Source of the DNA: Candidatus Pelagibacterales bacterium
GTDB lineage: Bacteria; Pseudomonadota; Alphaproteobacteria; TMED109
Direction of reading: 5' to 3'
Length of the DNA: 64,000 bases
NCBI GenBank assembly: GCA_002715505.1
Contig: PAZF01000002.1
Location: forward strand, 1 to 64,000
The notes beneath the pieces are model-generated. The model made no database searches. It saw nothing but the letters and a program-made list of their open reading frames with translations, and was not told where the DNA came from. The translations under genes and the position numbers were made by a program. Positions within the stretch are counted from its first letter, which is position 1, and each line of letters starts with the position of its first letter. This document shows, one piece after another, positions 1-64,000 of the stretch.

Positions 1-2
1 TC

Positions 3-150
3 GCGCCTGAACCATGGATCGCCAAGCGTGATCGGGCGCTCCTGACCCTGCTCTACGGTGCCGGATTGCGGATCGGTGAGGCGGTGGCGCTCAACCGGTC
101 GGCAATGCCATCCAAGCCGGAGAACGCTGCCATTGTCGTTGATGGTAACT
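3..150 (+). pseudogene. Tyrosine recombinase XerC-like fragment, GC-rich, truncated at both ends (probable chimeric contig end)
   Basis: Frame 3 reads [33 protein letters not shown]..., typical of the XerC catalytic domain ([15 protein letters not shown]). Base composition is sharply different from the rest of the window. Confidence 0.75.
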
Positions 151-164
151 GTTACTCCAGTAGG

Positions 165-1329
<1,165 letters not shown>

Positions 1330-1366
1330 TTAAAAACAACCTAAAAACTCATTATAATTTTACAGG

Positions 1367-1396
1367 AAAGGGTGGTTTTACTGCCCTTTTTTTTTT
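1367..1396 (+). terminator. Rho-independent terminator downstream of groEL
   Basis: AAGGGTGG-TTTTA-CTGCCCTT stem-loop (with G-T pairs) followed by a T run. Confidence 0.75.
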
Positions 1397-1420
1397 AATA
1401 GCATGAAAAGGCTCTATTTT

Positions 1421-2968
1421 TTATGGTCTATACCCAAAACTACTAGGCCCAGTTTTTAAAGAAGGATAAGCTATTTTAATCCATTGACATACTTTAGGTC
1501 TTGTTTCCCTTGGATCAATAATATCTTCTATTAAGAATTTTTCTGCCGTTCTAAATGGAGATGAGGCAATTTTAATTTTTTTTTCTATATCTTTTCTTAA
1601 TTGTTCTGGATCATTTGAATTTTTTAAATCTGACTTGTATGCAGCTTCTAAGCCTCCTTCAGATGGCAATGATCCCCAGTCTCCAGATGGCCAAGCCATT
1701 CTATATTTGTATTTTACATGATTAATGTTGGCTGCGCCTGCGACTCCAAAAGCTTTTCTAAGAAGAATGGTACACATTGGAACATCTGTTTGGTAAATAC
1801 TAGCTAATGCTTTAGCACCATATCTTATGGTTGCATTTTTCTCCGCATTTTTTCCAATGACAAATCCCGGGTTATCTACTAAGTGTAAGACTGGGAAATG
1901 AAATGTATTTGCAAAATCTAAAATTTTTATTATTTTTTTTGAAGCATTAGATGTCCATCCACCACCGTATATTTGAGGATTATTGGCAATAATAATTAAA
2001 GGATAACCGTCTAATCTACCTAGTCCAGTAATTGCAGATAAACCATAGTTTTCTCCAATTTCAAAAAATGATTGCTTATCTAAAATAGACTTTATAATAG
2101 GCATAATATCATAACTTTCCCTTTTATTTTTGGGAATAATATTTATTAAAAAGTTATCTGTTCTGTTGACAGGGTCTTTACTTATTTTTTTTTTTGGAAT
2201 TTCATAAATAGATTTGGGCATATATGATAGAAAAAGCTTAGTTTTATCCATTGCTTCTTTTTCATTATTAGCTAAGTTATCTATGACACCATTTTTGCTG
2301 TGAATATTATACCCTCCTAACTCTTCTTTAGTCACCTTTTCTCCAATTTTTTCTACTAGGGGAGGTCCAGCTACAAAAATTTGACTTATTTCTTTTACCA
2401 TTATACAAAAGTGACTACTTACTAATCTTGCGGCACCTAAGCCTGCAACGGGACCTAATGCTAAGGATACTACAGGTACCTTGCTTAAATTATCAATTAC
2501 TAAATCCCACCCAGGATTAGCAGGAACGTAAGAATAGCCATCTTTTTCAAGTGTTTTTATTGATCCCCCACCTCCAGTTCCCTCAATCAATCTTATAAGA
2601 GGAAGTTCATATTCATTAGCGAGTTTTTCTGCTGCTATCATTTTTTGCCAAATAGCTGCATCTGCTGCGCCTCCCCTAATAGTAAAATCATCTCCATATA
2701 TTACTACAGGAAAAGTATTTATTGTGCCATGACCTATAACAGAGTTTGCTGGGGTAACTTCTAAAAGGTTGCCGTCTTTATCATACTTTGATTGTCCAGA
2801 CAACATTCCTATTTCTTGGAAACTATCATCATCCAATAAATATGAAATTCTTTCTCTTACAGTCAGCCTTCCTGCTTCATGCTGTCTATTAATTTTTTTT
2901 TCCCCACCTAACTTTAGAGCTAAGGCTCTTCTAAGCTTAATGTGATCTACTTCTTTTTTCCATGACAT
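1421..2968 (-). CDS. Acyl-CoA carboxylase, carboxyltransferase (beta) subunit
   Basis: RLTVRERISYLLDDDSFQEIG, GGSIKTLE, GPVAGLGAARLVSSHFCIMV, GGGWTSNASKKIIKILDFANTFHFPVLHLVDNPGFVIG. Confidence 0.85.
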   Translation of the reverse strand: MSWKKEVDHIKLRRALALKLGGEKKINRQHEAGRLTVRERISYLLDDDSFQEIGMLSGQSKYDKDGNLLEVTPANSVIGHGTINTFPVVIYGDDFTIRGGAADAAIWQKMIAAEKLANEYELPLIRLIEGTGGGGSIKTLEKDGYSYVPANPGWDLVIDNLSKVPVVSLALGPVAGLGAARLVSSHFCIMVKEISQIFVAGPPLVEKIGEKVTKEELGGYNIHSKNGVIDNLANNEKEAMDKTKLFLSYMPKSIYEIPKKKISKDPVNRTDNFLINIIPKNKRESYDIMPIIKSILDKQSFFEIGENYGLSAITGLGRLDGYPLIIIANNPQIYGGGWTSNASKKIIKILDFANTFHFPVLHLVDNPGFVIGKNAEKNATIRYGAKALASIYQTDVPMCTILLRKAFGVAGAANINHVKYKYRMAWPSGDWGSLPSEGGLEAAYKSDLKNSNDPEQLRKDIEKKIKIASSPFRTAEKFLIEDIIDPRETRPKVCQWIKIAYPSLKTGPSSFGYRP

Positions 2969-3088
2969 AATATAAAAAAATTTTTAACAATAAAACATAA
3001 TTAAATAGAGTGATGGTCTATTATTGTACCCCTTGTTTTAATCTATTCATTACTATAATATGATAACATTTAGTGAGGAGATTAAAAC

Positions 3089-3958
3089 ATGAAAGTTTCT
3101 TTTATAGGCTTAGGTGTAATGGGCTACCCAATGGCAGGGCATTTATCTAACAATAACAGTAATATAGAATTAAAAGTTTATAATAGAACTACTGAAAAAA
3201 CAAAAAAATGGCTCAATGAATATAAGGGTACTTTTTCAAAAACTCCAGCAGAGGCTGCAAAAGATTGTGATATTGTTTTTCTGTGTGTAGGAAACGATAA
3301 TGATGTCAATCAAGTTGTGCAAGGGGAGAATGGGGTTTTAAAAAGTATTCCTAAAAATTCTATAATTGTAGATCATACAACTGCCTCAGCAAAAATTGCT
3401 ATAAACTTACATCAAATATGTCAAAATCAAAAAAAAGTTAGTTTTTTAGATGCTCCTGTTTCAGGAGGTCAAGCAGGTGCTGAAAATGGAAAATTAACTA
3501 TTATGATAGGAGGGGATGAAGCCTCTTACAATAAAGTTCTTCCTTTCTTGAATAATTATGCAAAAAATACTTCTTTAATTGGGAAATCAGGTTCTGGACA
3601 GTTAGCTAAAATGGTAAACCAAATATGTATAGCTGGATTATTACAAGGTTTGTCAGAGGCTATAAATTTTGCTCAAAAAGTTGATCTAGATGTTGAAAAA
3701 GTTATAAGTGTTATAAAAGATGGAGCGGCATCTTCATGGCAAATGGAAAATAGATATAAAACTATGACTAAAGATCAATTTGATTTTGGATTCGCAGTAG
3801 AATGGATGAGAAAAGATTTAAAAATTTGTTTAGAGCAAGCTGATAAAGTAGGGGCTAGGTTACCTGTCACTGCTATTATAGATCAATTCTATTCAAATAT
3901 ACTAAATAATGGAGGTAGAAGGTGGGATACTTCTTCACTAATTAAACTACTTAGGTAA
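3089..3958 (+). CDS. NAD(P)-dependent 3-hydroxyisobutyrate dehydrogenase-family oxidoreductase
   Basis: N-terminal FIGLGVMGYPMAGHL Rossmann motif; DAPVSGGQAGAENGKLTIMIGG; GQLAKMVNQ. Confidence 0.88.
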   Translation: MKVSFIGLGVMGYPMAGHLSNNNSNIELKVYNRTTEKTKKWLNEYKGTFSKTPAEAAKDCDIVFLCVGNDNDVNQVVQGENGVLKSIPKNSIIVDHTTASAKIAINLHQICQNQKKVSFLDAPVSGGQAGAENGKLTIMIGGDEASYNKVLPFLNNYAKNTSLIGKSGSGQLAKMVNQICIAGLLQGLSEAINFAQKVDLDVEKVISVIKDGAASSWQMENRYKTMTKDQFDFGFAVEWMRKDLKICLEQADKVGARLPVTAIIDQFYSNILNNGGRRWDTSSLIKLLR

Positions 3959-4567
3959 TTTGTCCTCCTTTTTAGCCCTATTCCATAGTTTTTCTTTATC
4001 CTTTAAAGACAATGAGTTTATATCTAGGCCTTCCTTTTTTGCTAGTTCTTTTAATTTTTGAAATCTTTTCTTAAATTTATAATTAGCATTATCTAATATT
4101 TCTATAAAGTTATAATTATTCATGTTTGAATAACAATGTAGAGTAAAAATTAAATCTCCTATTTCTTCTTGAATATTAGTATGATTTTTTTTATCTATCG
4201 CATTTTTTAGTTCTATAAACTCTTCTTCTATTTTATTTAAGCAACTTTTATTATCAGGCCAAGTAAAACCTATATTTGAGGCTGCAACTATGAGATCTTT
4301 ACTTGCTAATAATTTATTTTTATCTGTATTTTTATAATCTGTAAATAATTTAAATAATATATATATAATTTCAAAAACATCTTCTTCCTTTAGCTTAATT
4401 GATGAAATAAGCTCCTTATATTCTTTTAAATTAAAGTATTCATTTTTTATATAATTATATAAAGCTTTTCGATCTTTACTCTTTTGAAGAAAATTATATG
4501 AAGGTACTTTCTCTATATTTTTAAGCAGATGGATAACATTAGTTAAAATATTATAATTAGTTCGCAT
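3947..4567 (-). CDS. MazG-family nucleoside triphosphate pyrophosphohydrolase-like protein
   Basis: EEFIELKNAI...NIQEEIGDLIFTLHCYSN and NYKFKKRFQKLKELAKKEGLDINSLSLKDKEKLWNRAK resemble the MazG C-terminal domain. Confidence 0.7.
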   Translation of the reverse strand: MRTNYNILTNVIHLLKNIEKVPSYNFLQKSKDRKALYNYIKNEYFNLKEYKELISSIKLKEEDVFEIIYILFKLFTDYKNTDKNKLLASKDLIVAASNIGFTWPDNKSCLNKIEEEFIELKNAIDKKNHTNIQEEIGDLIFTLHCYSNMNNYNFIEILDNANYKFKKRFQKLKELAKKEGLDINSLSLKDKEKLWNRAKKEDKLPK

Positions 4568-4575
4568 AACATATA

Positions 4576-5337
4576 TTATGTCAAATTTATGTTTAGTCCA
4601 TCATAAGCAGGTTCAACATTTTCTGGACATTTAGAAAGCAATTCTTCGTAATCTAACCAGGCGCCTAAATGTGTTAATATGGCTCTTTTAGGTTTAAACT
4701 TATCAATCCAATGCAAAGTTTGTTCTAAATGCGAATGACTGTAGTGTGGTTCATATCTTACACAATCTACTATCCATAAATCTAAGTTATATAAATACTT
4801 CTCTGATTCTTTAGGAAAAGATTTAACGTCTGTAGAATAAACAAAGTTATTAATTTTAAAACCTAATGTAGTTTCATATCCATGATTTTGCTCAAAAGCA
4901 TAAACTTTGATACCACATACTTTTATTTCATTGTGTTTTATTATATTCACATCTAATGGTGGTTGAAAATAAGAATTATCTTGGGCAAATATATAATCAA
5001 AGCGTGTTTTGAGATCTTTCAATGTTTTTTTAGAGGCAAATACCTGAAGTTTTTCTTTTTTTTTCCACAAAAATTGCCTTAAATCGTCTATGCCATTTGC
5101 ATGATCTGCATGGGAATGAGTCCACAATACAGCATCTAACTTATCTACATTGTTTTTAATTGATTGCACTCTTAAATCAGGCGATGTATCAAATAAAATA
5201 TTTTTATTATTAACATTTGCTAAAACCGATACCCTAGTCCTATTGTTTTTAATATTTTTTGGGTCACAATTTCCCCAATAATTTCCTATTAACGGAACTC
5301 CACCAGATGAACCTGAGCCTAAAATTGTAACCTTCAT
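4576..5337 (-). CDS. MBL-fold metal-dependent hydrolase (PhnP-like)
   Basis: MKVTILGSGSSGGVPLIG; WTHSHADHANGIDDLRQF; position next to tatD-metG. Confidence 0.85.
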   Translation of the reverse strand: MKVTILGSGSSGGVPLIGNYWGNCDPKNIKNNRTRVSVLANVNNKNILFDTSPDLRVQSIKNNVDKLDAVLWTHSHADHANGIDDLRQFLWKKKEKLQVFASKKTLKDLKTRFDYIFAQDNSYFQPPLDVNIIKHNEIKVCGIKVYAFEQNHGYETTLGFKINNFVYSTDVKSFPKESEKYLYNLDLWIVDCVRYEPHYSHSHLEQTLHWIDKFKPKRAILTHLGAWLDYEELLSKCPENVEPAYDGLNINLT

Positions 5338-5338
5338 T

Positions 5339-6115
5339 TTAATTTTTTACTTTACTAAAAAGGTTATAAAAATTATTTGTTGTTTGTTTAGCAAGGTCAT
5401 TAAAAGAAATATTTTTTAATTGTGCTAAAAACTTTGCTGTATCCTTTACAAAGGCCGGTTCATTTCTTTTGCCTCTATTAGGAACAGGAGCTAAATATGG
5501 TGCGTCAGTTTCTATTAGTAATCTATTCATAGGTACTTTTTTGATTGTATTTCTTATCATTTCAGCATTCTTAAAAGTAATTATCCCTGATACAGAAATA
5601 TAAAAGTTTATTTTTAATGCTTCCATTGCTAATTCTTCAGAAGCAGTGAAGCAATGTATAACTCCTTTGAAGGCACCCTTTTCATATTCACTCTTTAAAA
5701 TACTTATAGTATCCGCATCAGCATCTCTAGTATGAACTATAATAGGTAAATCCAATTTTCTAGAGATTTCTATGTGCTTGATAAAAGAGTCTTTTTGCAT
5801 TTCAACTTTAGGGTTATCATAAAAATAATCTAATCCTGTTTCTCCAATACCAATAAAACTAGGGTCAGAGGAAAAATGAAAAATTTTATCTAATTCATTA
5901 GAATAAAATTTTTTAATATTATTTGGATGAATTCCCCCACTATACCAGATATTTTCATATTTTTTTGACAATTGTTTTAGTTCATGCAATTCACTCAATT
6001 CTGTGCAAATTGTAAGAAGACCATTAATATCACACCTGCTTGCGTTAGACAAAACAGTATCTAAATCATTCACAAATTCTGACATGTTTAAGTGACAGTG
6101 ACTATCTATTAGCAT
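5339..6115 (-). CDS. tatD: TatD family hydrolase
   Basis: LIDSHCHLNMSEF, GIGETGLDYFYD, KGVIHCFTASEELA, LLIETDAPYLAPVPNRGKRNEPA. Confidence 0.93.
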   Translation of the reverse strand: MLIDSHCHLNMSEFVNDLDTVLSNASRCDINGLLTICTELSELHELKQLSKKYENIWYSGGIHPNNIKKFYSNELDKIFHFSSDPSFIGIGETGLDYFYDNPKVEMQKDSFIKHIEISRKLDLPIIVHTRDADADTISILKSEYEKGAFKGVIHCFTASEELAMEALKINFYISVSGIITFKNAEMIRNTIKKVPMNRLLIETDAPYLAPVPNRGKRNEPAFVKDTAKFLAQLKNISFNDLAKQTTNNFYNLFSKVKN

Positions 6116-6125
6116 TATTTAACCT

Positions 6126-7640
6126 TTACTCTATTATTCTTGGGAAAACACCCTCTGGTTTATTAATTTTCATTCCTACTTTTATTTCATTATTAATATA
6201 ACTAAATTTTTGCTCTTCTTGAACATTTAGTTGCAAAAAAATTTTTTTTGCGGCAATTGGTAGAATTGGTTGAATTAATATATTAATTTTATAAATTAGA
6301 TTAACTAAAACATTTAATACAGTGCTAAGTTTATTTTTATTTTCTTTAAACAGATTCCATGGAGCCTTTTTATCAACATATGCATTAGCTTTTCTTATAA
6401 TACTCCATATTATGATAATAGCTTGACTAAACTGAAAAGTTTCCATTAAACTATTGTATTCCCTAAATTTATTTTCTACTATATTCAATAACTCTAAGTC
6501 TTCATTATCAATTTCATCTCTTTGTAATATCTCACCATTATTATATTTTATTATCATGCTTAGTACTCTTTGGACTAAATTTCCTAAATCGTTAGTCAAA
6601 TCACTGTTTAATCTTTTAACTAAAGCTTTTTCAGAAAAGTTTCCGTCATCACCAAAGGATATTTCTCTTAGTAAAAAATATCTTATTTGGTCATTTCCGT
6701 ATTTATCAATTAGATAAATAGGATCAATTACATTACCTAATGATTTAGACATTTTTTCTCCATTAATAGTCCACCATCCATGTGCAAATATGTTATTAGG
6801 TATTTTTAAATTAGCTGACATAAGAAATGCTGGCCAAAAAATAGCATGAAACTTTAATATGTCCTTTCCTACAATATGAGCATCAGCAGGCCAGAAAATT
6901 TTAAATTTTTCATTAGTATCTAAAGCACTAATATAATTAAATAATGCATCTAACCAAACATAAATTACATGATCAGATGATCCCGGAACACTTATTCCCC
7001 AAGTAAAGCTAGTTCTTGATATAGAAAGATCTTGAAGTCCACCTCTCACAAAACTTTTTACTTCATTGTATCTTGATATTGGCTTTATAAAATCAGGGTT
7101 ATTTTCATAATATTCCATTAATTTATCTTGCCATTTTGATAGTTTAAAAAAATAACTTGGCTCTTCCAACCACTTTAAAACATCTCCAGAAGGTCCTAAT
7201 TTTTCATTATTTTCATTTTTAGTAATTTCATTTTCTGCAACAAAACTTTCATCCCTTACTGAATACCATCCTTTATAACTTCCTAAATAAATATCTCCAT
7301 TAGAAAACAATAATTCCCAAATTTTCCTTACATAATTTTTATGACGTTCTTCAGAGGTTCTAATAAAATCATTATTTGTTAACTTTAATACTTTTGTAAG
7401 ATTTATAAATTCTTTAGAAACCTTATCTACAAAGCTTTTGGGAGGCATATTTTTTCTTTTGGCTGCCTCCTGAACTTTTTGACCATGCTCATCTGTTCCT
7501 GTAATAAAAAAAATTTTTTTTCCTGATAATTTTTTGAATCTAGCTACGGTATCAGCAACTAGGCTAGTATAAGCATGCCCTAAGTGAGGTTTGTCATTTA
7601 CGTAATAAATAGGTGTAGTTATGTAATATTTATTTTTCAT
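6126..7640 (-). CDS. metG: Methionyl-tRNA synthetase
   Basis: YYITTPIYYVNDKPHLGHAYTSLVADTVARF (HIGH-type); NGEKMSKSLGNVIDP (KMSKS). Confidence 0.96.
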   Translation of the reverse strand: MKNKYYITTPIYYVNDKPHLGHAYTSLVADTVARFKKLSGKKIFFITGTDEHGQKVQEAAKRKNMPPKSFVDKVSKEFINLTKVLKLTNNDFIRTSEERHKNYVRKIWELLFSNGDIYLGSYKGWYSVRDESFVAENEITKNENNEKLGPSGDVLKWLEEPSYFFKLSKWQDKLMEYYENNPDFIKPISRYNEVKSFVRGGLQDLSISRTSFTWGISVPGSSDHVIYVWLDALFNYISALDTNEKFKIFWPADAHIVGKDILKFHAIFWPAFLMSANLKIPNNIFAHGWWTINGEKMSKSLGNVIDPIYLIDKYGNDQIRYFLLREISFGDDGNFSEKALVKRLNSDLTNDLGNLVQRVLSMIIKYNNGEILQRDEIDNEDLELLNIVENKFREYNSLMETFQFSQAIIIIWSIIRKANAYVDKKAPWNLFKENKNKLSTVLNVLVNLIYKINILIQPILPIAAKKIFLQLNVQEEQKFSYINNEIKVGMKINKPEGVFPRIIE

Positions 7641-8619
7641 TTACCTTAATTGCTTTTTCTATATCATTTAAAGTTAAATACAAGCTTGAGTATATATCTA
7701 GGTTGAAATTAATCATATTTTTTTTTCTTTCATATAAGATATTAATAAGATAATTAATTTGAGCATGATTTAAACTTTCAGATAATTTTTTAACTACTTC
7801 TTCCTCTAAATTATCAATATAAAAAACTTTTATATTATGCAGTTTTTTTAAAGCATTCCTTAAAAATCTGAATATCATTAAAAAAGTTATAGTAAAGATA
7901 TTATTATTATTTTTTTTATTTTGAAAAAGCTTTTGGATATTGTCTACATTATTATTCAAATTATAAATTTCTAAAAAAAAACTACATAATAATTTATGTA
8001 TCTCTAGAGCGTTATTATCATGAAGTTTAAGTGCTTCTCCTATGCTTCCATTAGATAAAATAGAGTAACTTTCAAAATTTTCACTGCTAATACTTGTTTT
8101 TTCTAGTAAATATTTGATTTGTTCGTAAGTTAATTTTTTAAAAATGATTTTTTTACACCTTGATTTTATAGTAGATGGAATCACAGTGTTCATGTGATCA
8201 ATAATTATAAAACTAGTATTAAAGCTATATTCTTCTAATGACTTTAGTAAAGCATTATGCCCAAAGTGATTAAGCTCATTTATAGCATCAATAAATACAG
8301 CTTTAAAACTGCTTTTGATAGCTGTTTTGCTTAAAAAAGTTGATACTTTTCTGACTTCCTCAACAGGGATAAATTTTTTTTTATCATCATCCTTCTTTAA
8401 TACAAATAAATCAGGGTGTATTAGCAATTGGTTATCTTTTTCTATATTTAGCATACCTTTTATTATATTAAATGCTATTTTTGATTTACCTATACCTTTA
8501 GGGCCTCTTAATAACCAAACTCCAGTATTATTTGACTTTTTTATGGAATCTAAAAGAGTAGCCGTTGCATTTTCATTTCCAGTAAAGTTTTTTAAAATAT
8601 CTTCACTTTTTAAATTCAT
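7630..8619 (-). CDS. holB: DNA polymerase III delta' subunit
   Basis: WLLRGPKGIGKSKIAFNII; LNHFGHNALLKSLEEYSFNTSFIIIDH; IPSTIKSRCKKIIF; gene order with tmk/metG. Confidence 0.85.
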   Translation of the reverse strand: MNLKSEDILKNFTGNENATATLLDSIKKSNNTGVWLLRGPKGIGKSKIAFNIIKGMLNIEKDNQLLIHPDLFVLKKDDDKKKFIPVEEVRKVSTFLSKTAIKSSFKAVFIDAINELNHFGHNALLKSLEEYSFNTSFIIIDHMNTVIPSTIKSRCKKIIFKKLTYEQIKYLLEKTSISSENFESYSILSNGSIGEALKLHDNNALEIHKLLCSFFLEIYNLNNNVDNIQKLFQNKKNNNNIFTITFLMIFRFLRNALKKLHNIKVFYIDNLEEEVVKKLSESLNHAQINYLINILYERKKNMINFNLDIYSSLYLTLNDIEKAIKVNEK

Positions 8620-9275
8620 CTTTTATCTATTTCTTTTGTAATAATTTTGTTTATGTTATCAAACAGCAGGTCTTTGTTTAAGGAAGCATCAAATACTTTA
8701 ATCCTTTTTTTTTCCCTAGCAAGTTTAAGATAATTTTTTCTAACTGTTTTATAAAAAGATAAGGTCTTTTTATCAAATAAATTTTTTTTATTTCTTTTAT
8801 TAATTCTTTGAACAGCTAATTTAGGGTTAATATCTAAAAGAATTGTAAGTTTAGGTTCAAAGTTTCTAAATAATGAATAATTTAAATATTTTAGAATATC
8901 GTATAATTTTTTATTATTTCCACACTGATAAGCATAAGTTGAGTCCTGAAATCTATCTGATATTACTATACCATTTTCTTTTATTATTGGTAATATAAAA
9001 CGATTATAGTGCTCAAATCTGGATGCTAGTAAAAGTAAGATCTGCGATTCATTAGTAAAATTAATATTACTATCGTTTAATAATAATTTTCTAACTTTAT
9101 TTCCAAATTCACTTCCACCAGGCTCTCTAGTAAAGTAAATATTTTTTATTTTTTTTTTTTTAAATAAATTTTGAAGTTTTTTAATTTGTGTAGATTTTCC
9201 TGATCCATCAATGCCTTCAAATGTTATAAGAAAACCTCCTTTATTTAATTTATTTCTATTCAGCATATCCTCCAA
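8616..9275 (-). CDS. tmk: Thymidylate kinase
   Basis: GGFLITFEGIDGSGKSTQIKKL; FTREPGGSEFGNKVRKLLL; DRFQDSTYAYQ. Confidence 0.94.
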   Translation of the reverse strand: MEDMLNRNKLNKGGFLITFEGIDGSGKSTQIKKLQNLFKKKKIKNIYFTREPGGSEFGNKVRKLLLNDSNINFTNESQILLLLASRFEHYNRFILPIIKENGIVISDRFQDSTYAYQCGNNKKLYDILKYLNYSLFRNFEPKLTILLDINPKLAVQRINKRNKKNLFDKKTLSFYKTVRKNYLKLAREKKRIKVFDASLNKDLLFDNINKIITKEIDKR

Positions 9276-10395
9276 AAATTAAGTAGCTTATTGCAGTTGT
9301 AATTTTTTTAAAGAATCCTGCTTTAGAAATATTTTCTCTAGAATATAAAGGGTATTCAATTATACCTTTTACAGTGTTGTCTATAACTAATTTACCATAA
9401 ACTTTATCGGTTTTTACCGGAGCAACTATAGGGTTGCTAAAAACTACTTTTGCTTTAAATTTATCCTTATTATTTTTACTGACAGTAAATAGTATATCAT
9501 CATTACTAAAGAGATCAGTAACTGCTTTTTTTCCTATCCACACATCAACTTGCTGTACAACATCTTCTTTTTTGTAAAGTTTTATATTAGTAAAATTCCT
9601 ATATGCCCATTCAAGCAGTCTTTTTGATTCCTCTTTCCTTTCTTTTTCACTTTTTAGACCACTTACTATTAGTATTAATCTTCTATTATTTTTTATTGCG
9701 GTAGCGGCCAGTGAAAACCCTGATTCTTCAGTGTAACCTGTTTTGAGACCGTCAGCAAAATTATAAGAAAATAAAAGTGGATTTCTATTATTTTGAGAAA
9801 TATTATTGTAACTATAAGTTTTTTCTTTAAAAAGGTGAAAAAACTGAGGGAAATCTTTAATAATTCTTGATGAAAGTATAGCAAGATCAGATGCAGTCAT
9901 ATAATGATTTTCATCAGGCCAACCAGTAGAATTAGTAAAATTACTATTTTTTAATCCTAATTCCAGAGCTTTTTCATTCATTAATTCAGCAAAGCTATCT
10001 TCTTCACCTGATATATTTTCTGCTACCACTATACATGCATCATTTCCTGATTGTATTATAATACCTTTTAAAATATCTTTTACGGACACTTGTTTTCCTG
10101 ACTCTAAAAACATTTTAGAGCCACCTTTACGCCAAGCTTTTTTACTAACATTTAGCTTTGTATCTAAGGAAAATGTTCCTTTTTCAATTTCTTCAAATAA
10201 AATATAAAGTGTCATTAGTTTACTCATAGATGCCGGATATACTTTTTTATCAGCATTTTTTTTATAAAGAATTGCTCCAGTTTGATAATCAACTATAATG
10301 GCAAAATCAGCCTTAGATGAAAAATTTGATGCGAATAGTGAGTTAGCATAAATCAGCATTATTAAAATTATCAGTTTTTTAAAAATTAAGTTCAC
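9256..10395 (-). CDS. dacC: D-alanyl-D-alanine carboxypeptidase (penicillin-binding protein 5/6 family)
   Basis: YPASMSKLMTLYILFE (SxxK), SGNDACIVVAE, DGLKTGYTEESGFSLAATA. Confidence 0.92.
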   Translation of the reverse strand: MNLIFKKLIILIMLIYANSLFASNFSSKADFAIIVDYQTGAILYKKNADKKVYPASMSKLMTLYILFEEIEKGTFSLDTKLNVSKKAWRKGGSKMFLESGKQVSVKDILKGIIIQSGNDACIVVAENISGEEDSFAELMNEKALELGLKNSNFTNSTGWPDENHYMTASDLAILSSRIIKDFPQFFHLFKEKTYSYNNISQNNRNPLLFSYNFADGLKTGYTEESGFSLAATAIKNNRRLILIVSGLKSEKERKEESKRLLEWAYRNFTNIKLYKKEDVVQQVDVWIGKKAVTDLFSNDDILFTVSKNNKDKFKAKVVFSNPIVAPVKTDKVYGKLVIDNTVKGIIEYPLYSRENISKAGFFKKITTAISYLIFGGYAE

Positions 10396-10396
10396 T

Positions 10397-11266
10397 TTAG
10401 TTTTCCTTGTTTGTTACTATTAAACTATTATATCCAAGTTCTAAAAGATTATCAGCTACATTTTTAGCATTTTCTATATTTAAGAATGGACCTAAAAGAA
10501 CTTTAAATAAAATTTTTTCATCTGCATATTTTTTTATAAAAACTTTTATTTTGCTATTTTTGTATTTGAGATTAAATTTTTTTTTATACTCTATTGCATT
10601 TTCTTCAAGTGAAAAAACTCCTAATTGCAAAAAATTTACCATTTTAATTTCTTTAGATTGTTTTGACTTTGAAGACTCCAAATTTCTTGCATATTTTTCT
10701 AGATATTGTTGATTAATAAAAATTTTTTCTAATAGATGCGGACCACTTTCTATTAATTTAACATTTACACTTTCTATTCCTTTAGAAAATATATTTAACT
10801 CCATTGCAGCCTTTTTAGAAAGGTCTATGATTCTATTATTAACGAATGGGCCTCTATCATTAACTCTAATATAGATAAACTTTTGGTTATTAAGATTTGT
10901 AACCTTGACAATACTGGGTAATGGCAAAGTTTTATGTGCAGCTGAAATTTTATCTTGGTCAAATATTTCTCCATTAGCCGTAGGTTTTTTATTAAATTTA
11001 GGACCATACCAAGAGGCAATTCCATTTTCATTATAATAAGATACTAACTTTGGGATATATGTAATATTATTTATTTTATATGGGTTCCCGACTTTATAGT
11101 GTCCACGAACATAACTGTTATCTTCTTTTTCTTTTTTTTCACTTTCTGGTTGCTCTTTAGTTTTATTGATAACTGTTTTGACGCCCTCAACAACAACTCT
11201 AGTATTTGAGCAACTATATGTAATTAATATTAAAAATAAAAAGCATATATAATTTAAAATATTCAT
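10397..11266 (-). CDS. rlpA: RlpA-like septal ring lytic transglycosylase with SPOR-type C-terminus
   Basis: GIASWYGPKFNKKPTANGEIFDQDKISAAHKTLPLPSIVKVTNLNN...VRVNDRGPFVNNRIIDLSKKAA; C-terminal FLQLGVFSLEENA. Confidence 0.92.
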   Translation of the reverse strand: MNILNYICFLFLILITYSCSNTRVVVEGVKTVINKTKEQPESEKKEKEDNSYVRGHYKVGNPYKINNITYIPKLVSYYNENGIASWYGPKFNKKPTANGEIFDQDKISAAHKTLPLPSIVKVTNLNNQKFIYIRVNDRGPFVNNRIIDLSKKAAMELNIFSKGIESVNVKLIESGPHLLEKIFINQQYLEKYARNLESSKSKQSKEIKMVNFLQLGVFSLEENAIEYKKKFNLKYKNSKIKVFIKKYADEKILFKVLLGPFLNIENAKNVADNLLELGYNSLIVTNKEN

Positions 11267-11269
11267 TAC

Positions 11270-12232
11270 TTAATGGATTTTATTTGCTAGTTTTCCAACT
11301 GTTAAGGCATAAAAGTCTGAATTATTATATTTTTTTATAACAGAAAAATTTTCAAATATTATAAAAAAATCATCTCCATTTTTACTATTTATAACTTTTA
11401 ATCTGACAAATGTATTTTTGTCGGAAATATAGTCTTTTTTATTAAGAATCTTAAGTTCATCTAATTCTTTCAAGGTATATAACTTTTTAGTATCTAATTT
11501 TAAATTACTGTTGCTTTTTAACTGAAAACTCCAAGGTTGATTTTTTTTCCAACCATGCTTATACAAGTAATTGGCTATAGATGCAAATACATCTCCTTCA
11601 CTATTCCAAATATCAATTTTATTATCTTGATTGTAATCAACAGCATAATTTAAGTAACTTGAAGGCATAAACTGGCTCTGTCCCATTGCTCCTGCCCATG
11701 ATCCTTTTAAAGACTTAGAATTTATTAATTTCTTATCTAAAATAATTAAAGCATTGAAGAGTTCTTTTTTGAAAAAAGACTTTCTTCTGCTTTGAAAAGA
11801 TAGTGTAGCTAGGGAGTCTATAATATTAAATGACCCTGTATAATATCCAAAATTACTTTCTAATGCCCATATTGAAACTATAATTTGAGATGGGACACCA
11901 TAAGTATTAGATATCTTATCAAGTAAGCCTTTATATTTTTTTTCTAATTCCTTTCCTTTATCTATTCGTTTTTTAGTAATATTTCTATTTTTATAATCTT
12001 TAAAAGAAATTTTAAATTCAGGTTGATTGTTGTACAGTTTTAATACTTTTTTATTTATTTTATCTATTTTTCCTATATTCTCAGTTACTACTTCTTTAGA
12101 TATTCCCATATCTATAGCTTGGGATATTATTCCATTCTTCCATGTTTTAAAATTGTTAGAAAAAACAGGGCTTATAACTATAAAAAAAAATAGTTTTAAA
12201 ATTAAAATAAAATTTAAAATAAAAATTACCAT
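11270..12232 (-). CDS. Lytic murein transglycosylase (MltB family)
   Basis: YGVPSQIIVSIWALESNFGYYTGSFNIIDSLATL; GSWAGAMGQSQFMPSSYLNYAVDYN. Confidence 0.92.
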   Translation of the reverse strand: MVIFILNFILILKLFFFIVISPVFSNNFKTWKNGIISQAIDMGISKEVVTENIGKIDKINKKVLKLYNNQPEFKISFKDYKNRNITKKRIDKGKELEKKYKGLLDKISNTYGVPSQIIVSIWALESNFGYYTGSFNIIDSLATLSFQSRRKSFFKKELFNALIILDKKLINSKSLKGSWAGAMGQSQFMPSSYLNYAVDYNQDNKIDIWNSEGDVFASIANYLYKHGWKKNQPWSFQLKSNSNLKLDTKKLYTLKELDELKILNKKDYISDKNTFVRLKVINSKNGDDFFIIFENFSVIKKYNNSDFYALTVGKLANKIH

Positions 12233-12622
12233 CTAATTGGCGTTTTTAAATTCTACAAAATAATTTTTAATTTTTTCAAATTCTATTTTCTCTAAAAAGC
12301 TTATATGGGTAGCTTCTATATAAATATTTGGAGCAACATTATAACTGAATGCTTCTAACCATCTGTCAGCACAAAGGCACCAAGCATCCCCTTCTTTTAA
12401 TCCTAAAAATTGATATTCTGGTCTTGGTGTAATTAAATCATTGCCTAGTTCTTTGGAAAACATTAAAAACTTTGTTGTTAACTTAGCACAAACAGTATGC
12501 TGCCCAGGATCATTATCAAAAGATTTGCAATAACCATCTCTATAAAATCCTGTTATAGGGTCAAGTGAACAAGGAACTAACTCTGTTCCTATAATATTCT
12601 TATCTCCTTTTTTATAACACAT
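12233..12622 (-). CDS. DUF2237 family protein
   Basis: CSLDPITGFYRDGYCKSFDNDPGQHTVCAKLTTKFLMFSKELGNDLITPRPEYQFLGLKEGDAWCLCADRW. Confidence 0.85.
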   Translation of the reverse strand: MCYKKGDKNIIGTELVPCSLDPITGFYRDGYCKSFDNDPGQHTVCAKLTTKFLMFSKELGNDLITPRPEYQFLGLKEGDAWCLCADRWLEAFSYNVAPNIYIEATHISFLEKIEFEKIKNYFVEFKNAN

Positions 12623-12663
12623 ATATTTTTGTTTATTTAAATAATACTATTATATTAGAATTT

Positions 12664-13002
12664 ATGAACAAAAAATATACTACTAAAATTCCTTATTCAA
12701 TAACAACAGAAACTTTAACTAAAATTAATTTTTTATTTGAATTATCTAAAGATACTAGGTCACCTTTAACAGTTCATCAACTATTAGATTTAATTCTTCT
12801 TAGAATAAGTCAAGAAACTAAAATTAGTGAAATCACCAATGGTGACGTATTACAGGCTTTATCAATGGCACTGGCAGTAAGAATGAAAATGGTTTCAGCA
12901 GATACTGCTATAGTTGAAAAGATTGTCTTAGAAAGCGTATTAAAAGCTTTAAACGCAGCTAAAAAAGCAGAAAGTATTACTATTTCTCCTGGAAATGCAT
13001 GA
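12664..13002 (+). CDS. Conserved-looking hypothetical protein
   Basis: 112-aa ORF with coding-like composition; no recognisable family. Confidence 0.5.
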   Translation: MNKKYTTKIPYSITTETLTKINFLFELSKDTRSPLTVHQLLDLILLRISQETKISEITNGDVLQALSMALAVRMKMVSADTAIVEKIVLESVLKALNAAKKAESITISPGNA

Positions 13003-13351
13003 TTTGTAAATTATCTTTTTTTTTACAACTAATAATATTTTCTACTATTAAATCGAGTTTATTTAAGAATTTATAAGAATTATTTATACAAGTCTTTAAA
13101 TTTTCAGAGTTTTCTGCATTATCTAGAACTAAGTTAACATTTATTTCTTTATTGAAGCAATTACATTTTTTATTTTTAATAAAATAAACAAATTCTCTAC
13201 TTAAATTTAAAGCATAATATTTACATTCAGATAAGTTTTTACTGTTAGTAGCATTGACCGCTATTTTTTTTAATTTTGATGCAGTAATTAAGTTTTTAGA
13301 ACACAAATACTCACTAGAAAAAAGAGCATTATTGCAGTACAAAAAACACAA
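12980..13351 (-). CDS. Hypothetical protein, cysteine-containing, probably secreted
   Basis: ORF with spaced Cys residues (CSKN, CKYYALN, CNCFNKE, CINNS). Confidence 0.35.
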   Translation of the reverse strand: MCFLYCNNALFSSEYLCSKNLITASKLKKIAVNATNSKNLSECKYYALNLSREFVYFIKNKKCNCFNKEINVNLVLDNAENSENLKTCINNSYKFLNKLDLIVENIISCKKKDNLQIMHFQEK

Positions 13352-13390
13352 TAATGCTCCTAAAAATTTAAGCTTATTATTTAGAAATAT

Positions 13391-13816
13391 CTAAATACTA
13401 CCTATCATGGAAGCTAATTTCTTTTTACCTCTTCCAATCATTTTTGTTCCTGCAATTGCATCTTTATTGCTGGTGTCATTTCCAACAATTACTAAACCTA
13501 TCATTCCCATTACTTTATGAGGGGTGCAGATATAAAGGTATACGCCTGCTTTTTCAAAAGTCATAGAAACATCCTTATTTAAACCAGACTTTGGAGGCAA
13601 GGACGCACCATCTGGGCCTGCAATAAATTCTACGTTGTGCCCTTTATTAGTTGCTACCCATTTTATAGTATCACCCACGTCAACTTTCACTACGTCTTCA
13701 CTAAATACCATTTTTTGTCCATCATCTCTCTTATTTAGCATTTCTACGACAATTTCCTTACTAAAACTCGTAAAAGTCATAAAAAAAGATGTTAACCCAA
13801 TTATTAAAATTCTCAT
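13391..13816 (-). CDS. Pseudoazurin (type 1 copper protein), paralog 1
   Basis: Signal peptide; IVVEMLNKRDDGQKMVFSEDVVKVDVGDTIKWV...GHNVEFIAG...YLYICTPHKVMGMIGLVIVG. Copper ligands H, C, H, M present. Start placed at MRILIIG. Confidence 0.92.
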   Translation of the reverse strand: MRILIIGLTSFFMTFTSFSKEIVVEMLNKRDDGQKMVFSEDVVKVDVGDTIKWVATNKGHNVEFIAGPDGASLPPKSGLNKDVSMTFEKAGVYLYICTPHKVMGMIGLVIVGNDTSNKDAIAGTKMIGRGKKKLASMIGSI

Positions 13817-13898
13817 ATTTACCTCTCTTTTAAAAATTATATAGTGACAATTGAAAAATTTCCAGCTTATACACCTTATAATAAAATACAATAACTAT

Positions 13899-16052
13899 TT
13901 AATTTAACTTTGCTTTTTGATGCAAACGCATTTCATGCAAAATAGGCTCGGTATAACCTGAAGGCTGATAACTTCCTTCTAAAACTAGCCTGCAAGCTGC
14001 TTTGAAGGCAGTGCCATCATAGTTTTTAGACATTGGAATATACTTTGGATCATTACTATTTTGTTCATCAACTTTTATTGCCATGTTTTTCATGGTGTTA
14101 ATTAAATTATCTTCTTCTATAATACCATGTTTTAACCAATTTGCTAAAATTTGAGATGAAATTCTGCATGTTGCTCTATCTTCCATTAAACCTATATCGT
14201 TAATATCTGGAACTTTAGAACATCCTACGCCTTGATCAACCCATCTCACCACATACCCTAGTATACTCTGACAATTATTATTGATTTCATTTTGTATATC
14301 TTCATCAGACCAATTTTGTCCCTTTGATAATGGAATAGCTAAGAGATCCTCTAAAGTATCATCATCAGTGCTATTTATGAGTTTTTCCTGCACCTTGCTA
14401 ACAGAAATTTCATGATAGTGCATGGCATGAATAGTAGCTGCTGTAGGACTTGGCACCCAAGCACAATTCGCGCCAGCTTTAGGGTGTATTATTTTATTAT
14501 TTAACATATCCTTCATTAAGTCTGGCATTGCCCACATTCCCTTTCCTATTTGTGCTTTTCCTTTTAAACCACATTTTAAACCTATTTTAACATTTCTATT
14601 TTCATAAGAATTAATCCATTTTGTACTTTTCATTTCTCCTTTTTTTAGAAATGGACCAGCTTCCATTGAAGTATGAATTTCATCACCGGTTCTATCTAAA
14701 AATCCAGTATTTATAAATGCTACTCTATTTTTTGCAGACCTTATGCATTCAGACAAATTAGCACTTGTTCTTCTTTCTTCATCCATAATTCCAAGTTTTA
14801 CTGTGTACTCCGGTAAATTTAAAATTTGTTCTATTTGGTTAAATGTTTCATTAGCAAATGCTACTTCTTCAGGCCCATGCATTTTTGGCTTGACTACATA
14901 TATAGAGTCATAATTAGAATTTTTATTATTACTTTTGAAATTAATCATACCTATTAAAGTAGTAAACATGGCATCCATTAACCCTTCAAATATTTCCTCA
15001 TTATTTTCTGTTAATATGGCAGGGTTAGTCATCAAATGGCCAACATTTCTTATTAACATTAGGGATCTTCCCTTTAGTATTCCATTTTCTCCATTTTTTT
15101 TTGTGTATGGAAGGTCTTCTGATAACTTTCTTTCTATTTCTTGATTATCTTTTATAAACTTAGTGCTAAGATTTCCTTTCATTAGGCCTAGCCAGTTTTT
15201 ATATGCTAAAACCTTATCTTCACCATCTACAGTAGCCACACTATCTTCACAATCCATAATAGTCGAGATTGCTGACTCAAAATAAATATCCGCTATATTT
15301 GCTTTGTCTGTTTTTCCAATTTTATTCTCAGGATTTATAAATATTCTAATGTGCAAGTTATTTTTTTTTAAAATTATTTCAAGCTTTTGATCACCTAGAA
15401 TTCTATATCCTGCGTATTGCTCTTCATCTAAAAGCTTTGTATTATTTTTATTTACTTCTATATTAAGCTTATTATTTTCTATGTTTAGTTTATTTACGCT
15501 TTCCCAACTCTCTCCGTCGAGTGGAAAGGTTTTATTTAAGTAACTTCTAGCATATTCTATTACTTGTTCTCCCCTCTCTTTATCATAATCAGAAGAGCTA
15601 GGAACATCTCCTAATACATCAGTTCCATAAATAGCATCATAAAAACTACCCCACCTAGCATTTGCTGCATTTAAAGCATACCTAGCATTAGTTATAGGAA
15701 CTACTAGTTGAGGACCACAAATGTAAGATATTTCAGGATCAGTATTAGCAGTTTCTATAGTAAAAGGTTCTCCTTCAGGAACTAAATATTCAATTTCTTC
15801 AAGATATTTCTTATATTCGATATAATCTATATTTTCTTTTCTTTCTTTATGCCAAATATCTAACTTTTCTTTAATTTTTTTTCTTTTATCAAGTAATTCT
15901 TTATTTTTAAGGGATAATTTTGTTATAAAACTATTAAAGTTTTTCCAGAAATCTCCATTATCTAAGCCTATTTCCTTTAAAACTTCATTATCTATAAAAT
16001 TTGCTAACTTTACATCAACCTTTAAGCCAAATTTATTTACTCTATCAACCAT
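13899..16052 (-). CDS. glcB: Malate synthase G
   Basis: ANARWGSFYDAIYGTDVL; MHGPEEVAFANETF; KLGIMDEERRTSANLSECIRSAKNRVAFINTGFLDRTGDEIHTSMEAGP; GANCAWVPSPTAATIHAMHYH. Confidence 0.97.
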   Translation of the reverse strand: MVDRVNKFGLKVDVKLANFIDNEVLKEIGLDNGDFWKNFNSFITKLSLKNKELLDKRKKIKEKLDIWHKERKENIDYIEYKKYLEEIEYLVPEGEPFTIETANTDPEISYICGPQLVVPITNARYALNAANARWGSFYDAIYGTDVLGDVPSSSDYDKERGEQVIEYARSYLNKTFPLDGESWESVNKLNIENNKLNIEVNKNNTKLLDEEQYAGYRILGDQKLEIILKKNNLHIRIFINPENKIGKTDKANIADIYFESAISTIMDCEDSVATVDGEDKVLAYKNWLGLMKGNLSTKFIKDNQEIERKLSEDLPYTKKNGENGILKGRSLMLIRNVGHLMTNPAILTENNEEIFEGLMDAMFTTLIGMINFKSNNKNSNYDSIYVVKPKMHGPEEVAFANETFNQIEQILNLPEYTVKLGIMDEERRTSANLSECIRSAKNRVAFINTGFLDRTGDEIHTSMEAGPFLKKGEMKSTKWINSYENRNVKIGLKCGLKGKAQIGKGMWAMPDLMKDMLNNKIIHPKAGANCAWVPSPTAATIHAMHYHEISVSKVQEKLINSTDDDTLEDLLAIPLSKGQNWSDEDIQNEINNNCQSILGYVVRWVDQGVGCSKVPDINDIGLMEDRATCRISSQILANWLKHGIIEEDNLINTMKNMAIKVDEQNSNDPKYIPMSKNYDGTAFKAACRLVLEGSYQPSGYTEPILHEMRLHQKAKLN

Positions 16053-16142
16053 AGAAACCCTTTCAAAATTTTTATATATTTATAATATTATAACAAATGC
16101 ATTTTAATAATGTAAGAATTTAACATTTAAAAGTATAGCTTT

Positions 16143-16715
16143 ATGAATAAAAAAAGTTTAATAGCGCAAATAGGAGAACCAATCCTTAGAAAGAAAACCA
16201 AAGATGTCGATCCTTGTGATATTAAAACCCATAAAATCAAAAGAATAATTAAACAATTAATAAAAATTATGAGACTTTGCAATGGAGCAGGACTAGCAGC
16301 TAATCAAATATACTATAATTATAGAATGTGTGTTTTAGAAATAGAAAATAATAAAAGATATAAGCATCTTCCTAAATTACCATTAAAAATATTAATTAAT
16401 CCAAGAATAAAAATTATAGATAAAAAAAATACCTTTGATTCTTATGAAGGATGTTTGAGTGTTCCTAATTTAAGAGGAAAGGTTAAAAGAAATTGCAAAA
16501 TTAAGGTAGATTACTTTGATGAGAATGCAAAATTTAAGTCTGAAGTAATTGAAGGTTATTTGGCGGTAGTATTTCAACATGAAATAGATCATTTGGATGG
16601 TGTAATTTTTACAGATAAAGTAATTGATAATAAGTCTCTAGTTACTTATGAAAATTATAAAAAATTTTATGAAAAAAAATATTTACTAGAATTAAAAAAT
16701 AGATTTAATAGATAA
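16143..16715 (+). CDS. def: Peptide deformylase
   Basis: GAGLAANQI, EGCLSVPN, FQHEIDHLDGVIFTD. Confidence 0.95.
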   Translation: MNKKSLIAQIGEPILRKKTKDVDPCDIKTHKIKRIIKQLIKIMRLCNGAGLAANQIYYNYRMCVLEIENNKRYKHLPKLPLKILINPRIKIIDKKNTFDSYEGCLSVPNLRGKVKRNCKIKVDYFDENAKFKSEVIEGYLAVVFQHEIDHLDGVIFTDKVIDNKSLVTYENYKKFYEKKYLLELKNRFNR

Positions 16716-16728
16716 TTTATTTATAAAT

Positions 16729-17538
16729 TTAGGGTTTTATAAACTTTAAGGTCATTCGATCACTCTCGCCTATTTCTAGATATTTCTTTTTATCTTGTTT
16801 TCCCAATTTCAATGTAGGAGGCAATGTCCATACACCCTTAGGATGGATTTTTGTATCTAATTTATTAGCATTTATTTCTGATTTTTCTAATAAAACAAAT
16901 CCGACTTGTTCAGCCATTTTTATAGTTAAACTTTCTGTGACATATCCAGTTGTTTTCATTTTAGATAAATCAAAAGATTCAGGAGCTCTGTGTTCTACAA
17001 CACCAAACACTCCACCATGCTTTAGTGAATTAAATGATACTTCTAGAACTTCTTTTAAATAACCACTTTTTAGCCAATTATGGAGGTTTCTAAAGGTTAA
17101 CACCATATCAATAGTATTGTCTTCTGTTAATTGTTGTGGAGGCATTGACAATACTGTCATTTTGATTTTACTAAAGTTTATTTCATACTTTATTCTTTCT
17201 TCATAACTTCTTCTCATTTTAGCTCTCCATTCAGATTCACGAGGATTAAAATGGGCAGCTATTAGCAAGCCATTTTCTTTTAGATATGGTGCAAGTATTT
17301 CTGTATACCAACCTCCTGGGGAATTTCCGCCACTAGGCTGAAGCTCAATTATTTTCATGTTTCTTTTTATACCAAAAAAGTCTAAAGTTTCTTTAGGATT
17401 TCTATACTTATCTCTTAAAACATATTCAGGTGTCCTACTTTTACTATTAATTACCTCATTTAAAAAATCATCTGAAATCAATGAGTTACTATTAAAAATA
17501 AGAATATTTAAAACAATTGATAGACAAAAGAAGCGCAT
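16729..17538 (-). CDS. Secreted class I SAM-dependent methyltransferase-like protein
   Basis: N-terminal signal peptide; RNPKETLDFFGIKRNMKIIELQPSGGNSPGGWYTEILAPYL; LTFRNLHNWLKSGYLKEVLE. Confidence 0.72.
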   Translation of the reverse strand: MRFFCLSIVLNILIFNSNSLISDDFLNEVINSKSRTPEYVLRDKYRNPKETLDFFGIKRNMKIIELQPSGGNSPGGWYTEILAPYLKENGLLIAAHFNPRESEWRAKMRRSYEERIKYEINFSKIKMTVLSMPPQQLTEDNTIDMVLTFRNLHNWLKSGYLKEVLEVSFNSLKHGGVFGVVEHRAPESFDLSKMKTTGYVTESLTIKMAEQVGFVLLEKSEINANKLDTKIHPKGVWTLPPTLKLGKQDKKKYLEIGESDRMTLKFIKP

Positions 17539-17595
17539 ATATCAAAATACTTCTAAAATTTTAAATTAGCAATAAAGATTTTATTTTTTAAAATA

Positions 17596-18246
17596 TTAAA
17601 TGACTTTTAAAATTTTTTCATTAAGTAAAACATAAGTTTTATATTTGTTGTTAAATATATTTTTAAAAATTTTATCTTTAGCATCTATACCCCCAGTAAA
17701 AGCTCCATATGCTGGCAAAATAATTTTTGATTCTCCAACTAAAAAACAAGGCTTAGAAATTTTAATTTTAAAAAGCTTAATTGTCGCTTTAGGATGATAA
17801 TGCCCACTTAATTCATAATCATTATTTTTTAATGATCTATGGTTAAAACTAATATTGTCAATTTGATATTCACTTAAATATCTTGCTTGTTTGGGTCTAA
17901 TATGACCATCATGATTTCCTACTAACCATATTACTTCAAAGCTTCTACATAAATTATTTAAATAAAGTCTTAATTTTTTGCTAAGTCTATTTATACCTTC
18001 TTTATCATGAAAGATATCACCTAATAGAATGATCTTTTTTACTTCTAAAGCACGTAATGTCAGTTCAAGTCTAGAAATAGTTTCAATGCTATCGTATGGA
18101 GGCAAAAAATTTCCCAATTTTGCAAAATATGATGATTTTTCTAAGTGTAAATCTCCTAATATTAAAGATTTTTTTTCAGGCCAATATATAGATCCATCAA
18201 ATTGCAAAAATAATTCTTTATTAGCAAATAAAATTTTATTCGACAT
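17596..18246 (-). CDS. pdeM: Ligase-associated DNA damage response metallophosphoesterase PdeM
   Basis: SLILGDLHLEKSSYFAK; LGDIFHD; WLVGNHDGH; adjacent to the Lhr-type helicase. Confidence 0.88.
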   Translation of the reverse strand: MSNKILFANKELFLQFDGSIYWPEKKSLILGDLHLEKSSYFAKLGNFLPPYDSIETISRLELTLRALEVKKIILLGDIFHDKEGINRLSKKLRLYLNNLCRSFEVIWLVGNHDGHIRPKQARYLSEYQIDNISFNHRSLKNNDYELSGHYHPKATIKLFKIKISKPCFLVGESKIILPAYGAFTGGIDAKDKIFKNIFNNKYKTYVLLNEKILKVI

Positions 18247-20677
18247 TGTATGCTTCTTTTATTAATTCTTGCTCGATATTGTCTGTTTCATACCTTATAA
18301 TTTTATCATGTGATATTTTCTCGCTATAAAACTCCATGACTATAGGTATTGCAAAAGGTGAAATCTTTCTAAGCTCATTATGACGTATTTTATGTTGAAT
18401 TTTTTTAATAAATGCTTTTAATTTATCAAATTTAATCATATCATTTAATGCTTCATCTCTAGTAGCTTTTATAAGTATATGATTTCTTTCATATTTTTCT
18501 AAAACATCATAGATTAGATTTGAACTAAAATTTACTTGTTTGTGTGTTTTTAATTTACCGGGTAATTTTTTGTCTATTAATCCTGATATTACTGCAACAC
18601 TTTTAAAGTGTTTTTTTAATATAGATGTATTTTTAAGCCAGTTATTAAAGTTATTTTTTAATAAGTCACTGTTAAATAGTTTTTTAATATTTTTGAATTT
18701 TTTTACCGACCAAACAGCCAAAGCATAATCAGATGCTACAAAAGCTAATGGTTGACAGTTATATTCTTCAAGTTTTTGCATAATTAAAACACCAAGAGTT
18801 TGATTGGCATTTCTCCCCTGAAAAGTATATGAGACTATATAATTATTTCTATTCCTTTTAAAAGTTTCAATTAATAAACCATCTACAGGTGGCAATGAGG
18901 ATTCTCTCTTCTGAATTGATAGCCAATCTAAAATTTGATCTGGTAAATTAAACTTATTATAATTTTTTATCAAGCTTATAACACTTTTAGCAAGAAAAGA
19001 GCTTAAAGGGAGGTTGCCTCCAGCATAAGAGGGAATCTTGGGATGTTTTCCATTAGATTTTATTACTTCTACTCCCTTTTGGGATATTTTCTGAAAATTT
19101 AATATTAAGCCTGCAAATAAAAAAGTATCATCCTTCTGTAATTGATTAATAAAATACTCTTCTATGTAACCAAGCTTTTTATTCTTTAAGAATACAGGAA
19201 TTATTTCAGCTTCTACTATAGTCCCAAGATTCATTCTATATCTTTTTATAAAATTATTGTTTGATATAGAAAAAATATTTTTATTCTTCTTTAATCTAGA
19301 AAATAATTTGTAATTTTTTAGCACGTAACCTCCATTATGAACAAAACTTAGTACTGAGTTAAAACTCACTCTAGTTAAGTTTCTATATGGCCAGGTCTTT
19401 TTAACTTGCTTAAATAAATCCGATGCATCAAAGGGCTGACTACATGCTACTCCGTTAATATGTTGAGCTAAAACATCTAAACTTCCAATTTTTTCTGGAA
19501 TTTCTTCAATTTTATTTTTCTTTATAGCTTCTTTTGCAGCTAAACATTCTAGATATTCAAATCTATTTGTAGGAACTAAAATAGCTTTTGAGGCTTTATT
19601 AATGTTATGATTGCTTCTTCCAATCCTTTGAATTATTCTTATTATTCCCTTAGGTGCCCCTACTTGTATTACTAGATCTACGTTTCCCCAGTCTAAACCA
19701 AGTTCTAAGGAGCTGGTGGCAACAATGCAATTAATTTCCCCTTTAAACATTTTTTTTTCAATTTTTAATCTTAATTCCTTATCTAAACTTCCATGATGAA
19801 TTGCTATATTGAGATTAAATTTATTTATTTTCCATAAACTTTGGAATATAAATTCTGATTGTGCTCTAGTATTTACAAAAATAATTGTACTAGCATGATT
19901 TTTTATAATTGAGTAAATATCCTCAATTGCGTAAGAAGCCATATGACCAGACCATGGAATTGATTTAGCAGAATTGATAATACTAATTGAAATATCTTTG
20001 TTAATATTAGGATTTATACAAATTTTATTTTTTGAGTTTGAAAAATAATCCAAAGTTTTTTGTGCATTACTTACAGTTGCTGACAATCCTATTTTTACTG
20101 CTTTTTTAGAAAATGTTGATAGTCTAGCTAAATTTAATGCTAACAAGTCTCCTCTTTTTGTATGCATAATATTATGTAATTCGTCAATAATTATATATTT
20201 TATACCTAAAAAGTATTGATTTGAGTTTTTATATGACATTAATAATGCAAAAGACTCTGGGGTAGTAATTAAAAAATTTGGTGGATGTTTTAGTTGTTTT
20301 TTTTTGTGATAACTGGAGGTATCTCCAGTCCTAGACTCTATTTTTATGTTAAGTTTTGCTTCTTGAATTGGTGTTTCTAAATTTCTTTTAATATCATATA
20401 TTAATGATTTTATAGGAGATATATATAATGTAGTAAAGAAGCCTGTCTTAACATCATCCTTAAAGTTAATAATTGGCGTGATAAAAGCAGCAAGAGTTTT
20501 CCCAGTCCCTGTAGGAGCATTAATTAATATGTCCTTTTTTGCACAAACAGATTTATAAGATTGAATTTGATAATCATAATAATAATTTTTTTTTTTTTTA
20601 AGCCAATCTGTAAGAGGATGGGATTGGATTTTATCATTTAAGGTGCTATTTAATTTAAAATGAGTATAGTTTCCCAT
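18236..20677 (-). CDS. Ligase-associated DNA damage response DEXH-box helicase (Lhr-like)
   Basis: INAPTGTGKTLAAFI, IIDELHNIM, IGLSATVSN, TSSLELGLDWGNVDLVIQVGAPKGIIRIIQRIGRSNH. Confidence 0.92.
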   Translation of the reverse strand: MGNYTHFKLNSTLNDKIQSHPLTDWLKKKKNYYYDYQIQSYKSVCAKKDILINAPTGTGKTLAAFITPIINFKDDVKTGFFTTLYISPIKSLIYDIKRNLETPIQEAKLNIKIESRTGDTSSYHKKKQLKHPPNFLITTPESFALLMSYKNSNQYFLGIKYIIIDELHNIMHTKRGDLLALNLARLSTFSKKAVKIGLSATVSNAQKTLDYFSNSKNKICINPNINKDISISIINSAKSIPWSGHMASYAIEDIYSIIKNHASTIIFVNTRAQSEFIFQSLWKINKFNLNIAIHHGSLDKELRLKIEKKMFKGEINCIVATSSLELGLDWGNVDLVIQVGAPKGIIRIIQRIGRSNHNINKASKAILVPTNRFEYLECLAAKEAIKKNKIEEIPEKIGSLDVLAQHINGVACSQPFDASDLFKQVKKTWPYRNLTRVSFNSVLSFVHNGGYVLKNYKLFSRLKKNKNIFSISNNNFIKRYRMNLGTIVEAEIIPVFLKNKKLGYIEEYFINQLQKDDTFLFAGLILNFQKISQKGVEVIKSNGKHPKIPSYAGGNLPLSSFLAKSVISLIKNYNKFNLPDQILDWLSIQKRESSLPPVDGLLIETFKRNRNNYIVSYTFQGRNANQTLGVLIMQKLEEYNCQPLAFVASDYALAVWSVKKFKNIKKLFNSDLLKNNFNNWLKNTSILKKHFKSVAVISGLIDKKLPGKLKTHKQVNFSSNLIYDVLEKYERNHILIKATRDEALNDMIKFDKLKAFIKKIQHKIRHNELRKISPFAIPIVMEFYSEKISHDKIIRYETDNIEQELIKEAYNVE

Positions 20678-21640
20678 AATTTATTTATCCAATCAATAAA
20701 TGCTTATATAGACCCTATTAAGCCTGTAGACAAGGCTATAATTACACATGCACATGCTGATCACGCTAGACCTAATCATAAAACCGTCTTAGCTACTGAG
20801 GATACAATCAATATTATGAAAATTAGGTATGGAAATGAATGCGCAAAAAATTTTCAAATTATTAAATATGGGGAAAAACTAGTAATTAATGACATCATAG
20901 TTTCTTTTTATCCTTCAGGACATATTCTTGGTAGTGCACAAATTCTCATAGAAAATAAAAACAATAAAATCTTAATTACTGGGGATTATAAAACTATTCC
21001 AGATGATACTACTGAAAGTTTTAAATTAGTAAAAACCGATACACTTATAACTGAAGCTACCTTTGGACTTCCAATTTTCAAACATCCAGATCCTGATAAA
21101 GAAATATTAAAACTTTTAGAATCAGTAAAAAATTTTTCAGAAAAACCACATATTGTAGGAGCATACGCTCTGGGCAAGGCTCAAAGAATAATAAGGCTCC
21201 TTAGAAAAGCAGGATATGATGAGATGATTTATATGCATGGTGCTATTGAAAAAATAAGTAATTATTATATTCAAAAAGGAATAATGTTAGGAAAATTAAA
21301 AAAAGTAGAAAAGGAGGACATTAAAAGTTTAAAGGGAAAAATTATAATTGCTCCTCCATCGGCTCTTAAAGACAGATGGATAAGAAAATTTGATAATGTA
21401 AGAACATGTTTGGCTTCAGGATGGATGATGATCAAACAAAGAGCTAAGCAAAGCAAAGTAGATTTACCTTTAGTCATTTCTGACCATGCAGATTGGAATG
21501 AATTAACTAATACAATAATTAATTGCCAAACTCAAAAGGTATGGATAACTCATGGTCGAGAAGATGCATTAAAATATTGGTGTGAAAAAAATAATATATA
21601 TGCTCAAGCGCTTTCACTTAAAGGAAAAGAAGAACATTGA
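20660..21640 (+). CDS. Ligase-associated DNA damage response exonuclease (MBL fold)
   Basis: DKAIITHAHADHARPNH; YPSGHILGSAQILIE; ITGDYK; WITHGREDALKYW. Confidence 0.92.
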   Translation: MSIVSHNLFIQSINAYIDPIKPVDKAIITHAHADHARPNHKTVLATEDTINIMKIRYGNECAKNFQIIKYGEKLVINDIIVSFYPSGHILGSAQILIENKNNKILITGDYKTIPDDTTESFKLVKTDTLITEATFGLPIFKHPDPDKEILKLLESVKNFSEKPHIVGAYALGKAQRIIRLLRKAGYDEMIYMHGAIEKISNYYIQKGIMLGKLKKVEKEDIKSLKGKIIIAPPSALKDRWIRKFDNVRTCLASGWMMIKQRAKQSKVDLPLVISDHADWNELTNTIINCQTQKVWITHGREDALKYWCEKNNIYAQALSLKGKEEH

Positions 21641-23214
21641 TAAAATTTTCAAAGTTATTAGTACAGCTGATATACTGTAGTTCAAATAATGAAAAGGTAA
21701 AAATTATTATAAATTATCTTAATAAAGCAGATATTCAAGAAGCTGGCTTTGCTATTGCCGCCTTAACTAATAATTTAAAATTTAAAAATGTTAAAAATAA
21801 AACAGTTAAAGAAATAATAAATAAAAAAATTGATAAAACTTTATTTGATTTATCATACGACTACACAGGAGATCTTGCAGATACTATTTCTTTAATATGG
21901 GATAAAACTAAAAGTAACTCAGCATCTAGTAAGAGTATTGTTGATGTAGTTAAACAATTAAATAGCAATAATACAGATTTAGAAAAATATATTACAGACT
22001 TTTTAGATAGCAATTATGTTGACGTGAGATGGGCTTTTATAAAACTCCTTTTAGGGGGGTTTAGAGTTGGTGTATCAGCAAACTTGATTAAAAAAACACT
22101 TGCTGTTTATGGTAATAAAAATAAAGATGATATAGAAAAAATTTGGAATGGTTTATCCCCACCCTATTTAAATTTGATTAAATGGCTTAGAAATGAAGGA
22201 GAATATCCACAAATTAAAATGAGTGAAACATTCCATTCTATGATGTTAGCCAATTCTATTGACCTAAAAAAAGATCTTAATAAAATAAACTTAAATGAAT
22301 ATTTAGCTGAATATAAGTGGGATGGAATTAGAGTTCAAATAGTATGCAAAGAAAGTAAAACAAAAATTTACACTAGAACAGGAGAAGATATTACATATTC
22401 CTTTCCAGAAATAATATTAGATTTTAAGGAACTTGTAGTTTTAGATGGAGAATTGTTAGCAGGTAAAAATTTTACTCCTACTTCTTTTGGAGAGTTACAA
22501 AAAAGATTAAATAAAAAAAACCCATCAAAAAAATTATTATTTAATACGCCAGTTTTCGTAAGACTTTATGACATTTTATTCTATAAAGAAAAAGATATAA
22601 GAAATAAAAATCTTCTTTGTAGAAAAAAAAGTCTATACCAATGTTATGCTGATATAAAAAATAATATTAATTTTGACTTATCAGAAATGGTCAAATTTTG
22701 TGATTATAATTCCTTAAACAAAATATACGAAAATACTAAAACATCAAAATTTATTGAAGGACTTATGATAAAGAAAAAGACAAGCCTTTATGTGCCTGGC
22801 AGAAGAAAAAATTTGTGGTTAAAATGGAAAAGATCCCCTAGGTACATTGATGTAATAATTATGTATGCTCAAAGAGGCCATGGCAAAAGAAGTTCTTTTT
22901 ATTCTGACTTTACATTAGGGATTTTTAATAATAATAATATTGTACCTATAGCAAAGGCCTATTCTGGCTACACTGACAAAGAATTAAAACTTTTAGATAA
23001 ATTTGTTAGAAATAATACCATAAAGAAGTTTGGACCAGTCAGAGAAGTAAAAAAAATATTAGTTGTAGAATTAGCATTTGATTCTATGCAAGAAAGCAAT
23101 AGGCATAAATCTGGGATTTCACTAAGATTTCCAAGATTTCATAGAATTAGATGGGATAAACCTAGTGATGAAATTCTATCTTTAGATCAAATTAAGTTAG
23201 AGTTTATGAATTAA
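21637..23214 (+). CDS. ATP-dependent DNA ligase
   Basis: LAEYKWDGIRVQIV (KxDG); DGELLAG; EGLMIKKKTSLYVPGRRKNLWLKWKRSP; TTG start overlaps the upstream stop. Confidence 0.93.
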   Translation: MIKFSKLLVQLIYCSSNNEKVKIIINYLNKADIQEAGFAIAALTNNLKFKNVKNKTVKEIINKKIDKTLFDLSYDYTGDLADTISLIWDKTKSNSASSKSIVDVVKQLNSNNTDLEKYITDFLDSNYVDVRWAFIKLLLGGFRVGVSANLIKKTLAVYGNKNKDDIEKIWNGLSPPYLNLIKWLRNEGEYPQIKMSETFHSMMLANSIDLKKDLNKINLNEYLAEYKWDGIRVQIVCKESKTKIYTRTGEDITYSFPEIILDFKELVVLDGELLAGKNFTPTSFGELQKRLNKKNPSKKLLFNTPVFVRLYDILFYKEKDIRNKNLLCRKKSLYQCYADIKNNINFDLSEMVKFCDYNSLNKIYENTKTSKFIEGLMIKKKTSLYVPGRRKNLWLKWKRSPRYIDVIIMYAQRGHGKRSSFYSDFTLGIFNNNNIVPIAKAYSGYTDKELKLLDKFVRNNTIKKFGPVREVKKILVVELAFDSMQESNRHKSGISLRFPRFHRIRWDKPSDEILSLDQIKLEFMN

Positions 23215-23905
23215 TTATTTTTTTTCTAATATAATACACACCTAGGTACACTAAAGGTGTATCAATCGCTGCAAATAATATTTTTATAATGTAATTACAT
23301 ATAATTATTTGAATAATTGTATTTTTATCTAGGTTCATGCCTAAACCTAGGAATATTGAGTTGACTATTACAGTGTCTACTAACTGCGAAAACATAGTAG
23401 ATAAGTTATTTCTTAACCATAAAAATTTAGAATTAGTTAACTTTTTTATGAGGTGAAAAATTCTTATATCAATTAGTTGTGCTACAAGATAGGCTGTCAT
23501 AGAGGCAAATATTAATATTCCTGGTAGTGCAAATACTGAATTAAAAGCTTGACTCATTTCGTCTAGAGTATTATAAGGAGAGCCACTTAACCAAGCATCA
23601 GAGGGCTTAAGGTTTATTACTATAGTAATAACTATAAGAGAAAGTAGACTACAAAAGAAACCACTGAGCACTAAAAGATTTGCCTTTTTTTTTCCAAAAA
23701 TTTCACTTGTTATATCAGTTACTAAAAATGTAATTGGGTAAGTTATTATGCCTGCTGTAAAGGCTAGAGGAAAACCAAATAGGCCATTAGGCAATGACTG
23801 ATCAAAAAGGACAAAAATTTTAGTTCCTATAATATTAGTTAAAACTAACATTACAACAAAAATTGTCATTAAAAGAGAATAAGTCTTTGCACTATTTTCA
23901 TTCAT
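23204..23905 (-). CDS. Queuosine precursor transporter (YhhQ/QPTR family)
   Basis: Polytopic membrane protein; ITYPITFLVTDITSEIFGKKKANLLVLSGF. Confidence 0.87.
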   Translation of the reverse strand: MNENSAKTYSLLMTIFVVMLVLTNIIGTKIFVLFDQSLPNGLFGFPLAFTAGIITYPITFLVTDITSEIFGKKKANLLVLSGFFCSLLSLIVITIVINLKPSDAWLSGSPYNTLDEMSQAFNSVFALPGILIFASMTAYLVAQLIDIRIFHLIKKLTNSKFLWLRNNLSTMFSQLVDTVIVNSIFLGLGMNLDKNTIIQIIICNYIIKILFAAIDTPLVYLGVYYIRKKIINS

Positions 23906-23944
23906 TTCTTAATATAAATACATTATTTAATACATTTTTAAAAT

Positions 23945-24361
23945 ATGATTTGGAAAAAAAATACAAACTTAGAAAATATAAATACCTCACTGAAGAATAC
24001 CATGGCTGATTTTCTTAATATCAAAATTATTGAAATATCAGAAAACACGATAGTTGCTACCATGCCTGTTTTCGAAAAAACTATTCAACCATTTGGTATT
24101 TTACATGGAGGAGCGTCTGTTGTACTTGCAGAAACAATTGGCAGTCTAGCATCAAATTTATGTCTTGAAGAAAATAACTTCTCAGTAGGTTTAGATATAA
24201 ACGCAAACCACATTAAATCTGTAAATAACGGATATGTTACAGGTATAACAAAACCATTACACTTAGGAAAAAGCACCCATGTTTGGGAAATAAAAATAGC
24301 ACAAGAAGATAAGATGACTTGTATTTCTAGGTTAACTACAGCAATATTAAGAAAAAAATAG
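23945..24361 (+). CDS. Hotdog-fold thioesterase (PaaI/YbdB-like)
   Basis: FGILHGGASVVLAETIGSLASNL; VGLDINANHIKSVNNGYVTGI. Confidence 0.9.
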   Translation: MIWKKNTNLENINTSLKNTMADFLNIKIIEISENTIVATMPVFEKTIQPFGILHGGASVVLAETIGSLASNLCLEENNFSVGLDINANHIKSVNNGYVTGITKPLHLGKSTHVWEIKIAQEDKMTCISRLTTAILRKK

Positions 24362-24417
24362 TGCTAAGTTGTTGTATTACGATGAGGGAGAAGTGAATAG
24401 AATTCAACTTAGCACTA
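24359..24417. repeat. Perfect 13-bp inverted repeat (TAGTGCTAAGTTG ... CAACTTAGCACTA) overlapping the thioesterase stop codon
   Basis: Arms 24359-24371 and 24405-24417, 33-nt loop; no T-tract after the right arm. Confidence 0.85.
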
Positions 24418-24463
24418 AATTATATTCGAAAAATAAACTGTTTTAGATCAATAATATTGAAAA

Positions 24464-26113
24464 ATGTTAAAAAAAGAAAATAAATATATATATAACAGTA
24501 CTATAAGATCAGTTTTTAATAAAATATATAAGAAATATCCTGATAATATTTTTTTAGCAAGTGAAAGCTGTAGTTTTAATAATATTTCTAGAGAGTATTC
24601 ATTTAAGGATGTAAAAAAACATATAAAAAATAATATATTTTTTTTTAAAAAATGTGAATTATCTACAGGAGATAGAATAGCAGTAGTAGTAGGAAATAAT
24701 CCAGAATACTTTATATTAAAGCTATCTTTAAATTATTTTGGTCTATCCTGTATACCTATTAACAATGAACTTAGTGCCAAAGAAATTTATTTTATAATAA
24801 AAAATGCTGATCCAAAATATATAATTTTTTCATTAAACAACAAAAAGCTTATTAAAAATGCGATCACTGTAAAAGAAAAGTTAACTGTAGGTTTTATTAG
24901 CTTTAATTCTAATAAATTGAGTTTAGTGAAAAAAAATATAAATAGAAAAAAAAAGATTATTAAAAATTTTAATTCTAAACTCGAGTCAAGTATATTATAT
25001 ACATCTGGTACCACTGGAGAGCCTAAGGGATGTATTTTGACTAATGAATATGAGATTAATGCAGGATATTCTTATGCTAAAAAAAAAGGTCTTATTTCCT
25101 TTAAATTAGGCAAGGAACGCCTATTTAATTGTCTTCCAGTGCATCATGTTAATTCTGGAGTTTTATCACTATTTGCAATGCTGATGACAGCAAATTGTCA
25201 AATACAAGCTGAAAGGTTTAGTGTAAAAAATTTTTGGAAGGAAATAAACTCAAGCAAAGCTACTATTTTTCATTATCTAGGTGTAATGGTTCCTTTATTA
25301 CTTAAAACTAAAAAAAGCTTTTATGAAAAAAATACAATTTTGAGACTTGGAGTAGGAGCAGGCATAGAACCAGATTTACATCAAAGCTTTGAGGAAAGAT
25401 TTAAGGTAACAATGATAGAGCTTTGGGGTATGACAGAAATGGTTAGATGTATTTTTGATTATAAAAAAAATCGTAAAATAGGAAAAAGATGTTTTGGTAA
25501 AATCTCTTATGGATTAGAAAGCAAAGTAGTAGACACAAAGGGTAACGAAATAATTAATTCAGAAGGATTATTACTAATAAGATTTAACAAAAAAAATCCA
25601 AAAACAGGATTTTTCACTGAATATAATAAGAATAAATTAGCAACAAAAAAAGTTTGGAAAAATAATTGGTTTAATACAGGAGATATAGTTAAGAAGGATG
25701 AAAAAGGATATCATTATTTTGTAGATAGAGCTAAAAATATAATTAGGAGATCCGGAGAAAACATTTCTTCAGCTGAAGTTGAACAGTCTTTGCTGAGACT
25801 GAATTATATTAGAAACTGCGCAGTAATACAAAAAAAGCATGATATCTATGAAGAAGAAGTTTTTGCTTTTATAGTTACAATGAAAGAAGTGAAAGAAAAT
25901 CTTAGCCTTGGAAAAAGAATTCTAAAAGATTTAAAGACAGACTTAGCTTATTTTAAATTACCCTGCTACATAAAATTTATAAAAACCCTGCCCATTACTT
26001 CTTCTCAAAAAACAAATAGAGGAAAATTAAAAGAGAAAGTTTTATCTTATAAAAAAAATGAATATTTAAATTTAGAAAATTATAAAAGAAGCTTGAAAAA
26101 TATATTTAATTAA
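24464..26113 (+). CDS. AMP-binding acyl-CoA synthetase (CaiC-like)
   Basis: SSILYTSGTTGEPKGCILTNEY; ELWGMTEM; WFNTGDIVKKDEKGYHYFVDRAKNIIRRSGENISSAEVE. Confidence 0.9.
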   Translation: MLKKENKYIYNSTIRSVFNKIYKKYPDNIFLASESCSFNNISREYSFKDVKKHIKNNIFFFKKCELSTGDRIAVVVGNNPEYFILKLSLNYFGLSCIPINNELSAKEIYFIIKNADPKYIIFSLNNKKLIKNAITVKEKLTVGFISFNSNKLSLVKKNINRKKKIIKNFNSKLESSILYTSGTTGEPKGCILTNEYEINAGYSYAKKKGLISFKLGKERLFNCLPVHHVNSGVLSLFAMLMTANCQIQAERFSVKNFWKEINSSKATIFHYLGVMVPLLLKTKKSFYEKNTILRLGVGAGIEPDLHQSFEERFKVTMIELWGMTEMVRCIFDYKKNRKIGKRCFGKISYGLESKVVDTKGNEIINSEGLLLIRFNKKNPKTGFFTEYNKNKLATKKVWKNNWFNTGDIVKKDEKGYHYFVDRAKNIIRRSGENISSAEVEQSLLRLNYIRNCAVIQKKHDIYEEEVFAFIVTMKEVKENLSLGKRILKDLKTDLAYFKLPCYIKFIKTLPITSSQKTNRGKLKEKVLSYKKNEYLNLENYKRSLKNIFN

Positions 26114-26966
26114 CTGTAACTTTTATTACATGCTTTTCGTCAGTATAGCCCTCAAAATAGTATTTAAATGTATTCTTAGTTAATGGAAACAATTTACCTA
26201 CTGAGCCTAAGCTTATTCTATCACCTTTTTTCAAAGCTATTCCCTTAGTATTGAATTCTTCAATTAACCATTTTAAAACATTTAGAGGATTACCCATTAA
26301 ATTACTGGTATTAGCATTTTGAATAATATTATTGTCTTTATCCAAAAAAATAGTATTTAAGTTAGAAAGTTTTTCTACTCCCTCTTTGTCATTTGAAAAT
26401 TTTATGCCCTCAGCCATTATCATTTTAGTTGCCAACATATTTGCTGCTATAAGCATGTTTCCGTTAATTTTTGTTCCTTCTTTAAATCTTAAAGCAGGAA
26501 TTTCTATAAATGGATGGATGCTAGAAATATTCTTAATAATTTCCAGTTTGGTAGTTGCTTTCATGATTTTTGAGTCTTTTACAATAACCAAAATATCAGG
26601 CTCGATAAAAGTTCTATAGCCGAAATCTCTTGCTATGGTACTATTATTAGGCAAAAACATATGCTTATAAAGAACTCCTGTGGCTGGTGTGTTAATTTTA
26701 AATCTGTCTTGAAGAGCTTTGCCGGTAAACCCTACTTTGTATCCTATTTTGTCATTATGTTTTTTTTTAATTAAATAGTTTAACTTTTCTTGTGCACAGT
26801 AAGCTTCATCCAAAGCAATATTCTCTTTAATTATCTTAATTGGTTCTGTAGGAAATCCAGCTAAGAATTGCTTAGCTTGAGAAAAAGATATGCAGTCATG
26901 GGCGTTTACGCCAACTAGAAATAAAAAATATAATAAAAAAAATTTAAAATAATAAGTAGATATCAT
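26106..26966 (-). CDS. 2-keto-4-pentenoate hydratase-like protein with signal peptide
   Basis: KIGYKVGFTGKALQDRFKINTPATGVLY; FIEPDILVIV; HPFIEIPAL; hydrophobic N-terminus. Confidence 0.78.
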   Translation of the reverse strand: MISTYYFKFFLLYFLFLVGVNAHDCISFSQAKQFLAGFPTEPIKIIKENIALDEAYCAQEKLNYLIKKKHNDKIGYKVGFTGKALQDRFKINTPATGVLYKHMFLPNNSTIARDFGYRTFIEPDILVIVKDSKIMKATTKLEIIKNISSIHPFIEIPALRFKEGTKINGNMLIAANMLATKMIMAEGIKFSNDKEGVEKLSNLNTIFLDKDNNIIQNANTSNLMGNPLNVLKWLIEEFNTKGIALKKGDRISLGSVGKLFPLTKNTFKYYFEGYTDEKHVIKVTVN

Positions 26967-27520
26967 TTTTTTGATTTAGTTTTTACAGTAACTAATTTCA
27001 TTTTTATAATTTTATCAGGTTCACCAACAATTTCACCATTTCCTCCTTCACCTTTTTTAATCATATCCACAAATTTCATGCCTTTTATTACTTGCCCCCA
27101 TATCGTGTATTGGCCATCCAACCATGATGACTCTTGAAAACAAATAAAAAATTGACTATCTGCACTGTTCGGATCCATAGCTCTTGCCATTGAAACAGTT
27201 CCTCTTACATGTTTTTCTGAAGAAAATTCTGCATCTATATTTTGCCCGGAACCTCCAGTTCCATTACCTGATGGATCTCCACCTTGAGCCATAAATCCAT
27301 CTATGACTCTATGAAAAACCAAACCATCGTAAAATCCTGAATTTACTAATTCGCTTATTCTTTTTACATGATTAGGAGCTAAATCAGGTCTAAGTTTAAT
27401 GATTACATTCCCGTCCTTTAATTTCATTTGTATATGATCTTTGGCAGACATCAAATTAGAGTACAGTAATAAGCATCCAAGTAAAAGAAATAATTTTTTT
27501 AGATATACTCTTAAAATCAT
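26963..27520 (-). CDS. Cyclophilin-type peptidyl-prolyl cis-trans isomerase, exported
   Basis: YDGLVFHRVIDGFMAQGGDPSGNGTGGSG; VSMARAMDPNSADSQFFICF. Confidence 0.94.
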   Translation of the reverse strand: MILRVYLKKLFLLLGCLLLYSNLMSAKDHIQMKLKDGNVIIKLRPDLAPNHVKRISELVNSGFYDGLVFHRVIDGFMAQGGDPSGNGTGGSGQNIDAEFSSEKHVRGTVSMARAMDPNSADSQFFICFQESSWLDGQYTIWGQVIKGMKFVDMIKKGEGGNGEIVGEPDKIIKMKLVTVKTKSKK

Positions 27521-27562
27521 ATATTATAATATACTATTAATATTAATTTTTAAAAGATTTAA

Positions 27563-27784
27563 ATGTCAGATTCTAAAATATTTAATAAAAACCTTCAAGT
27601 TCTTAGAAATAGGGTTAAACAAAGAAGAAAACAAGAATTATATGACATGATGAATGAAGAAAATAATTCTATTCAAGATAAAATAGCTTTAATTAAAATG
27701 TCATTTTCAGAGTTAGATCAAAAAGAACTAACAGATAGTTTTAAGACTCTTATTAAAAGCGACAATCAAACTAAAGAGGAATGA
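27563..27784 (+). CDS. Small hypothetical protein
   Basis: 73-aa hydrophilic ORF between two well-supported genes. Confidence 0.45.
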   Translation: MSDSKIFNKNLQVLRNRVKQRRKQELYDMMNEENNSIQDKIALIKMSFSELDQKELTDSFKTLIKSDNQTKEE

Positions 27785-28019
27785 AGTTTTTAAGATAAGA
27801 CAAGAATGGCAATACTTTCTGTATTATCAACATAGGATTAATGCCTAATCTAGGCAAAACCCAAAACAATAACAATAATAAAATTAAGAAAATTAAAAAG
27901 AAAGAAGACTTCGGAATTGTAATTTTTCTATTTAAATCTTTTTTTTTGCTAAAGAAGAGGTTAGAAATCAACCAGACAAAAAACAAAATAATAATGATAA
28001 GTAATAATAATCTAATCAT
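27771..28019 (-). CDS. Small two-TM hypothetical membrane protein
   Basis: 82-aa ORF with two hydrophobic segments. Confidence 0.45.
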   Translation of the reverse strand: MIRLLLLIIIILFFVWLISNLFFSKKKDLNRKITIPKSSFFLIFLILLLLLFWVLPRLGINPMLIIQKVLPFLSYLKNFIPL

Positions 28020-28020
28020 T

Positions 28021-28332
28021 TTATATAATAACTCTTTTTAACCAATTTAAATAGCTATTATCAACATTGTCTACTTTTATCGTAAGTATTTCTGGAGTTT
28101 CATAATTGTGATTTTTTTTAATAAAATTATAGATTTTTTTCTCATTACTTTTTTTGGATTTTATAAAAGCTATATATTCTTTATTTTTTTGTATTCTAGT
28201 TTCCCAAATAAAATATGAATTACAATTTGATAATATGTTAATACAGCCTGCCAATTCTTTTTTTAATAGTGCTTCACTGATTTTTTCGAGAGTTTTTAAA
28301 TTATCTGAAGTTGTTTTAATAATTATCATCAT
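28021..28332 (-). CDS. cutA: CutA1 divalent cation tolerance family protein
   Basis: ALLKKELAGCINIL...YFIWETRIQKNKEYIAFIKSK...YETPEILTIKVDNVDNSYLNWL. Confidence 0.88.
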   Translation of the reverse strand: MMIIIKTTSDNLKTLEKISEALLKKELAGCINILSNCNSYFIWETRIQKNKEYIAFIKSKKSNEKKIYNFIKKNHNYETPEILTIKVDNVDNSYLNWLKRVII

Positions 28333-28367
28333 TCATTATCTCTTTATTGTTTATTAAATAAGCTTAA

Positions 28368-28847
28368 TTAGTTTCTTCTAACCCTGTTAATTGTATCTGC
28401 ATCAATTTTACATTTAGTTTTTATAAATAGAGTATCATCAAGATATTTTGTTGAAAAAATACATTTAGAACCTATAAAATATTTATATATTCCTGTTCCA
28501 TCTATATATGTAGATCTTCCAGCTCCTGCATCCATACTTGTATCAGATCTCGTAAATTCTGACCAAGATTTATCTCCATTCTGATCAATTGCCTCACATA
28601 TCAAATTAAATTCTATGGCAATATCTTTTTTAACTTTTATTCTTCCAAAACAAAATGATTTTCCATAGTTACCTAAGCTATCAGTCCAACCTAAATTATT
28701 TTCATATAATAAATAATAGCTATTATCGCTTAGTACCATTTTTTTAGTTTTTGCCAATCCTATTGAATCTATTTCAAAATTATAGTTAGAATAAGCTGCT
28801 TGGGTAGAAAAGGTAATGAAAAAAAATATTGAAAAAAATAATCTCAT
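28368..28847 (-). CDS. Small secreted protein, C-x16-C family, copy A
   Basis: Signal peptide; GWTDSLGNYGKSFCFG; IDGTGIYKYFIGSKCIFSTKYLDDTLFIKTKCKI; paralogous to copies B-G here. Confidence 0.85.
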   Translation of the reverse strand: MRLFFSIFFFITFSTQAAYSNYNFEIDSIGLAKTKKMVLSDNSYYLLYENNLGWTDSLGNYGKSFCFGRIKVKKDIAIEFNLICEAIDQNGDKSWSEFTRSDTSMDAGAGRSTYIDGTGIYKYFIGSKCIFSTKYLDDTLFIKTKCKIDADTINRVRRN

Positions 28848-28930
28848 ATGGAATATAATTATAAATTATTTTTTTCTAATTGAAAGCAATTACTAGATAT
28901 TTTAAGATAAATATTATAATTTATGATTAT

Positions 28931-29020
28931 GGTGAGGTGGCTGAGTGGTCGAAAGCTCCGGTCTTGAAAACCGGCGAACGTGCAAGCGTTCCGTGGGTTC
29001 GAATCCCACCCTCACCGCCA
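28931..29020 (+). tRNA. tRNA-Ser (UGA anticodon)
   Basis: Acceptor GGTGAGG/CCTCACC, anticodon loop CTTGAAA (TGA), long variable arm, T-loop GGTTCGAATCC, encoded GCCA end. Confidence 0.95.
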
Positions 29021-29252
29021 TTTCTGTGGATACTTGCTTTACATTGAATAGGTTTTTTGGACCAATTTAAAAACCAGACAGGTATTTGATGGCAGCTATA
29101 GAGTAAGTTTATTTTGTTAATAAACTATTTCTTTTTAATTAAGATGCTTTTCTATATCGTGAATTTTTTTAGTTTTAAATTCAAGACTATTTTCGTTATT
29201 TTCACTACATCCATATAAAAGAAATATTACTAATAATTTTATATAAAAAATT

Positions 29253-30512
29253 TTAATTTTTTTTCTTCTTTCTTTTTTTAAAAGACTTTATTTTTATTAC
29301 ATTTTTTTTTTTCTTATTTTTAATAACTTTTAAAAAAGTTTTCTTTGGATTTTCTTTAATAAAAGTTTCATTTTTTAAATTATTTTTTAAATCAGTCTTT
29401 TCAACTTCAAATTTTTTCCCTATTAATTTTTCAATACTTCTTAATTTTTTTAGTTCAGAGTTATCAAATAATGAAATAGCAATACCTTCTTTGCCAGCTC
29501 GTGCAGTTCTTCCTATTCTGTGTACATAAATTTCTGGTTGTGTGGGTAAATCGTAGTTTATAACAAACATAATATCATGTATATCTAGACCCCTAGCAGC
29601 AACATCCGTGGCTATTAAAAAATTTAATTTACTATTTTTAAAATCATTTAAAATTCTAATTCTTTGTGATTGTCTTTTATCACCGTGTATAGCCATAGCT
29701 TTAAATTTACTTTTACATAGATTTTTAGCTAAATTATCAGCTCTTTTTTTAGTTCTAGTAAAAATGATGGCATTAAATATTTTCTCTCTATCAATAATTG
29801 ATTTTAAATTTACTAGTTTATCTGAGTTTGTAACTCTAATGGTTTTTTGTCTTATTTTCGAAACTGGCAATGCTTTAGGGCTTAGGTTAATTTCTTCATA
29901 ATCATGTAAGAATTTTAAAGCTAAATCTTTTACATTGGCTAACATAGTTGCAGTTATTAAAATTGTTTGCCTTTTTTTCGGTAAATTATGTGCAATTTTT
30001 TTAATAACAGGTAGAAACCCCAAATCCATTAATTGGTCAGCTTCATCTAATATTATTGTATTGGTATGACTGATTATAAGACCTTTAGTGTTCATATGGT
30101 CCATAATCCTTCCAGGAGTGCCTACCAATACATCAACACCCTTTAATAAGGATTTTAACTGTGGTCCAGGTTTAACACCTCCAACAATTAAGCATGTTCG
30201 TAAAGATAGAAATTTAGAAAATATTTTCAAGTTATCGTAAACTTGAATTGCTAACTCTCTAGTTGGAACAATTACTAAAGATTTACATGATTTCTTATTA
30301 TATTCAGTACTATGTTTTGTTATGTTATGTAATATTGGCAATAAGTATGCTGCAGTTTTTCCTGTGCCAGTTTGCGCTACTCCTAATACATCAGATTTTC
30401 TAATAATTAATGGTATTATTTTATTTTGTATTGGTGTGGGATTGATGATTTTAGCATAGTCCAATGCTTTAATTATTTGCTTATTTAAAGCAAAACTATC
30501 AAATTTATTCAT
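29253..30512 (-). CDS. DEAD-box RNA helicase (RhlE-like)
   Basis: AQTGTGKTAAYLLPIL, VPTRELAIQV, DEADQLMDLGF, TDVAARGLDIHD, HRIGRTARAGKEG. Confidence 0.95.
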   Translation of the reverse strand: MNKFDSFALNKQIIKALDYAKIINPTPIQNKIIPLIIRKSDVLGVAQTGTGKTAAYLLPILHNITKHSTEYNKKSCKSLVIVPTRELAIQVYDNLKIFSKFLSLRTCLIVGGVKPGPQLKSLLKGVDVLVGTPGRIMDHMNTKGLIISHTNTIILDEADQLMDLGFLPVIKKIAHNLPKKRQTILITATMLANVKDLALKFLHDYEEINLSPKALPVSKIRQKTIRVTNSDKLVNLKSIIDREKIFNAIIFTRTKKRADNLAKNLCKSKFKAMAIHGDKRQSQRIRILNDFKNSKLNFLIATDVAARGLDIHDIMFVINYDLPTQPEIYVHRIGRTARAGKEGIAISLFDNSELKKLRSIEKLIGKKFEVEKTDLKNNLKNETFIKENPKKTFLKVIKNKKKKNVIKIKSFKKRKKKKN

Positions 30513-30667
30513 TATGTCCTAAGAATTTAAATTTAAAGATAACTAGTGATACATTAATTAAAGTAAAATAGATACATGTATTTTATATTTTTTTATTTAT
30601 TGCTAAACAGATACCTTTTTTTAAATCTAAGATAGTTATCAATTCATTTAGTGTTTATTGGGGAAGA

Positions 30668-30760
30668 ACTGTGAAGTCTGCTGAGTGGTTGATAGCTCCA
30701 GGTCATAAAATACAGGGATCGTACAAGTGTTCGGTTGGTTGGTTTCCAAACCTCACAGTT
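30668..30760 (+). pseudogene. Degenerate full-length tRNA-Ser copy
   Basis: tgtgaagtctgctgagtggttgatagctccaggtcat-aaaatacagg...cgtacaagtgttcgg...cctcacag aligns along the whole tRNA-Ser at 28931-29020. Confidence 0.75.
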
Positions 30761-30796
30761 ATTGTTCAGACATTCTAAATATAATATTATTAAAGT

Positions 30797-30931
30797 ATGG
30801 ATAATGGAAATAGTATAGAATTTATGTCATTATTTGGTATAGCATTTGGTGCCTTTCTACTTTTTTGGGTTTCAAATCATTCAAATCAAAACGAAACAGA
30901 CAAAAAGCATGAAAGAATTTTTCCTTGGTGA
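30797..30931 (+). CDS. Small putative membrane peptide (44 aa)
   Basis: MDNGNSIEFMSLFGIAFGAFLLFWVSNHSNQNETDKKHERIFPW; single TM; below the ORF-track cutoff. Confidence 0.3.
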   Translation: MDNGNSIEFMSLFGIAFGAFLLFWVSNHSNQNETDKKHERIFPW

Positions 30932-31040
30932 TTAATAGTTTTTTCAATTTTTGTACTTTTAAATTAACTTAAATTTAAAATACTTTTAATATCATGTTAA
31001 GATAAGTAGAATAATACAAATTATACTAACCAGGAAGTTA

Positions 31041-31532
31041 ATGAAATTCTTTATATTCTTTATCGCTATCATCTATATTAGCATTTCAATTGCAGAAGAT
31101 AAAAACCTTTATTTGGAAACTACTGCGTCAGGATCTTATGTAACATTTAAAAGCATGAATATGAAAAATGGAACTAATGTAATTCATTACGAAAATGATA
31201 TGGCTTGGACTGATAACTTTGGAAATTATGGTAGTGCGTTTTGTTATGGATCTTTTATTTCTAAAAATAAAGTTTACACTAAATTTGATCTTTATTGCGA
31301 AAATAAAAATCAAAACGGACACATTCTTTGGAGTTATTATACAAGACCTAATACGGAATATGATGCGGGGACAGGGGAAGCTTTTTTTGTTGATGGTAAC
31401 GGAGATTATGAAAATTTAGTAGGTTTAAAATGTATATTTTCAACTAAATATTTTGAAAAAAAAATATTTTCTAAAACTAAATGCAAAATTTCTGCTAAAC
31501 AAAAAGAGTTTTTAAGTAGAATGTCTAAATAG
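31041..31532 (+). CDS. Small secreted protein, C-x16-C family, copy B
   Basis: AWTDNFGNYGSAFCYG; VDGNGDYENLVGLKCIFSTKYFEKKIFSKTKCKI. Confidence 0.85.
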   Translation: MKFFIFFIAIIYISISIAEDKNLYLETTASGSYVTFKSMNMKNGTNVIHYENDMAWTDNFGNYGSAFCYGSFISKNKVYTKFDLYCENKNQNGHILWSYYTRPNTEYDAGTGEAFFVDGNGDYENLVGLKCIFSTKYFEKKIFSKTKCKISAKQKEFLSRMSK

Positions 31533-31614
31533 GATCCTCTTATATTATTTAAATAATACAAGATTTCCTTTCTTACAGAATGATTCATATTAGCGTTTTA
31601 AAAGTCGTGGGATT

Positions 31615-31810
31615 CATGTAAATCAATTTTAGGAACATTGCACCAAATAAGCTTTAACTACTCTGTATGATTCTTATATGGAGTCTATTTATTATATCAA
31701 TAATAGATTGTTTTTTATAAAATTTGATTTCTGTAAATCTGCTAACTTAAAAATGGTAGTCAGCTTTTATGAACAAATAATTGATAGGATTAGTTAATTA
31801 AGTTACAATA
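31615..31810 (+). repeat. Upstream repeat module R1, ends in a promoter-like TTGATA-N17-TACAAT
   Basis: Aligns with 32955-33150 over about 200 bp; 3' part shared with 33761-33833 and 34060-34110. Confidence 0.75.
31781..31809 (+). promoter_or_regulatory. Candidate sigma70 promoter TTGATA-17-TACAAT
   Basis: Repeated promoter module; 17-bp spacer conserved among copies. Confidence 0.6.
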
Positions 31811-31858
31811 ACTTTCTGTAATCCTTTAAATTATCATTTATTAATAAAGGAGATATAT

Positions 31859-32056
31859 ATGTTTTTTGGTTGGCTAAAAGGAATTTTAGCAAATATTTTA
31901 ATTGGAATTGGATTAATATCAGTTGTTATGGGTCTTATTGCAACTAGTAATGAAATGAGTGGTACATTTTATTATGTTTTAGGAGCAGTTTTTGGTGCTA
32001 TTGGTTCTTACCTAAAATACGTTTCCAAACAGACTGTTAAATCAGTTAAAAAATAA
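31859..32056 (+). CDS. Small glycine-rich membrane protein (65 aa)
   Basis: Good SD (aaggag) before ATG; two TM segments MFFGWLKGILANILIGIGLISVVMGLI / FYYVLGAVFGAIGSYL. Confidence 0.6.
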   Translation: MFFGWLKGILANILIGIGLISVVMGLIATSNEMSGTFYYVLGAVFGAIGSYLKYVSKQTVKSVKK

Positions 32057-32094
32057 TAAATCTTAATGATAGTTCTACTCTCAATAATCGACAA

Positions 32095-32364
32095 TTAGCC
32101 TATCCAGCATCTTAATATTTTTAAAGAAGTAGCCCCTACTTCTCCATACTCACTATCGTATATTTCCTGTGGCACTTTAAACAGCTTCTCTATCTCTCCT
32201 AGTTTATGTATAGCTTTCAAGTACTCTATTGCGTCTGCTTCATTATAAACACTACAGTTTGTCTCTCCATTAAAGTAAGACAAACCATTATCTACTTTTA
32301 TTATATCTTCAATTTCTTTATTAAAGGTGTGAAAGAACAATTTATACCTAACTACATATTGCAT
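32095..32364 (-). CDS. Hypothetical protein orf89 (89 aa)
   Basis: ORF with a degenerate second copy at 33630-33767. Confidence 0.5.
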   Translation of the reverse strand: MQYVVRYKLFFHTFNKEIEDIIKVDNGLSYFNGETNCSVYNEADAIEYLKAIHKLGEIEKLFKVPQEIYDSEYGEVGATSLKILRCWIG

Positions 32365-32634
32365 GTTTTGTGTTCGTAATTAAGAAAGAAAAGGTTTATG
32401 AAAAAAAATTAAAAATAAACTACCCTATGTGATTCTTAAGATTCTTATATTGAGCTATAAATTAATCATTAAATTAAAATATTTTAAAAAAAAGAATCTA
32501 TTAAATTAAATTAAACTCAATAAAACTGGCTTTTTAAAAGCTAAATTTAAGATAGAAATTTTAATTTTTTCTTTCTTGCTTTGCTACTTTAAATATCATA
32601 TGTTTTTTAGTTTATTATCAAAAATTAATTATTA

Positions 32635-32847
32635 ATGGCTTGGTGGTATTATATAATAATTTGGTTCATTAGCTTTGGTATACCAATTTCTTGTTTTCAG
32701 TGGTTTTTATCAGATAGATACAACCTTAATGGGGAAACACTAGATTCCAATCAAATGCTTAGATTTCTATCTATTTACATAGCTACAATGATATTTGCGA
32801 CTTTAGTATGTATTTTGATAGCAATATTGTTTGGTATTCCATCTTAA
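32635..32847 (+). CDS. Small hypothetical membrane protein (70 aa)
   Basis: Two hydrophobic segments; ORF inside the duplicated patch. Confidence 0.4.
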   Translation: MAWWYYIIIWFISFGIPISCFQWFLSDRYNLNGETLDSNQMLRFLSIYIATMIFATLVCILIAILFGIPS

Positions 32848-32867
32848 ATCACATAATTTTGAGATTT

Positions 32868-32940
32868 AGTAATTAAGTGAAGTTTTTATAGCAGTCAAAA
32901 ATACAGGCTTGAAAACTAACAAACCCTTACACTAGACAGA
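32868..32940 (+). pseudogene. Second, more decayed partial tRNA-Ser copy
   Basis: agtgaagt...agcagtcaaaaatacaggcttgaaaacta...cttacac resembles the 5' two-thirds of tRNA-Ser, including the CTTGAAAAC anticodon loop. Confidence 0.4.
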
Positions 32941-32954
32941 AAAAATAATTCATA

Positions 32955-33150
32955 TAGGTGTTTTTAAGATCAATAGAATTCACGTAAATACATTTTAGGT
33001 TTGTATAACCTAACAAATAAACTTATACAACTCATATGACCTTGTATGGAATATATTTAATATCTCTATAATAGTCTTTGTTTTGTTTTTTTTCAGATAG
33101 CTTCTATGTCAGATAATTGATAGTGTTAGTAAATTAAGTTGAGGAATCTT
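32955..33150 (+). repeat. Upstream repeat module R2, directly before secreted copy C
   Basis: Aligns with R1 from the 'attcAYgtaaat' segment through 'ataattgatag...ttaagtt'. Confidence 0.7.
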
Positions 33151-33171
33151 AACAGTGAGTTATAGTGAACT

Positions 33172-33603
33172 GTGAAAATTTTTTATATATTAATAATATT
33201 TTTTTTGAATATAAGTAATTCATATTCTAAAAGTTACGAGTTGGAATGGACAGGAGATATGGAATTTACAAAAAGCATAACATATCAAGATAAAAGTATT
33301 TTTAAAATTGTTCATCCAAAAGGTTATTGGAAAGATAGTGATGGTAATTTTGGAAATTTTAGCTGTCTAGGATGGGTTAAAAATATAAAAGATAAAGAGA
33401 TTTTAGAGGTAAATTGTGAGGCACTAGATAATGAAAACGATAAATTTTGGGTTATATTAAATAGAAATTCTGAAATAGGCGCAGGTGTAGGCGTTTCAAC
33501 TTATATTGATGCTACTGGTAAATATAAAAAATTAATTAATAAAAAGTGCAAATATGCAATAAACTATTTCCAAACTGGATTTTTTTACAAACAAGTATGC
33601 TAA
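33172..33603 (+). CDS. Small secreted protein, C-x16-C family, copy C (GTG start)
   Basis: YWKDSDGNFGNFSCLG; IDATGKYKKLINKKCKYAINYFQTGFFYKQVC; ends exactly at the second Cys. Confidence 0.82.
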   Translation: MKIFYILIIFFLNISNSYSKSYELEWTGDMEFTKSITYQDKSIFKIVHPKGYWKDSDGNFGNFSCLGWVKNIKDKEILEVNCEALDNENDKFWVILNRNSEIGAGVGVSTYIDATGKYKKLINKKCKYAINYFQTGFFYKQVC

Positions 33604-33629
33604 ATATATTTATAGATAAAAACTTACCA

Positions 33630-33767
33630 ATCTAAGATCTCAATATCTTAAGGTTAGTAGCACCTACCTCCCCATTCTCAATATCACATATTTCCTCTGG
33701 TACTTTGAAAAGCTTTTCTATGTCGCTGAGTTTATGTACAGTTTTCTTTCACTCTAATACATCTGCT
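33630..33767 (-). pseudogene. Degenerate copy of orf89 (C-terminal part)
   Basis: ccaatctaagatctcaatatctt...ctcaatatcacatatttcctctggtactttgaaaagcttttctatgtcgctgagtttatg is alignable with 32095-32239. Confidence 0.75.
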
Positions 33768-33804
33768 AACTTAAAAATGCAGTCAACTTCTATGAACATA
33801 TAAT

Positions 33805-33833
33805 TGATAGGATCCGTTAATTAAGTTATAATT
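33805..33833 (+). promoter_or_regulatory. Candidate sigma70 promoter TTGATA-17-TATAAT (module R3)
   Basis: Consensus -10 and near-consensus -35 at optimal spacing, within the repeated module. Confidence 0.7.
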
Positions 33834-33846
33834 TAAAAATATAATA

Positions 33847-34020
33847 ATGAGTATAAAAAATTTTATAAAAATTATAACTGTGCTTAATTTATTTTTAATT
33901 AGCTGTAGTGATGAAAATCATAATAAAAGTAATTATAAAAAAAAAACTAGTATACCTATAACAGGTCAATCAATAGATAAAAAAGTTAACCCTAGTAAAA
34001 AAGTAAGTGACTTTTATTAA
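33847..34020 (+). CDS. Small putative lipoprotein (57 aa)
   Basis: MSIKNFIKIITVLNLFLISCSDENHN...: lipobox-like LISC; immediately downstream of promoter module R3. Confidence 0.5.
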   Translation: MSIKNFIKIITVLNLFLISCSDENHNKSNYKKKTSIPITGQSIDKKVNPSKKVSDFY

Positions 34021-34081
34021 TTATTAATAAGCGATAAGGAAATAAAAATTAACATAGAAATCTACTTTTATGAAGCGGTGA

Positions 34082-34110
34082 TTGATTGGATTTATTAATT
34101 AAGATATTAT
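34082..34110 (+). promoter_or_regulatory. Candidate sigma70 promoter TTGATT-17-TATTAT (module R4)
   Basis: Same module; -10 ends 6 nt before the ATG of copy D. Confidence 0.6.
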
Positions 34111-34116
34111 TTTTTT

Positions 34117-34605
34117 ATGAAAAATCTATTAATTATATTTTTTGTTTTATTTTTATCCTCACTATCGTCCGATGATTATAAAATAGATATACATGGTAAA
34201 ATTGTTAACAGTTTAAAACATAAATATTCTAATAATAGTTATTATAGTATTTTAAAATTAGATGGAACATTTACTGATAATTTTAGTAATTACGGAAATT
34301 TTAACGCATTAGTAAGTTTAGAAATAGATAATAGTGAACTTAAACAACATTTTTTTTCTGCTGAACTAACATATCAGGACGGGTCCATTTTTTATGGACA
34401 AGGTTCAAGAACTAGTAGAGAATTTGAACAAGGTATTGGTAAACTATTAATTACAAGTGCAAATAAAAGATTGACAGAATTAGTAGGAGTAAAATGTGTT
34501 TATGCAATAAATTTTTTTAGAAGTACTTCTTTTACTCTTACAAAATGCAAAATTACTAATAGCCAAAAAGAAGCACTTAGTAATATTTCTTCAAACAAAG
34601 AATAA
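34117..34605 (+). CDS. Small secreted protein, C-x16-C family, copy D
   Basis: FTDNFSNYGNF; LTELVGVKCVYAINFFRSTSFTLTKCKI. Confidence 0.83.
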   Translation: MKNLLIIFFVLFLSSLSSDDYKIDIHGKIVNSLKHKYSNNSYYSILKLDGTFTDNFSNYGNFNALVSLEIDNSELKQHFFSAELTYQDGSIFYGQGSRTSREFEQGIGKLLITSANKRLTELVGVKCVYAINFFRSTSFTLTKCKITNSQKEALSNISSNKE

Positions 34606-34792
34606 TATTAATTTTTCTGAAATAGAATTAAAAATTTGAGTTAATAGAAATAGTTTATATTTAGCCAATAGAGGAATTTATAATGATCATAGAGAAATTA
34701 TCAGCCTTTTAATGTCTGCCTAGGACTATAAATAGCCCTATGCAGTTAATTACTTTCAAGATAGAATACATATATAAATAAAATTGTAAAAA

Positions 34793-35623
34793 ATGAAGCC
34801 ATTATCAGAAAAAATAATAAGACCAATCAATGAAGCAAATGTTGATAAAGGTCGAATAAACAGAAAAGTTATACAAAATATTTTTTTTATAGATATAGAT
34901 AGACCAAAAAAAATGAATGGTTTCACACCTTATATGTTCAAAGAAATGGCAAAAGCTTTTACAGAATTCGAAAATGAAGACAATGCCTTATGTGCAATAG
35001 TATATACAAGTGGAGATAATTTTTGTGCTGGAATGGATCTTAATAAGATGAAAAAATTACTTAAAAAAGGTGATCATAGCTATATTAAGAATAAAAATTT
35101 TATAGATCCTCTAGGATTAAATAAACCTGTAAGAAGCAAACCATTAATTGTTGCTGTAAAAGGTATTACTTTTACTTATGGCCTAGAACTAATGTTATCA
35201 GCTGATATTGCTTTAGCAGCAAAAAATACTACATTTGCAATGCTAGAAGTTAAAAGAGGATTACTTATGACCGGAGGAGCAACTTTAAGATTTGTAGAAA
35301 GGTCGGGCTGGAGTAATGCAATGAAATATTTATTAACAGGTATAAAATTTGATAGTCAAGAAGCCTATAGAATGAATCTTGTGCAAGAAGTAGTTGATGA
35401 AAATTATTTATTTACGAGAGCTGTAGAATTAGCTGGCCATATTTGTCAGTCCTCTCCATTGGCAATAAAAGAAGTAATAAAAAACTCTAGATTGGCCCAA
35501 ATAGATTCTATAAAAGCAATTGAAAAATTTAATAAAGTACAAAATAAACTTATTAAAAGTAAGGATTTTGCTGAAGGTTTGAAATCTTTTGAGCAGAAAC
35601 GAGATCCAAGTTTCAAAAATTAA
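34793..35623 (+). CDS. Enoyl-CoA hydratase/isomerase family protein (crotonase)
   Basis: VYTSGDNFCAGMDLNKM; PLIVAVKGITFTYGLELMLSADIALAAKNTTFAMLEVKRGLL. Confidence 0.9.
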   Translation: MKPLSEKIIRPINEANVDKGRINRKVIQNIFFIDIDRPKKMNGFTPYMFKEMAKAFTEFENEDNALCAIVYTSGDNFCAGMDLNKMKKLLKKGDHSYIKNKNFIDPLGLNKPVRSKPLIVAVKGITFTYGLELMLSADIALAAKNTTFAMLEVKRGLLMTGGATLRFVERSGWSNAMKYLLTGIKFDSQEAYRMNLVQEVVDENYLFTRAVELAGHICQSSPLAIKEVIKNSRLAQIDSIKAIEKFNKVQNKLIKSKDFAEGLKSFEQKRDPSFKN

Positions 35624-35782
35624 AACTTAAGACATATATATTGTATAACGTATAAAATTAAAGATTAAGAAATTTTAAGAAAGTTATGGATAAACATATC
35701 TTAAATAACTATTTTATAGTTCACCTGGATATCTAGCTTAAACAAGTACAGTTAAGTATAATAAGTGGGAATTAAAGCCAGT

Positions 35783-35820
35783 TGCTAGGAAGCAAGGCTA
35801 CCTAGCACTAACTCCTTTTA
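35783..35820. terminator. Candidate stem-loop terminator between the convergent crotonase and hsp20 genes
   Basis: TGCTAGG-N11-CCTAGCA then a short pyrimidine/T-rich tail. Confidence 0.4.
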
Positions 35821-35823
35821 TAA

Positions 35824-36249
35824 TTACTTTATTGTTATGGTTCTTGGTTTCTTGCGTTCAGGAATAATCCTCTCTAAAGAAACAATCAATAAGCCATTTT
35901 TCAATTCAGCACCATTTACTTTGACATCATCTGCTATTGTAAAATGTCTTTCAAAAAACCTCTTTGCAATACCTCTGTGAAGAATTTCAACTTTATCATC
36001 ATCATCTTTTTTTACAGACTTAATTGTAAGTGTGTTTTCTTTTACTTCTACAATAATATCTTCCTTACTATATCCAGCTAAAGCTACTTGAATATCATAT
36101 TTCGTATCACTTTGTTTTATAATGTCATAAGGTGGATAATTGTTTTGTAGCCCTGAACTCTCGAACATGTCATTGAAATGATCAAAGATGTTATCATAAC
36201 CAATAGTATGAGGTCGGAGTTGATTAAAAATAGTTAATGCGTTTGTCAT
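35824..36249 (-). CDS. Hsp20-family small heat shock protein (IbpA-like)
   Basis: YPPYDIIKQSDTKYDIQVALAGYSKEDIIVEVKENTLTIKS; RGIAKRFFERHFTIADDVKVNGAELKNGLLIVSLER. Confidence 0.95.
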   Translation of the reverse strand: MTNALTIFNQLRPHTIGYDNIFDHFNDMFESSGLQNNYPPYDIIKQSDTKYDIQVALAGYSKEDIIVEVKENTLTIKSVKKDDDDKVEILHRGIAKRFFERHFTIADDVKVNGAELKNGLLIVSLERIIPERKKPRTITIK

Positions 36250-36300
36250 TTAAACCTCCTTGTTTAGCAAAGTTATTAACAGGCCCATTGTGGCGCCTTA
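36250..36300 (-). promoter_or_regulatory. Candidate ROSE-type RNA thermometer in the hsp20 5'UTR
   Basis: 5'-ACUUUGCU-AAACA-AGGAGGU-7 nt-AUG: a U(U)GCU anti-SD opposite AGGAGG with a bulged G, the hallmark of ROSE elements. Confidence 0.6.
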
Positions 36301-36384
36301 GATAATATATGGGTATTAAATTAGTAATTACAAGATTAAATACACTTTTTCTAGAAATCTAGATAAATTATACTCAACTTATTA

Positions 36385-36846
36385 ATGGAGGATAATATGA
36401 AAAAAATAATATTAATATTCACAATCATATTTGTGTCATGTACAAGCGTAAATTCTAAAGAATATATTTTTGAAGCGTATGGTAAATCAAACCAAGATAC
36501 TATAAATATTTCTGATGACTTTAAGTTTTCTAGTTATACGTCTGAAGGCATGTGGGACGACAATAATGGAGACTATGGAAATGAGATATGTTCAGGTTAT
36601 GTTAAACAAATGAACAAAAAAGTAGAACTGGAAGTTTTTTGTGAAACTATAAATCAAAATAATGAAAAATTTTGGAACTCTAGAGTTAGAAAATCAGATA
36701 AAGGTGGAGGAGTAGGACAAATTACTATTTTAAATGGTACTGGAAAGTATAAATCTTTAATAGGTCTGTCTTGTCCTTATGGAATAAATTATAAAAATAA
36801 TTACGCATGGTTTAGAGCAAAATGTAAAATAGAAAATAAACGTTAA
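36385..36846 (+). CDS. Small secreted protein, C-x16-C family, copy E
   Basis: MWDDNNGDYGNEICSG; LNGTGKYKSLIGLSCPYGINYKNNYAWFRAKCKI; MKKIILIF start likely (36397). Confidence 0.83.
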   Translation: MEDNMKKIILIFTIIFVSCTSVNSKEYIFEAYGKSNQDTINISDDFKFSSYTSEGMWDDNNGDYGNEICSGYVKQMNKKVELEVFCETINQNNEKFWNSRVRKSDKGGGVGQITILNGTGKYKSLIGLSCPYGINYKNNYAWFRAKCKIENKR

Positions 36847-36948
36847 ATAATTTTTGATATTAAATTAACTATTATAATAAAACATCTATAATTCATTATA
36901 TAGAATCTATAAATAATGGAAATCTATTGTTTATTAAGCACGCTAAAT

Positions 36949-37635
36949 TTAAAAATTGATTAAACTACCATCATAGTTAAAAAATTTTCCAGTACTAGAA
37001 AATGTTAAGTTCTCAAAACTTTTAATTAATGATGAAGCACTTTCATTAGGAGAAAGTGGTGCATTGGGGCCTCCCATATCTGTTCTAACCCACCCGGGAT
37101 GGAAAGAAGATACAATTATTTTTTTTGACTTAAACTCTTCTGAGATAGACACCATAATATTATTAACAGCCGCTTTTGAAGCTCTATAAATTGTTGCATT
37201 TGAACCATTATGTTCTTGAACACCCATAATTGAAGAAATTAGAATTATTTTTGAATTTGTATAAAGATGCCTACTAAAATTCCTAATAGTTAAAATACAT
37301 CCTAAAACATTAACATCTAAAACTTTTAACATATTTTTATGACTATGATCTTCATCAAAAAATGTTCCATAGCCATTATTTATACCGGCATTACATATCA
37401 AGTAATCAAGAGGATATTCTATCTTATTAGATACATTAAGAATTGATTTTTCATCAATTACGTTCATCTCAAAAAAATTAACATTTTTGGATTTAATTTG
37501 TAAAAGTTCTTTAGATTTTTTTTTATTTCTGAAAGTACCAATAACAGAAAAGTTTTTAGAAATACTTTCTTTGACTAATTCAAGCCCTATTCCTCTATTT
37601 GCTCCTGTAATTAATATAGTCTTAAATTTTGACAT
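36949..37635 (-). CDS. Short-chain dehydrogenase/reductase
   Basis: ILITGANRGIGLELVKE; NAGINNGYG; YRASKAAVNN (YxxxK). Confidence 0.92.
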   Translation of the reverse strand: MSKFKTILITGANRGIGLELVKESISKNFSVIGTFRNKKKSKELLQIKSKNVNFFEMNVIDEKSILNVSNKIEYPLDYLICNAGINNGYGTFFDEDHSHKNMLKVLDVNVLGCILTIRNFSRHLYTNSKIILISSIMGVQEHNGSNATIYRASKAAVNNIMVSISEEFKSKKIIVSSFHPGWVRTDMGGPNAPLSPNESASSLIKSFENLTFSSTGKFFNYDGSLINF

Positions 37636-37966
37636 TATTTAATATAAAATAATTAAAAGAAAATTAGAACTAATCTTTAAAAATTATTTAATAAATAAAG
37701 TAAATTAAAAAAAACTACAATTTTATTTCGTATACTGCTTATATTACTCTTTTGTAGTATATTTTATGACGCCTTGCTACCACACAATATGATGTTGAGG
37801 AGCTCATTAGCAATTTGTTAATCTCACCTGTTATTAATATTCTTTACATTATTAATATCGGAAAGGATTAAACCAAAATCATAAAAATAACTATGCATAA
37901 AACAGGTTCAATTTTTCATAATGCTTCCGTTAAATATTTTTATTAAGCTAAAGCTTGAAGTTTTAC

Positions 37967-38077
37967 TTAAAGAGTTATTACCTGATCTGGAGGATTTGAA
38001 CCAAGAGCAGTATAAAGTTGAGGAAAGCAACCAGCTTTAACACCGTCTACTAACCCCTTTGCTGTGACTTCTCCAGA
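37967..38077 (-). pseudogene. Possible protein-gene remnant
   Basis: Open stop-to-stop frame SGEVTAKGLVDGVKAGCFPQLYTALGSNPPDQVITL, coding-like but without a start. Confidence 0.25.
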
Positions 38078-38138
38078 CTAATTATATAAATAAATTATAA
38101 AATGTAGTTAAATATCATTATATTGCTATTATGTTGTT

Positions 38139-38927
38139 ATGTTATCTACTAAACAGCTAATTTTAAACTTAGATTTTGAATATAAAGAAATTACTATAAG
38201 TAAAAATACTGAGTTTAATTTTAAAGATAGAAATAAAGCTTACATTCTATTATCTGGTAAAATAATTTCTTATGGAGAAAGAGATTATACTCAATTGTTA
38301 AAAAAAAATGATCCAATCGGCTTTGCAGAGTCTATTTTAGCTAAGGAAAAAGTATTAAAATACAAAAGATTAACTGATATTATTCTTTTAGAGTTTAGTG
38401 CTAAAAAAATTAGACAAGCCGTAAATGAGTCAAATATTGCTGTGAAAGCACTTATAAAATATAGTTTAGCGAGAATTTTTAAATCTACAAATGTACCTCG
38501 TAAAAGCCATTACTTATTTGAAGACGAATTTGTTCATAAGAATTGGAAATTATTAGACACAAAAACTTATAATGAAGAAGCAATAATATTTGCTCACGGT
38601 AATTCTGCAAAAAATATGTATTTTATAGAAAAAGGAAAAGTTAAATTGATTAGTAAAGAAAATAAATTAATTAAAGTTCTAAATGCAGGAGAAAGTTTCG
38701 GAGAAATTGCCTTATTAAGAGGAAGAAAGAGATATAACTCAGCAATTTCAATAGGACATACTACACTTAAAATTATTAAAGGCATAATGATTTCTAAACT
38801 AGTAATTAACGAAAACCCCTTAGTACAATTAGCTTTGATATCATTGGCTAAAAAACTAGAAATAATCAATGGAATACGAAGCATTGATCACCACAATAAA
38901 TTAAAACAAGAGGGATTAATTATCTAA
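38139..38927 (+). CDS. Protein with tandem cyclic-nucleotide-binding-like domains
   Basis: AKNMYFIEKGKVKLISKENKLIKVLNAGESFGEIALLRGRKRYNSAISI (cNMP motif) plus an N-terminal degenerate repeat (YILLSGKIISYG...DPIGFAESIL). Confidence 0.78.
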   Translation: MLSTKQLILNLDFEYKEITISKNTEFNFKDRNKAYILLSGKIISYGERDYTQLLKKNDPIGFAESILAKEKVLKYKRLTDIILLEFSAKKIRQAVNESNIAVKALIKYSLARIFKSTNVPRKSHYLFEDEFVHKNWKLLDTKTYNEEAIIFAHGNSAKNMYFIEKGKVKLISKENKLIKVLNAGESFGEIALLRGRKRYNSAISIGHTTLKIIKGIMISKLVINENPLVQLALISLAKKLEIINGIRSIDHHNKLKQEGLII

Positions 38928-39041
38928 TTTAAATTCTTAGTTTAGTTTTGCTAAAATTATTTGAAATATTCACGCGTTATCTTGACTTAATAAACTCAAT
39001 GGTTTAACAATATTCAATAGATTTTAAAATAAGGAGAAAAC

Positions 39042-39542
39042 ATGAAAGCATTAATTTATATTATTTTCATAATATTTAATTTCAATGTAGTAGCAAAAGA
39101 ATGTACTTTTACTAGAACTAATTCAGCAGGAGAGTCTAAATATACAGAGCAATATTCAATAAAAACTAATATACCTGGACATAGTTTAAGAATTTTTACA
39201 GTTGAGGTAACTCCAAAGAAACCTACTAAAAATTGTGAAGGATTAACTATTACTAAATCTAAATTTTGGGGAATGAGTAATTATCAATATAAAAATGGTA
39301 ATGTTTCTGGTAACTGGGAAACTACATATAATGATGGAAGTACAATGTTCGGTACTTTTACAGCTAATTCACAAAGTTCTAAAGATATTAATAAAAACTC
39401 AATTAGTATAGGGAGCAATCAAATTACGGGCGGTACTAAAACATATAAAAACGTCCAAGGATATGGCATAACAAAGACAGAATTTAATCCGGAAAAAAAA
39501 TATATTTCTGGTGAGAGTACAATTTACTATTCTTTAAATTAA
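39042..39542 (+). CDS. Secreted protein of unknown function, possibly AOC/dirigent-like barrel
   Basis: Signal peptide; GNWETTYNDGSTMFGTFTA...GGTKTYKNVQGYGI. Confidence 0.65.
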   Translation: MKALIYIIFIIFNFNVVAKECTFTRTNSAGESKYTEQYSIKTNIPGHSLRIFTVEVTPKKPTKNCEGLTITKSKFWGMSNYQYKNGNVSGNWETTYNDGSTMFGTFTANSQSSKDINKNSISIGSNQITGGTKTYKNVQGYGITKTEFNPEKKYISGESTIYYSLN

Positions 39543-39788
39543 AAAATTTTTAAATGATTATAAAACTAGGTAGATCAAATTTAAATTTCTATTTAGTTTT
39601 TTAATCATTATTCTTTTTTTATAGCAATATAAAATTATTATTGATAATTAAATACAAGTATTGCTATAGAGTATTTAATTAAATAAAGACATAAACACGG
39701 TTTATAAGAACTTTATTAAATGACTATATATTATATCTAATGATTACATTAATAAAATCTTCTATATCGTTGTTTTTACTATTAATAT

Positions 39789-40100
39789 TTAATCGCAACC
39801 AATTTTATTAAGATGATAACTTAAATATTTTAATAAATTTAATCCTTTTTTTGATTGCTTGTCTTTTCTTACAGTAAAACCTAAATTATTCTTTTTATAA
39901 TTTTTAGTAAACTCATTTTGGTATAATTTTTCTAACTCGTTACAATTATTATCAATAATTATATTCTTAATATTAGATTCTGATATATCAGGATACAAAG
40001 ACCAAATTACATTAGGTTCTGATTTTTCAATATAATAAACTATAGAAAAAATTGTTATAAAAGTTATAAAATAATATTTAATTAACCAATGTATTTTCAT
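39789..40100 (-). CDS. Hypothetical protein with N-terminal TM
   Basis: 103-aa ORF, one hydrophobic segment. Confidence 0.4.
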   Translation of the reverse strand: MKIHWLIKYYFITFITIFSIVYYIEKSEPNVIWSLYPDISESNIKNIIIDNNCNELEKLYQNEFTKNYKKNNLGFTVRKDKQSKKGLNLLKYLSYHLNKIGCD

Positions 40101-40414
40101 ATTATTAATATAATATTTTTAAAGAAAAATTCTAGGCATTTTGATTAAAAGCTTTTTTTTGTTCAAGAAAACTAGTCTTCCATTATTAACATAAAAATAC
40201 TTTATTAATTCCTTAAAATGGTCAAGTATTTAATCTAATAGGAAAATTTAAATCTAAAGATCTATAAGTGAAAGAGTATTTAAAAAGAATCATTTAGCTA
40301 TTATAGTAATAATTTTATTGTTATACATAATTTTAAAAAATTTTGGGCATAGTTTGTATGTTAGATAATTGCTTTACATATAAAAATGCAAGGAATAATT
40401 GATACTAAATATAC

Positions 40415-40954
40415 TTAAAAGTGTCCTTTTACACCAAGAATTTTCTTTGACTTACTAATTACATAAGCAGATTTTTTATTTTTGCCGAATATTTTTATAT
40501 TAAGTTTTTTACTATTTTCAAATTTATTAAAATATTTAATATAAATTATTTTAAGCTCTGAAATTTTTTTACACTCAAAAGTGTAATTACTTATAAACTC
40601 TGAGTGTTTTCCCTCATTTACAACATTAGCATTACTTTTAACTTCCTCACATTCAGCTGATCCAGATGGCATAATCATATTCTTATAATCTGATAAAATA
40701 CTTAAAGCATTTTCTACCTTATCAATATCATTTTTTTCCTTAGCTTCATATTCAAAGCCTACTATATCAAAGCCTGGAATTTCAAATTCGAACAATAAGG
40801 TGTTACCTTCTTGAGATATGTTAAGGACTCCTACGCCATGTTCATGAGCTTTTAAAGATTTTTTCTTGTTGCTATGTGAATACAACAAAGGCAATGAAAT
40901 AAAATATATTAATATTGTGAGTCTAATAAACATTTTATATTTATTAATATACAA
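40415..40954 (-). CDS. DUF2796 / ZrgA-like periplasmic protein (zinc-related)
   Basis: HEHGVGVLNISQEGNTLLFEFEIPGFDIVGFEYEA; EFISNYTFEC. Confidence 0.8.
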   Translation of the reverse strand: MYINKYKMFIRLTILIYFISLPLLYSHSNKKKSLKAHEHGVGVLNISQEGNTLLFEFEIPGFDIVGFEYEAKEKNDIDKVENALSILSDYKNMIMPSGSAECEEVKSNANVVNEGKHSEFISNYTFECKKISELKIIYIKYFNKFENSKKLNIKIFGKNKKSAYVISKSKKILGVKGHF

Positions 40955-40969
40955 TAATGCTTATTATTG

Positions 40970-40994
40970 TCAACTTGCAATAATGTTGCATAAA
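40970..40994. promoter_or_regulatory. Candidate operator (TGCAA-N5-TTGCA palindrome) upstream of the zrgA-like gene
   Basis: ttgcaataatgttgcat in the divergent intergenic region. Confidence 0.35.
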
Positions 40995-41128
40995 TTATAT
41001 TTATTTTTTACATTTTAGCATGCTTAAATTAGCTTTATTTATTATATAAAAGTCATTAGAGTTTATCGTAAATAACATAATATACTTTTATTTTTTGACA
41101 AACAAACATATTAAGTTAAATTTTTATA

Positions 41129-41338
41129 ATGAGTGATATTTTAAATAAAAAATTTAAGAATATAATAGAAGTTAAAACAACCTACATAGCCACTGAAGCT
41201 GGTCATCCTAGAGTATATTACAAAATCAATCCAGATATTGGATACATAGTTTGCAACTACAGCAATACTTGTTTTAAACTAAGTAAAGACGCAGATTTAA
41301 ATACTAAGGAGCTTTATATTTATAAAGGTGAAATTTGA
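41129..41338 (+). CDS. Small hypothetical protein (possible zinc-finger-like C-terminus)
   Basis: 69 aa, overlaps the downstream gene; GHPRVYYKINPDIGYIVCNYSNTCFKL resembles a CHCC zinc-finger protein. Confidence 0.5.
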   Translation: MSDILNKKFKNIIEVKTTYIATEAGHPRVYYKINPDIGYIVCNYSNTCFKLSKDADLNTKELYIYKGEI

Positions 41339-41823
41339 CCAATTTATCTACAGATGAGATTAATAAAAAAATTTTTGATATTCAAGAAAAATGGTCTGAT
41401 GCCATAGTGCAAATAGGAAAAGCGTTTTTAAATAAAGAAGATTATGTGAATTTAACTAACAAATTCCTAGATAATCTATATTGTTTTAAGCAAGGAAAAG
41501 TCTTATTTAAGCCTACCAAAGCTAGCAACCTACAATTTAGAAAAAGTAAAAATGAATTTATATCCTATTTTATAGGTCATAATAAAATATCAGCTGAGGA
41601 TAAAGGATTTGCTTTAGAACCATGGAAAAGAATATTTTTTGAAAATTTTGACTTTATTATTTTGGATAATGTATTACTCTCAATGGGAAATTATTTCTTC
41701 TTTGATTATCAAGATAAACAATTAAAAGTAGAATATACTTTTGGTTATAAGCTAGATATAAATAATAATTTTAAAATTATTCATCACCACTCTTCCCTGC
41801 CCTATAAAAATCAGTCCTCTTAA
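41335..41823 (+). CDS. SnoaL/NTF2-like protein (often mislabelled phosphoribosyl-AMP cyclohydrolase)
   Basis: VLFKPTKASNLQFRKSKNEFISYFIG...DKGFALEPWKRIFFENF...LSMGNYFFFD...HHHSSLPY. Confidence 0.75.
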   Translation: MTNLSTDEINKKIFDIQEKWSDAIVQIGKAFLNKEDYVNLTNKFLDNLYCFKQGKVLFKPTKASNLQFRKSKNEFISYFIGHNKISAEDKGFALEPWKRIFFENFDFIILDNVLLSMGNYFFFDYQDKQLKVEYTFGYKLDINNNFKIIHHHSSLPYKNQSS

Positions 41824-43282
41824 ATAAAACTAATAAAAGGATAACTGGTATAATTGCTGTCCAAAAACTCATAAAGGATATTTTATTAAAAGCCATTATA
41901 AAACTTTCTCTATCACTCAAAAGTAAGAGTTTATTTGAAAATTGATTATTCATATTTTCTTTTGCTATTTCTTTTAAGAAATAGGTTTCATTAGTATAAT
42001 TTTCTGTAATTTTTGAAAAAAAGTCTTTTTGAAATTTTATAAAATAGTTGCTGGAAACTGCAATTGATACTGCTGCAGTCAGTCTCATGATTAAGTTGTA
42101 CATCGCTGAAGCATTATTAATCATTTTAGTATTAAGCGATGAAAAACAAATAAATTGACTTCCCATAAATAAAAACTGCGCTCCTATACCTTTTAGTAGT
42201 TGTGAAGGAAATAAATCAAGAAAAATAAAATCTGCCGTTATAAAGGATTGCATGTAAGCAGCAACGCCCGTTATAAAACTTCCTAGCACTATAATTATTT
42301 TTTCACCATAAAACTTTAAAATATGTCCTGCAAATGGGCCTGCTATCATCATACCTATACCCATAGTAGAAACTATTAAACCTATATCAATAGGATCAAT
42401 ATGATGCATTTTGGTAAGAATTAGAGGAATTAAAAAAATTGGAATATAAATATTTATTGCAAATACGCAGCATATTATAGATCCAATGAAAAATTTTTGA
42501 TTAGAAAAAATTTTTATATCTATGACTGGACTTTTAGTAAAAAGCTCTCTTCTTATAAAAAGAAACATAGAAATAACAAAAATAACAAAACACATAAAAA
42601 TAAAATCAGAAAAAAACCAGTCTCTCCTTTCACCTTCTTCTAAAAAAATTAATAGTGCAATAAGACTTATTGCTAAATAGATAATTCCTTGATAATCAAT
42701 TTTTTTCATTAAAGACTTGTCTCTATTTTTTAAATCTATAAACAAATAACCCAGAATAAATACTAAAATTCCTAAAGGAATATTATATAAAAACATCCAA
42801 CGCCAATTTAAGTATTCTGTTAGCATCCCTCCCAAAACTGGTCCTAAAGCTATTGATGATACTCCAATAGTTGCTGCAATTGACAATATTATTGGGACCT
42901 CTTTAGGGTTAAAAAGAATATAAGTATTAGAAACCATAATTGGTATCATTGCTCCACCAAAAAAGCCTTGTAATCCTCGAAAAACAGTCATTGAAATAAA
43001 AGATTCGGATACTGCACATCCAATACTAGAAAATATGAAGCCCGATAAACTTATAAGAAATAATACCCTAGTTGATAATAACCTTGCTAACCATCCTGTA
43101 AAAGGAATTACAATTACCTCTGCAATTAACGAAGCAGACATAACATAAGAAATTTGTTCAATGCTGGCATTTAATTCACCTTGCAAGTATTTTAAGGATG
43201 ACCCAACTATTTGAACACTTAGCATATTCATAACAAAGCCACTAAGTAATATAAAAAAAATAAATAAGTTTTTTTTATTCAT
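41777..43282 (-). CDS. MFS transporter, DHA2/EmrB-like
   Basis: Multi-TM; VQIVGSSLKYLQGELNASIEQISYVMSASLIAEVIVIPFTGWLARLLSTR; GFFGGAMIPIM; ALGPVLGGMLTEYLNWRWMFLYNIPLG. Confidence 0.93.
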   Translation of the reverse strand: MNKKNLFIFFILLSGFVMNMLSVQIVGSSLKYLQGELNASIEQISYVMSASLIAEVIVIPFTGWLARLLSTRVLFLISLSGFIFSSIGCAVSESFISMTVFRGLQGFFGGAMIPIMVSNTYILFNPKEVPIILSIAATIGVSSIALGPVLGGMLTEYLNWRWMFLYNIPLGILVFILGYLFIDLKNRDKSLMKKIDYQGIIYLAISLIALLIFLEEGERRDWFFSDFIFMCFVIFVISMFLFIRRELFTKSPVIDIKIFSNQKFFIGSIICCVFAINIYIPIFLIPLILTKMHHIDPIDIGLIVSTMGIGMMIAGPFAGHILKFYGEKIIIVLGSFITGVAAYMQSFITADFIFLDLFPSQLLKGIGAQFLFMGSQFICFSSLNTKMINNASAMYNLIMRLTAAVSIAVSSNYFIKFQKDFFSKITENYTNETYFLKEIAKENMNNQFSNKLLLLSDRESFIMAFNKISFMSFWTAIIPVILLLVLFKRTDFYRAGKSGDE

Positions 43283-43378
43283 TACTATATTTTATTATTT
43301 TATTTTTATTATTGGCATCCATACACTAATAATATTTTTGATATAATTTATAAACTTTTTATCCGAAAAAAATATTGG

Positions 43379-43780
43379 TTATTTATCTATAAAAATACAA
43401 TTATATAAATATTTTTCACCTGTAGGAAATAGCATTGAAGCAGTCATTTTTTTCAAATTTATCAATCTATTCCAGTTAGTTTTCTTATTATGTAATGTAA
43501 TTATATTTTTATTAAAATTTACTATCCAATCTTTAGCAGCTCCTTTTTTAGAATAGCCTATCTCGTGCCATTTTCCTTTATAGTACCACTCAAAATAAGG
43601 GTTATGAATTCTAAAAATGTCGCTTCTTCCAGTACCTGTAGTTTCTTCACATTTTATTATTAAACTTTTACTTAAGTCTTGCTTGGCATTCAACTTAGAC
43701 CAGTAAAAGCATACTAAAAAGCTTAAAATATATTTCATTTTAAGTATTATAACATACCTTAAGTGAACTTTTGAATACAA
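43379..43780 (-). CDS. Hypothetical secreted protein
   Basis: Signal-peptide-like segment MKYILSFLVCFYWSKLNA; real start probably MKYIL. Confidence 0.45.
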   Translation of the reverse strand: MYSKVHLRYVIILKMKYILSFLVCFYWSKLNAKQDLSKSLIIKCEETTGTGRSDIFRIHNPYFEWYYKGKWHEIGYSKKGAAKDWIVNFNKNIITLHNKKTNWNRLINLKKMTASMLFPTGEKYLYNCIFIDK

Positions 43781-43861
43781 CTATAAATAAAAAAATTATT
43801 TAATGATTTTACATTTATTTATTAATTAAAAATATTTACAAATTTTGACCAAATCTAAACT

Positions 43862-44203
43862 ATGAGTTATAGTAATAATGTTTTACATCATTTAAATATG
43901 TATATAAGGTTTGTAACATTTAAGTTTCCCTCAAAATCTAAAGCAGAAGCATTTATTTCTATGATGAGTACTCCAATATGGCAGGAAAAGTTTGATAGAG
44001 ATACAAAATGTATAGATCAAATTATTATTAGAAGCGGCGAAGGTAAATTAGCTGGGATGGGTATCTACAAAACAAAAGAAGACTTTCTTAAATCTTCAAA
44101 AATGTTAAAAGAAATGTTTGTGGATTTAGTGAAGTCATTTGAAGGAATTTTAGAATGGCATGATGGAAATGTTGTGTTTCATTATAAAAGAAAGAAAAAA
44201 TAG
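43862..44203 (+). CDS. Hypothetical protein, possible ABM-like ferredoxin fold
   Basis: 113-aa ORF: YIRFVTFKFPSKSKAEAFISMMSTPIW...GEGKLAGMGIYKTKEDF. Confidence 0.5.
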   Translation: MSYSNNVLHHLNMYIRFVTFKFPSKSKAEAFISMMSTPIWQEKFDRDTKCIDQIIIRSGEGKLAGMGIYKTKEDFLKSSKMLKEMFVDLVKSFEGILEWHDGNVVFHYKRKKK

Positions 44204-44366
44204 ATTAGATAATATCTGCAAGGTAATATACTATTTTTTTTTATGCTTTTTTTTAAATTTAATTTCTAACCATTTGCTTAAAATACCTAAAGTAAAACCT
44301 ATAAATATGGCGAGTCCTATAACAATTATAATGTGTAAAAAAGTAGATATATTAGTCTCCTAGCAA

Positions 44367-44849
44367 CTATTTTTTAAAATTTTTTAATTCTTGCAATAAG
44401 GATTTCTTAATATTGCATTTACTAATATGAAAGTTTCTTCCTTCCATATATCTCGCTACATAGGGGCATTTAAGCCCTATTAGTTTTTTATATCTTCCAG
44501 TTCCGTCAATATATTCAAGGGTACCTCCTCCTCCTACAGTTATATCTCTTTTATTTCTTTTAGCAATAAACCAAAACTTTTCATTTGTCTCACTTTTTCC
44601 ATATCCTACAGCCTCTATATCAGGAATTTCATCAAGCTTATCAACTTTTCCATTAGCTTCAAAAATTCCAATTTGGCCAACATTATCTTTCCACATGCCT
44701 TCTAAAGAAATAGTTTTATAACTGCTATTATTATCTAAAATTATATTACCTGTAACATTCATTTTAAAAAACCCCTCCATTATATAATCTTCTGATATTA
44801 AATGATAAGACCAAAAAAATAAAAGTAGAGGAAAAAAATATAATTTCAT
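44367..44849 (-). CDS. Small secreted protein, C-x16-C family, copy F
   Basis: MWKDNVGQIGIFEANG; IDGTGRYKKLIGLKCPYVARYMEGRNFHISKCNI. Confidence 0.85.
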   Translation of the reverse strand: MKLYFFPLLLFFWSYHLISEDYIMEGFFKMNVTGNIILDNNSSYKTISLEGMWKDNVGQIGIFEANGKVDKLDEIPDIEAVGYGKSETNEKFWFIAKRNKRDITVGGGGTLEYIDGTGRYKKLIGLKCPYVARYMEGRNFHISKCNIKKSLLQELKNFKK

Positions 44850-44947
44850 AATCTCTTATTATAATTAACAAAGTTAATACCACAATCAATAGTTTTGTAA
44901 TAGTCTCCTTATTTTGGTAAAGTAAAATAAAAATATTTATAACTAAA

Positions 44948-46723
44948 TTGGATAAAATAAAAAGAAAGCTGTCTACTATTCTAGCCGCAGATTGCGTTGG
45001 GTTCAGTAGTTATATGGACAAAAACGAAGAACTCACTCTTGCGTCTTTAAAATCTTGTAGAGCTATTATTGATAAAATTATTGATAAATATGGAGGTAGA
45101 ATATTTTATACTGCTGGTGACTCTGTAATTGCAGAATTCTCAAGTCCTGTTAATTCAATAAAAGCTGCTATAGAATTTCAAAAGTTAATTTTACAAAGAA
45201 ATAGATCACTTAAAAATAATTTCAAGTTAATGTGGAGAGTTGGTTTGCATTTAGATGATGTAATAATAGAAGGTGATAATATATTTGGTACAGGAGTTAA
45301 TATAGCAGCTAGATTAGAGGCATGCTGCACTCCAGGGCAAATATTAATTTCAACTATGGTAAAAGAACAAGTATTTAATAAAATTGAAGAAATAATTGTC
45401 GATGCAGGAACTAAAATTTTAAAAAATATTTCTGACTCTTATCAAACATTTGGGATAGCTCCTTCAGGTGATAAAGTAATAAAAACAGATGCACTTAAAA
45501 ATACAGCAAATCAAAAAAAAGCTAAAGCTTATAAACCGAAATTAGCTGTAATGCCATTTTCAAATATTAATAATGATAATGAAGGTGGTTATTTAGTTGA
45601 TGGCATAGTAGAAGATTTGATAACAGAGTTTTCTATGATTAAGGAATTAGATATAATTTCTCGACAATCATGCTTTGATTTTAAGGATAGTAAGACAGAT
45701 ATAAATGACTTTAAAAAGAGATTTTCATTAGATTACTTAGTTACAGGAAATATAAGATCTTCAGGAAAGAGGGTTAGGGTTTCAGTAGAACTTTCAGAAG
45801 CAAAAAATAGCAGCATCTTATGGAATAATAAGTATGATAGAGTTTTAAAAGATATATTTGAAGTTCAAGATGAAATAGTTAGAAAAATATCTTTAGCACT
45901 TTTAGGAGAAATAGAAATTTCTAGTTTAGAAAGAGCTAAACGAAAACCTACTGAAAGCCTAACATCTTATGAACTTCTACTCAAAGGTAAGGTATTACAT
46001 CATAAATTTGAAAAAGAAGCTTTAATTGAAGCAATAGAAACATTTGATAAAGCAATAGAAGCAGATAAAAATAATGGCCAAGCTTATGCATGGAAAGCTT
46101 GTGCTATAGGACAAGGCCTAGGAAGAGGATATTTAAAAGGGGATTTTAATAAAATTTGGAGCCAAGCAGAAATATGCTTAAAGAAAGCAAGAGAACTTGA
46201 TGACAACGATTTTGAGGTGCATAGATTATTAGCAGAGATAAAATTGAGTCAGAAAGACTTTAAGCTGGCAGAGAAACATGCAAGAAAATGCTATAAACTT
46301 GTTCCAAACGATCCTAGAGTATTATCAGTATATGGTGAAATACTAATAAGAACAGGCCAATCTGACAAAGGCATAGAAGCTTTAGAAAGAGCTTACGAAT
46401 TAGATCCTATAGCACCAGGAAAAGAAAATGAGGATCATAGAGTTTCGTCTTTATTATTAGGATATTTTTTAGTAAGAAATAAAAAATCCTGTTTGGAACT
46501 CATTTCCAAATTAGAAAATATTGACAAAAGATCCTGGCTTTTAACTGCAAAACTTTGCCATGATGAGGAATATAATTATTACAATGAACATTGGTATTTA
46601 TATGGTAAAAAAAAATTTTTCAATGCAGATTGGAATACAGAAATTAAGGGGTTCAAACTAAATAATGACAGTACTTCAAGTTCATTAACAAAATTTGTAA
46701 ATAATTTATTTGAAGAAAACTAA
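44948..46723 (+). CDS. Class III adenylate/guanylate cyclase with C-terminal TPR-like region (TTG start)
   Basis: RKLSTILAADCVGFSSYMDKNEE; GGRIFYTAGDSVIAEFSS; GDNIFGTGVNIAARLEACCTPGQILIS; YVVDGIVEDLITEFS-like region; TPR repeats. Confidence 0.92.
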   Translation: MDKIKRKLSTILAADCVGFSSYMDKNEELTLASLKSCRAIIDKIIDKYGGRIFYTAGDSVIAEFSSPVNSIKAAIEFQKLILQRNRSLKNNFKLMWRVGLHLDDVIIEGDNIFGTGVNIAARLEACCTPGQILISTMVKEQVFNKIEEIIVDAGTKILKNISDSYQTFGIAPSGDKVIKTDALKNTANQKKAKAYKPKLAVMPFSNINNDNEGGYLVDGIVEDLITEFSMIKELDIISRQSCFDFKDSKTDINDFKKRFSLDYLVTGNIRSSGKRVRVSVELSEAKNSSILWNNKYDRVLKDIFEVQDEIVRKISLALLGEIEISSLERAKRKPTESLTSYELLLKGKVLHHKFEKEALIEAIETFDKAIEADKNNGQAYAWKACAIGQGLGRGYLKGDFNKIWSQAEICLKKARELDDNDFEVHRLLAEIKLSQKDFKLAEKHARKCYKLVPNDPRVLSVYGEILIRTGQSDKGIEALERAYELDPIAPGKENEDHRVSSLLLGYFLVRNKKSCLELISKLENIDKRSWLLTAKLCHDEEYNYYNEHWYLYGKKKFFNADWNTEIKGFKLNNDSTSSSLTKFVNNLFEEN

Positions 46724-46776
46724 ATTATATATTTTTTTTTTTACAATTTTTAATTATCTAAATTAATTATAAGAAA

Positions 46777-47067
46777 TCATTTTTTTAGTTCAATCTCAAC
46801 AAAAATTAAGACTTTACTGCTTTTATTTATGACATTATGTTCAACTCCTGCTCTTCTGAAGTATGACTCTGAAGCTATAAGTATAGCATCATTTTTATTT
46901 TCTTTTGCATCTATTAAAAGTATATTGCCTCCAATTATAGGTGTTATAACATAATCATATTCATGTTTATGCATTCCAGTTTCATCATCTGGCTGAAATA
47001 TATATTTAGTAATTCTTACCTGTTGATTATCAACTTGAACTTCTGATTTTGCCTTGTTTCTTTGCAT
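46777..47067 (-). CDS. Cupin-like protein
   Basis: VRITKYIFQPDDETGMHKHEYDYVITPIIGGNI. Confidence 0.7.
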   Translation of the reverse strand: MQRNKAKSEVQVDNQQVRITKYIFQPDDETGMHKHEYDYVITPIIGGNILLIDAKENKNDAILIASESYFRRAGVEHNVINKSSKVLIFVEIELKK

Positions 47068-47113
47068 AAAAATAATTTATCAAAAAATTATGCTAAAGCT
47101 TCCTTTATAATTT

Positions 47114-47323
47114 TTATTTATCAAGCCAGCTAGCGTCTGGAGATATAGCTTCTGATTTTATCTTTTTTTGTTTATTTAAAGTAAATACTATATTTTTATT
47201 ATTATAATTATCTTTTAAATCTATCTTATAATTAGGTTTAATGTTAGTTTTCCTACCTAATATGAAAGCCAATATTATAAAAATTAAAAATATAGTTATT
47301 CCCATTATTGGATGGTAACTCAT
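47114..47323 (-). CDS. Small membrane-anchored hypothetical protein
   Basis: One N-terminal TM; coupled to the ahpD-like gene by position. Confidence 0.4.
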   Translation of the reverse strand: MSYHPIMGITIFLIFIILAFILGRKTNIKPNYKIDLKDNYNNKNIVFTLNKQKKIKSEAISPDASWLDK

Positions 47324-47841
47324 TTAATAACCTTCATTATATTCGCAATAGCATTAATAATAGAAGCTACTCTTGCAGCGGTTTGTATAACCTGTGTTGA
47401 AATATTATTTTCCCTTAAAACTATTTCGTGTGCATTTATACATTTGCCACACCCTATAATTACAGCAACAGCTAAACAAAGCAATTCAAAGTCAGGTTTA
47501 TTCATTTTGTGTTTTGAGAGATATTGCATTCTTAAATTAGCTGGCATTGAAGAATAATTATGTTCTGTTGCTAAATGTGTAAATCTATAATAAATAGCAT
47601 TCATCGACATAATTGAATATGCTCCATAGACATCTTCCATAACAACTGGATCAATATGTTCTTTTACTTCTTTCAAAGCAGCTTCTTTTAAAACTTCATC
47701 TTTTGTTGCTAAACACGAAATTAATATTATTGAGTATAATTGCTGTTTATCTAATATATTTTCATTAAGAACTTTAGAATAGTTTAATTTGATATCTTTA
47801 GCATACTCAGGAAAAGTTGTTAATATTTCTGAAACATTCAT
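47320..47841 (-). CDS. AhpD-like alkylhydroperoxidase (carboxymuconolactone decarboxylase fold)
   Basis: CLAVAVIIGCGKCINAHEIVLRENNIS (CxxC...H); adjacent to ahpC. Confidence 0.88.
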   Translation of the reverse strand: MNVSEILTTFPEYAKDIKLNYSKVLNENILDKQQLYSIILISCLATKDEVLKEAALKEVKEHIDPVVMEDVYGAYSIMSMNAIYYRFTHLATEHNYSSMPANLRMQYLSKHKMNKPDFELLCLAVAVIIGCGKCINAHEIVLRENNISTQVIQTAARVASIINAIANIMKVIK

Positions 47842-47852
47842 ATTAAATATTA

Positions 47853-48398
47853 TTAAATAGTATCCCCACCAACAGGTCTGTTACATGGACATAATTCATC
47901 TGTTTGTAGTGCATCAAGTATTCTCAAAGTCTCAGTGGGGTTTCTTCCTACATTTAAATTATTTACGGTCACATGTTGAATAATATTATGTGGATCAACA
48001 ATAAAAGTAGCTCTTAAAGCAACACCCTCTTCCGACCTGATTCCCAATGCATCTACTAGTGTTCCTTCAGTATCCGCAAAAGACCATTGATTAAGTTTAT
48101 TTAAATCTTTATGATCTCTTCTCCAGGCTAATTTACAGTGCTCATTATCTGTGCTACCTCCCAATACTACACAATCTCTATCTAAAAAATCTTGGTTTAA
48201 TTTTGCATACTCTACTATTTCTGTAGGACAAACAAATGTAAAATCCTTAGGATAAAAATAAATAACTTTCCATTTATCTGGAAATGATTTTTCATCGATA
48301 TTTTCAAAAGCACTTTCTCCATTTTCTTCATGCTCATGGAATAAAGGCTTAACGCCCACAACATTAAAATCATCAATTTTTTCTCCTACGCCTTTCAT
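47853..48398 (-). CDS. ahpC: Alkyl hydroperoxide reductase AhpC / peroxiredoxin
   Basis: VIYFYPKDFTFVCPTEIVEYAKL; DELCPCNRPVGGDTI. Confidence 0.95.
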   Translation of the reverse strand: MKGVGEKIDDFNVVGVKPLFHEHEENGESAFENIDEKSFPDKWKVIYFYPKDFTFVCPTEIVEYAKLNQDFLDRDCVVLGGSTDNEHCKLAWRRDHKDLNKLNQWSFADTEGTLVDALGIRSEEGVALRATFIVDPHNIIQHVTVNNLNVGRNPTETLRILDALQTDELCPCNRPVGGDTI

Positions 48399-48406
48399 TT
48401 TTCCTC

Positions 48407-48871
48407 CTAATGTAAAGTATTATTAAGTTCATACAACTGACCTTCATGTAAAAAAGATTTGCTATGTAGATCAATATTAGTATTAAGATTAGCATTTTTA
48501 AAGGCAATAGCCAAACTTTTAGCACTATTTGTAAAATGCTCTTCAACATTATCTAAACACCACATTTTAATAAAATATTCATTATTTATTTTTTCTTTCA
48601 TGTGCTCATTTATACAATAAATAAGATTAAGCTCTATTTGAGTTAAGCACTGTGAACAGATAGGTTGCAAATTTAATATTTTCATTTTTTTAAGAAAAAA
48701 TAAAAAATTATTTAATAATATACTCCCCTTTTCAATGCCTACTTTTTCATAAGCTAGATTAATTAGATCATATTTATTAGGGTTTGTTCTACAACTTCCA
48801 TTTATAGATAATCTAGATGTCCATAATAAGAGCTGTGCACCGAAAGGTAAATCGTGATATTTTATTTGCAT
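48407..48871 (-). CDS. Hypothetical protein, first gene of the ahpCD-like operon
   Basis: Start moved to MQIKYHDLPFGAQLLLWTSRLSINGSCRTNPNKYDL; contains C-x2-C (PICSQC). Confidence 0.6.
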   Translation of the reverse strand: MQIKYHDLPFGAQLLLWTSRLSINGSCRTNPNKYDLINLAYEKVGIEKGSILLNNFLFFLKKMKILNLQPICSQCLTQIELNLIYCINEHMKEKINNEYFIKMWCLDNVEEHFTNSAKSLAIAFKNANLNTNIDLHSKSFLHEGQLYELNNTLH

Positions 48872-48901
48872 AGTTATAATATATATATAAATTATATTTT
48901 T

Positions 48902-48920
48902 GCAAATGATAATCATTATT
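48902..48920 (-). promoter_or_regulatory. Fur-box-like operator
   Basis: GCAAATGATAATCATTATT matches the classical GATAATGATAATCATTATC at 16 of 19 positions, with perfect 6-1-6 core AATGAT-A-ATCATT. Confidence 0.7.
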
Positions 48921-49024
48921 AATGAGAATAGTTACCATTTTTTATAATAAATAATAATAAAATTAAATCAAAATATTACAAAAAACTTATAATCTTAATT
49001 TAAACTATTGTATCAATTACTTTT

Positions 49025-49443
49025 TTTATATCCTTTGCAGAAAAGAATATATTGAATTTATATTTTAGTGCATAAGTACATTTGGAGCCTATTATACTTT
49101 CTATTTACCTGTACCTTTAATTATTGTCATTTTTCATACTTCTGCCTCCATATCAGATAATCTGATATCTTTTTCATATAATTTATCATTATACTGATCC
49201 GTATATTCGCAAAAATATTACATATTACTATATTTTGTTCAACGACCAGTATTCCTTGACAAGTTCTCCCCCATAATTACCTAGACTATCTTCCCAAATT
49301 CCATAATTGCTGAAATTAACCGCTTTAATATCAATATTAAAATTTATGTTATTTGCTATTAGTAAATCCTGAGTATTTAAAGCTCCAATCTTTTGGTAAA
49401 GCACGTTTTGAATAATCAAAAATACTAATATCAAAACTATCAA
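49025..49443 (-). pseudogene. Decayed C-x16-C family copy (H)
   Basis: Listed 71-aa ORF carries YGIWEDSLGNYG; after stops and a frameshift the minus strand still reads IIKGTGK and IGSKCTYALKYKFNIFFSAKD. Confidence 0.75.
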
Positions 49444-49555
49444 GAGACTTATGTATTTATAATAAACTTATTCAAGCTATCTATACATACCTAAAATAAT
49501 CTGGAAAAACCTTTAAATCAAAAGCAAATTAAATTTTTAAAAATCTTAAATACAA

Positions 49556-49981
49556 TTACAAGTTACTTAATAATGCTTTTAACTTTCTACTTCCTTTGCC
49601 TCCTATATCGACACCAGAAATAGAATTTTTATTTGATATATCATCTCCTACAACTACTAAACCTATCATTCCCATAATACTATGAGGTGAACAAACATAT
49701 AAATATATACCAGGAATATCGAACTTTATAGCAACCTCTTTATTGATGTAAGATTTAGGAGGTAATTCAAAGCCAGATGGACCAGCAATAAATTCAACAT
49801 TATGCCCTCCATCTTTTGGTACCCATTTTATTGTATCTCCAACAGCAATATTTGCAACATCCTTACTATAAACCATCCTCTGACCGTCGTCTCTCTTATT
49901 AAGCATATCAATAACTATTTCAGCTGAAAATCCAGCAAGTGTAAACATAAAAGACATAAAACTAATGATAACGTATTTCAT
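49556..49981 (-). CDS. Pseudoazurin, paralog 2
   Basis: AEIVIDMLNKRDDGQRMVYSKDVANIAVGDTIKWVPKDGGHNVEFIAG...YLYVCSPHSIMGMIGLVVVG. Confidence 0.92.
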   Translation of the reverse strand: MKYVIISFMSFMFTLAGFSAEIVIDMLNKRDDGQRMVYSKDVANIAVGDTIKWVPKDGGHNVEFIAGPSGFELPPKSYINKEVAIKFDIPGIYLYVCSPHSIMGMIGLVVVGDDISNKNSISGVDIGGKGSRKLKALLSNL

Positions 49982-50224
49982 AAATATTCCTTTCCATTAT
50001 AATATAGTATTAAATTCTATAAAAAAAATAAATTTAAATCATTAATTTTAATTTTTTTTTAAGAATTATTTTTAAGAATTATTTGTTTAAGAAAAAAAAG
50101 CACTATCATTTGCATTTTTAATTTGTTAACTTATTATGAAAATAATAATAAATTCTTTTACTTTAATGCAATTAATATAAATTAATCTATTATAATTTGA
50201 TAACTTTACACAAGGAATAATATT

Positions 50225-50434
50225 ATGTTTACTGGAAAAGTAAAATGGTTTAACAGTCAAAAAGGATATGGATTTATTTCACCAGATAATGGAACTAAAG
50301 ATGTATTTGTTCACATATCAGCATTACAGACTGCTGGAATTACTTCACTAAAAGAAAATGATGCAGTTAGTTATGATGAAACTAGAAATAACGGAAGAGT
50401 ATCTGCTGGGAATCTTAAGCTCATTGAAAGTTAA
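50225..50434 (+). CDS. Cold-shock protein (CspA family)
   Basis: GKVKWFNSQKGYGFISPDNGTKDVFVHISALQ. Confidence 0.97.
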   Translation: MFTGKVKWFNSQKGYGFISPDNGTKDVFVHISALQTAGITSLKENDAVSYDETRNNGRVSAGNLKLIES

Positions 50435-50763
50435 TTATACATAGCAATAATTATTTTTAAGTTAACTCTCTTTTCACTTTAAATATTAATTAATTTTATT
50501 GAAACTGAAACTCTGTCTATATTTTGGTTATTCAATTTATATTTTAATTATTTTGAAACATATGCTGTAAATTTAAGCCTATGATAGTAACTTTGCATAG
50601 TTACAATAGCTTAGATAAATACTATTTATAAATAGTATAGTATTTATTATAGTAAAAAAATTTAAAATAAGTTTTCCAATCAATTTAGAAATTGAAAAAA
50701 AAGTTAATAAAAATAAATAATTAATTTTTATTTATCTTACTACTCTAAGACTTTTAAGCTTGT

Positions 50764-51015
50764 TTATTTTAAATTTGTTACAGAACAGGTCCAAAATATG
50801 TAACTTCTGTGATGGTATTCCCTATTTTCTATTCTTAAAACTCTATTATTATTGGAATCAAATATGTCAGAGGCATCTACCAAGTCTTCTTTTAATGAAT
50901 CAAGTTGTTGATGGCATTCTTCTAGATTCTTATAATATGCAGGAATAGTAATATCAGGAGCCTTACTAAGACTCCCCATATAGACAACAGATATAACTAA
51001 TGCAACTTTTACCAT
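50764..51015 (-). CDS. Hypothetical secreted protein
   Basis: 83-aa ORF with hydrophobic N-terminus and two Cys. Confidence 0.45.
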   Translation of the reverse strand: MVKVALVISVVYMGSLSKAPDITIPAYYKNLEECHQQLDSLKEDLVDASDIFDSNNNRVLRIENREYHHRSYIFWTCSVTNLK

Positions 51016-51241
51016 TATATAATTTAAATTTTATTCATATTGTATTTATATGATATTAAATTTCAGTTTAGTTATTTGCTATTGATTATTCAATAGTAAA
51101 AATAAAATTGCTGGTTTCATTGATCTTGTAACAAGGGTATATAAAAAATTCTAAAGAATTACTACTGTAATAGCAGAAATTTATTTTGTTATCCCATTTT
51201 TAAATAATTTATTTAACGCTATATGTATTAAATAAAGTTGA

Positions 51242-51706
51242 TTATTCGATAATTATCACACCTTTCATTCCCATTTTGGCATGAGTTATATTATTTTTTT
51301 TGTCTTTTACTTTACAGTTTAAATCATCAAAGTAACCCGTTTTTACAGGCACAAACCACCATTCTATTTCATGGTTTGGCCATACTTCAACTTCATTAAT
51401 CAAGCCTTTAATCTCTGCTAATTTTTTATTATTAATATTTATTTGAATTTTTCTTGTAAAAATTGCTTTTGAAAAAGAGTCTGATGAAAAATAATGCTTT
51501 GAGTCACTTGTATTTTTTATGATTAGTTTATAAAGATTTCCGGTAAAGAATTTAATCTCTCTTGGTTCAAAAAAATGATGTTTTCCAGAAACTCCTTTCA
51601 AAATTATAGTTTTTACAATTGGGTTTTGTCTGGTTAGGTCTTTAGAGTTTGTATAACTAACCAAACAATAAAAATTTAGTATAAAAAGTAATAGTAAATG
51701 CTTCAT
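51242..51706 (-). CDS. Cupredoxin-like secreted protein
   Basis: FTGNLYKLIIKNTSDSKHYFSS; WWFVPVKTGYFDDLNCKVKDKKNNITHAKMGMKGVIIIE. Confidence 0.65.
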   Translation of the reverse strand: MKHLLLLFILNFYCLVSYTNSKDLTRQNPIVKTIILKGVSGKHHFFEPREIKFFTGNLYKLIIKNTSDSKHYFSSDSFSKAIFTRKIQININNKKLAEIKGLINEVEVWPNHEIEWWFVPVKTGYFDDLNCKVKDKKNNITHAKMGMKGVIIIE

Positions 51707-51709
51707 AGT

Positions 51710-52075
51710 TTAATAGCTAATAACTCTGGTATCTGCCAGAGAGCAGGCTTTATGAAAATCATTCATACCTCCAAAAATAACTTTTTCCAGGCAATCTTTT
51801 TCGAAAATATTTCTAATTTCAGCACACGGCTTACAAATAAGCAGACTTGCATTATTATCGTTTATAAATTCTTCAAACCTATTAGGAGGTCCGACTGGAA
51901 TTATATTTTTGGCAAAACCTTTTAAAGCTAAATGTACAGCGTCATGAAATAACATAATAGTAACTTTATCTTTTACTTGAAGAGCTGATGCAGCAAAAAT
52001 AAAAGGTAACATAGCTTTAGTAGGATCTGTAGGACCATAGCTTGCAGAAATAGCAAAATGCATAATTTTCTCCAT
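51710..52075 (-). CDS. DsrE-family protein
   Basis: FAISASYGPTDPTKAMLPFIFAASALQVKDKVTIMLFHDAVHLALKG; LLICKPCAE. Confidence 0.75.
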   Translation of the reverse strand: MEKIMHFAISASYGPTDPTKAMLPFIFAASALQVKDKVTIMLFHDAVHLALKGFAKNIIPVGPPNRFEEFINDNNASLLICKPCAEIRNIFEKDCLEKVIFGGMNDFHKACSLADTRVISY

Positions 52076-52141
52076 TTTAAAATATTATAAATTAATATAT
52101 TTATATACATATATTATAATTTAATTTAATTTAAGTTAATT

Positions 52142-52612
52142 ATGAAAATTTTTGTAAATTTTGTTTTTTTTTTAATTTTAAGCAATGTTTCAGCAGAAGA
52201 CTATATAATAGAGTTTCAAGCAAAAGTTAAAAACCTAAAAGAATTTAATATTTCAAAATCAGAAAAATTTAGAAGTTATGATTTAGAGGGTACATTTACA
52301 GATAATTTTGGTAATTATGGAAAATCAAATACTGTTATTGTTTCTGATATTATAAATGGAAAAATTTTGAGACTTGAAGGTACTAACGAAACTATATTTT
52401 CAGATAATGAAAGAATTTATGGAAAGGCTATCAGAGAAAAAAGTGATATAGATGCGGGTATTGCTGATATTAAAATTATTGGGGCTTCTAAAAAGCTTAA
52501 GCCATTAATAGGAATTTCGTGTATAATAAGTGTAAGATATTTTGAAGATGCTATATTTGGTATTCAAAAATGTAAACTTCCTGGTGATTTAACTAGTCTA
52601 TTAAAAAATTAA
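52142..52612 (+). CDS. Small secreted protein, C-x16-C family, copy G
   Basis: FTDNFGNYGKSN; LKPLIGISCIISVRYFEDAIFGIQKCKL. Confidence 0.83.
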   Translation: MKIFVNFVFFLILSNVSAEDYIIEFQAKVKNLKEFNISKSEKFRSYDLEGTFTDNFGNYGKSNTVIVSDIINGKILRLEGTNETIFSDNERIYGKAIREKSDIDAGIADIKIIGASKKLKPLIGISCIISVRYFEDAIFGIQKCKLPGDLTSLLKN

Positions 52613-52649
52613 TTAGTCTATAGTTATTTTACATTAAATGTTCAATAGT

Positions 52650-53804
52650 TTAGATGCAAAGACGTCCTCCAGATAGAATATATCTTGCAGAGGGTTTATA
52701 AAAATTTCTAAATGATGCCCTTTTTATTTCTTTTAGACTATAAACACTGCCACCTTTTAGGGTAAAATAGTTATTTTTAAACCAAGGCAATGAATATTCC
52801 TTATAAGGATAAGGTTTGAAGCCCTTATATCCAAAAAATTGATTAGAACTCCATTCCCAAACTTTATATTTATTCTTAATTTTTTTATATGAAGCCTCCC
52901 ATTCAAATTCATGAGGCAATCTACATTCGTAGTAGTTAGCAAATGCTTCCAATTCAAATTTACTTATATTTGAAACTGGCATATTTTTTTTTACTTTATC
53001 AAACCCTTTATAAGTAGAAATTAAAAATCTTTTTTTATCTATAAAGATCCAATTTAAAGGATGAGAAATTTGATTTTTAATTTTCCAATTCCATCCCTCT
53101 TTAGTCCAAAGGTATTTTTTTTTATACCCTCCTTCGTCTATAAAACCTAGCCATTCAGGAATAGTAATTAGATTATTAGAGATTTTAAAGCTATTTAAAT
53201 GAGCTCTATGATTAGGTGTTTCATTATCATAAAAAAATTTTTTCTTGTTAGGGCCAATGAGATAATAGCCATCATTGATATTCAATCCTTTAAATTTATA
53301 AACAGCTGGATTAATATGAGAGTCGACACTTAATCTTTTTTTATTATATTTAATATTTATTAAATTTAAAATATTTTTTATATTCTCAATATGTTGAGAA
53401 TGGTGGCTATTTAAAAAATCAATTAAGTAAGATAAATTTGACTTAGTAATATTTTTATTATTAAAAATCTCTAATAATAGAATAATATTACTACTAAATA
53501 ATTTTTTCGAAAAACTAATTATTTTTTTTGCATTTGGAAGACCAATATGCCTTTTATTAAGAGGTAATTTTGTAGCATCAGCAATTTTTTTTAATTTATT
53601 TTCATAATAGCAATCATTGAGTAGCTTGCTTCTTATCCAAATTACCTCAATAAAAAGACAGTGTATAATGTGCCATCCTATAGGGCTTAATTCAGAATGA
53701 ATTTTTAAATTAATTTTATCTAAAGATATTTTAGATGCTAAATCTAAAATAATTTGTTGTTTTACCTCTAATTCTTTAGTTTTCTTAATTAAGCTTGAAG
53801 TCAT
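52650..53804 (-). CDS. egtB: Ergothioneine sulfoxide synthase EgtB-like (DinB + FGE-sulfatase domains)
   Basis: SPIGWHIIHCLFIEVIW; HHSQHIENI (HxxxHxE); ECRLPHEFEWEASYKK; WEWSSNQFFGYKGFKPYPYKEYS...LKGGSVYS...GGRLCI. Confidence 0.82.
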   Translation of the reverse strand: MTSSLIKKTKELEVKQQIILDLASKISLDKINLKIHSELSPIGWHIIHCLFIEVIWIRSKLLNDCYYENKLKKIADATKLPLNKRHIGLPNAKKIISFSKKLFSSNIILLLEIFNNKNITKSNLSYLIDFLNSHHSQHIENIKNILNLINIKYNKKRLSVDSHINPAVYKFKGLNINDGYYLIGPNKKKFFYDNETPNHRAHLNSFKISNNLITIPEWLGFIDEGGYKKKYLWTKEGWNWKIKNQISHPLNWIFIDKKRFLISTYKGFDKVKKNMPVSNISKFELEAFANYYECRLPHEFEWEASYKKIKNKYKVWEWSSNQFFGYKGFKPYPYKEYSLPWFKNNYFTLKGGSVYSLKEIKRASFRNFYKPSARYILSGGRLCI

Positions 53805-54562
53805 TATAGGTTAGTAATTTTAAATGAATTCATTTTACATTCTAATAAAGAATAATCTTTAACCTTTAACCAATCTTTTTCATCTAGTTTTTCAGAAGAT
53901 ATATATATATTGTTACTACTATCTTTTAGAAGATATAATGAAGGACAACGAGCTTCTAAAGAAAATTTTGTTGCATACAACTTAATATTATTTCCCCGAG
54001 TACATATCAAAAAGTTTAACATTGCTTCCTGGCAAATATCTCTCAAAATATCAATGGTTTTATAAATAGCTTTAGATATATTTTTCTCTTGATTATAACA
54101 ATGAATAAACAAGAAAAATATATATTCAGAATCAGTGTTTCCCTTTATTTCAGAAAGTAATTTATTATCTATTAGATCAATTATTTTTTCCTTTACTGAA
54201 TCATGAAAGTTTTTAATGTATCCATTATGTGAAAATAAAAGATCTTTATATATAAAAGGATGAGTATTACTATAACTTAAATCTTTTGATATTGTAGCAC
54301 TTCGTACATTAGCAAGCACTATGTCTGAGGATAAATTTTTTGTAACTGCATCTAGATTAGGATCGTTCCATATTGGAAGAACGCTTTTATATAAATAGAA
54401 GTTACTGTTTGAATTCCAAGCAATTCCAAAACCATCTGCATTTAATTTTGCATTTTCCATTTCTTTAGGATTAAAAGCCATATTAACTAAGGAATGCTTT
54501 TTTTTAAAAAGAATATTATATAATAATTCTTTTTCTCCTATATAACCTAAATGTCTACACAT
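53804..54562 (-). CDS. egtC: EgtC-like class II glutamine amidotransferase (gamma-glutamyl hercynylcysteine sulfoxide hydrolase)
   Basis: MCRHLGYIGEKELLYNILF; NADGFGIAW; LANVRSATIS; NTHPFIYKDLLFSHNGYIKNF; NTDSEYIFFLF. Confidence 0.87.
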   Translation of the reverse strand: MCRHLGYIGEKELLYNILFKKKHSLVNMAFNPKEMENAKLNADGFGIAWNSNSNFYLYKSVLPIWNDPNLDAVTKNLSSDIVLANVRSATISKDLSYSNTHPFIYKDLLFSHNGYIKNFHDSVKEKIIDLIDNKLLSEIKGNTDSEYIFFLFIHCYNQEKNISKAIYKTIDILRDICQEAMLNFLICTRGNNIKLYATKFSLEARCPSLYLLKDSSNNIYISSEKLDEKDWLKVKDYSLLECKMNSFKITNL

Positions 54563-54639
54563 AACTAAAATTAATAAATAAAAATAGTATTATGTCATAA
54601 AATTATACAAATACTGATATTTATTACTTGCCTGGTTTA

Positions 54640-55122
54640 TTAATTATTAATTTTTTTGTTATGAGCCACTATGTCTTCAGGCCAAATTCTCTTCCACTTT
54701 TCTGTAAAGTAATTACCAAAAGAATTATGAGTTATAGCAAAAGAATTTAAATCTTCAGAAATACCTATGCTTGATGCTCCCCAGTTGACATCTCCATTGA
54801 AAAAATATACCGCATTTTCACCCTCATATTTATTTTCAGTTATTTTTTTTTGTTTTCCTGTAACTTTTCCCATTACAAAACACGAGTCTATATGAACTTG
54901 GTAATAAAAATCATTTTCATCTTTGTAAAACATAGTTACACAACCAGCTGGTCCTTCATTTGCAATAGTTTTGGTCCAAATTCCTTCTATGGTATCTAAT
55001 TTTTTATTCAAAAAAAATTTATTTATAACATCCGTATATTCAGAAGAAGAAAGACGTATTGTAGGAAGAAACATTAAAATAGCTAATAAAACACAATTTA
55101 ATTTTTTTAAAAAGGAAAACAT
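54640..55122 (-). CDS. Hypothetical secreted lipocalin-like protein
   Basis: Signal peptide; LDTIEGIWTKTIANEGPAGCVTMFYKDENDFYYQV. Confidence 0.55.
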   Translation of the reverse strand: MFSFLKKLNCVLLAILMFLPTIRLSSSEYTDVINKFFLNKKLDTIEGIWTKTIANEGPAGCVTMFYKDENDFYYQVHIDSCFVMGKVTGKQKKITENKYEGENAVYFFNGDVNWGASSIGISEDLNSFAITHNSFGNYFTEKWKRIWPEDIVAHNKKINN

Positions 55123-55212
55123 CCTATTACTATAGTACTTAATATCTTAAATTCAAGGCAGTGAGTTCAGTTTTATCGGACATTAAACTAATATTAGGAT
55201 AGGCTAAGTAAT

Positions 55213-56454
55213 ATGCTTAAAAAATATTTCAATAAAAATATATTATCTTTAGTTTATTTAATTATCATAGGAGAATTAGTTTTTTCATTACCCTTTCATA
55301 TTAGTAGATTCTTTAGACCATCATTGTTAGATGATTATAATTATTCCAATACTATGCTAGGAATTGCTTTTAGTGTTTATGGTATAACTGCCCTTTTAAG
55401 CTATTTACCTGGAGGATATATTGCAGATAAGGTGTCTCCAAAATATTTATTATTCTTATCTCTGTTATTAACCTCCATGGGGGGGTTATTTTTACTTTTA
55501 AATCCTAGTTTTTTTTGGTTATGCGTTATTTATGGGTATTGGGGATTAACAACTATATTATTTTTTTGGGCAGCTCTTATAAAAGCAACTAGAAATATAG
55601 CTGGAGAAAGACAAGGCCTTTCATTTGGTGCACTTGAAGCAGGAAGAGGCTTAGTAGCCTCATTATGCGCTTCTTTGGCAGTAGTTATATATTCCTCTAA
55701 TATAATAACTAACTTTTATTTTAAGCTATTTTCAAAAGATATATCTTCATTGACAGTAGTAATATTTTATTACTCATTCATGACATTTCTGTCATCAATA
55801 ATGATTTTATTTCTTTTTAAGAATGACCTCAAACAAAAAACTAATAAAATAAAAGTGAGATTTGATTATGTATATAGTCATTACAAACCTATTATTTGTA
55901 TTTCTATAGTTGTTTTAGCAGCATATGCTGGATATAAAGGAATAGACTACTATGCTCTTTATTTTTATGAAGTTTTTGGCTACAGCAAAGAAAAGTCTGC
56001 TCTCATTGTAGCTAATTTATCTTATCTAAGACCTATATCAGCATTGTCAGCAGGAATAATTGCAGACAGAGTAACTTCTAAGCTTTCTAGTTTATTTCTA
56101 TTCATACTTTTATTACTATCCTATTCATTTCTAGTTTTTATTGAGATTAATAATCATATGTTATATTTTCTATATTTTAATTTTATTACTACTATGATTG
56201 CAATATTTTCATTGAGGGGTATTTTTTATAGTTTGTTACAAGAAATGAAATTACCTCTTGGTATAACAGGGATAGCAGTTGGAATAGTATCCTTTATTGG
56301 ATATATGCCTGATATATTTATAGGACCGATATTTGGGTACTTTTTAGATAATTATGATAATTTAAAACCTTTTCAACTTTGTTTTCTGACTCTTCTTGCA
56401 TTAAGTATTTTTGGATTTGCTTCTTCTTTTTACTTAAGAAAAATAAAAATCTAA
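55213..56454 (+). CDS. MFS transporter
   Basis: Twelve-TM-like; NTMLGIAFSVYGITALLSYLPGGYIADKVSPKYLLFLSLLLTSMGGLFLL. Confidence 0.88.
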   Translation: MLKKYFNKNILSLVYLIIIGELVFSLPFHISRFFRPSLLDDYNYSNTMLGIAFSVYGITALLSYLPGGYIADKVSPKYLLFLSLLLTSMGGLFLLLNPSFFWLCVIYGYWGLTTILFFWAALIKATRNIAGERQGLSFGALEAGRGLVASLCASLAVVIYSSNIITNFYFKLFSKDISSLTVVIFYYSFMTFLSSIMILFLFKNDLKQKTNKIKVRFDYVYSHYKPIICISIVVLAAYAGYKGIDYYALYFYEVFGYSKEKSALIVANLSYLRPISALSAGIIADRVTSKLSSLFLFILLLLSYSFLVFIEINNHMLYFLYFNFITTMIAIFSLRGIFYSLLQEMKLPLGITGIAVGIVSFIGYMPDIFIGPIFGYFLDNYDNLKPFQLCFLTLLALSIFGFASSFYLRKIKI

Positions 56455-56478
56455 CTTCAGGAAAGCCCTTTATATAAT

Positions 56479-57438
56479 CTAATAGGTGTATTTGTTTAAA
56501 AGATAGAGAGAAAAGTAATTATTTATATCACTATAAGTTTTTAAAATGTTCAGAGAAGATTTATTAAAAATTTCATTAATAGCATTTTCAGAAAACTTTC
56601 TACTAATTTCAGTAAGTATTTTATCTCCTTTTTTAAAAAAAATCTCTTTACCGTCAGGAATAATAATTTTTTGATCTTTTTTTAGCTTTAGGTACATCTC
56701 AATTTGTGATTTATTTTTATTAAAAATTGCAGTGTGTAAAAAGTTTTCTTTCTTAAAGTTTAAATTGTATTTTTTATTAATTACATTCAGAATATTTTTA
56801 TTAAATTCCCCTGTGATTCCGTTGTCATCGTTATAAGCTGCTTCTAAAACATTGTTATCTTTAATTTTATCTACTCCTATCAATATAGTATCATTTTTAT
56901 TCATAACTTTAGATACTGAAGTAAGAAAATTAATAGCCGTGTCATTATCAAAATTACCAATGGTGCTTCCTAAAAATAAAAACATTCTATTTTTAGTACT
57001 TTTTTTCAGAACGTTAAGTTCTTTAAAAAAGTCACCTTGTATAAGTTCTATCTTTAAATCATTGCTGATATTTTTTAATTCATTATGGCACATTTGAAGT
57101 GCTTTATTTGATATGTCAAAGGAAATATATTTGAAGTTCTTAACTTTATCAACAGCATCTAATATAAGCACCTTAGTTTTCTTGGATGATCCACTTCCTA
57201 GTTCAAGAAACTCATCGGCCATAGATACATCTAATATACTGATAGAATTTTCTTCTAATATTTTTTTTTCTGTCCTAGTTAAGTAATATTCATTTGTATC
57301 ACAAATTTTTTCAAAAAGCTTACTACCAATGTCATCATACAAGTATTTTGTAGGAATTCTTTTTTGCTCTAAAGATTTAATTAAATCAATTAAATCATTT
57401 GAAAAATCTGATACAGGTTTTTGCTTGATATTTAGCAT
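56479..57438 (-). CDS. egtD: L-histidine N-alpha-methyltransferase EgtD
   Basis: PTKYLYDDIGSKLFEKICDTNEYYLTRTEKKIL; ELGSGSSKKTKVLI; FLGSTIGNF; AAYNDDNGITGEFNKNIL; IEMYLKLKK. Confidence 0.95.
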   Translation of the reverse strand: MLNIKQKPVSDFSNDLIDLIKSLEQKRIPTKYLYDDIGSKLFEKICDTNEYYLTRTEKKILEENSISILDVSMADEFLELGSGSSKKTKVLILDAVDKVKNFKYISFDISNKALQMCHNELKNISNDLKIELIQGDFFKELNVLKKSTKNRMFLFLGSTIGNFDNDTAINFLTSVSKVMNKNDTILIGVDKIKDNNVLEAAYNDDNGITGEFNKNILNVINKKYNLNFKKENFLHTAIFNKNKSQIEMYLKLKKDQKIIIPDGKEIFFKKGDKILTEISRKFSENAINEIFNKSSLNILKTYSDINNYFSLYLLNKYTY

Positions 57439-57660
57439 GGCTCTTAAAATTTAAAATAATATACAAACATTTATTTATTAATTAGTAAAGAATAATATGA
57501 TTTATATATATTTTAAATTACAAGATTAATTCTAATAGAATTTATTTATACATTCTTTCAAGGAATCTTTATTAAAATTTACCAACCCACGAAATGTGGA
57601 TTCATTTAAAAATTGAAACACCCAATTCAAAAGTATCAGTTCATTTGTATTGCAAAGAGA

Positions 57661-58488
57661 CTATTTTTTCTGGCAGAGATAACTGATTCCCCCTACAATT
57701 TTAGATGTCAGTAAATTATGCGCTAACTGATAAAAGTTTAGTACATTCTTAGAAGCAGTGTGCCCAAAAAGATCAACATTTTTGTTAAATTCTTTCTTAT
57801 ATTTTATAAGTCTTTTTTTTGTAAAATTGGACCAATTAGCACTCATGTCTTTATGAGAGATAATAATAAATTTATGAGATTTTAACTCTTCTAAATATTC
57901 ATCATATTTAACTAAATGATTAGCATGAAATATTCTAGAAAGATTCAATCTTTCTTTTTTATTTAGTTTATCTACCAAAAAAAAATCTTCAGAGTAAAAA
58001 TACCCTTTAGATTTAAGCAAAGAAAAAATTTGTTTAAATAGTTTATTTCTATTAGGTATATGATAAAGAGCTAACCAACTTACTATGCTATCAAATGTCT
58101 TATTTTTTATAGCAAATTGAAGAATATCTTTTTCTATATGTCTTACTTTATTATCAAGTTTATATTCATTTGTTAGAATTTTTGCAATATTACTTAATTC
58201 TTTCTGAATTTCTACAGCATAAACATTAGCTCTGGTTTTACTTGCTATATATCTTGCAGGCCCTCCTATACCAGATCCAATGTCTAATACATTACTGCTA
58301 GCTTTAATTTTAGTTTCTTTAATAGCTAACTCAACAGCATCTACACCATTGTAATGCAAATGGTCTATTACTGAAAATTCATTAATAGTAGGTAATCTTT
58401 TTAAGTTATTTTTTAGTTGCTTATAGCTTTTTAAAAATCTGTCTGTAGATTTATATAGATTCATTTCTTTGATATTGTAATTAATCAT
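57661..58488 (-). CDS. Class I SAM-dependent methyltransferase
   Basis: VLDIGSGIGGPARYIASKTRANVYAVEIQKEL; IVSWLALYHIPNR. Confidence 0.85.
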   Translation of the reverse strand: MINYNIKEMNLYKSTDRFLKSYKQLKNNLKRLPTINEFSVIDHLHYNGVDAVELAIKETKIKASSNVLDIGSGIGGPARYIASKTRANVYAVEIQKELSNIAKILTNEYKLDNKVRHIEKDILQFAIKNKTFDSIVSWLALYHIPNRNKLFKQIFSLLKSKGYFYSEDFFLVDKLNKKERLNLSRIFHANHLVKYDEYLEELKSHKFIIISHKDMSANWSNFTKKRLIKYKKEFNKNVDLFGHTASKNVLNFYQLAHNLLTSKIVGGISYLCQKK

Positions 58489-58572
58489 AATTTTTACTTT
58501 CTTAGACCTATTTAGTGTAATTTAAATTAAGTTTTTTAATACTAATTTTTTTTTTTTTCGTATACTAATTTT

Positions 58573-58983
58573 ATGAAGTCTTTTATTAATAAAATTCCTA
58601 GTTTTAATTTTTCTCATTGGTTGCTTAGAATTCCCCTTTCTATCGTTTTTATTCAACAAGGTCTTTCAAAATTCCCAGTCTCTTTAGAAGATGCAGAGTC
58701 TTATGATTTACCTTATCTTGTTTGGTGGGTGGTAGCCTATGGCGAATTAGGGGCTGGGTTTGGGCTGATAGCAGGAGGTTTATTTTCTAATCTTTTTCAA
58801 AACTATAGTTGGGTTGGTGATTTAGTAACTCGTTTTAGCGGTTTTACAATAGGATGTATTACCACTGGGGTTATCTGGATCGCAAAACCTGAATCTATAG
58901 TAGATGTTTTATTATATGATAACCTTCATGTAATGCTATGGGTTGGAGGATTATTTTTTGCTTTAAAAGGAAGCAATAACTAA
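58573..58983 (+). CDS. DoxX-family membrane protein
   Basis: LLRIPLSIVFIQQGLSKFP; VAYGELGAGFGLIAGGLF. Confidence 0.7.
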   Translation: MKSFINKIPSFNFSHWLLRIPLSIVFIQQGLSKFPVSLEDAESYDLPYLVWWVVAYGELGAGFGLIAGGLFSNLFQNYSWVGDLVTRFSGFTIGCITTGVIWIAKPESIVDVLLYDNLHVMLWVGGLFFALKGSNN

Positions 58984-59039
58984 ACTAAGTTACATTATTA
59001 CAAATTTAAAGTTGTAGATTTTACTAGCAATTATATAAT

Positions 59040-60164
59040 ATGATAATGAAAAAAAGCAGAAGAAAAGTTTTATTTGGATCTTTAGCGGTTATATCAGCAT
59101 CAGCTGCTTTAAAAGCTTGTAAAGGAGGAACACCGGAAAATCCCTCAAAATCAACCTCATTAATTAAAAATAAAATTAAATGGAAAATGGCAACCGCATT
59201 TCCTAAAAACTTCCCTGGATCAGATTTAAATGCGCAAAAGATAAAAAATAAAATAGAACTAGCCTCAGATGGCCAACTTCTTATAGAACATTATGGAGCT
59301 GGAGAAATAGTTCCTGCATTTGAAATTTTTGATGCTATTAGAAACGGTACAATTGATTGTGGAGTTTCTGCTCCTTATTATTGGATATCAAAACATAAGG
59401 CTATACCTTTTTTCTGCACTGTCCCTGGAGGAATGACAGCAATAGAAAAATTTGCCTGGGTAACCTACGGAGGAGGTCAGATATTATGGGATAAACTTTA
59501 TTCTCAATTTGGAGTCAAATCAATTCTAGCCGGAAATACTGGTGTTCAAATGGGAGGTTGGTTTAGATCAGAAATTAAGTCTATAGATGATTTTAAAGGA
59601 ATTAAAATGAGAATTCCAGGAATAGGCGCTGAAATTATAAATAAACTGGGAGGAACTGCTGTAAATATGCCCGCAGGAGAAATAATGCCAGCACTCCAAC
59701 AAGGTGTTATTGATGCAGCAGAATGGGTTGGTCCTTGGGTAGACAAAATCTCTGGATTTCATAAAATTACCAAATATTATTATGGGCCTGGAGTTCATGA
59801 GCCAGGTACAGCAAATGAATTTATTATGGATTTATCTAAGTGGTTAAATCTGCCTAAATACCTAAAGGAAATAATAGTGAATGTATGTAATTCAGTTTAC
59901 TTAGAAAGTTTGGGAGAATACATGTACCAAAATTCTCTATCCCTTAATGAACTAGAAAGCAAATATGGTGTAATCATTAATCATTTTCCAAATGAAGTCA
60001 CTAAAGAAATGTTTAAAATATCTAGGGAAGTGGTAGAAGGCTTTTCTAATTTAGGAGAAATTCACAAAGAAATATTTAACAGCTGGGAAGTAATATTAAA
60101 GCAATTTAATAGATATCAAAATTTTGGAGATTATGGCTACATCAAAGAAAGAATTCAAACTTAA
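59040..60164 (+). CDS. TRAP transporter substrate-binding protein (DctP family) with Tat-like signal and lipobox
   Basis: KSRRKVLFGSLAVISASAALKAC; KMATAFPKNFPGSDLNAQK; GGWFRSEIKSIDDFKGIKMRIPGIGAEIINKLGGTAVNMPAGEIMPALQQGVIDAAEWVGP. Confidence 0.93.
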   Translation: MIMKKSRRKVLFGSLAVISASAALKACKGGTPENPSKSTSLIKNKIKWKMATAFPKNFPGSDLNAQKIKNKIELASDGQLLIEHYGAGEIVPAFEIFDAIRNGTIDCGVSAPYYWISKHKAIPFFCTVPGGMTAIEKFAWVTYGGGQILWDKLYSQFGVKSILAGNTGVQMGGWFRSEIKSIDDFKGIKMRIPGIGAEIINKLGGTAVNMPAGEIMPALQQGVIDAAEWVGPWVDKISGFHKITKYYYGPGVHEPGTANEFIMDLSKWLNLPKYLKEIIVNVCNSVYLESLGEYMYQNSLSLNELESKYGVIINHFPNEVTKEMFKISREVVEGFSNLGEIHKEIFNSWEVILKQFNRYQNFGDYGYIKERIQT

Positions 60165-60765
60165 AAAAATTAATCGAAGAAGTTTTTTTTCCATAATAAG
60201 TTATTTTTCAATTCATTTGTTAAATGCTTCCAATTATTGCAATATAACTCCAATGCAACCTGTGGGTCCTTTTTTTAAAAATAAACATATCAATTATTCT
60301 AAAGATATGACAAACAACAAAAAAGCCAAAGGAGAGATAATTCAAGTTAAAGGTAAAGTATTAGATAAAAATTGTAATCCATATTCTTTTACTACTGTTT
60401 ATATTTGGCAAGCAAATACTTATGGAAAGTACAATCATAAACATGATATTTCTAAAAACAAGATAGATTATAATTTTAATGGTTATACAAAAATAAAGAC
60501 TGATAAATACGGATTTTACAAATTTATAACAATAATGCCTGGAGGTTACAAAGTATCAAATGATATTATTAGACCGCCCCATATACATTTATTTATAACT
60601 ACTAAAAATAATAAAAAATTATCTACACAGCTATATGTAAAAGATCACCCTTTAAATAAAAAAGACTTTTTATTTAACACTATCAAAAAAAGTTCCTTAT
60701 TAGAATTAGACTTTAAAAAAGCATCCTCTGATATTAAAAAAGCTTATTTAGATATAATAATATAA
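60133..60765 (+). CDS. Intradiol ring-cleavage dioxygenase-family protein with Tat-like leader
   Basis: NRRSFFSIISYF leader; VYIWQANTYGKYNHKHD; YGFYKFITIMPGGY; RPPHIHLFI (HxH). Overlaps the DctP gene end. Confidence 0.82.
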   Translation: MATSKKEFKLKKINRRSFFSIISYFSIHLLNASNYCNITPMQPVGPFFKNKHINYSKDMTNNKKAKGEIIQVKGKVLDKNCNPYSFTTVYIWQANTYGKYNHKHDISKNKIDYNFNGYTKIKTDKYGFYKFITIMPGGYKVSNDIIRPPHIHLFITTKNNKKLSTQLYVKDHPLNKKDFLFNTIKKSSLLELDFKKASSDIKKAYLDIII

Positions 60766-60787
60766 AAAATAACTTTTTAAATTTTAT

Positions 60788-61636
60788 TCACTTCTGAGCA
60801 ATTACTAATGATATTTTTGCCTTATAATCTTTTTTTTTTCTATAAATAGATTTAATAAGTAAATTTTTTAGTTCATCTTTAATTTTATTTTTTTCCAAAT
60901 AATTTAATTTAAGGTCTCTAATCATTCTAGCGCCAATACCTATATTAATTAATATCTCAATATCATTATTAATATCATTTGCAGGTAAAAAAGTTTTTAT
61001 TTCAACTATTTTTATATTTCTGAAATTATTATTGTTCAAAATTTTATAAATATACTTGTCATTATTAAAAGAAAATGGGCCTGCTTTTTTATTTATATGA
61101 GGTCTCTTAACACCTATTACATTAGTGACTGCAAGTGCCGGCAAAGAAAAGAATTGATTATAATTAATATCTTTCCAGCAAACAAAAGTTAAAAAACCTG
61201 ATTTTTTTAAGGACTTATATATATTATGAAAAGCTAAAGTTGGGTTATCAAAAAACATAAGGCCAAATCTAGAAATAACATGATCAAACTTTTTTTTTTT
61301 AAATGAATGATTTTGAATATCTACTTGCTTGCTTTTAATATTTTTAATACCTTTGTTAGTCTTTTTAAATAAATCTAACATAGGTAGAGATATATCTATT
61401 CCTAACACTTCTCCATTAATCCCTACTTTATTAGAACATATTTTACTTGTATGGCCTGAGCCACATCCTACATCTAAGACTTTATGATTTTTTTTTATAT
61501 CAATATACTCAAATAATTTTTCTGTTATTATGGAAAACTTTTTATTTAATTCATTATCATAAGATATCCAATATGAAACTGTTTTATTATTCCAATATTT
61601 ATATTGATCTATTGAACCGATCTGATTAAGTTTCAA
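60788..61636 (-). CDS. Class I SAM-dependent methyltransferase (UbiE-like)
   Basis: VLDVGCGSGHTSKICSNKVGINGEVLGIDISLPML; DHVISRFGLMFFDNPTLAFHNIYKSLKKSGFLTF. Confidence 0.87.
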   Translation of the reverse strand: MKLNQIGSIDQYKYWNNKTVSYWISYDNELNKKFSIITEKLFEYIDIKKNHKVLDVGCGSGHTSKICSNKVGINGEVLGIDISLPMLDLFKKTNKGIKNIKSKQVDIQNHSFKKKKFDHVISRFGLMFFDNPTLAFHNIYKSLKKSGFLTFVCWKDINYNQFFSLPALAVTNVIGVKRPHINKKAGPFSFNNDKYIYKILNNNNFRNIKIVEIKTFLPANDINNDIEILINIGIGARMIRDLKLNYLEKNKIKDELKNLLIKSIYRKKKDYKAKISLVIAQK

Positions 61637-61672
61637 TGTATCTCCTAATATATTTTAAAATTATACTGTCAC

Positions 61673-62245
61673 CTACTTAATTTCTAAAATATTACTAATA
61701 TCATTATTATGAGGGTTATTTACCTTAACATCAACCTCATGATAATAAATTAAATCATTAGAAATATCACTGGAGTCATAATTACTTTTCAACCAATTTT
61801 TTAAACTTAGTTTTTTTAATAATAATGGCTGCCTATTATGTATATGAGAAATTTCTTTATTACTTTCTTTTGTTACGATGCAACATTCTAAATTACTGTT
61901 GTAAATACCTGCAAAGAACATTAGATCTGATTTATAATAATGATAAAAGGGTTTTTTAATATTTTTTATCCTTTTCCATTCAAAATAACCATCAGCAATA
62001 AAAATGCATCTCAATGAATTTTTAAATACCGCCTTGCTAGATAATGTTTCAATTCTTGCATTTATAATGTTAAAAGAACTTTTCCCCCATAATGGCTTAA
62101 AATGCCACTTCATAAATTTTGGAGTAGCCTCTTTATCTAATACAAGCACAGTATTACTAGGGCATAAATTATAATTAGGCTTTATAAATATATTAAACTT
62201 TTTTTTTATTTTATTTTTAGAAAATAACGCATACCTTCCACACAT
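61673..62245 (-). CDS. SOS response-associated peptidase (SRAP/YedK family)
   Basis: MCGRYALFSK; NINARIETLSSKAVFKNSLRCIFIADGYFEWK; HNRQPLLL. Confidence 0.92.
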   Translation of the reverse strand: MCGRYALFSKNKIKKKFNIFIKPNYNLCPSNTVLVLDKEATPKFMKWHFKPLWGKSSFNIINARIETLSSKAVFKNSLRCIFIADGYFEWKRIKNIKKPFYHYYKSDLMFFAGIYNSNLECCIVTKESNKEISHIHNRQPLLLKKLSLKNWLKSNYDSSDISNDLIYYHEVDVKVNNPHNNDISNILEIK

Positions 62246-62249
62246 AAAT

Positions 62250-62468
62250 TTATAACTTTCTATAAATTAGAATTAGTATTAATAAGATTAAAATTAGTAG
62301 AATTTCTGTAAAAGCTATAAATATAAAATATACGGTAATAAGGAATAAAAATAAAAACAATAAAACTTCAAGAAAATCAATTACTTTATCAGAGAAGTTT
62401 TTTCTAAGATTAAAAACCAATAGTTTTTTAATTTTTTCTAAATTTTTAAGTAACCTTTTAAAAAGCAT
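62250..62468 (-). CDS. Small hypothetical membrane protein
   Basis: 72-aa ORF with a long hydrophobic stretch. Confidence 0.45.
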   Translation of the reverse strand: MLFKRLLKNLEKIKKLLVFNLRKNFSDKVIDFLEVLLFLFLFLITVYFIFIAFTEILLILILLILILIYRKL

Positions 62469-62469
62469 A

Positions 62470-63339
62470 TTAATTCATAAAAAATTTTTGAATTGCTACC
62501 ATGACTTCTTTCGGTTTTTCTTCTGGCAAAAAATGCCCACAATTAATACTATATCCTGTTACATCTGAGGCCCATTTTTTCCATATTCTTATCGGATTGT
62601 ATAATTTTTCTATTGTGCCTTTCTTTCCCCAAAGAATCAAAACTGGGCAAGTAATTTTTTTTTCTTTATCTTGCTTATGGTGCATTATATCTATAGAAGC
62701 TGCAGCTCTGTAGTCTTCGCAACTGGCATGAATTGTTGTTTTTTTTGCAAAGCATCTTAAATATTCTTTCATGGCCTTTGGTTCTATAAAACTTTTAGTA
62801 TTTCCCCACATTTTAAGTTTGGTCTTTAAATAAAATTCTGAGTTAGCCTCTATAAGTTTTTCTGGTAATGGATATTTTTGTATTAAAAAAAACCAATGAT
62901 AATATTTTCTAGCTAACTCTTGGTTAGCTAATTCAAATACTGTATTTGTTGGTATTATATCTAAAAAAATAACTTTAATTATATTTTTAAAATTAATAGA
63001 CATTCTATGAGCCACTCTGCCTCCCCTATCATGCCCTACAAGAAAATACTTCTTAAACCCAAGTTTAAGCATCAACTTATGTTGATCTGAGGCCATTTTC
63101 TCTTTTGAATAGGTAGAGTGGGTATCGTCTGATTTAGGTTTATCACTATCTCCATAGCCTCTTAAATCTGAACATATTACGGTAAAATGATTGGTAAGTT
63201 GGTTCGCAATTTTTCTCCACATAATATGAGTTTGCGGATAACCATGCAATAAAAGGATTGCTGGCCCATTTCCTCCAATTCTATAATTAATTTTTATACC
63301 ATTAACTTTAATTTTATTTAATTTAAAATTTTTAAACAT
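62470..63339 (-). CDS. Alpha/beta hydrolase, haloacetate (fluoroacetate) dehalogenase-like
   Basis: LLHGYPQTHIMWRKIA; DLRGYGDSDKPKS; LVGHDRGGRVAHRMS; FLDIIPTNTVF; YYHWFFLIQKYPLPEKLI; CEDYRAAASID; NCGHFLPEEKP. Confidence 0.87.
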   Translation of the reverse strand: MFKNFKLNKIKVNGIKINYRIGGNGPAILLLHGYPQTHIMWRKIANQLTNHFTVICSDLRGYGDSDKPKSDDTHSTYSKEKMASDQHKLMLKLGFKKYFLVGHDRGGRVAHRMSINFKNIIKVIFLDIIPTNTVFELANQELARKYYHWFFLIQKYPLPEKLIEANSEFYLKTKLKMWGNTKSFIEPKAMKEYLRCFAKKTTIHASCEDYRAAASIDIMHHKQDKEKKITCPVLILWGKKGTIEKLYNPIRIWKKWASDVTGYSINCGHFLPEEKPKEVMVAIQKFFMN

Positions 63340-63448
63340 AGTTGATTATAGTTTAAATAATATATTTTTAATTTTATTTTCCAATCTATAGAAGATACTC
63401 TAAAGTCTTATTAATTAGGATACTTTTTAAATATTAGTTATTAGTATT

Positions 63449-63802
63449 TTAATTATTTTCTATTAAGATAGTCTTACCTAACTTGCTCTTAGTTCTTCCA
63501 ATTTTTTGCTTTTTAATTTTTCTAATATACCTTCTTACTCTTTTACTAACTAGTGTTACTGCAATGTCTAATGCCTTATTTGCATGCTTAGATCTACCGA
63601 TTGTTTCAAAATGAATCTTATTTACTAAATTAACTTTTAATTTAACCTTATAAATATAGTTTCTTTTTTCTAAAGTAGTTTTAAAACTTATTACTCGAGC
63701 CGAATATTTTAAAAAAACACCTGAAATTTTATTTTCACTATATTTTTTAAACGCTCTACCTAAATCTATATTTTTTCCTACAGTATATTCTGTTATTACC
63801 AT
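63449..63802 (-). CDS. Ribosome hibernation promoting factor / RaiA-like (short form)
   Basis: ITEYTVGKNIDLGRAFKKYSENKISGVFLKYSARVISFKTTLEKRNYIYKVKLKVNL...ANKALDIAVTLVSKRVRRYIRKIKKQ. Confidence 0.78.
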   Translation of the reverse strand: MVITEYTVGKNIDLGRAFKKYSENKISGVFLKYSARVISFKTTLEKRNYIYKVKLKVNLVNKIHFETIGRSKHANKALDIAVTLVSKRVRRYIRKIKKQKIGRTKSKLGKTILIENN

Positions 63803-63826
63803 TAAATATTCCTTACAAAAAAATTA

Positions 63827-64000
63827 CTAACTACTAATGTATTCTTTCAGATGCTTTGTTTCCTCCTCATAATTAAATATTATTCTATTAACCACATCAC
63901 CTATAGAAACTATCCCAAGCAATATACCTTTGTCTATAATAGGAAGATGTCTTATTTTGTTATCTGTCATTTTTTTCATAAGCTCATTTGAAGTGGCAGA
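63827..64000 (-). CDS. CBS-domain protein, C-terminal part (runs off the window)
   Basis: Reverse complement reads SATSNELMKKMTDNKIRHLPIIDKGILLGIVSIGDVVNRIIFNYEEETKHLKEYISS*. Confidence 0.85.
   Translation of the reverse strand, partial: SATSNELMKKMTDNKIRHLPIIDKGILLGIVSIGDVVNRIIFNYEEETKHLKEYISS

Follow-up and report, generated by a model that had tools for sequence, protein, structure and literature searches.

A repeat with a putative promoter at the junctions of small gene units in a marine alphaproteobacterial island: a candidate site of cassette exchange

Described systems of small mobile genes

Integrons and CALIN arrays (PMC8618304) are built of tandem, mostly single-gene units in the same orientation, with a repeated site between them; a site lies beside a tyrosine-recombinase gene, arrays without a recombinase also occur, and the cargo is mostly of unknown function. 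In the dif modules of Acinetobacter plasmids, small genes lie between short recombination sites and are shuffled as units (PMC6449649). Islands with repeated tRNA ends are known from aquatic bacteria, among them the additive flexible genomic islands, which are variable and contain repeated partial tRNA copies (PMC4119200, PMC10872708). Tycheposons, in the account given by PMC10872708, combine a tRNA, a tyrosine recombinase and cargo in streamlined aquatic genomes, and measure 4-200 kb. Such streamlined ocean bacteria have small, highly variable islands that are rich in unknown secreted proteins, and they pose the question of how single genes enter such islands and are expressed at once.

We analysed a stretch of 64,000 nucleotides (henceforth the window) in which a module of about 46 bp, AGCTTCTATGAACAGATAATTGATAGGATTAGTTAATTAAGTTAT, recurs before small genes. 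The arrays formed by this module here and in related genomes share with integrons and CALIN each of the features listed above, but their recombinases are not IntI, the site is without an attC hairpin, the module carries a putative promoter for the next gene, and the coding 3' end of one recombinase (INT1) is itself the site. Unlike the Acinetobacter dif modules, this one is without dif similarity, its neighbouring copies are direct repeats, and its arrays are chromosomal. The likeness to additive islands is borne out at tRNA-Ser(TGA), where the module is a second, non-tRNA junction sequence that includes a predicted promoter; in place of the long tycheposons there are units of 0.3-2.5 kb, joined at the promoter-bearing site. 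A small literature search found no promoter-bearing, non-tRNA joint at recombinase 3' ends.

The module copies and their island

Judged from its sequence, the host island belongs to the additive type, with tRNA-Ser(TGA) as its hotspot. The 3' part of the tRNA is repeated, as a trait of the island and not of the module, in five loci from other genomes of the family (L056, L057, L063, L064 and L072; L-numbers denote such loci throughout) and in the window (Table 1). A strong case can be made for repeated integration at this one tRNA. Partial copies of tRNA-Ser(TGA) are seen in L056, L057, L063, L064, L072 and L075, about 2 kb apart and most of them from tRNA position 10; those in L056, L063 and L072, which begin at that position, are near-intact. 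At the Rfam gathering score, the window contains no known RNA family other than a tRNA. A likely chromosomal dif site lies about 25 kb from the island, at 4563-4586 on the + strand (CGCATAACATATATTATGTCAAAT; lineage form CGCATAACATATATTATGTTAAAT), and in genome G004 dif and the tRNA-Ser(TGA) island are likewise on one contig. Positions 1-2000, at the contig edge, have a GC content of 0.39 (0.23-0.32 elsewhere in the window), and the N-terminus of the GroEL frame found there is odd; this end is possibly chimeric or a contaminant.

Table 1. Features of the island segment, in window coordinates
Feature	Position	Strand	Description
tRNA-Ser(TGA)	28931..29020	+	the island's tRNA; ARAGORN, Rfam
tRNA-Ser(TGA), partial copy	30671..30763	+	decayed, integration relic; 73% identity to 28932-29022
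Block B1, copy 1	31564..31709	+	nhmmer E 2e-40; follows INT3 gene in relatives
INT1-type tyrosine recombinase, 3' coding end	31735..31797	+	relic; reads SANLKMVVSFYEQIIDRIS, then stop
Module copy 1	31761..31809	+	-35 TTGATA 31781-31786, -10 TACAAT 31804-31809; precedes 65-aa membrane protein
65-aa membrane protein	31859..32056	+	ORF; no Pfam match above cut-off
89-aa protein, family f4	32095..32364	-	second copy decayed, 33627-33757, left of module copy 3
70-aa membrane protein	32635..32847	+	ORF; ortholog in L057 beside B1
Block B1, copy 2	32942..33077	+	decayed; nhmmer E 1.8e-17
Module copy 2	33098..33145	+	TTGATA 33117, degenerate -10 TGAGGA; precedes secreted copy C
Secreted copy C, family A1	33172..33603	+	ORF, GTG start
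Module copy 3	33784..33832	+	TTGATA 33804-33809, TATAAT 33827-33832; precedes 57-aa lipoprotein
57-aa lipoprotein, family f24	33847..34020	+	ORF
Module copy 4	34062..34110	+	decayed; TTGATT 34082, TATTAT 34105-34110; precedes secreted copy D
Secreted copy D, family A1	34117..34605	+	ORF

A preliminary description of this DNA had reported four repeated sites with a 17-bp spacing between hexamers. All four are present, three of them exactly where it put them; in copy 3, TTGATA begins 1 bp earlier, at 33804 and not at 33805. The hexamers alone are unremarkable: TTGATA-N17-TATAAT with up to two mismatches occurs 35 times on the + strand of the window. We scored the 64 kb with a nucleotide profile trained on 36 module copies of other genomes, the window's own genome being excluded. 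Copies 1, 2 and 3 reached 44.4 bits (E 6e-13), 25.6 bits (E 4.5e-7) and 41.9 bits (E 3.6e-12), and when the 28-40 kb region was shuffled 60 times with its dinucleotides preserved, no score exceeded 8.8 bits. Profile and shuffles thereby rule out AT-rich composition, raised earlier as a possible source of the repeat, for three of the four sites, but copy 4 scores only 10.7 bits (E 0.019) and is weak by itself. Its -35 hexamer stands exactly 35 nt before the ATG, and it aligns with copy 1 across 94 nt; copies 1 and 3 are 85% identical across 60 nt. The conserved block begins about 20 bp upstream of the -35 hexamer.

A search of the whole genome and of its relatives, as proposed in the preliminary description, gave convincing copies in the window's own genome only locally, and about 45 module places (E<=1e-4) in 11 of 29 genomes searched from the family, which is marine and alphaproteobacterial; three of its eight genera are represented. 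The consensus is CTCTTTTGCCAGTCAGCTTCTATGAACAGATAA-TTGATA-GGATTAGTTAATTAAGT-TATNAT-6 nt-ATG. Modules stand mostly in tandem, same-orientation arrays of small genes: the orientation is the same in 24 of 26 neighbouring pairs, several of them spaced 440-720 bp apart. When the exact 20-base core was searched in one genome for each of 85,462 species, it matched records of this one lineage (AG-919-G06, AG-919-A04, AG-430-C17, AG-390-K05, SP279, MED606 and TMED62, labelled Rhodospirillaceae, Rickettsiales or Alphaproteobacteria) and also unrelated records, e.g., Haemophilus, in which the likeness ends at the 20-mer.

Flanking sequences and recombinase genes

Among 23 module pairs with homologous right flanks, the left flanks are no more alike than shuffles in 22; conversely, in 44 pairs with homologous left flanks, the right flanks are unrelated in all but one or two. 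These pairs are not independent events: they reduce to about ten clusters on the right and four to five on the left, and one of the right-hand pairs arises because copies 3 and 4, neighbours in the window, overlap. Counted from the first T of the -35 hexamer, homology begins at a median of -19.5 in the right-sharing pairs and ends at a median of +24 in the left-sharing pairs, which places the junctions inside the module; nearly all pairs share the stretch from about -6 to +12. The control, ortholog pairs without a module, has homology onsets scattered from -297 to +63 of the ATG. In each of four genomes (window, L062, L066 and L111), the 57-aa lipoprotein has a module and the same right side, but its left side is a different one every time. 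What lies right of module copy 2 recurs in L057 and L105 behind 150 bp of differing upstream sequence; the succession of copy C and antisense f4 is common to L057 and the window (f4 is decayed in the latter). A unit that extends from f3 to a 166-aa gene stands behind INT1 in one genus, whereas a second genus has it in an island at tRNA-Ser(GGA).

Simple segmental duplication within this genome is insufficient to explain such a pattern: other genera have orthologous units that agree on the right side and differ on the left. The earlier idea of promoter duplication or capture is right in that a promoter-bearing module precedes small envelope genes and that pieces have moved, but the module itself is the exchange point; nor are the downstream genes all different, as had been stated, since the secreted copies C and D form one family among otherwise different small envelope genes. 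Exchange of gene units at a promoter-containing site fits better than a copied promoter because the module occurs in 11 genomes and at or behind recombinase 3' ends, its left half is kept without a gene, and its flanks assort independently.

We therefore read the module, with a slightly better than even chance of being correct, as an integron-like site of cassette exchange by recombination and a promoter in one. The sequence shows small units, most of them one or two genes long, joined head to tail at sites of about 46 bp; in relatives, a first site coincides with the 3' end of a tyrosine-recombinase gene beside a tRNA or lies behind it, which is the place of attI in an integron. A unit joined to the right of the site would acquire a -35/-10 promoter with its start point on the unit's own ATG, and could be expressed alone from a leaderless or nearly leaderless mRNA: a swapped-in gene would tend to bring its own switch. 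The units would travel as DNA circles, the promoter would fire, and a site-specific recombinase would act at the module; the best candidate is the INT1 type, for the sole reason that the end of its gene contains the site. A stricter form of this reading, to which we give somewhat less than an even chance, is a capture system apart from integrons, in which units of one or two genes would be inserted by tyrosine recombinases other than IntI, at a site overlapping the recombinase's own 3' end, and the site would provide each unit with a promoter for leaderless expression. Joint and promoter in one site would be a concrete answer to how genes enter with immediate expression, the site would be a tag for spotting such arrays in single-cell genomes, and integron-like gene capture would have arisen outside IntI/attC.

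The main rival is a serious one, even if we consider it rather unlikely: the module would be a conserved promoter and linker between the mobility genes and the cargo of small tRNA-integrating islands, and ordinary homologous or illegitimate recombination would swap the cargo with no dedicated recombinase, much as at the module boundaries of mosaic phages. The same junction statistics follow from it, the islands lie at tRNAs, which may be what their recombinases use, and the conserved block measures 40-60 bp; this length suffices for rare homologous exchange. Less expected under this alternative are the tandem single-gene units of about 570 bp in L059, each with a site and without a recombinase fragment, and the sites kept before opposite-strand genes in L074, L062 and L059.

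Cassette exchange is also favoured by the position of the module relative to recombinase genes. INT1 is an intact tyrosine recombinase of 422-427 aa next to tRNA-Tyr (Pfam Phage_integrase and Arm-DNA-bind_3), and in two genomes (L074 and L068) its coding 3' end is the left half of the module, the protein ending in ...TALGSYTSANLKMAVSFYEQIIDRIS before the stop; in one case, the recombinase C-terminal reading encoded by the left half is ...SFYEQIIDRIS, then stop. The module stands directly after the stop of INT2, a 543-aa recombinase (L060), behind the 140-bp block B1 that follows INT3 beside tRNA-Ser(TGA) (L072), and in L062 after an integrase, an AlpA-like gene and an HTH gene. The gene order INT3-B1(-module) is found in L069 and L072; in L069, the B1 adjoining INT3 is without a module and the next B1 has one. 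Over 20 residues, the relic in the window has 90% identity with the C-terminus of INT1 from L074 (E 1.7e-6); with this reading and B1 still present, module copy 1 is a relic of recombinase 3' regions. A primary site by a recombinase gene thus occurs in relatives (INT1, INT2 and INT3-B1 of L072) but not in the window, and a tyrosine recombinase with cargo at a tRNA likewise in relatives (tRNA-Ser(TGA)-INT3, tRNA-Tyr-INT1) but not in the window's array, in which no recombinase gene is left. That array is a decayed one, its orphan sites lying next to tRNA-Ser(TGA).

Only 2 of the 29 genomes have an intact INT1; the window's own genome has none above E 1e-20, its tRNA-Tyr locus being cut by a contig end, and phage records hold only distant INT1 relatives. 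INT1-type genes at tRNA-Tyr have repeats resembling arm sites on their 5' side, and from this position and these repeats INT1's own attachment site may be the tRNA, not the module. No clear symmetric recombinase-binding arms were demonstrated in the module. An empty-site search with the sequence to the right of L068's intact INT1 met no counterpart in other genomes, and the tRNA-Tyr loci, considered as empty sites, are heavily rearranged among genomes. The motif TGATAGGRTTA, which would link the left end of INT1 to the module, is striking in 660 kb of loci and unspecific genome-wide (4-9 matches per genome in several relatives); we reject it as a link and retain it as a weak hint. Related P4-type integrases at tRNA-Ser(GCT) in three genomes (L207, L208 and L209) have larger cargo but lack the module, which therefore is not a companion of every integrase. 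Where the module is absent, B1 ends at an identical model position, 127-128 (L069 4761-4888, L056 8691-8818 and L072 15645-15772); B1 may hold a second junction point.

Promoter, further alternatives and cargo

By sequence, the module has the marks of a sigma-70-type promoter: -35 and -10 hexamers 17 bp apart, with the start at the gene. The distance from -35 to ATG is exactly 35 nt, the commonest value, at 16 of 35 same-strand sites and before five protein families; an ATG 35 nt from the start of the -35 hexamer implies a leaderless mRNA. Of 26 sites that have a gene on the same strand less than or equal to 60 nt away, 20 match TATAAT in at least five of its six positions. In family A1, a -10 box at ATG-12 is present in 86% of the ATG-start genes preceded by a module and in 31% of all A1 genes without a module, vs 17% of other genes. 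A TAnnnT box 12 nt before the ATG was seen in 17% of ordinary genes vs mostly 2-11% at other offsets (sampled genes, family loci); given this enrichment in ordinary genes too, leaderless starts look common in these genomes, and the pattern suggests widespread leaderless transcripts in the family.

Where a same-strand gene within 60 nt is lacking, the block -20..-1 holds 1.25 bits per base vs 1.23 with such a gene and the -35 hexamer 1.39 vs 1.53, whereas the -10 box is lost (0.35 vs 0.71). Part of this left-half conservation without a gene is inherited from the coding ends of INT1. These data bear on a further alternative, namely that the block is an ordinary sigma-70-type promoter whose upstream activator site governs a regulon of secreted proteins, and that it was copied along with genes by duplication. 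Such a promoter would agree with the good -35 and -10, the fixed 35-nt spacing to the ATG, the conserved upstream 20 bp and the paralogy of several cargo genes, but the left half is still kept at the 11 of 46 modules that have an opposite-strand ORF next to them, it is a recombinase coding end, and the module is common to unrelated genes in other genera with differing left flanks. We disfavour this explanation as improbable.

Transfer of units by the host's XerC/XerD at dif-like sites, as in Acinetobacter, would suit short sites flanking single-gene units and an island at the above distance from dif, but is most improbable, as neighbouring sites are in direct orientation and the best match of the module to the lineage's dif arms, 13/22, is at chance level (equalled by 484 of 1000 shuffles).

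The array was also compared with integrons proper, and both the IntI and the attC test failed. Against the integron-integrase model TIGR02249, INT1, INT2 and the L062 integrase had no match at E 1e-3, and INT3 scored 30.5 bits, below the cut-off of 265. On neither strand does the consensus module fold into an attC-like structure better than its shuffles do (z +1.70 and +1.40), and z for the window copies is -0.24 to -0.63.

In the segment of Table 1, we count as cargo the 65-aa and 70-aa membrane proteins, the f4 protein, the f24 lipoprotein and secreted copies C and D. The cargo of the window includes no known defence genes. Its two f4 copies form a 74% DNA repeat, and f4 recurs in the arrays of relatives. 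The main cargo is A1: this genome has 27 matches to it, and a relative as many as 57. Members in the window lie at 28368, 31041, 33172, 34117, 36385, 44367 and 52142, and others are seen in relatives. A1 matches no Pfam family, and in 61 genomes searched it is absent outside this bacterial family. Structure prediction (mean pLDDT 89) makes it a small secreted beta-barrel that resembles, with modest scores, the DUF3237, DUF3224 and dirigent-type barrels.
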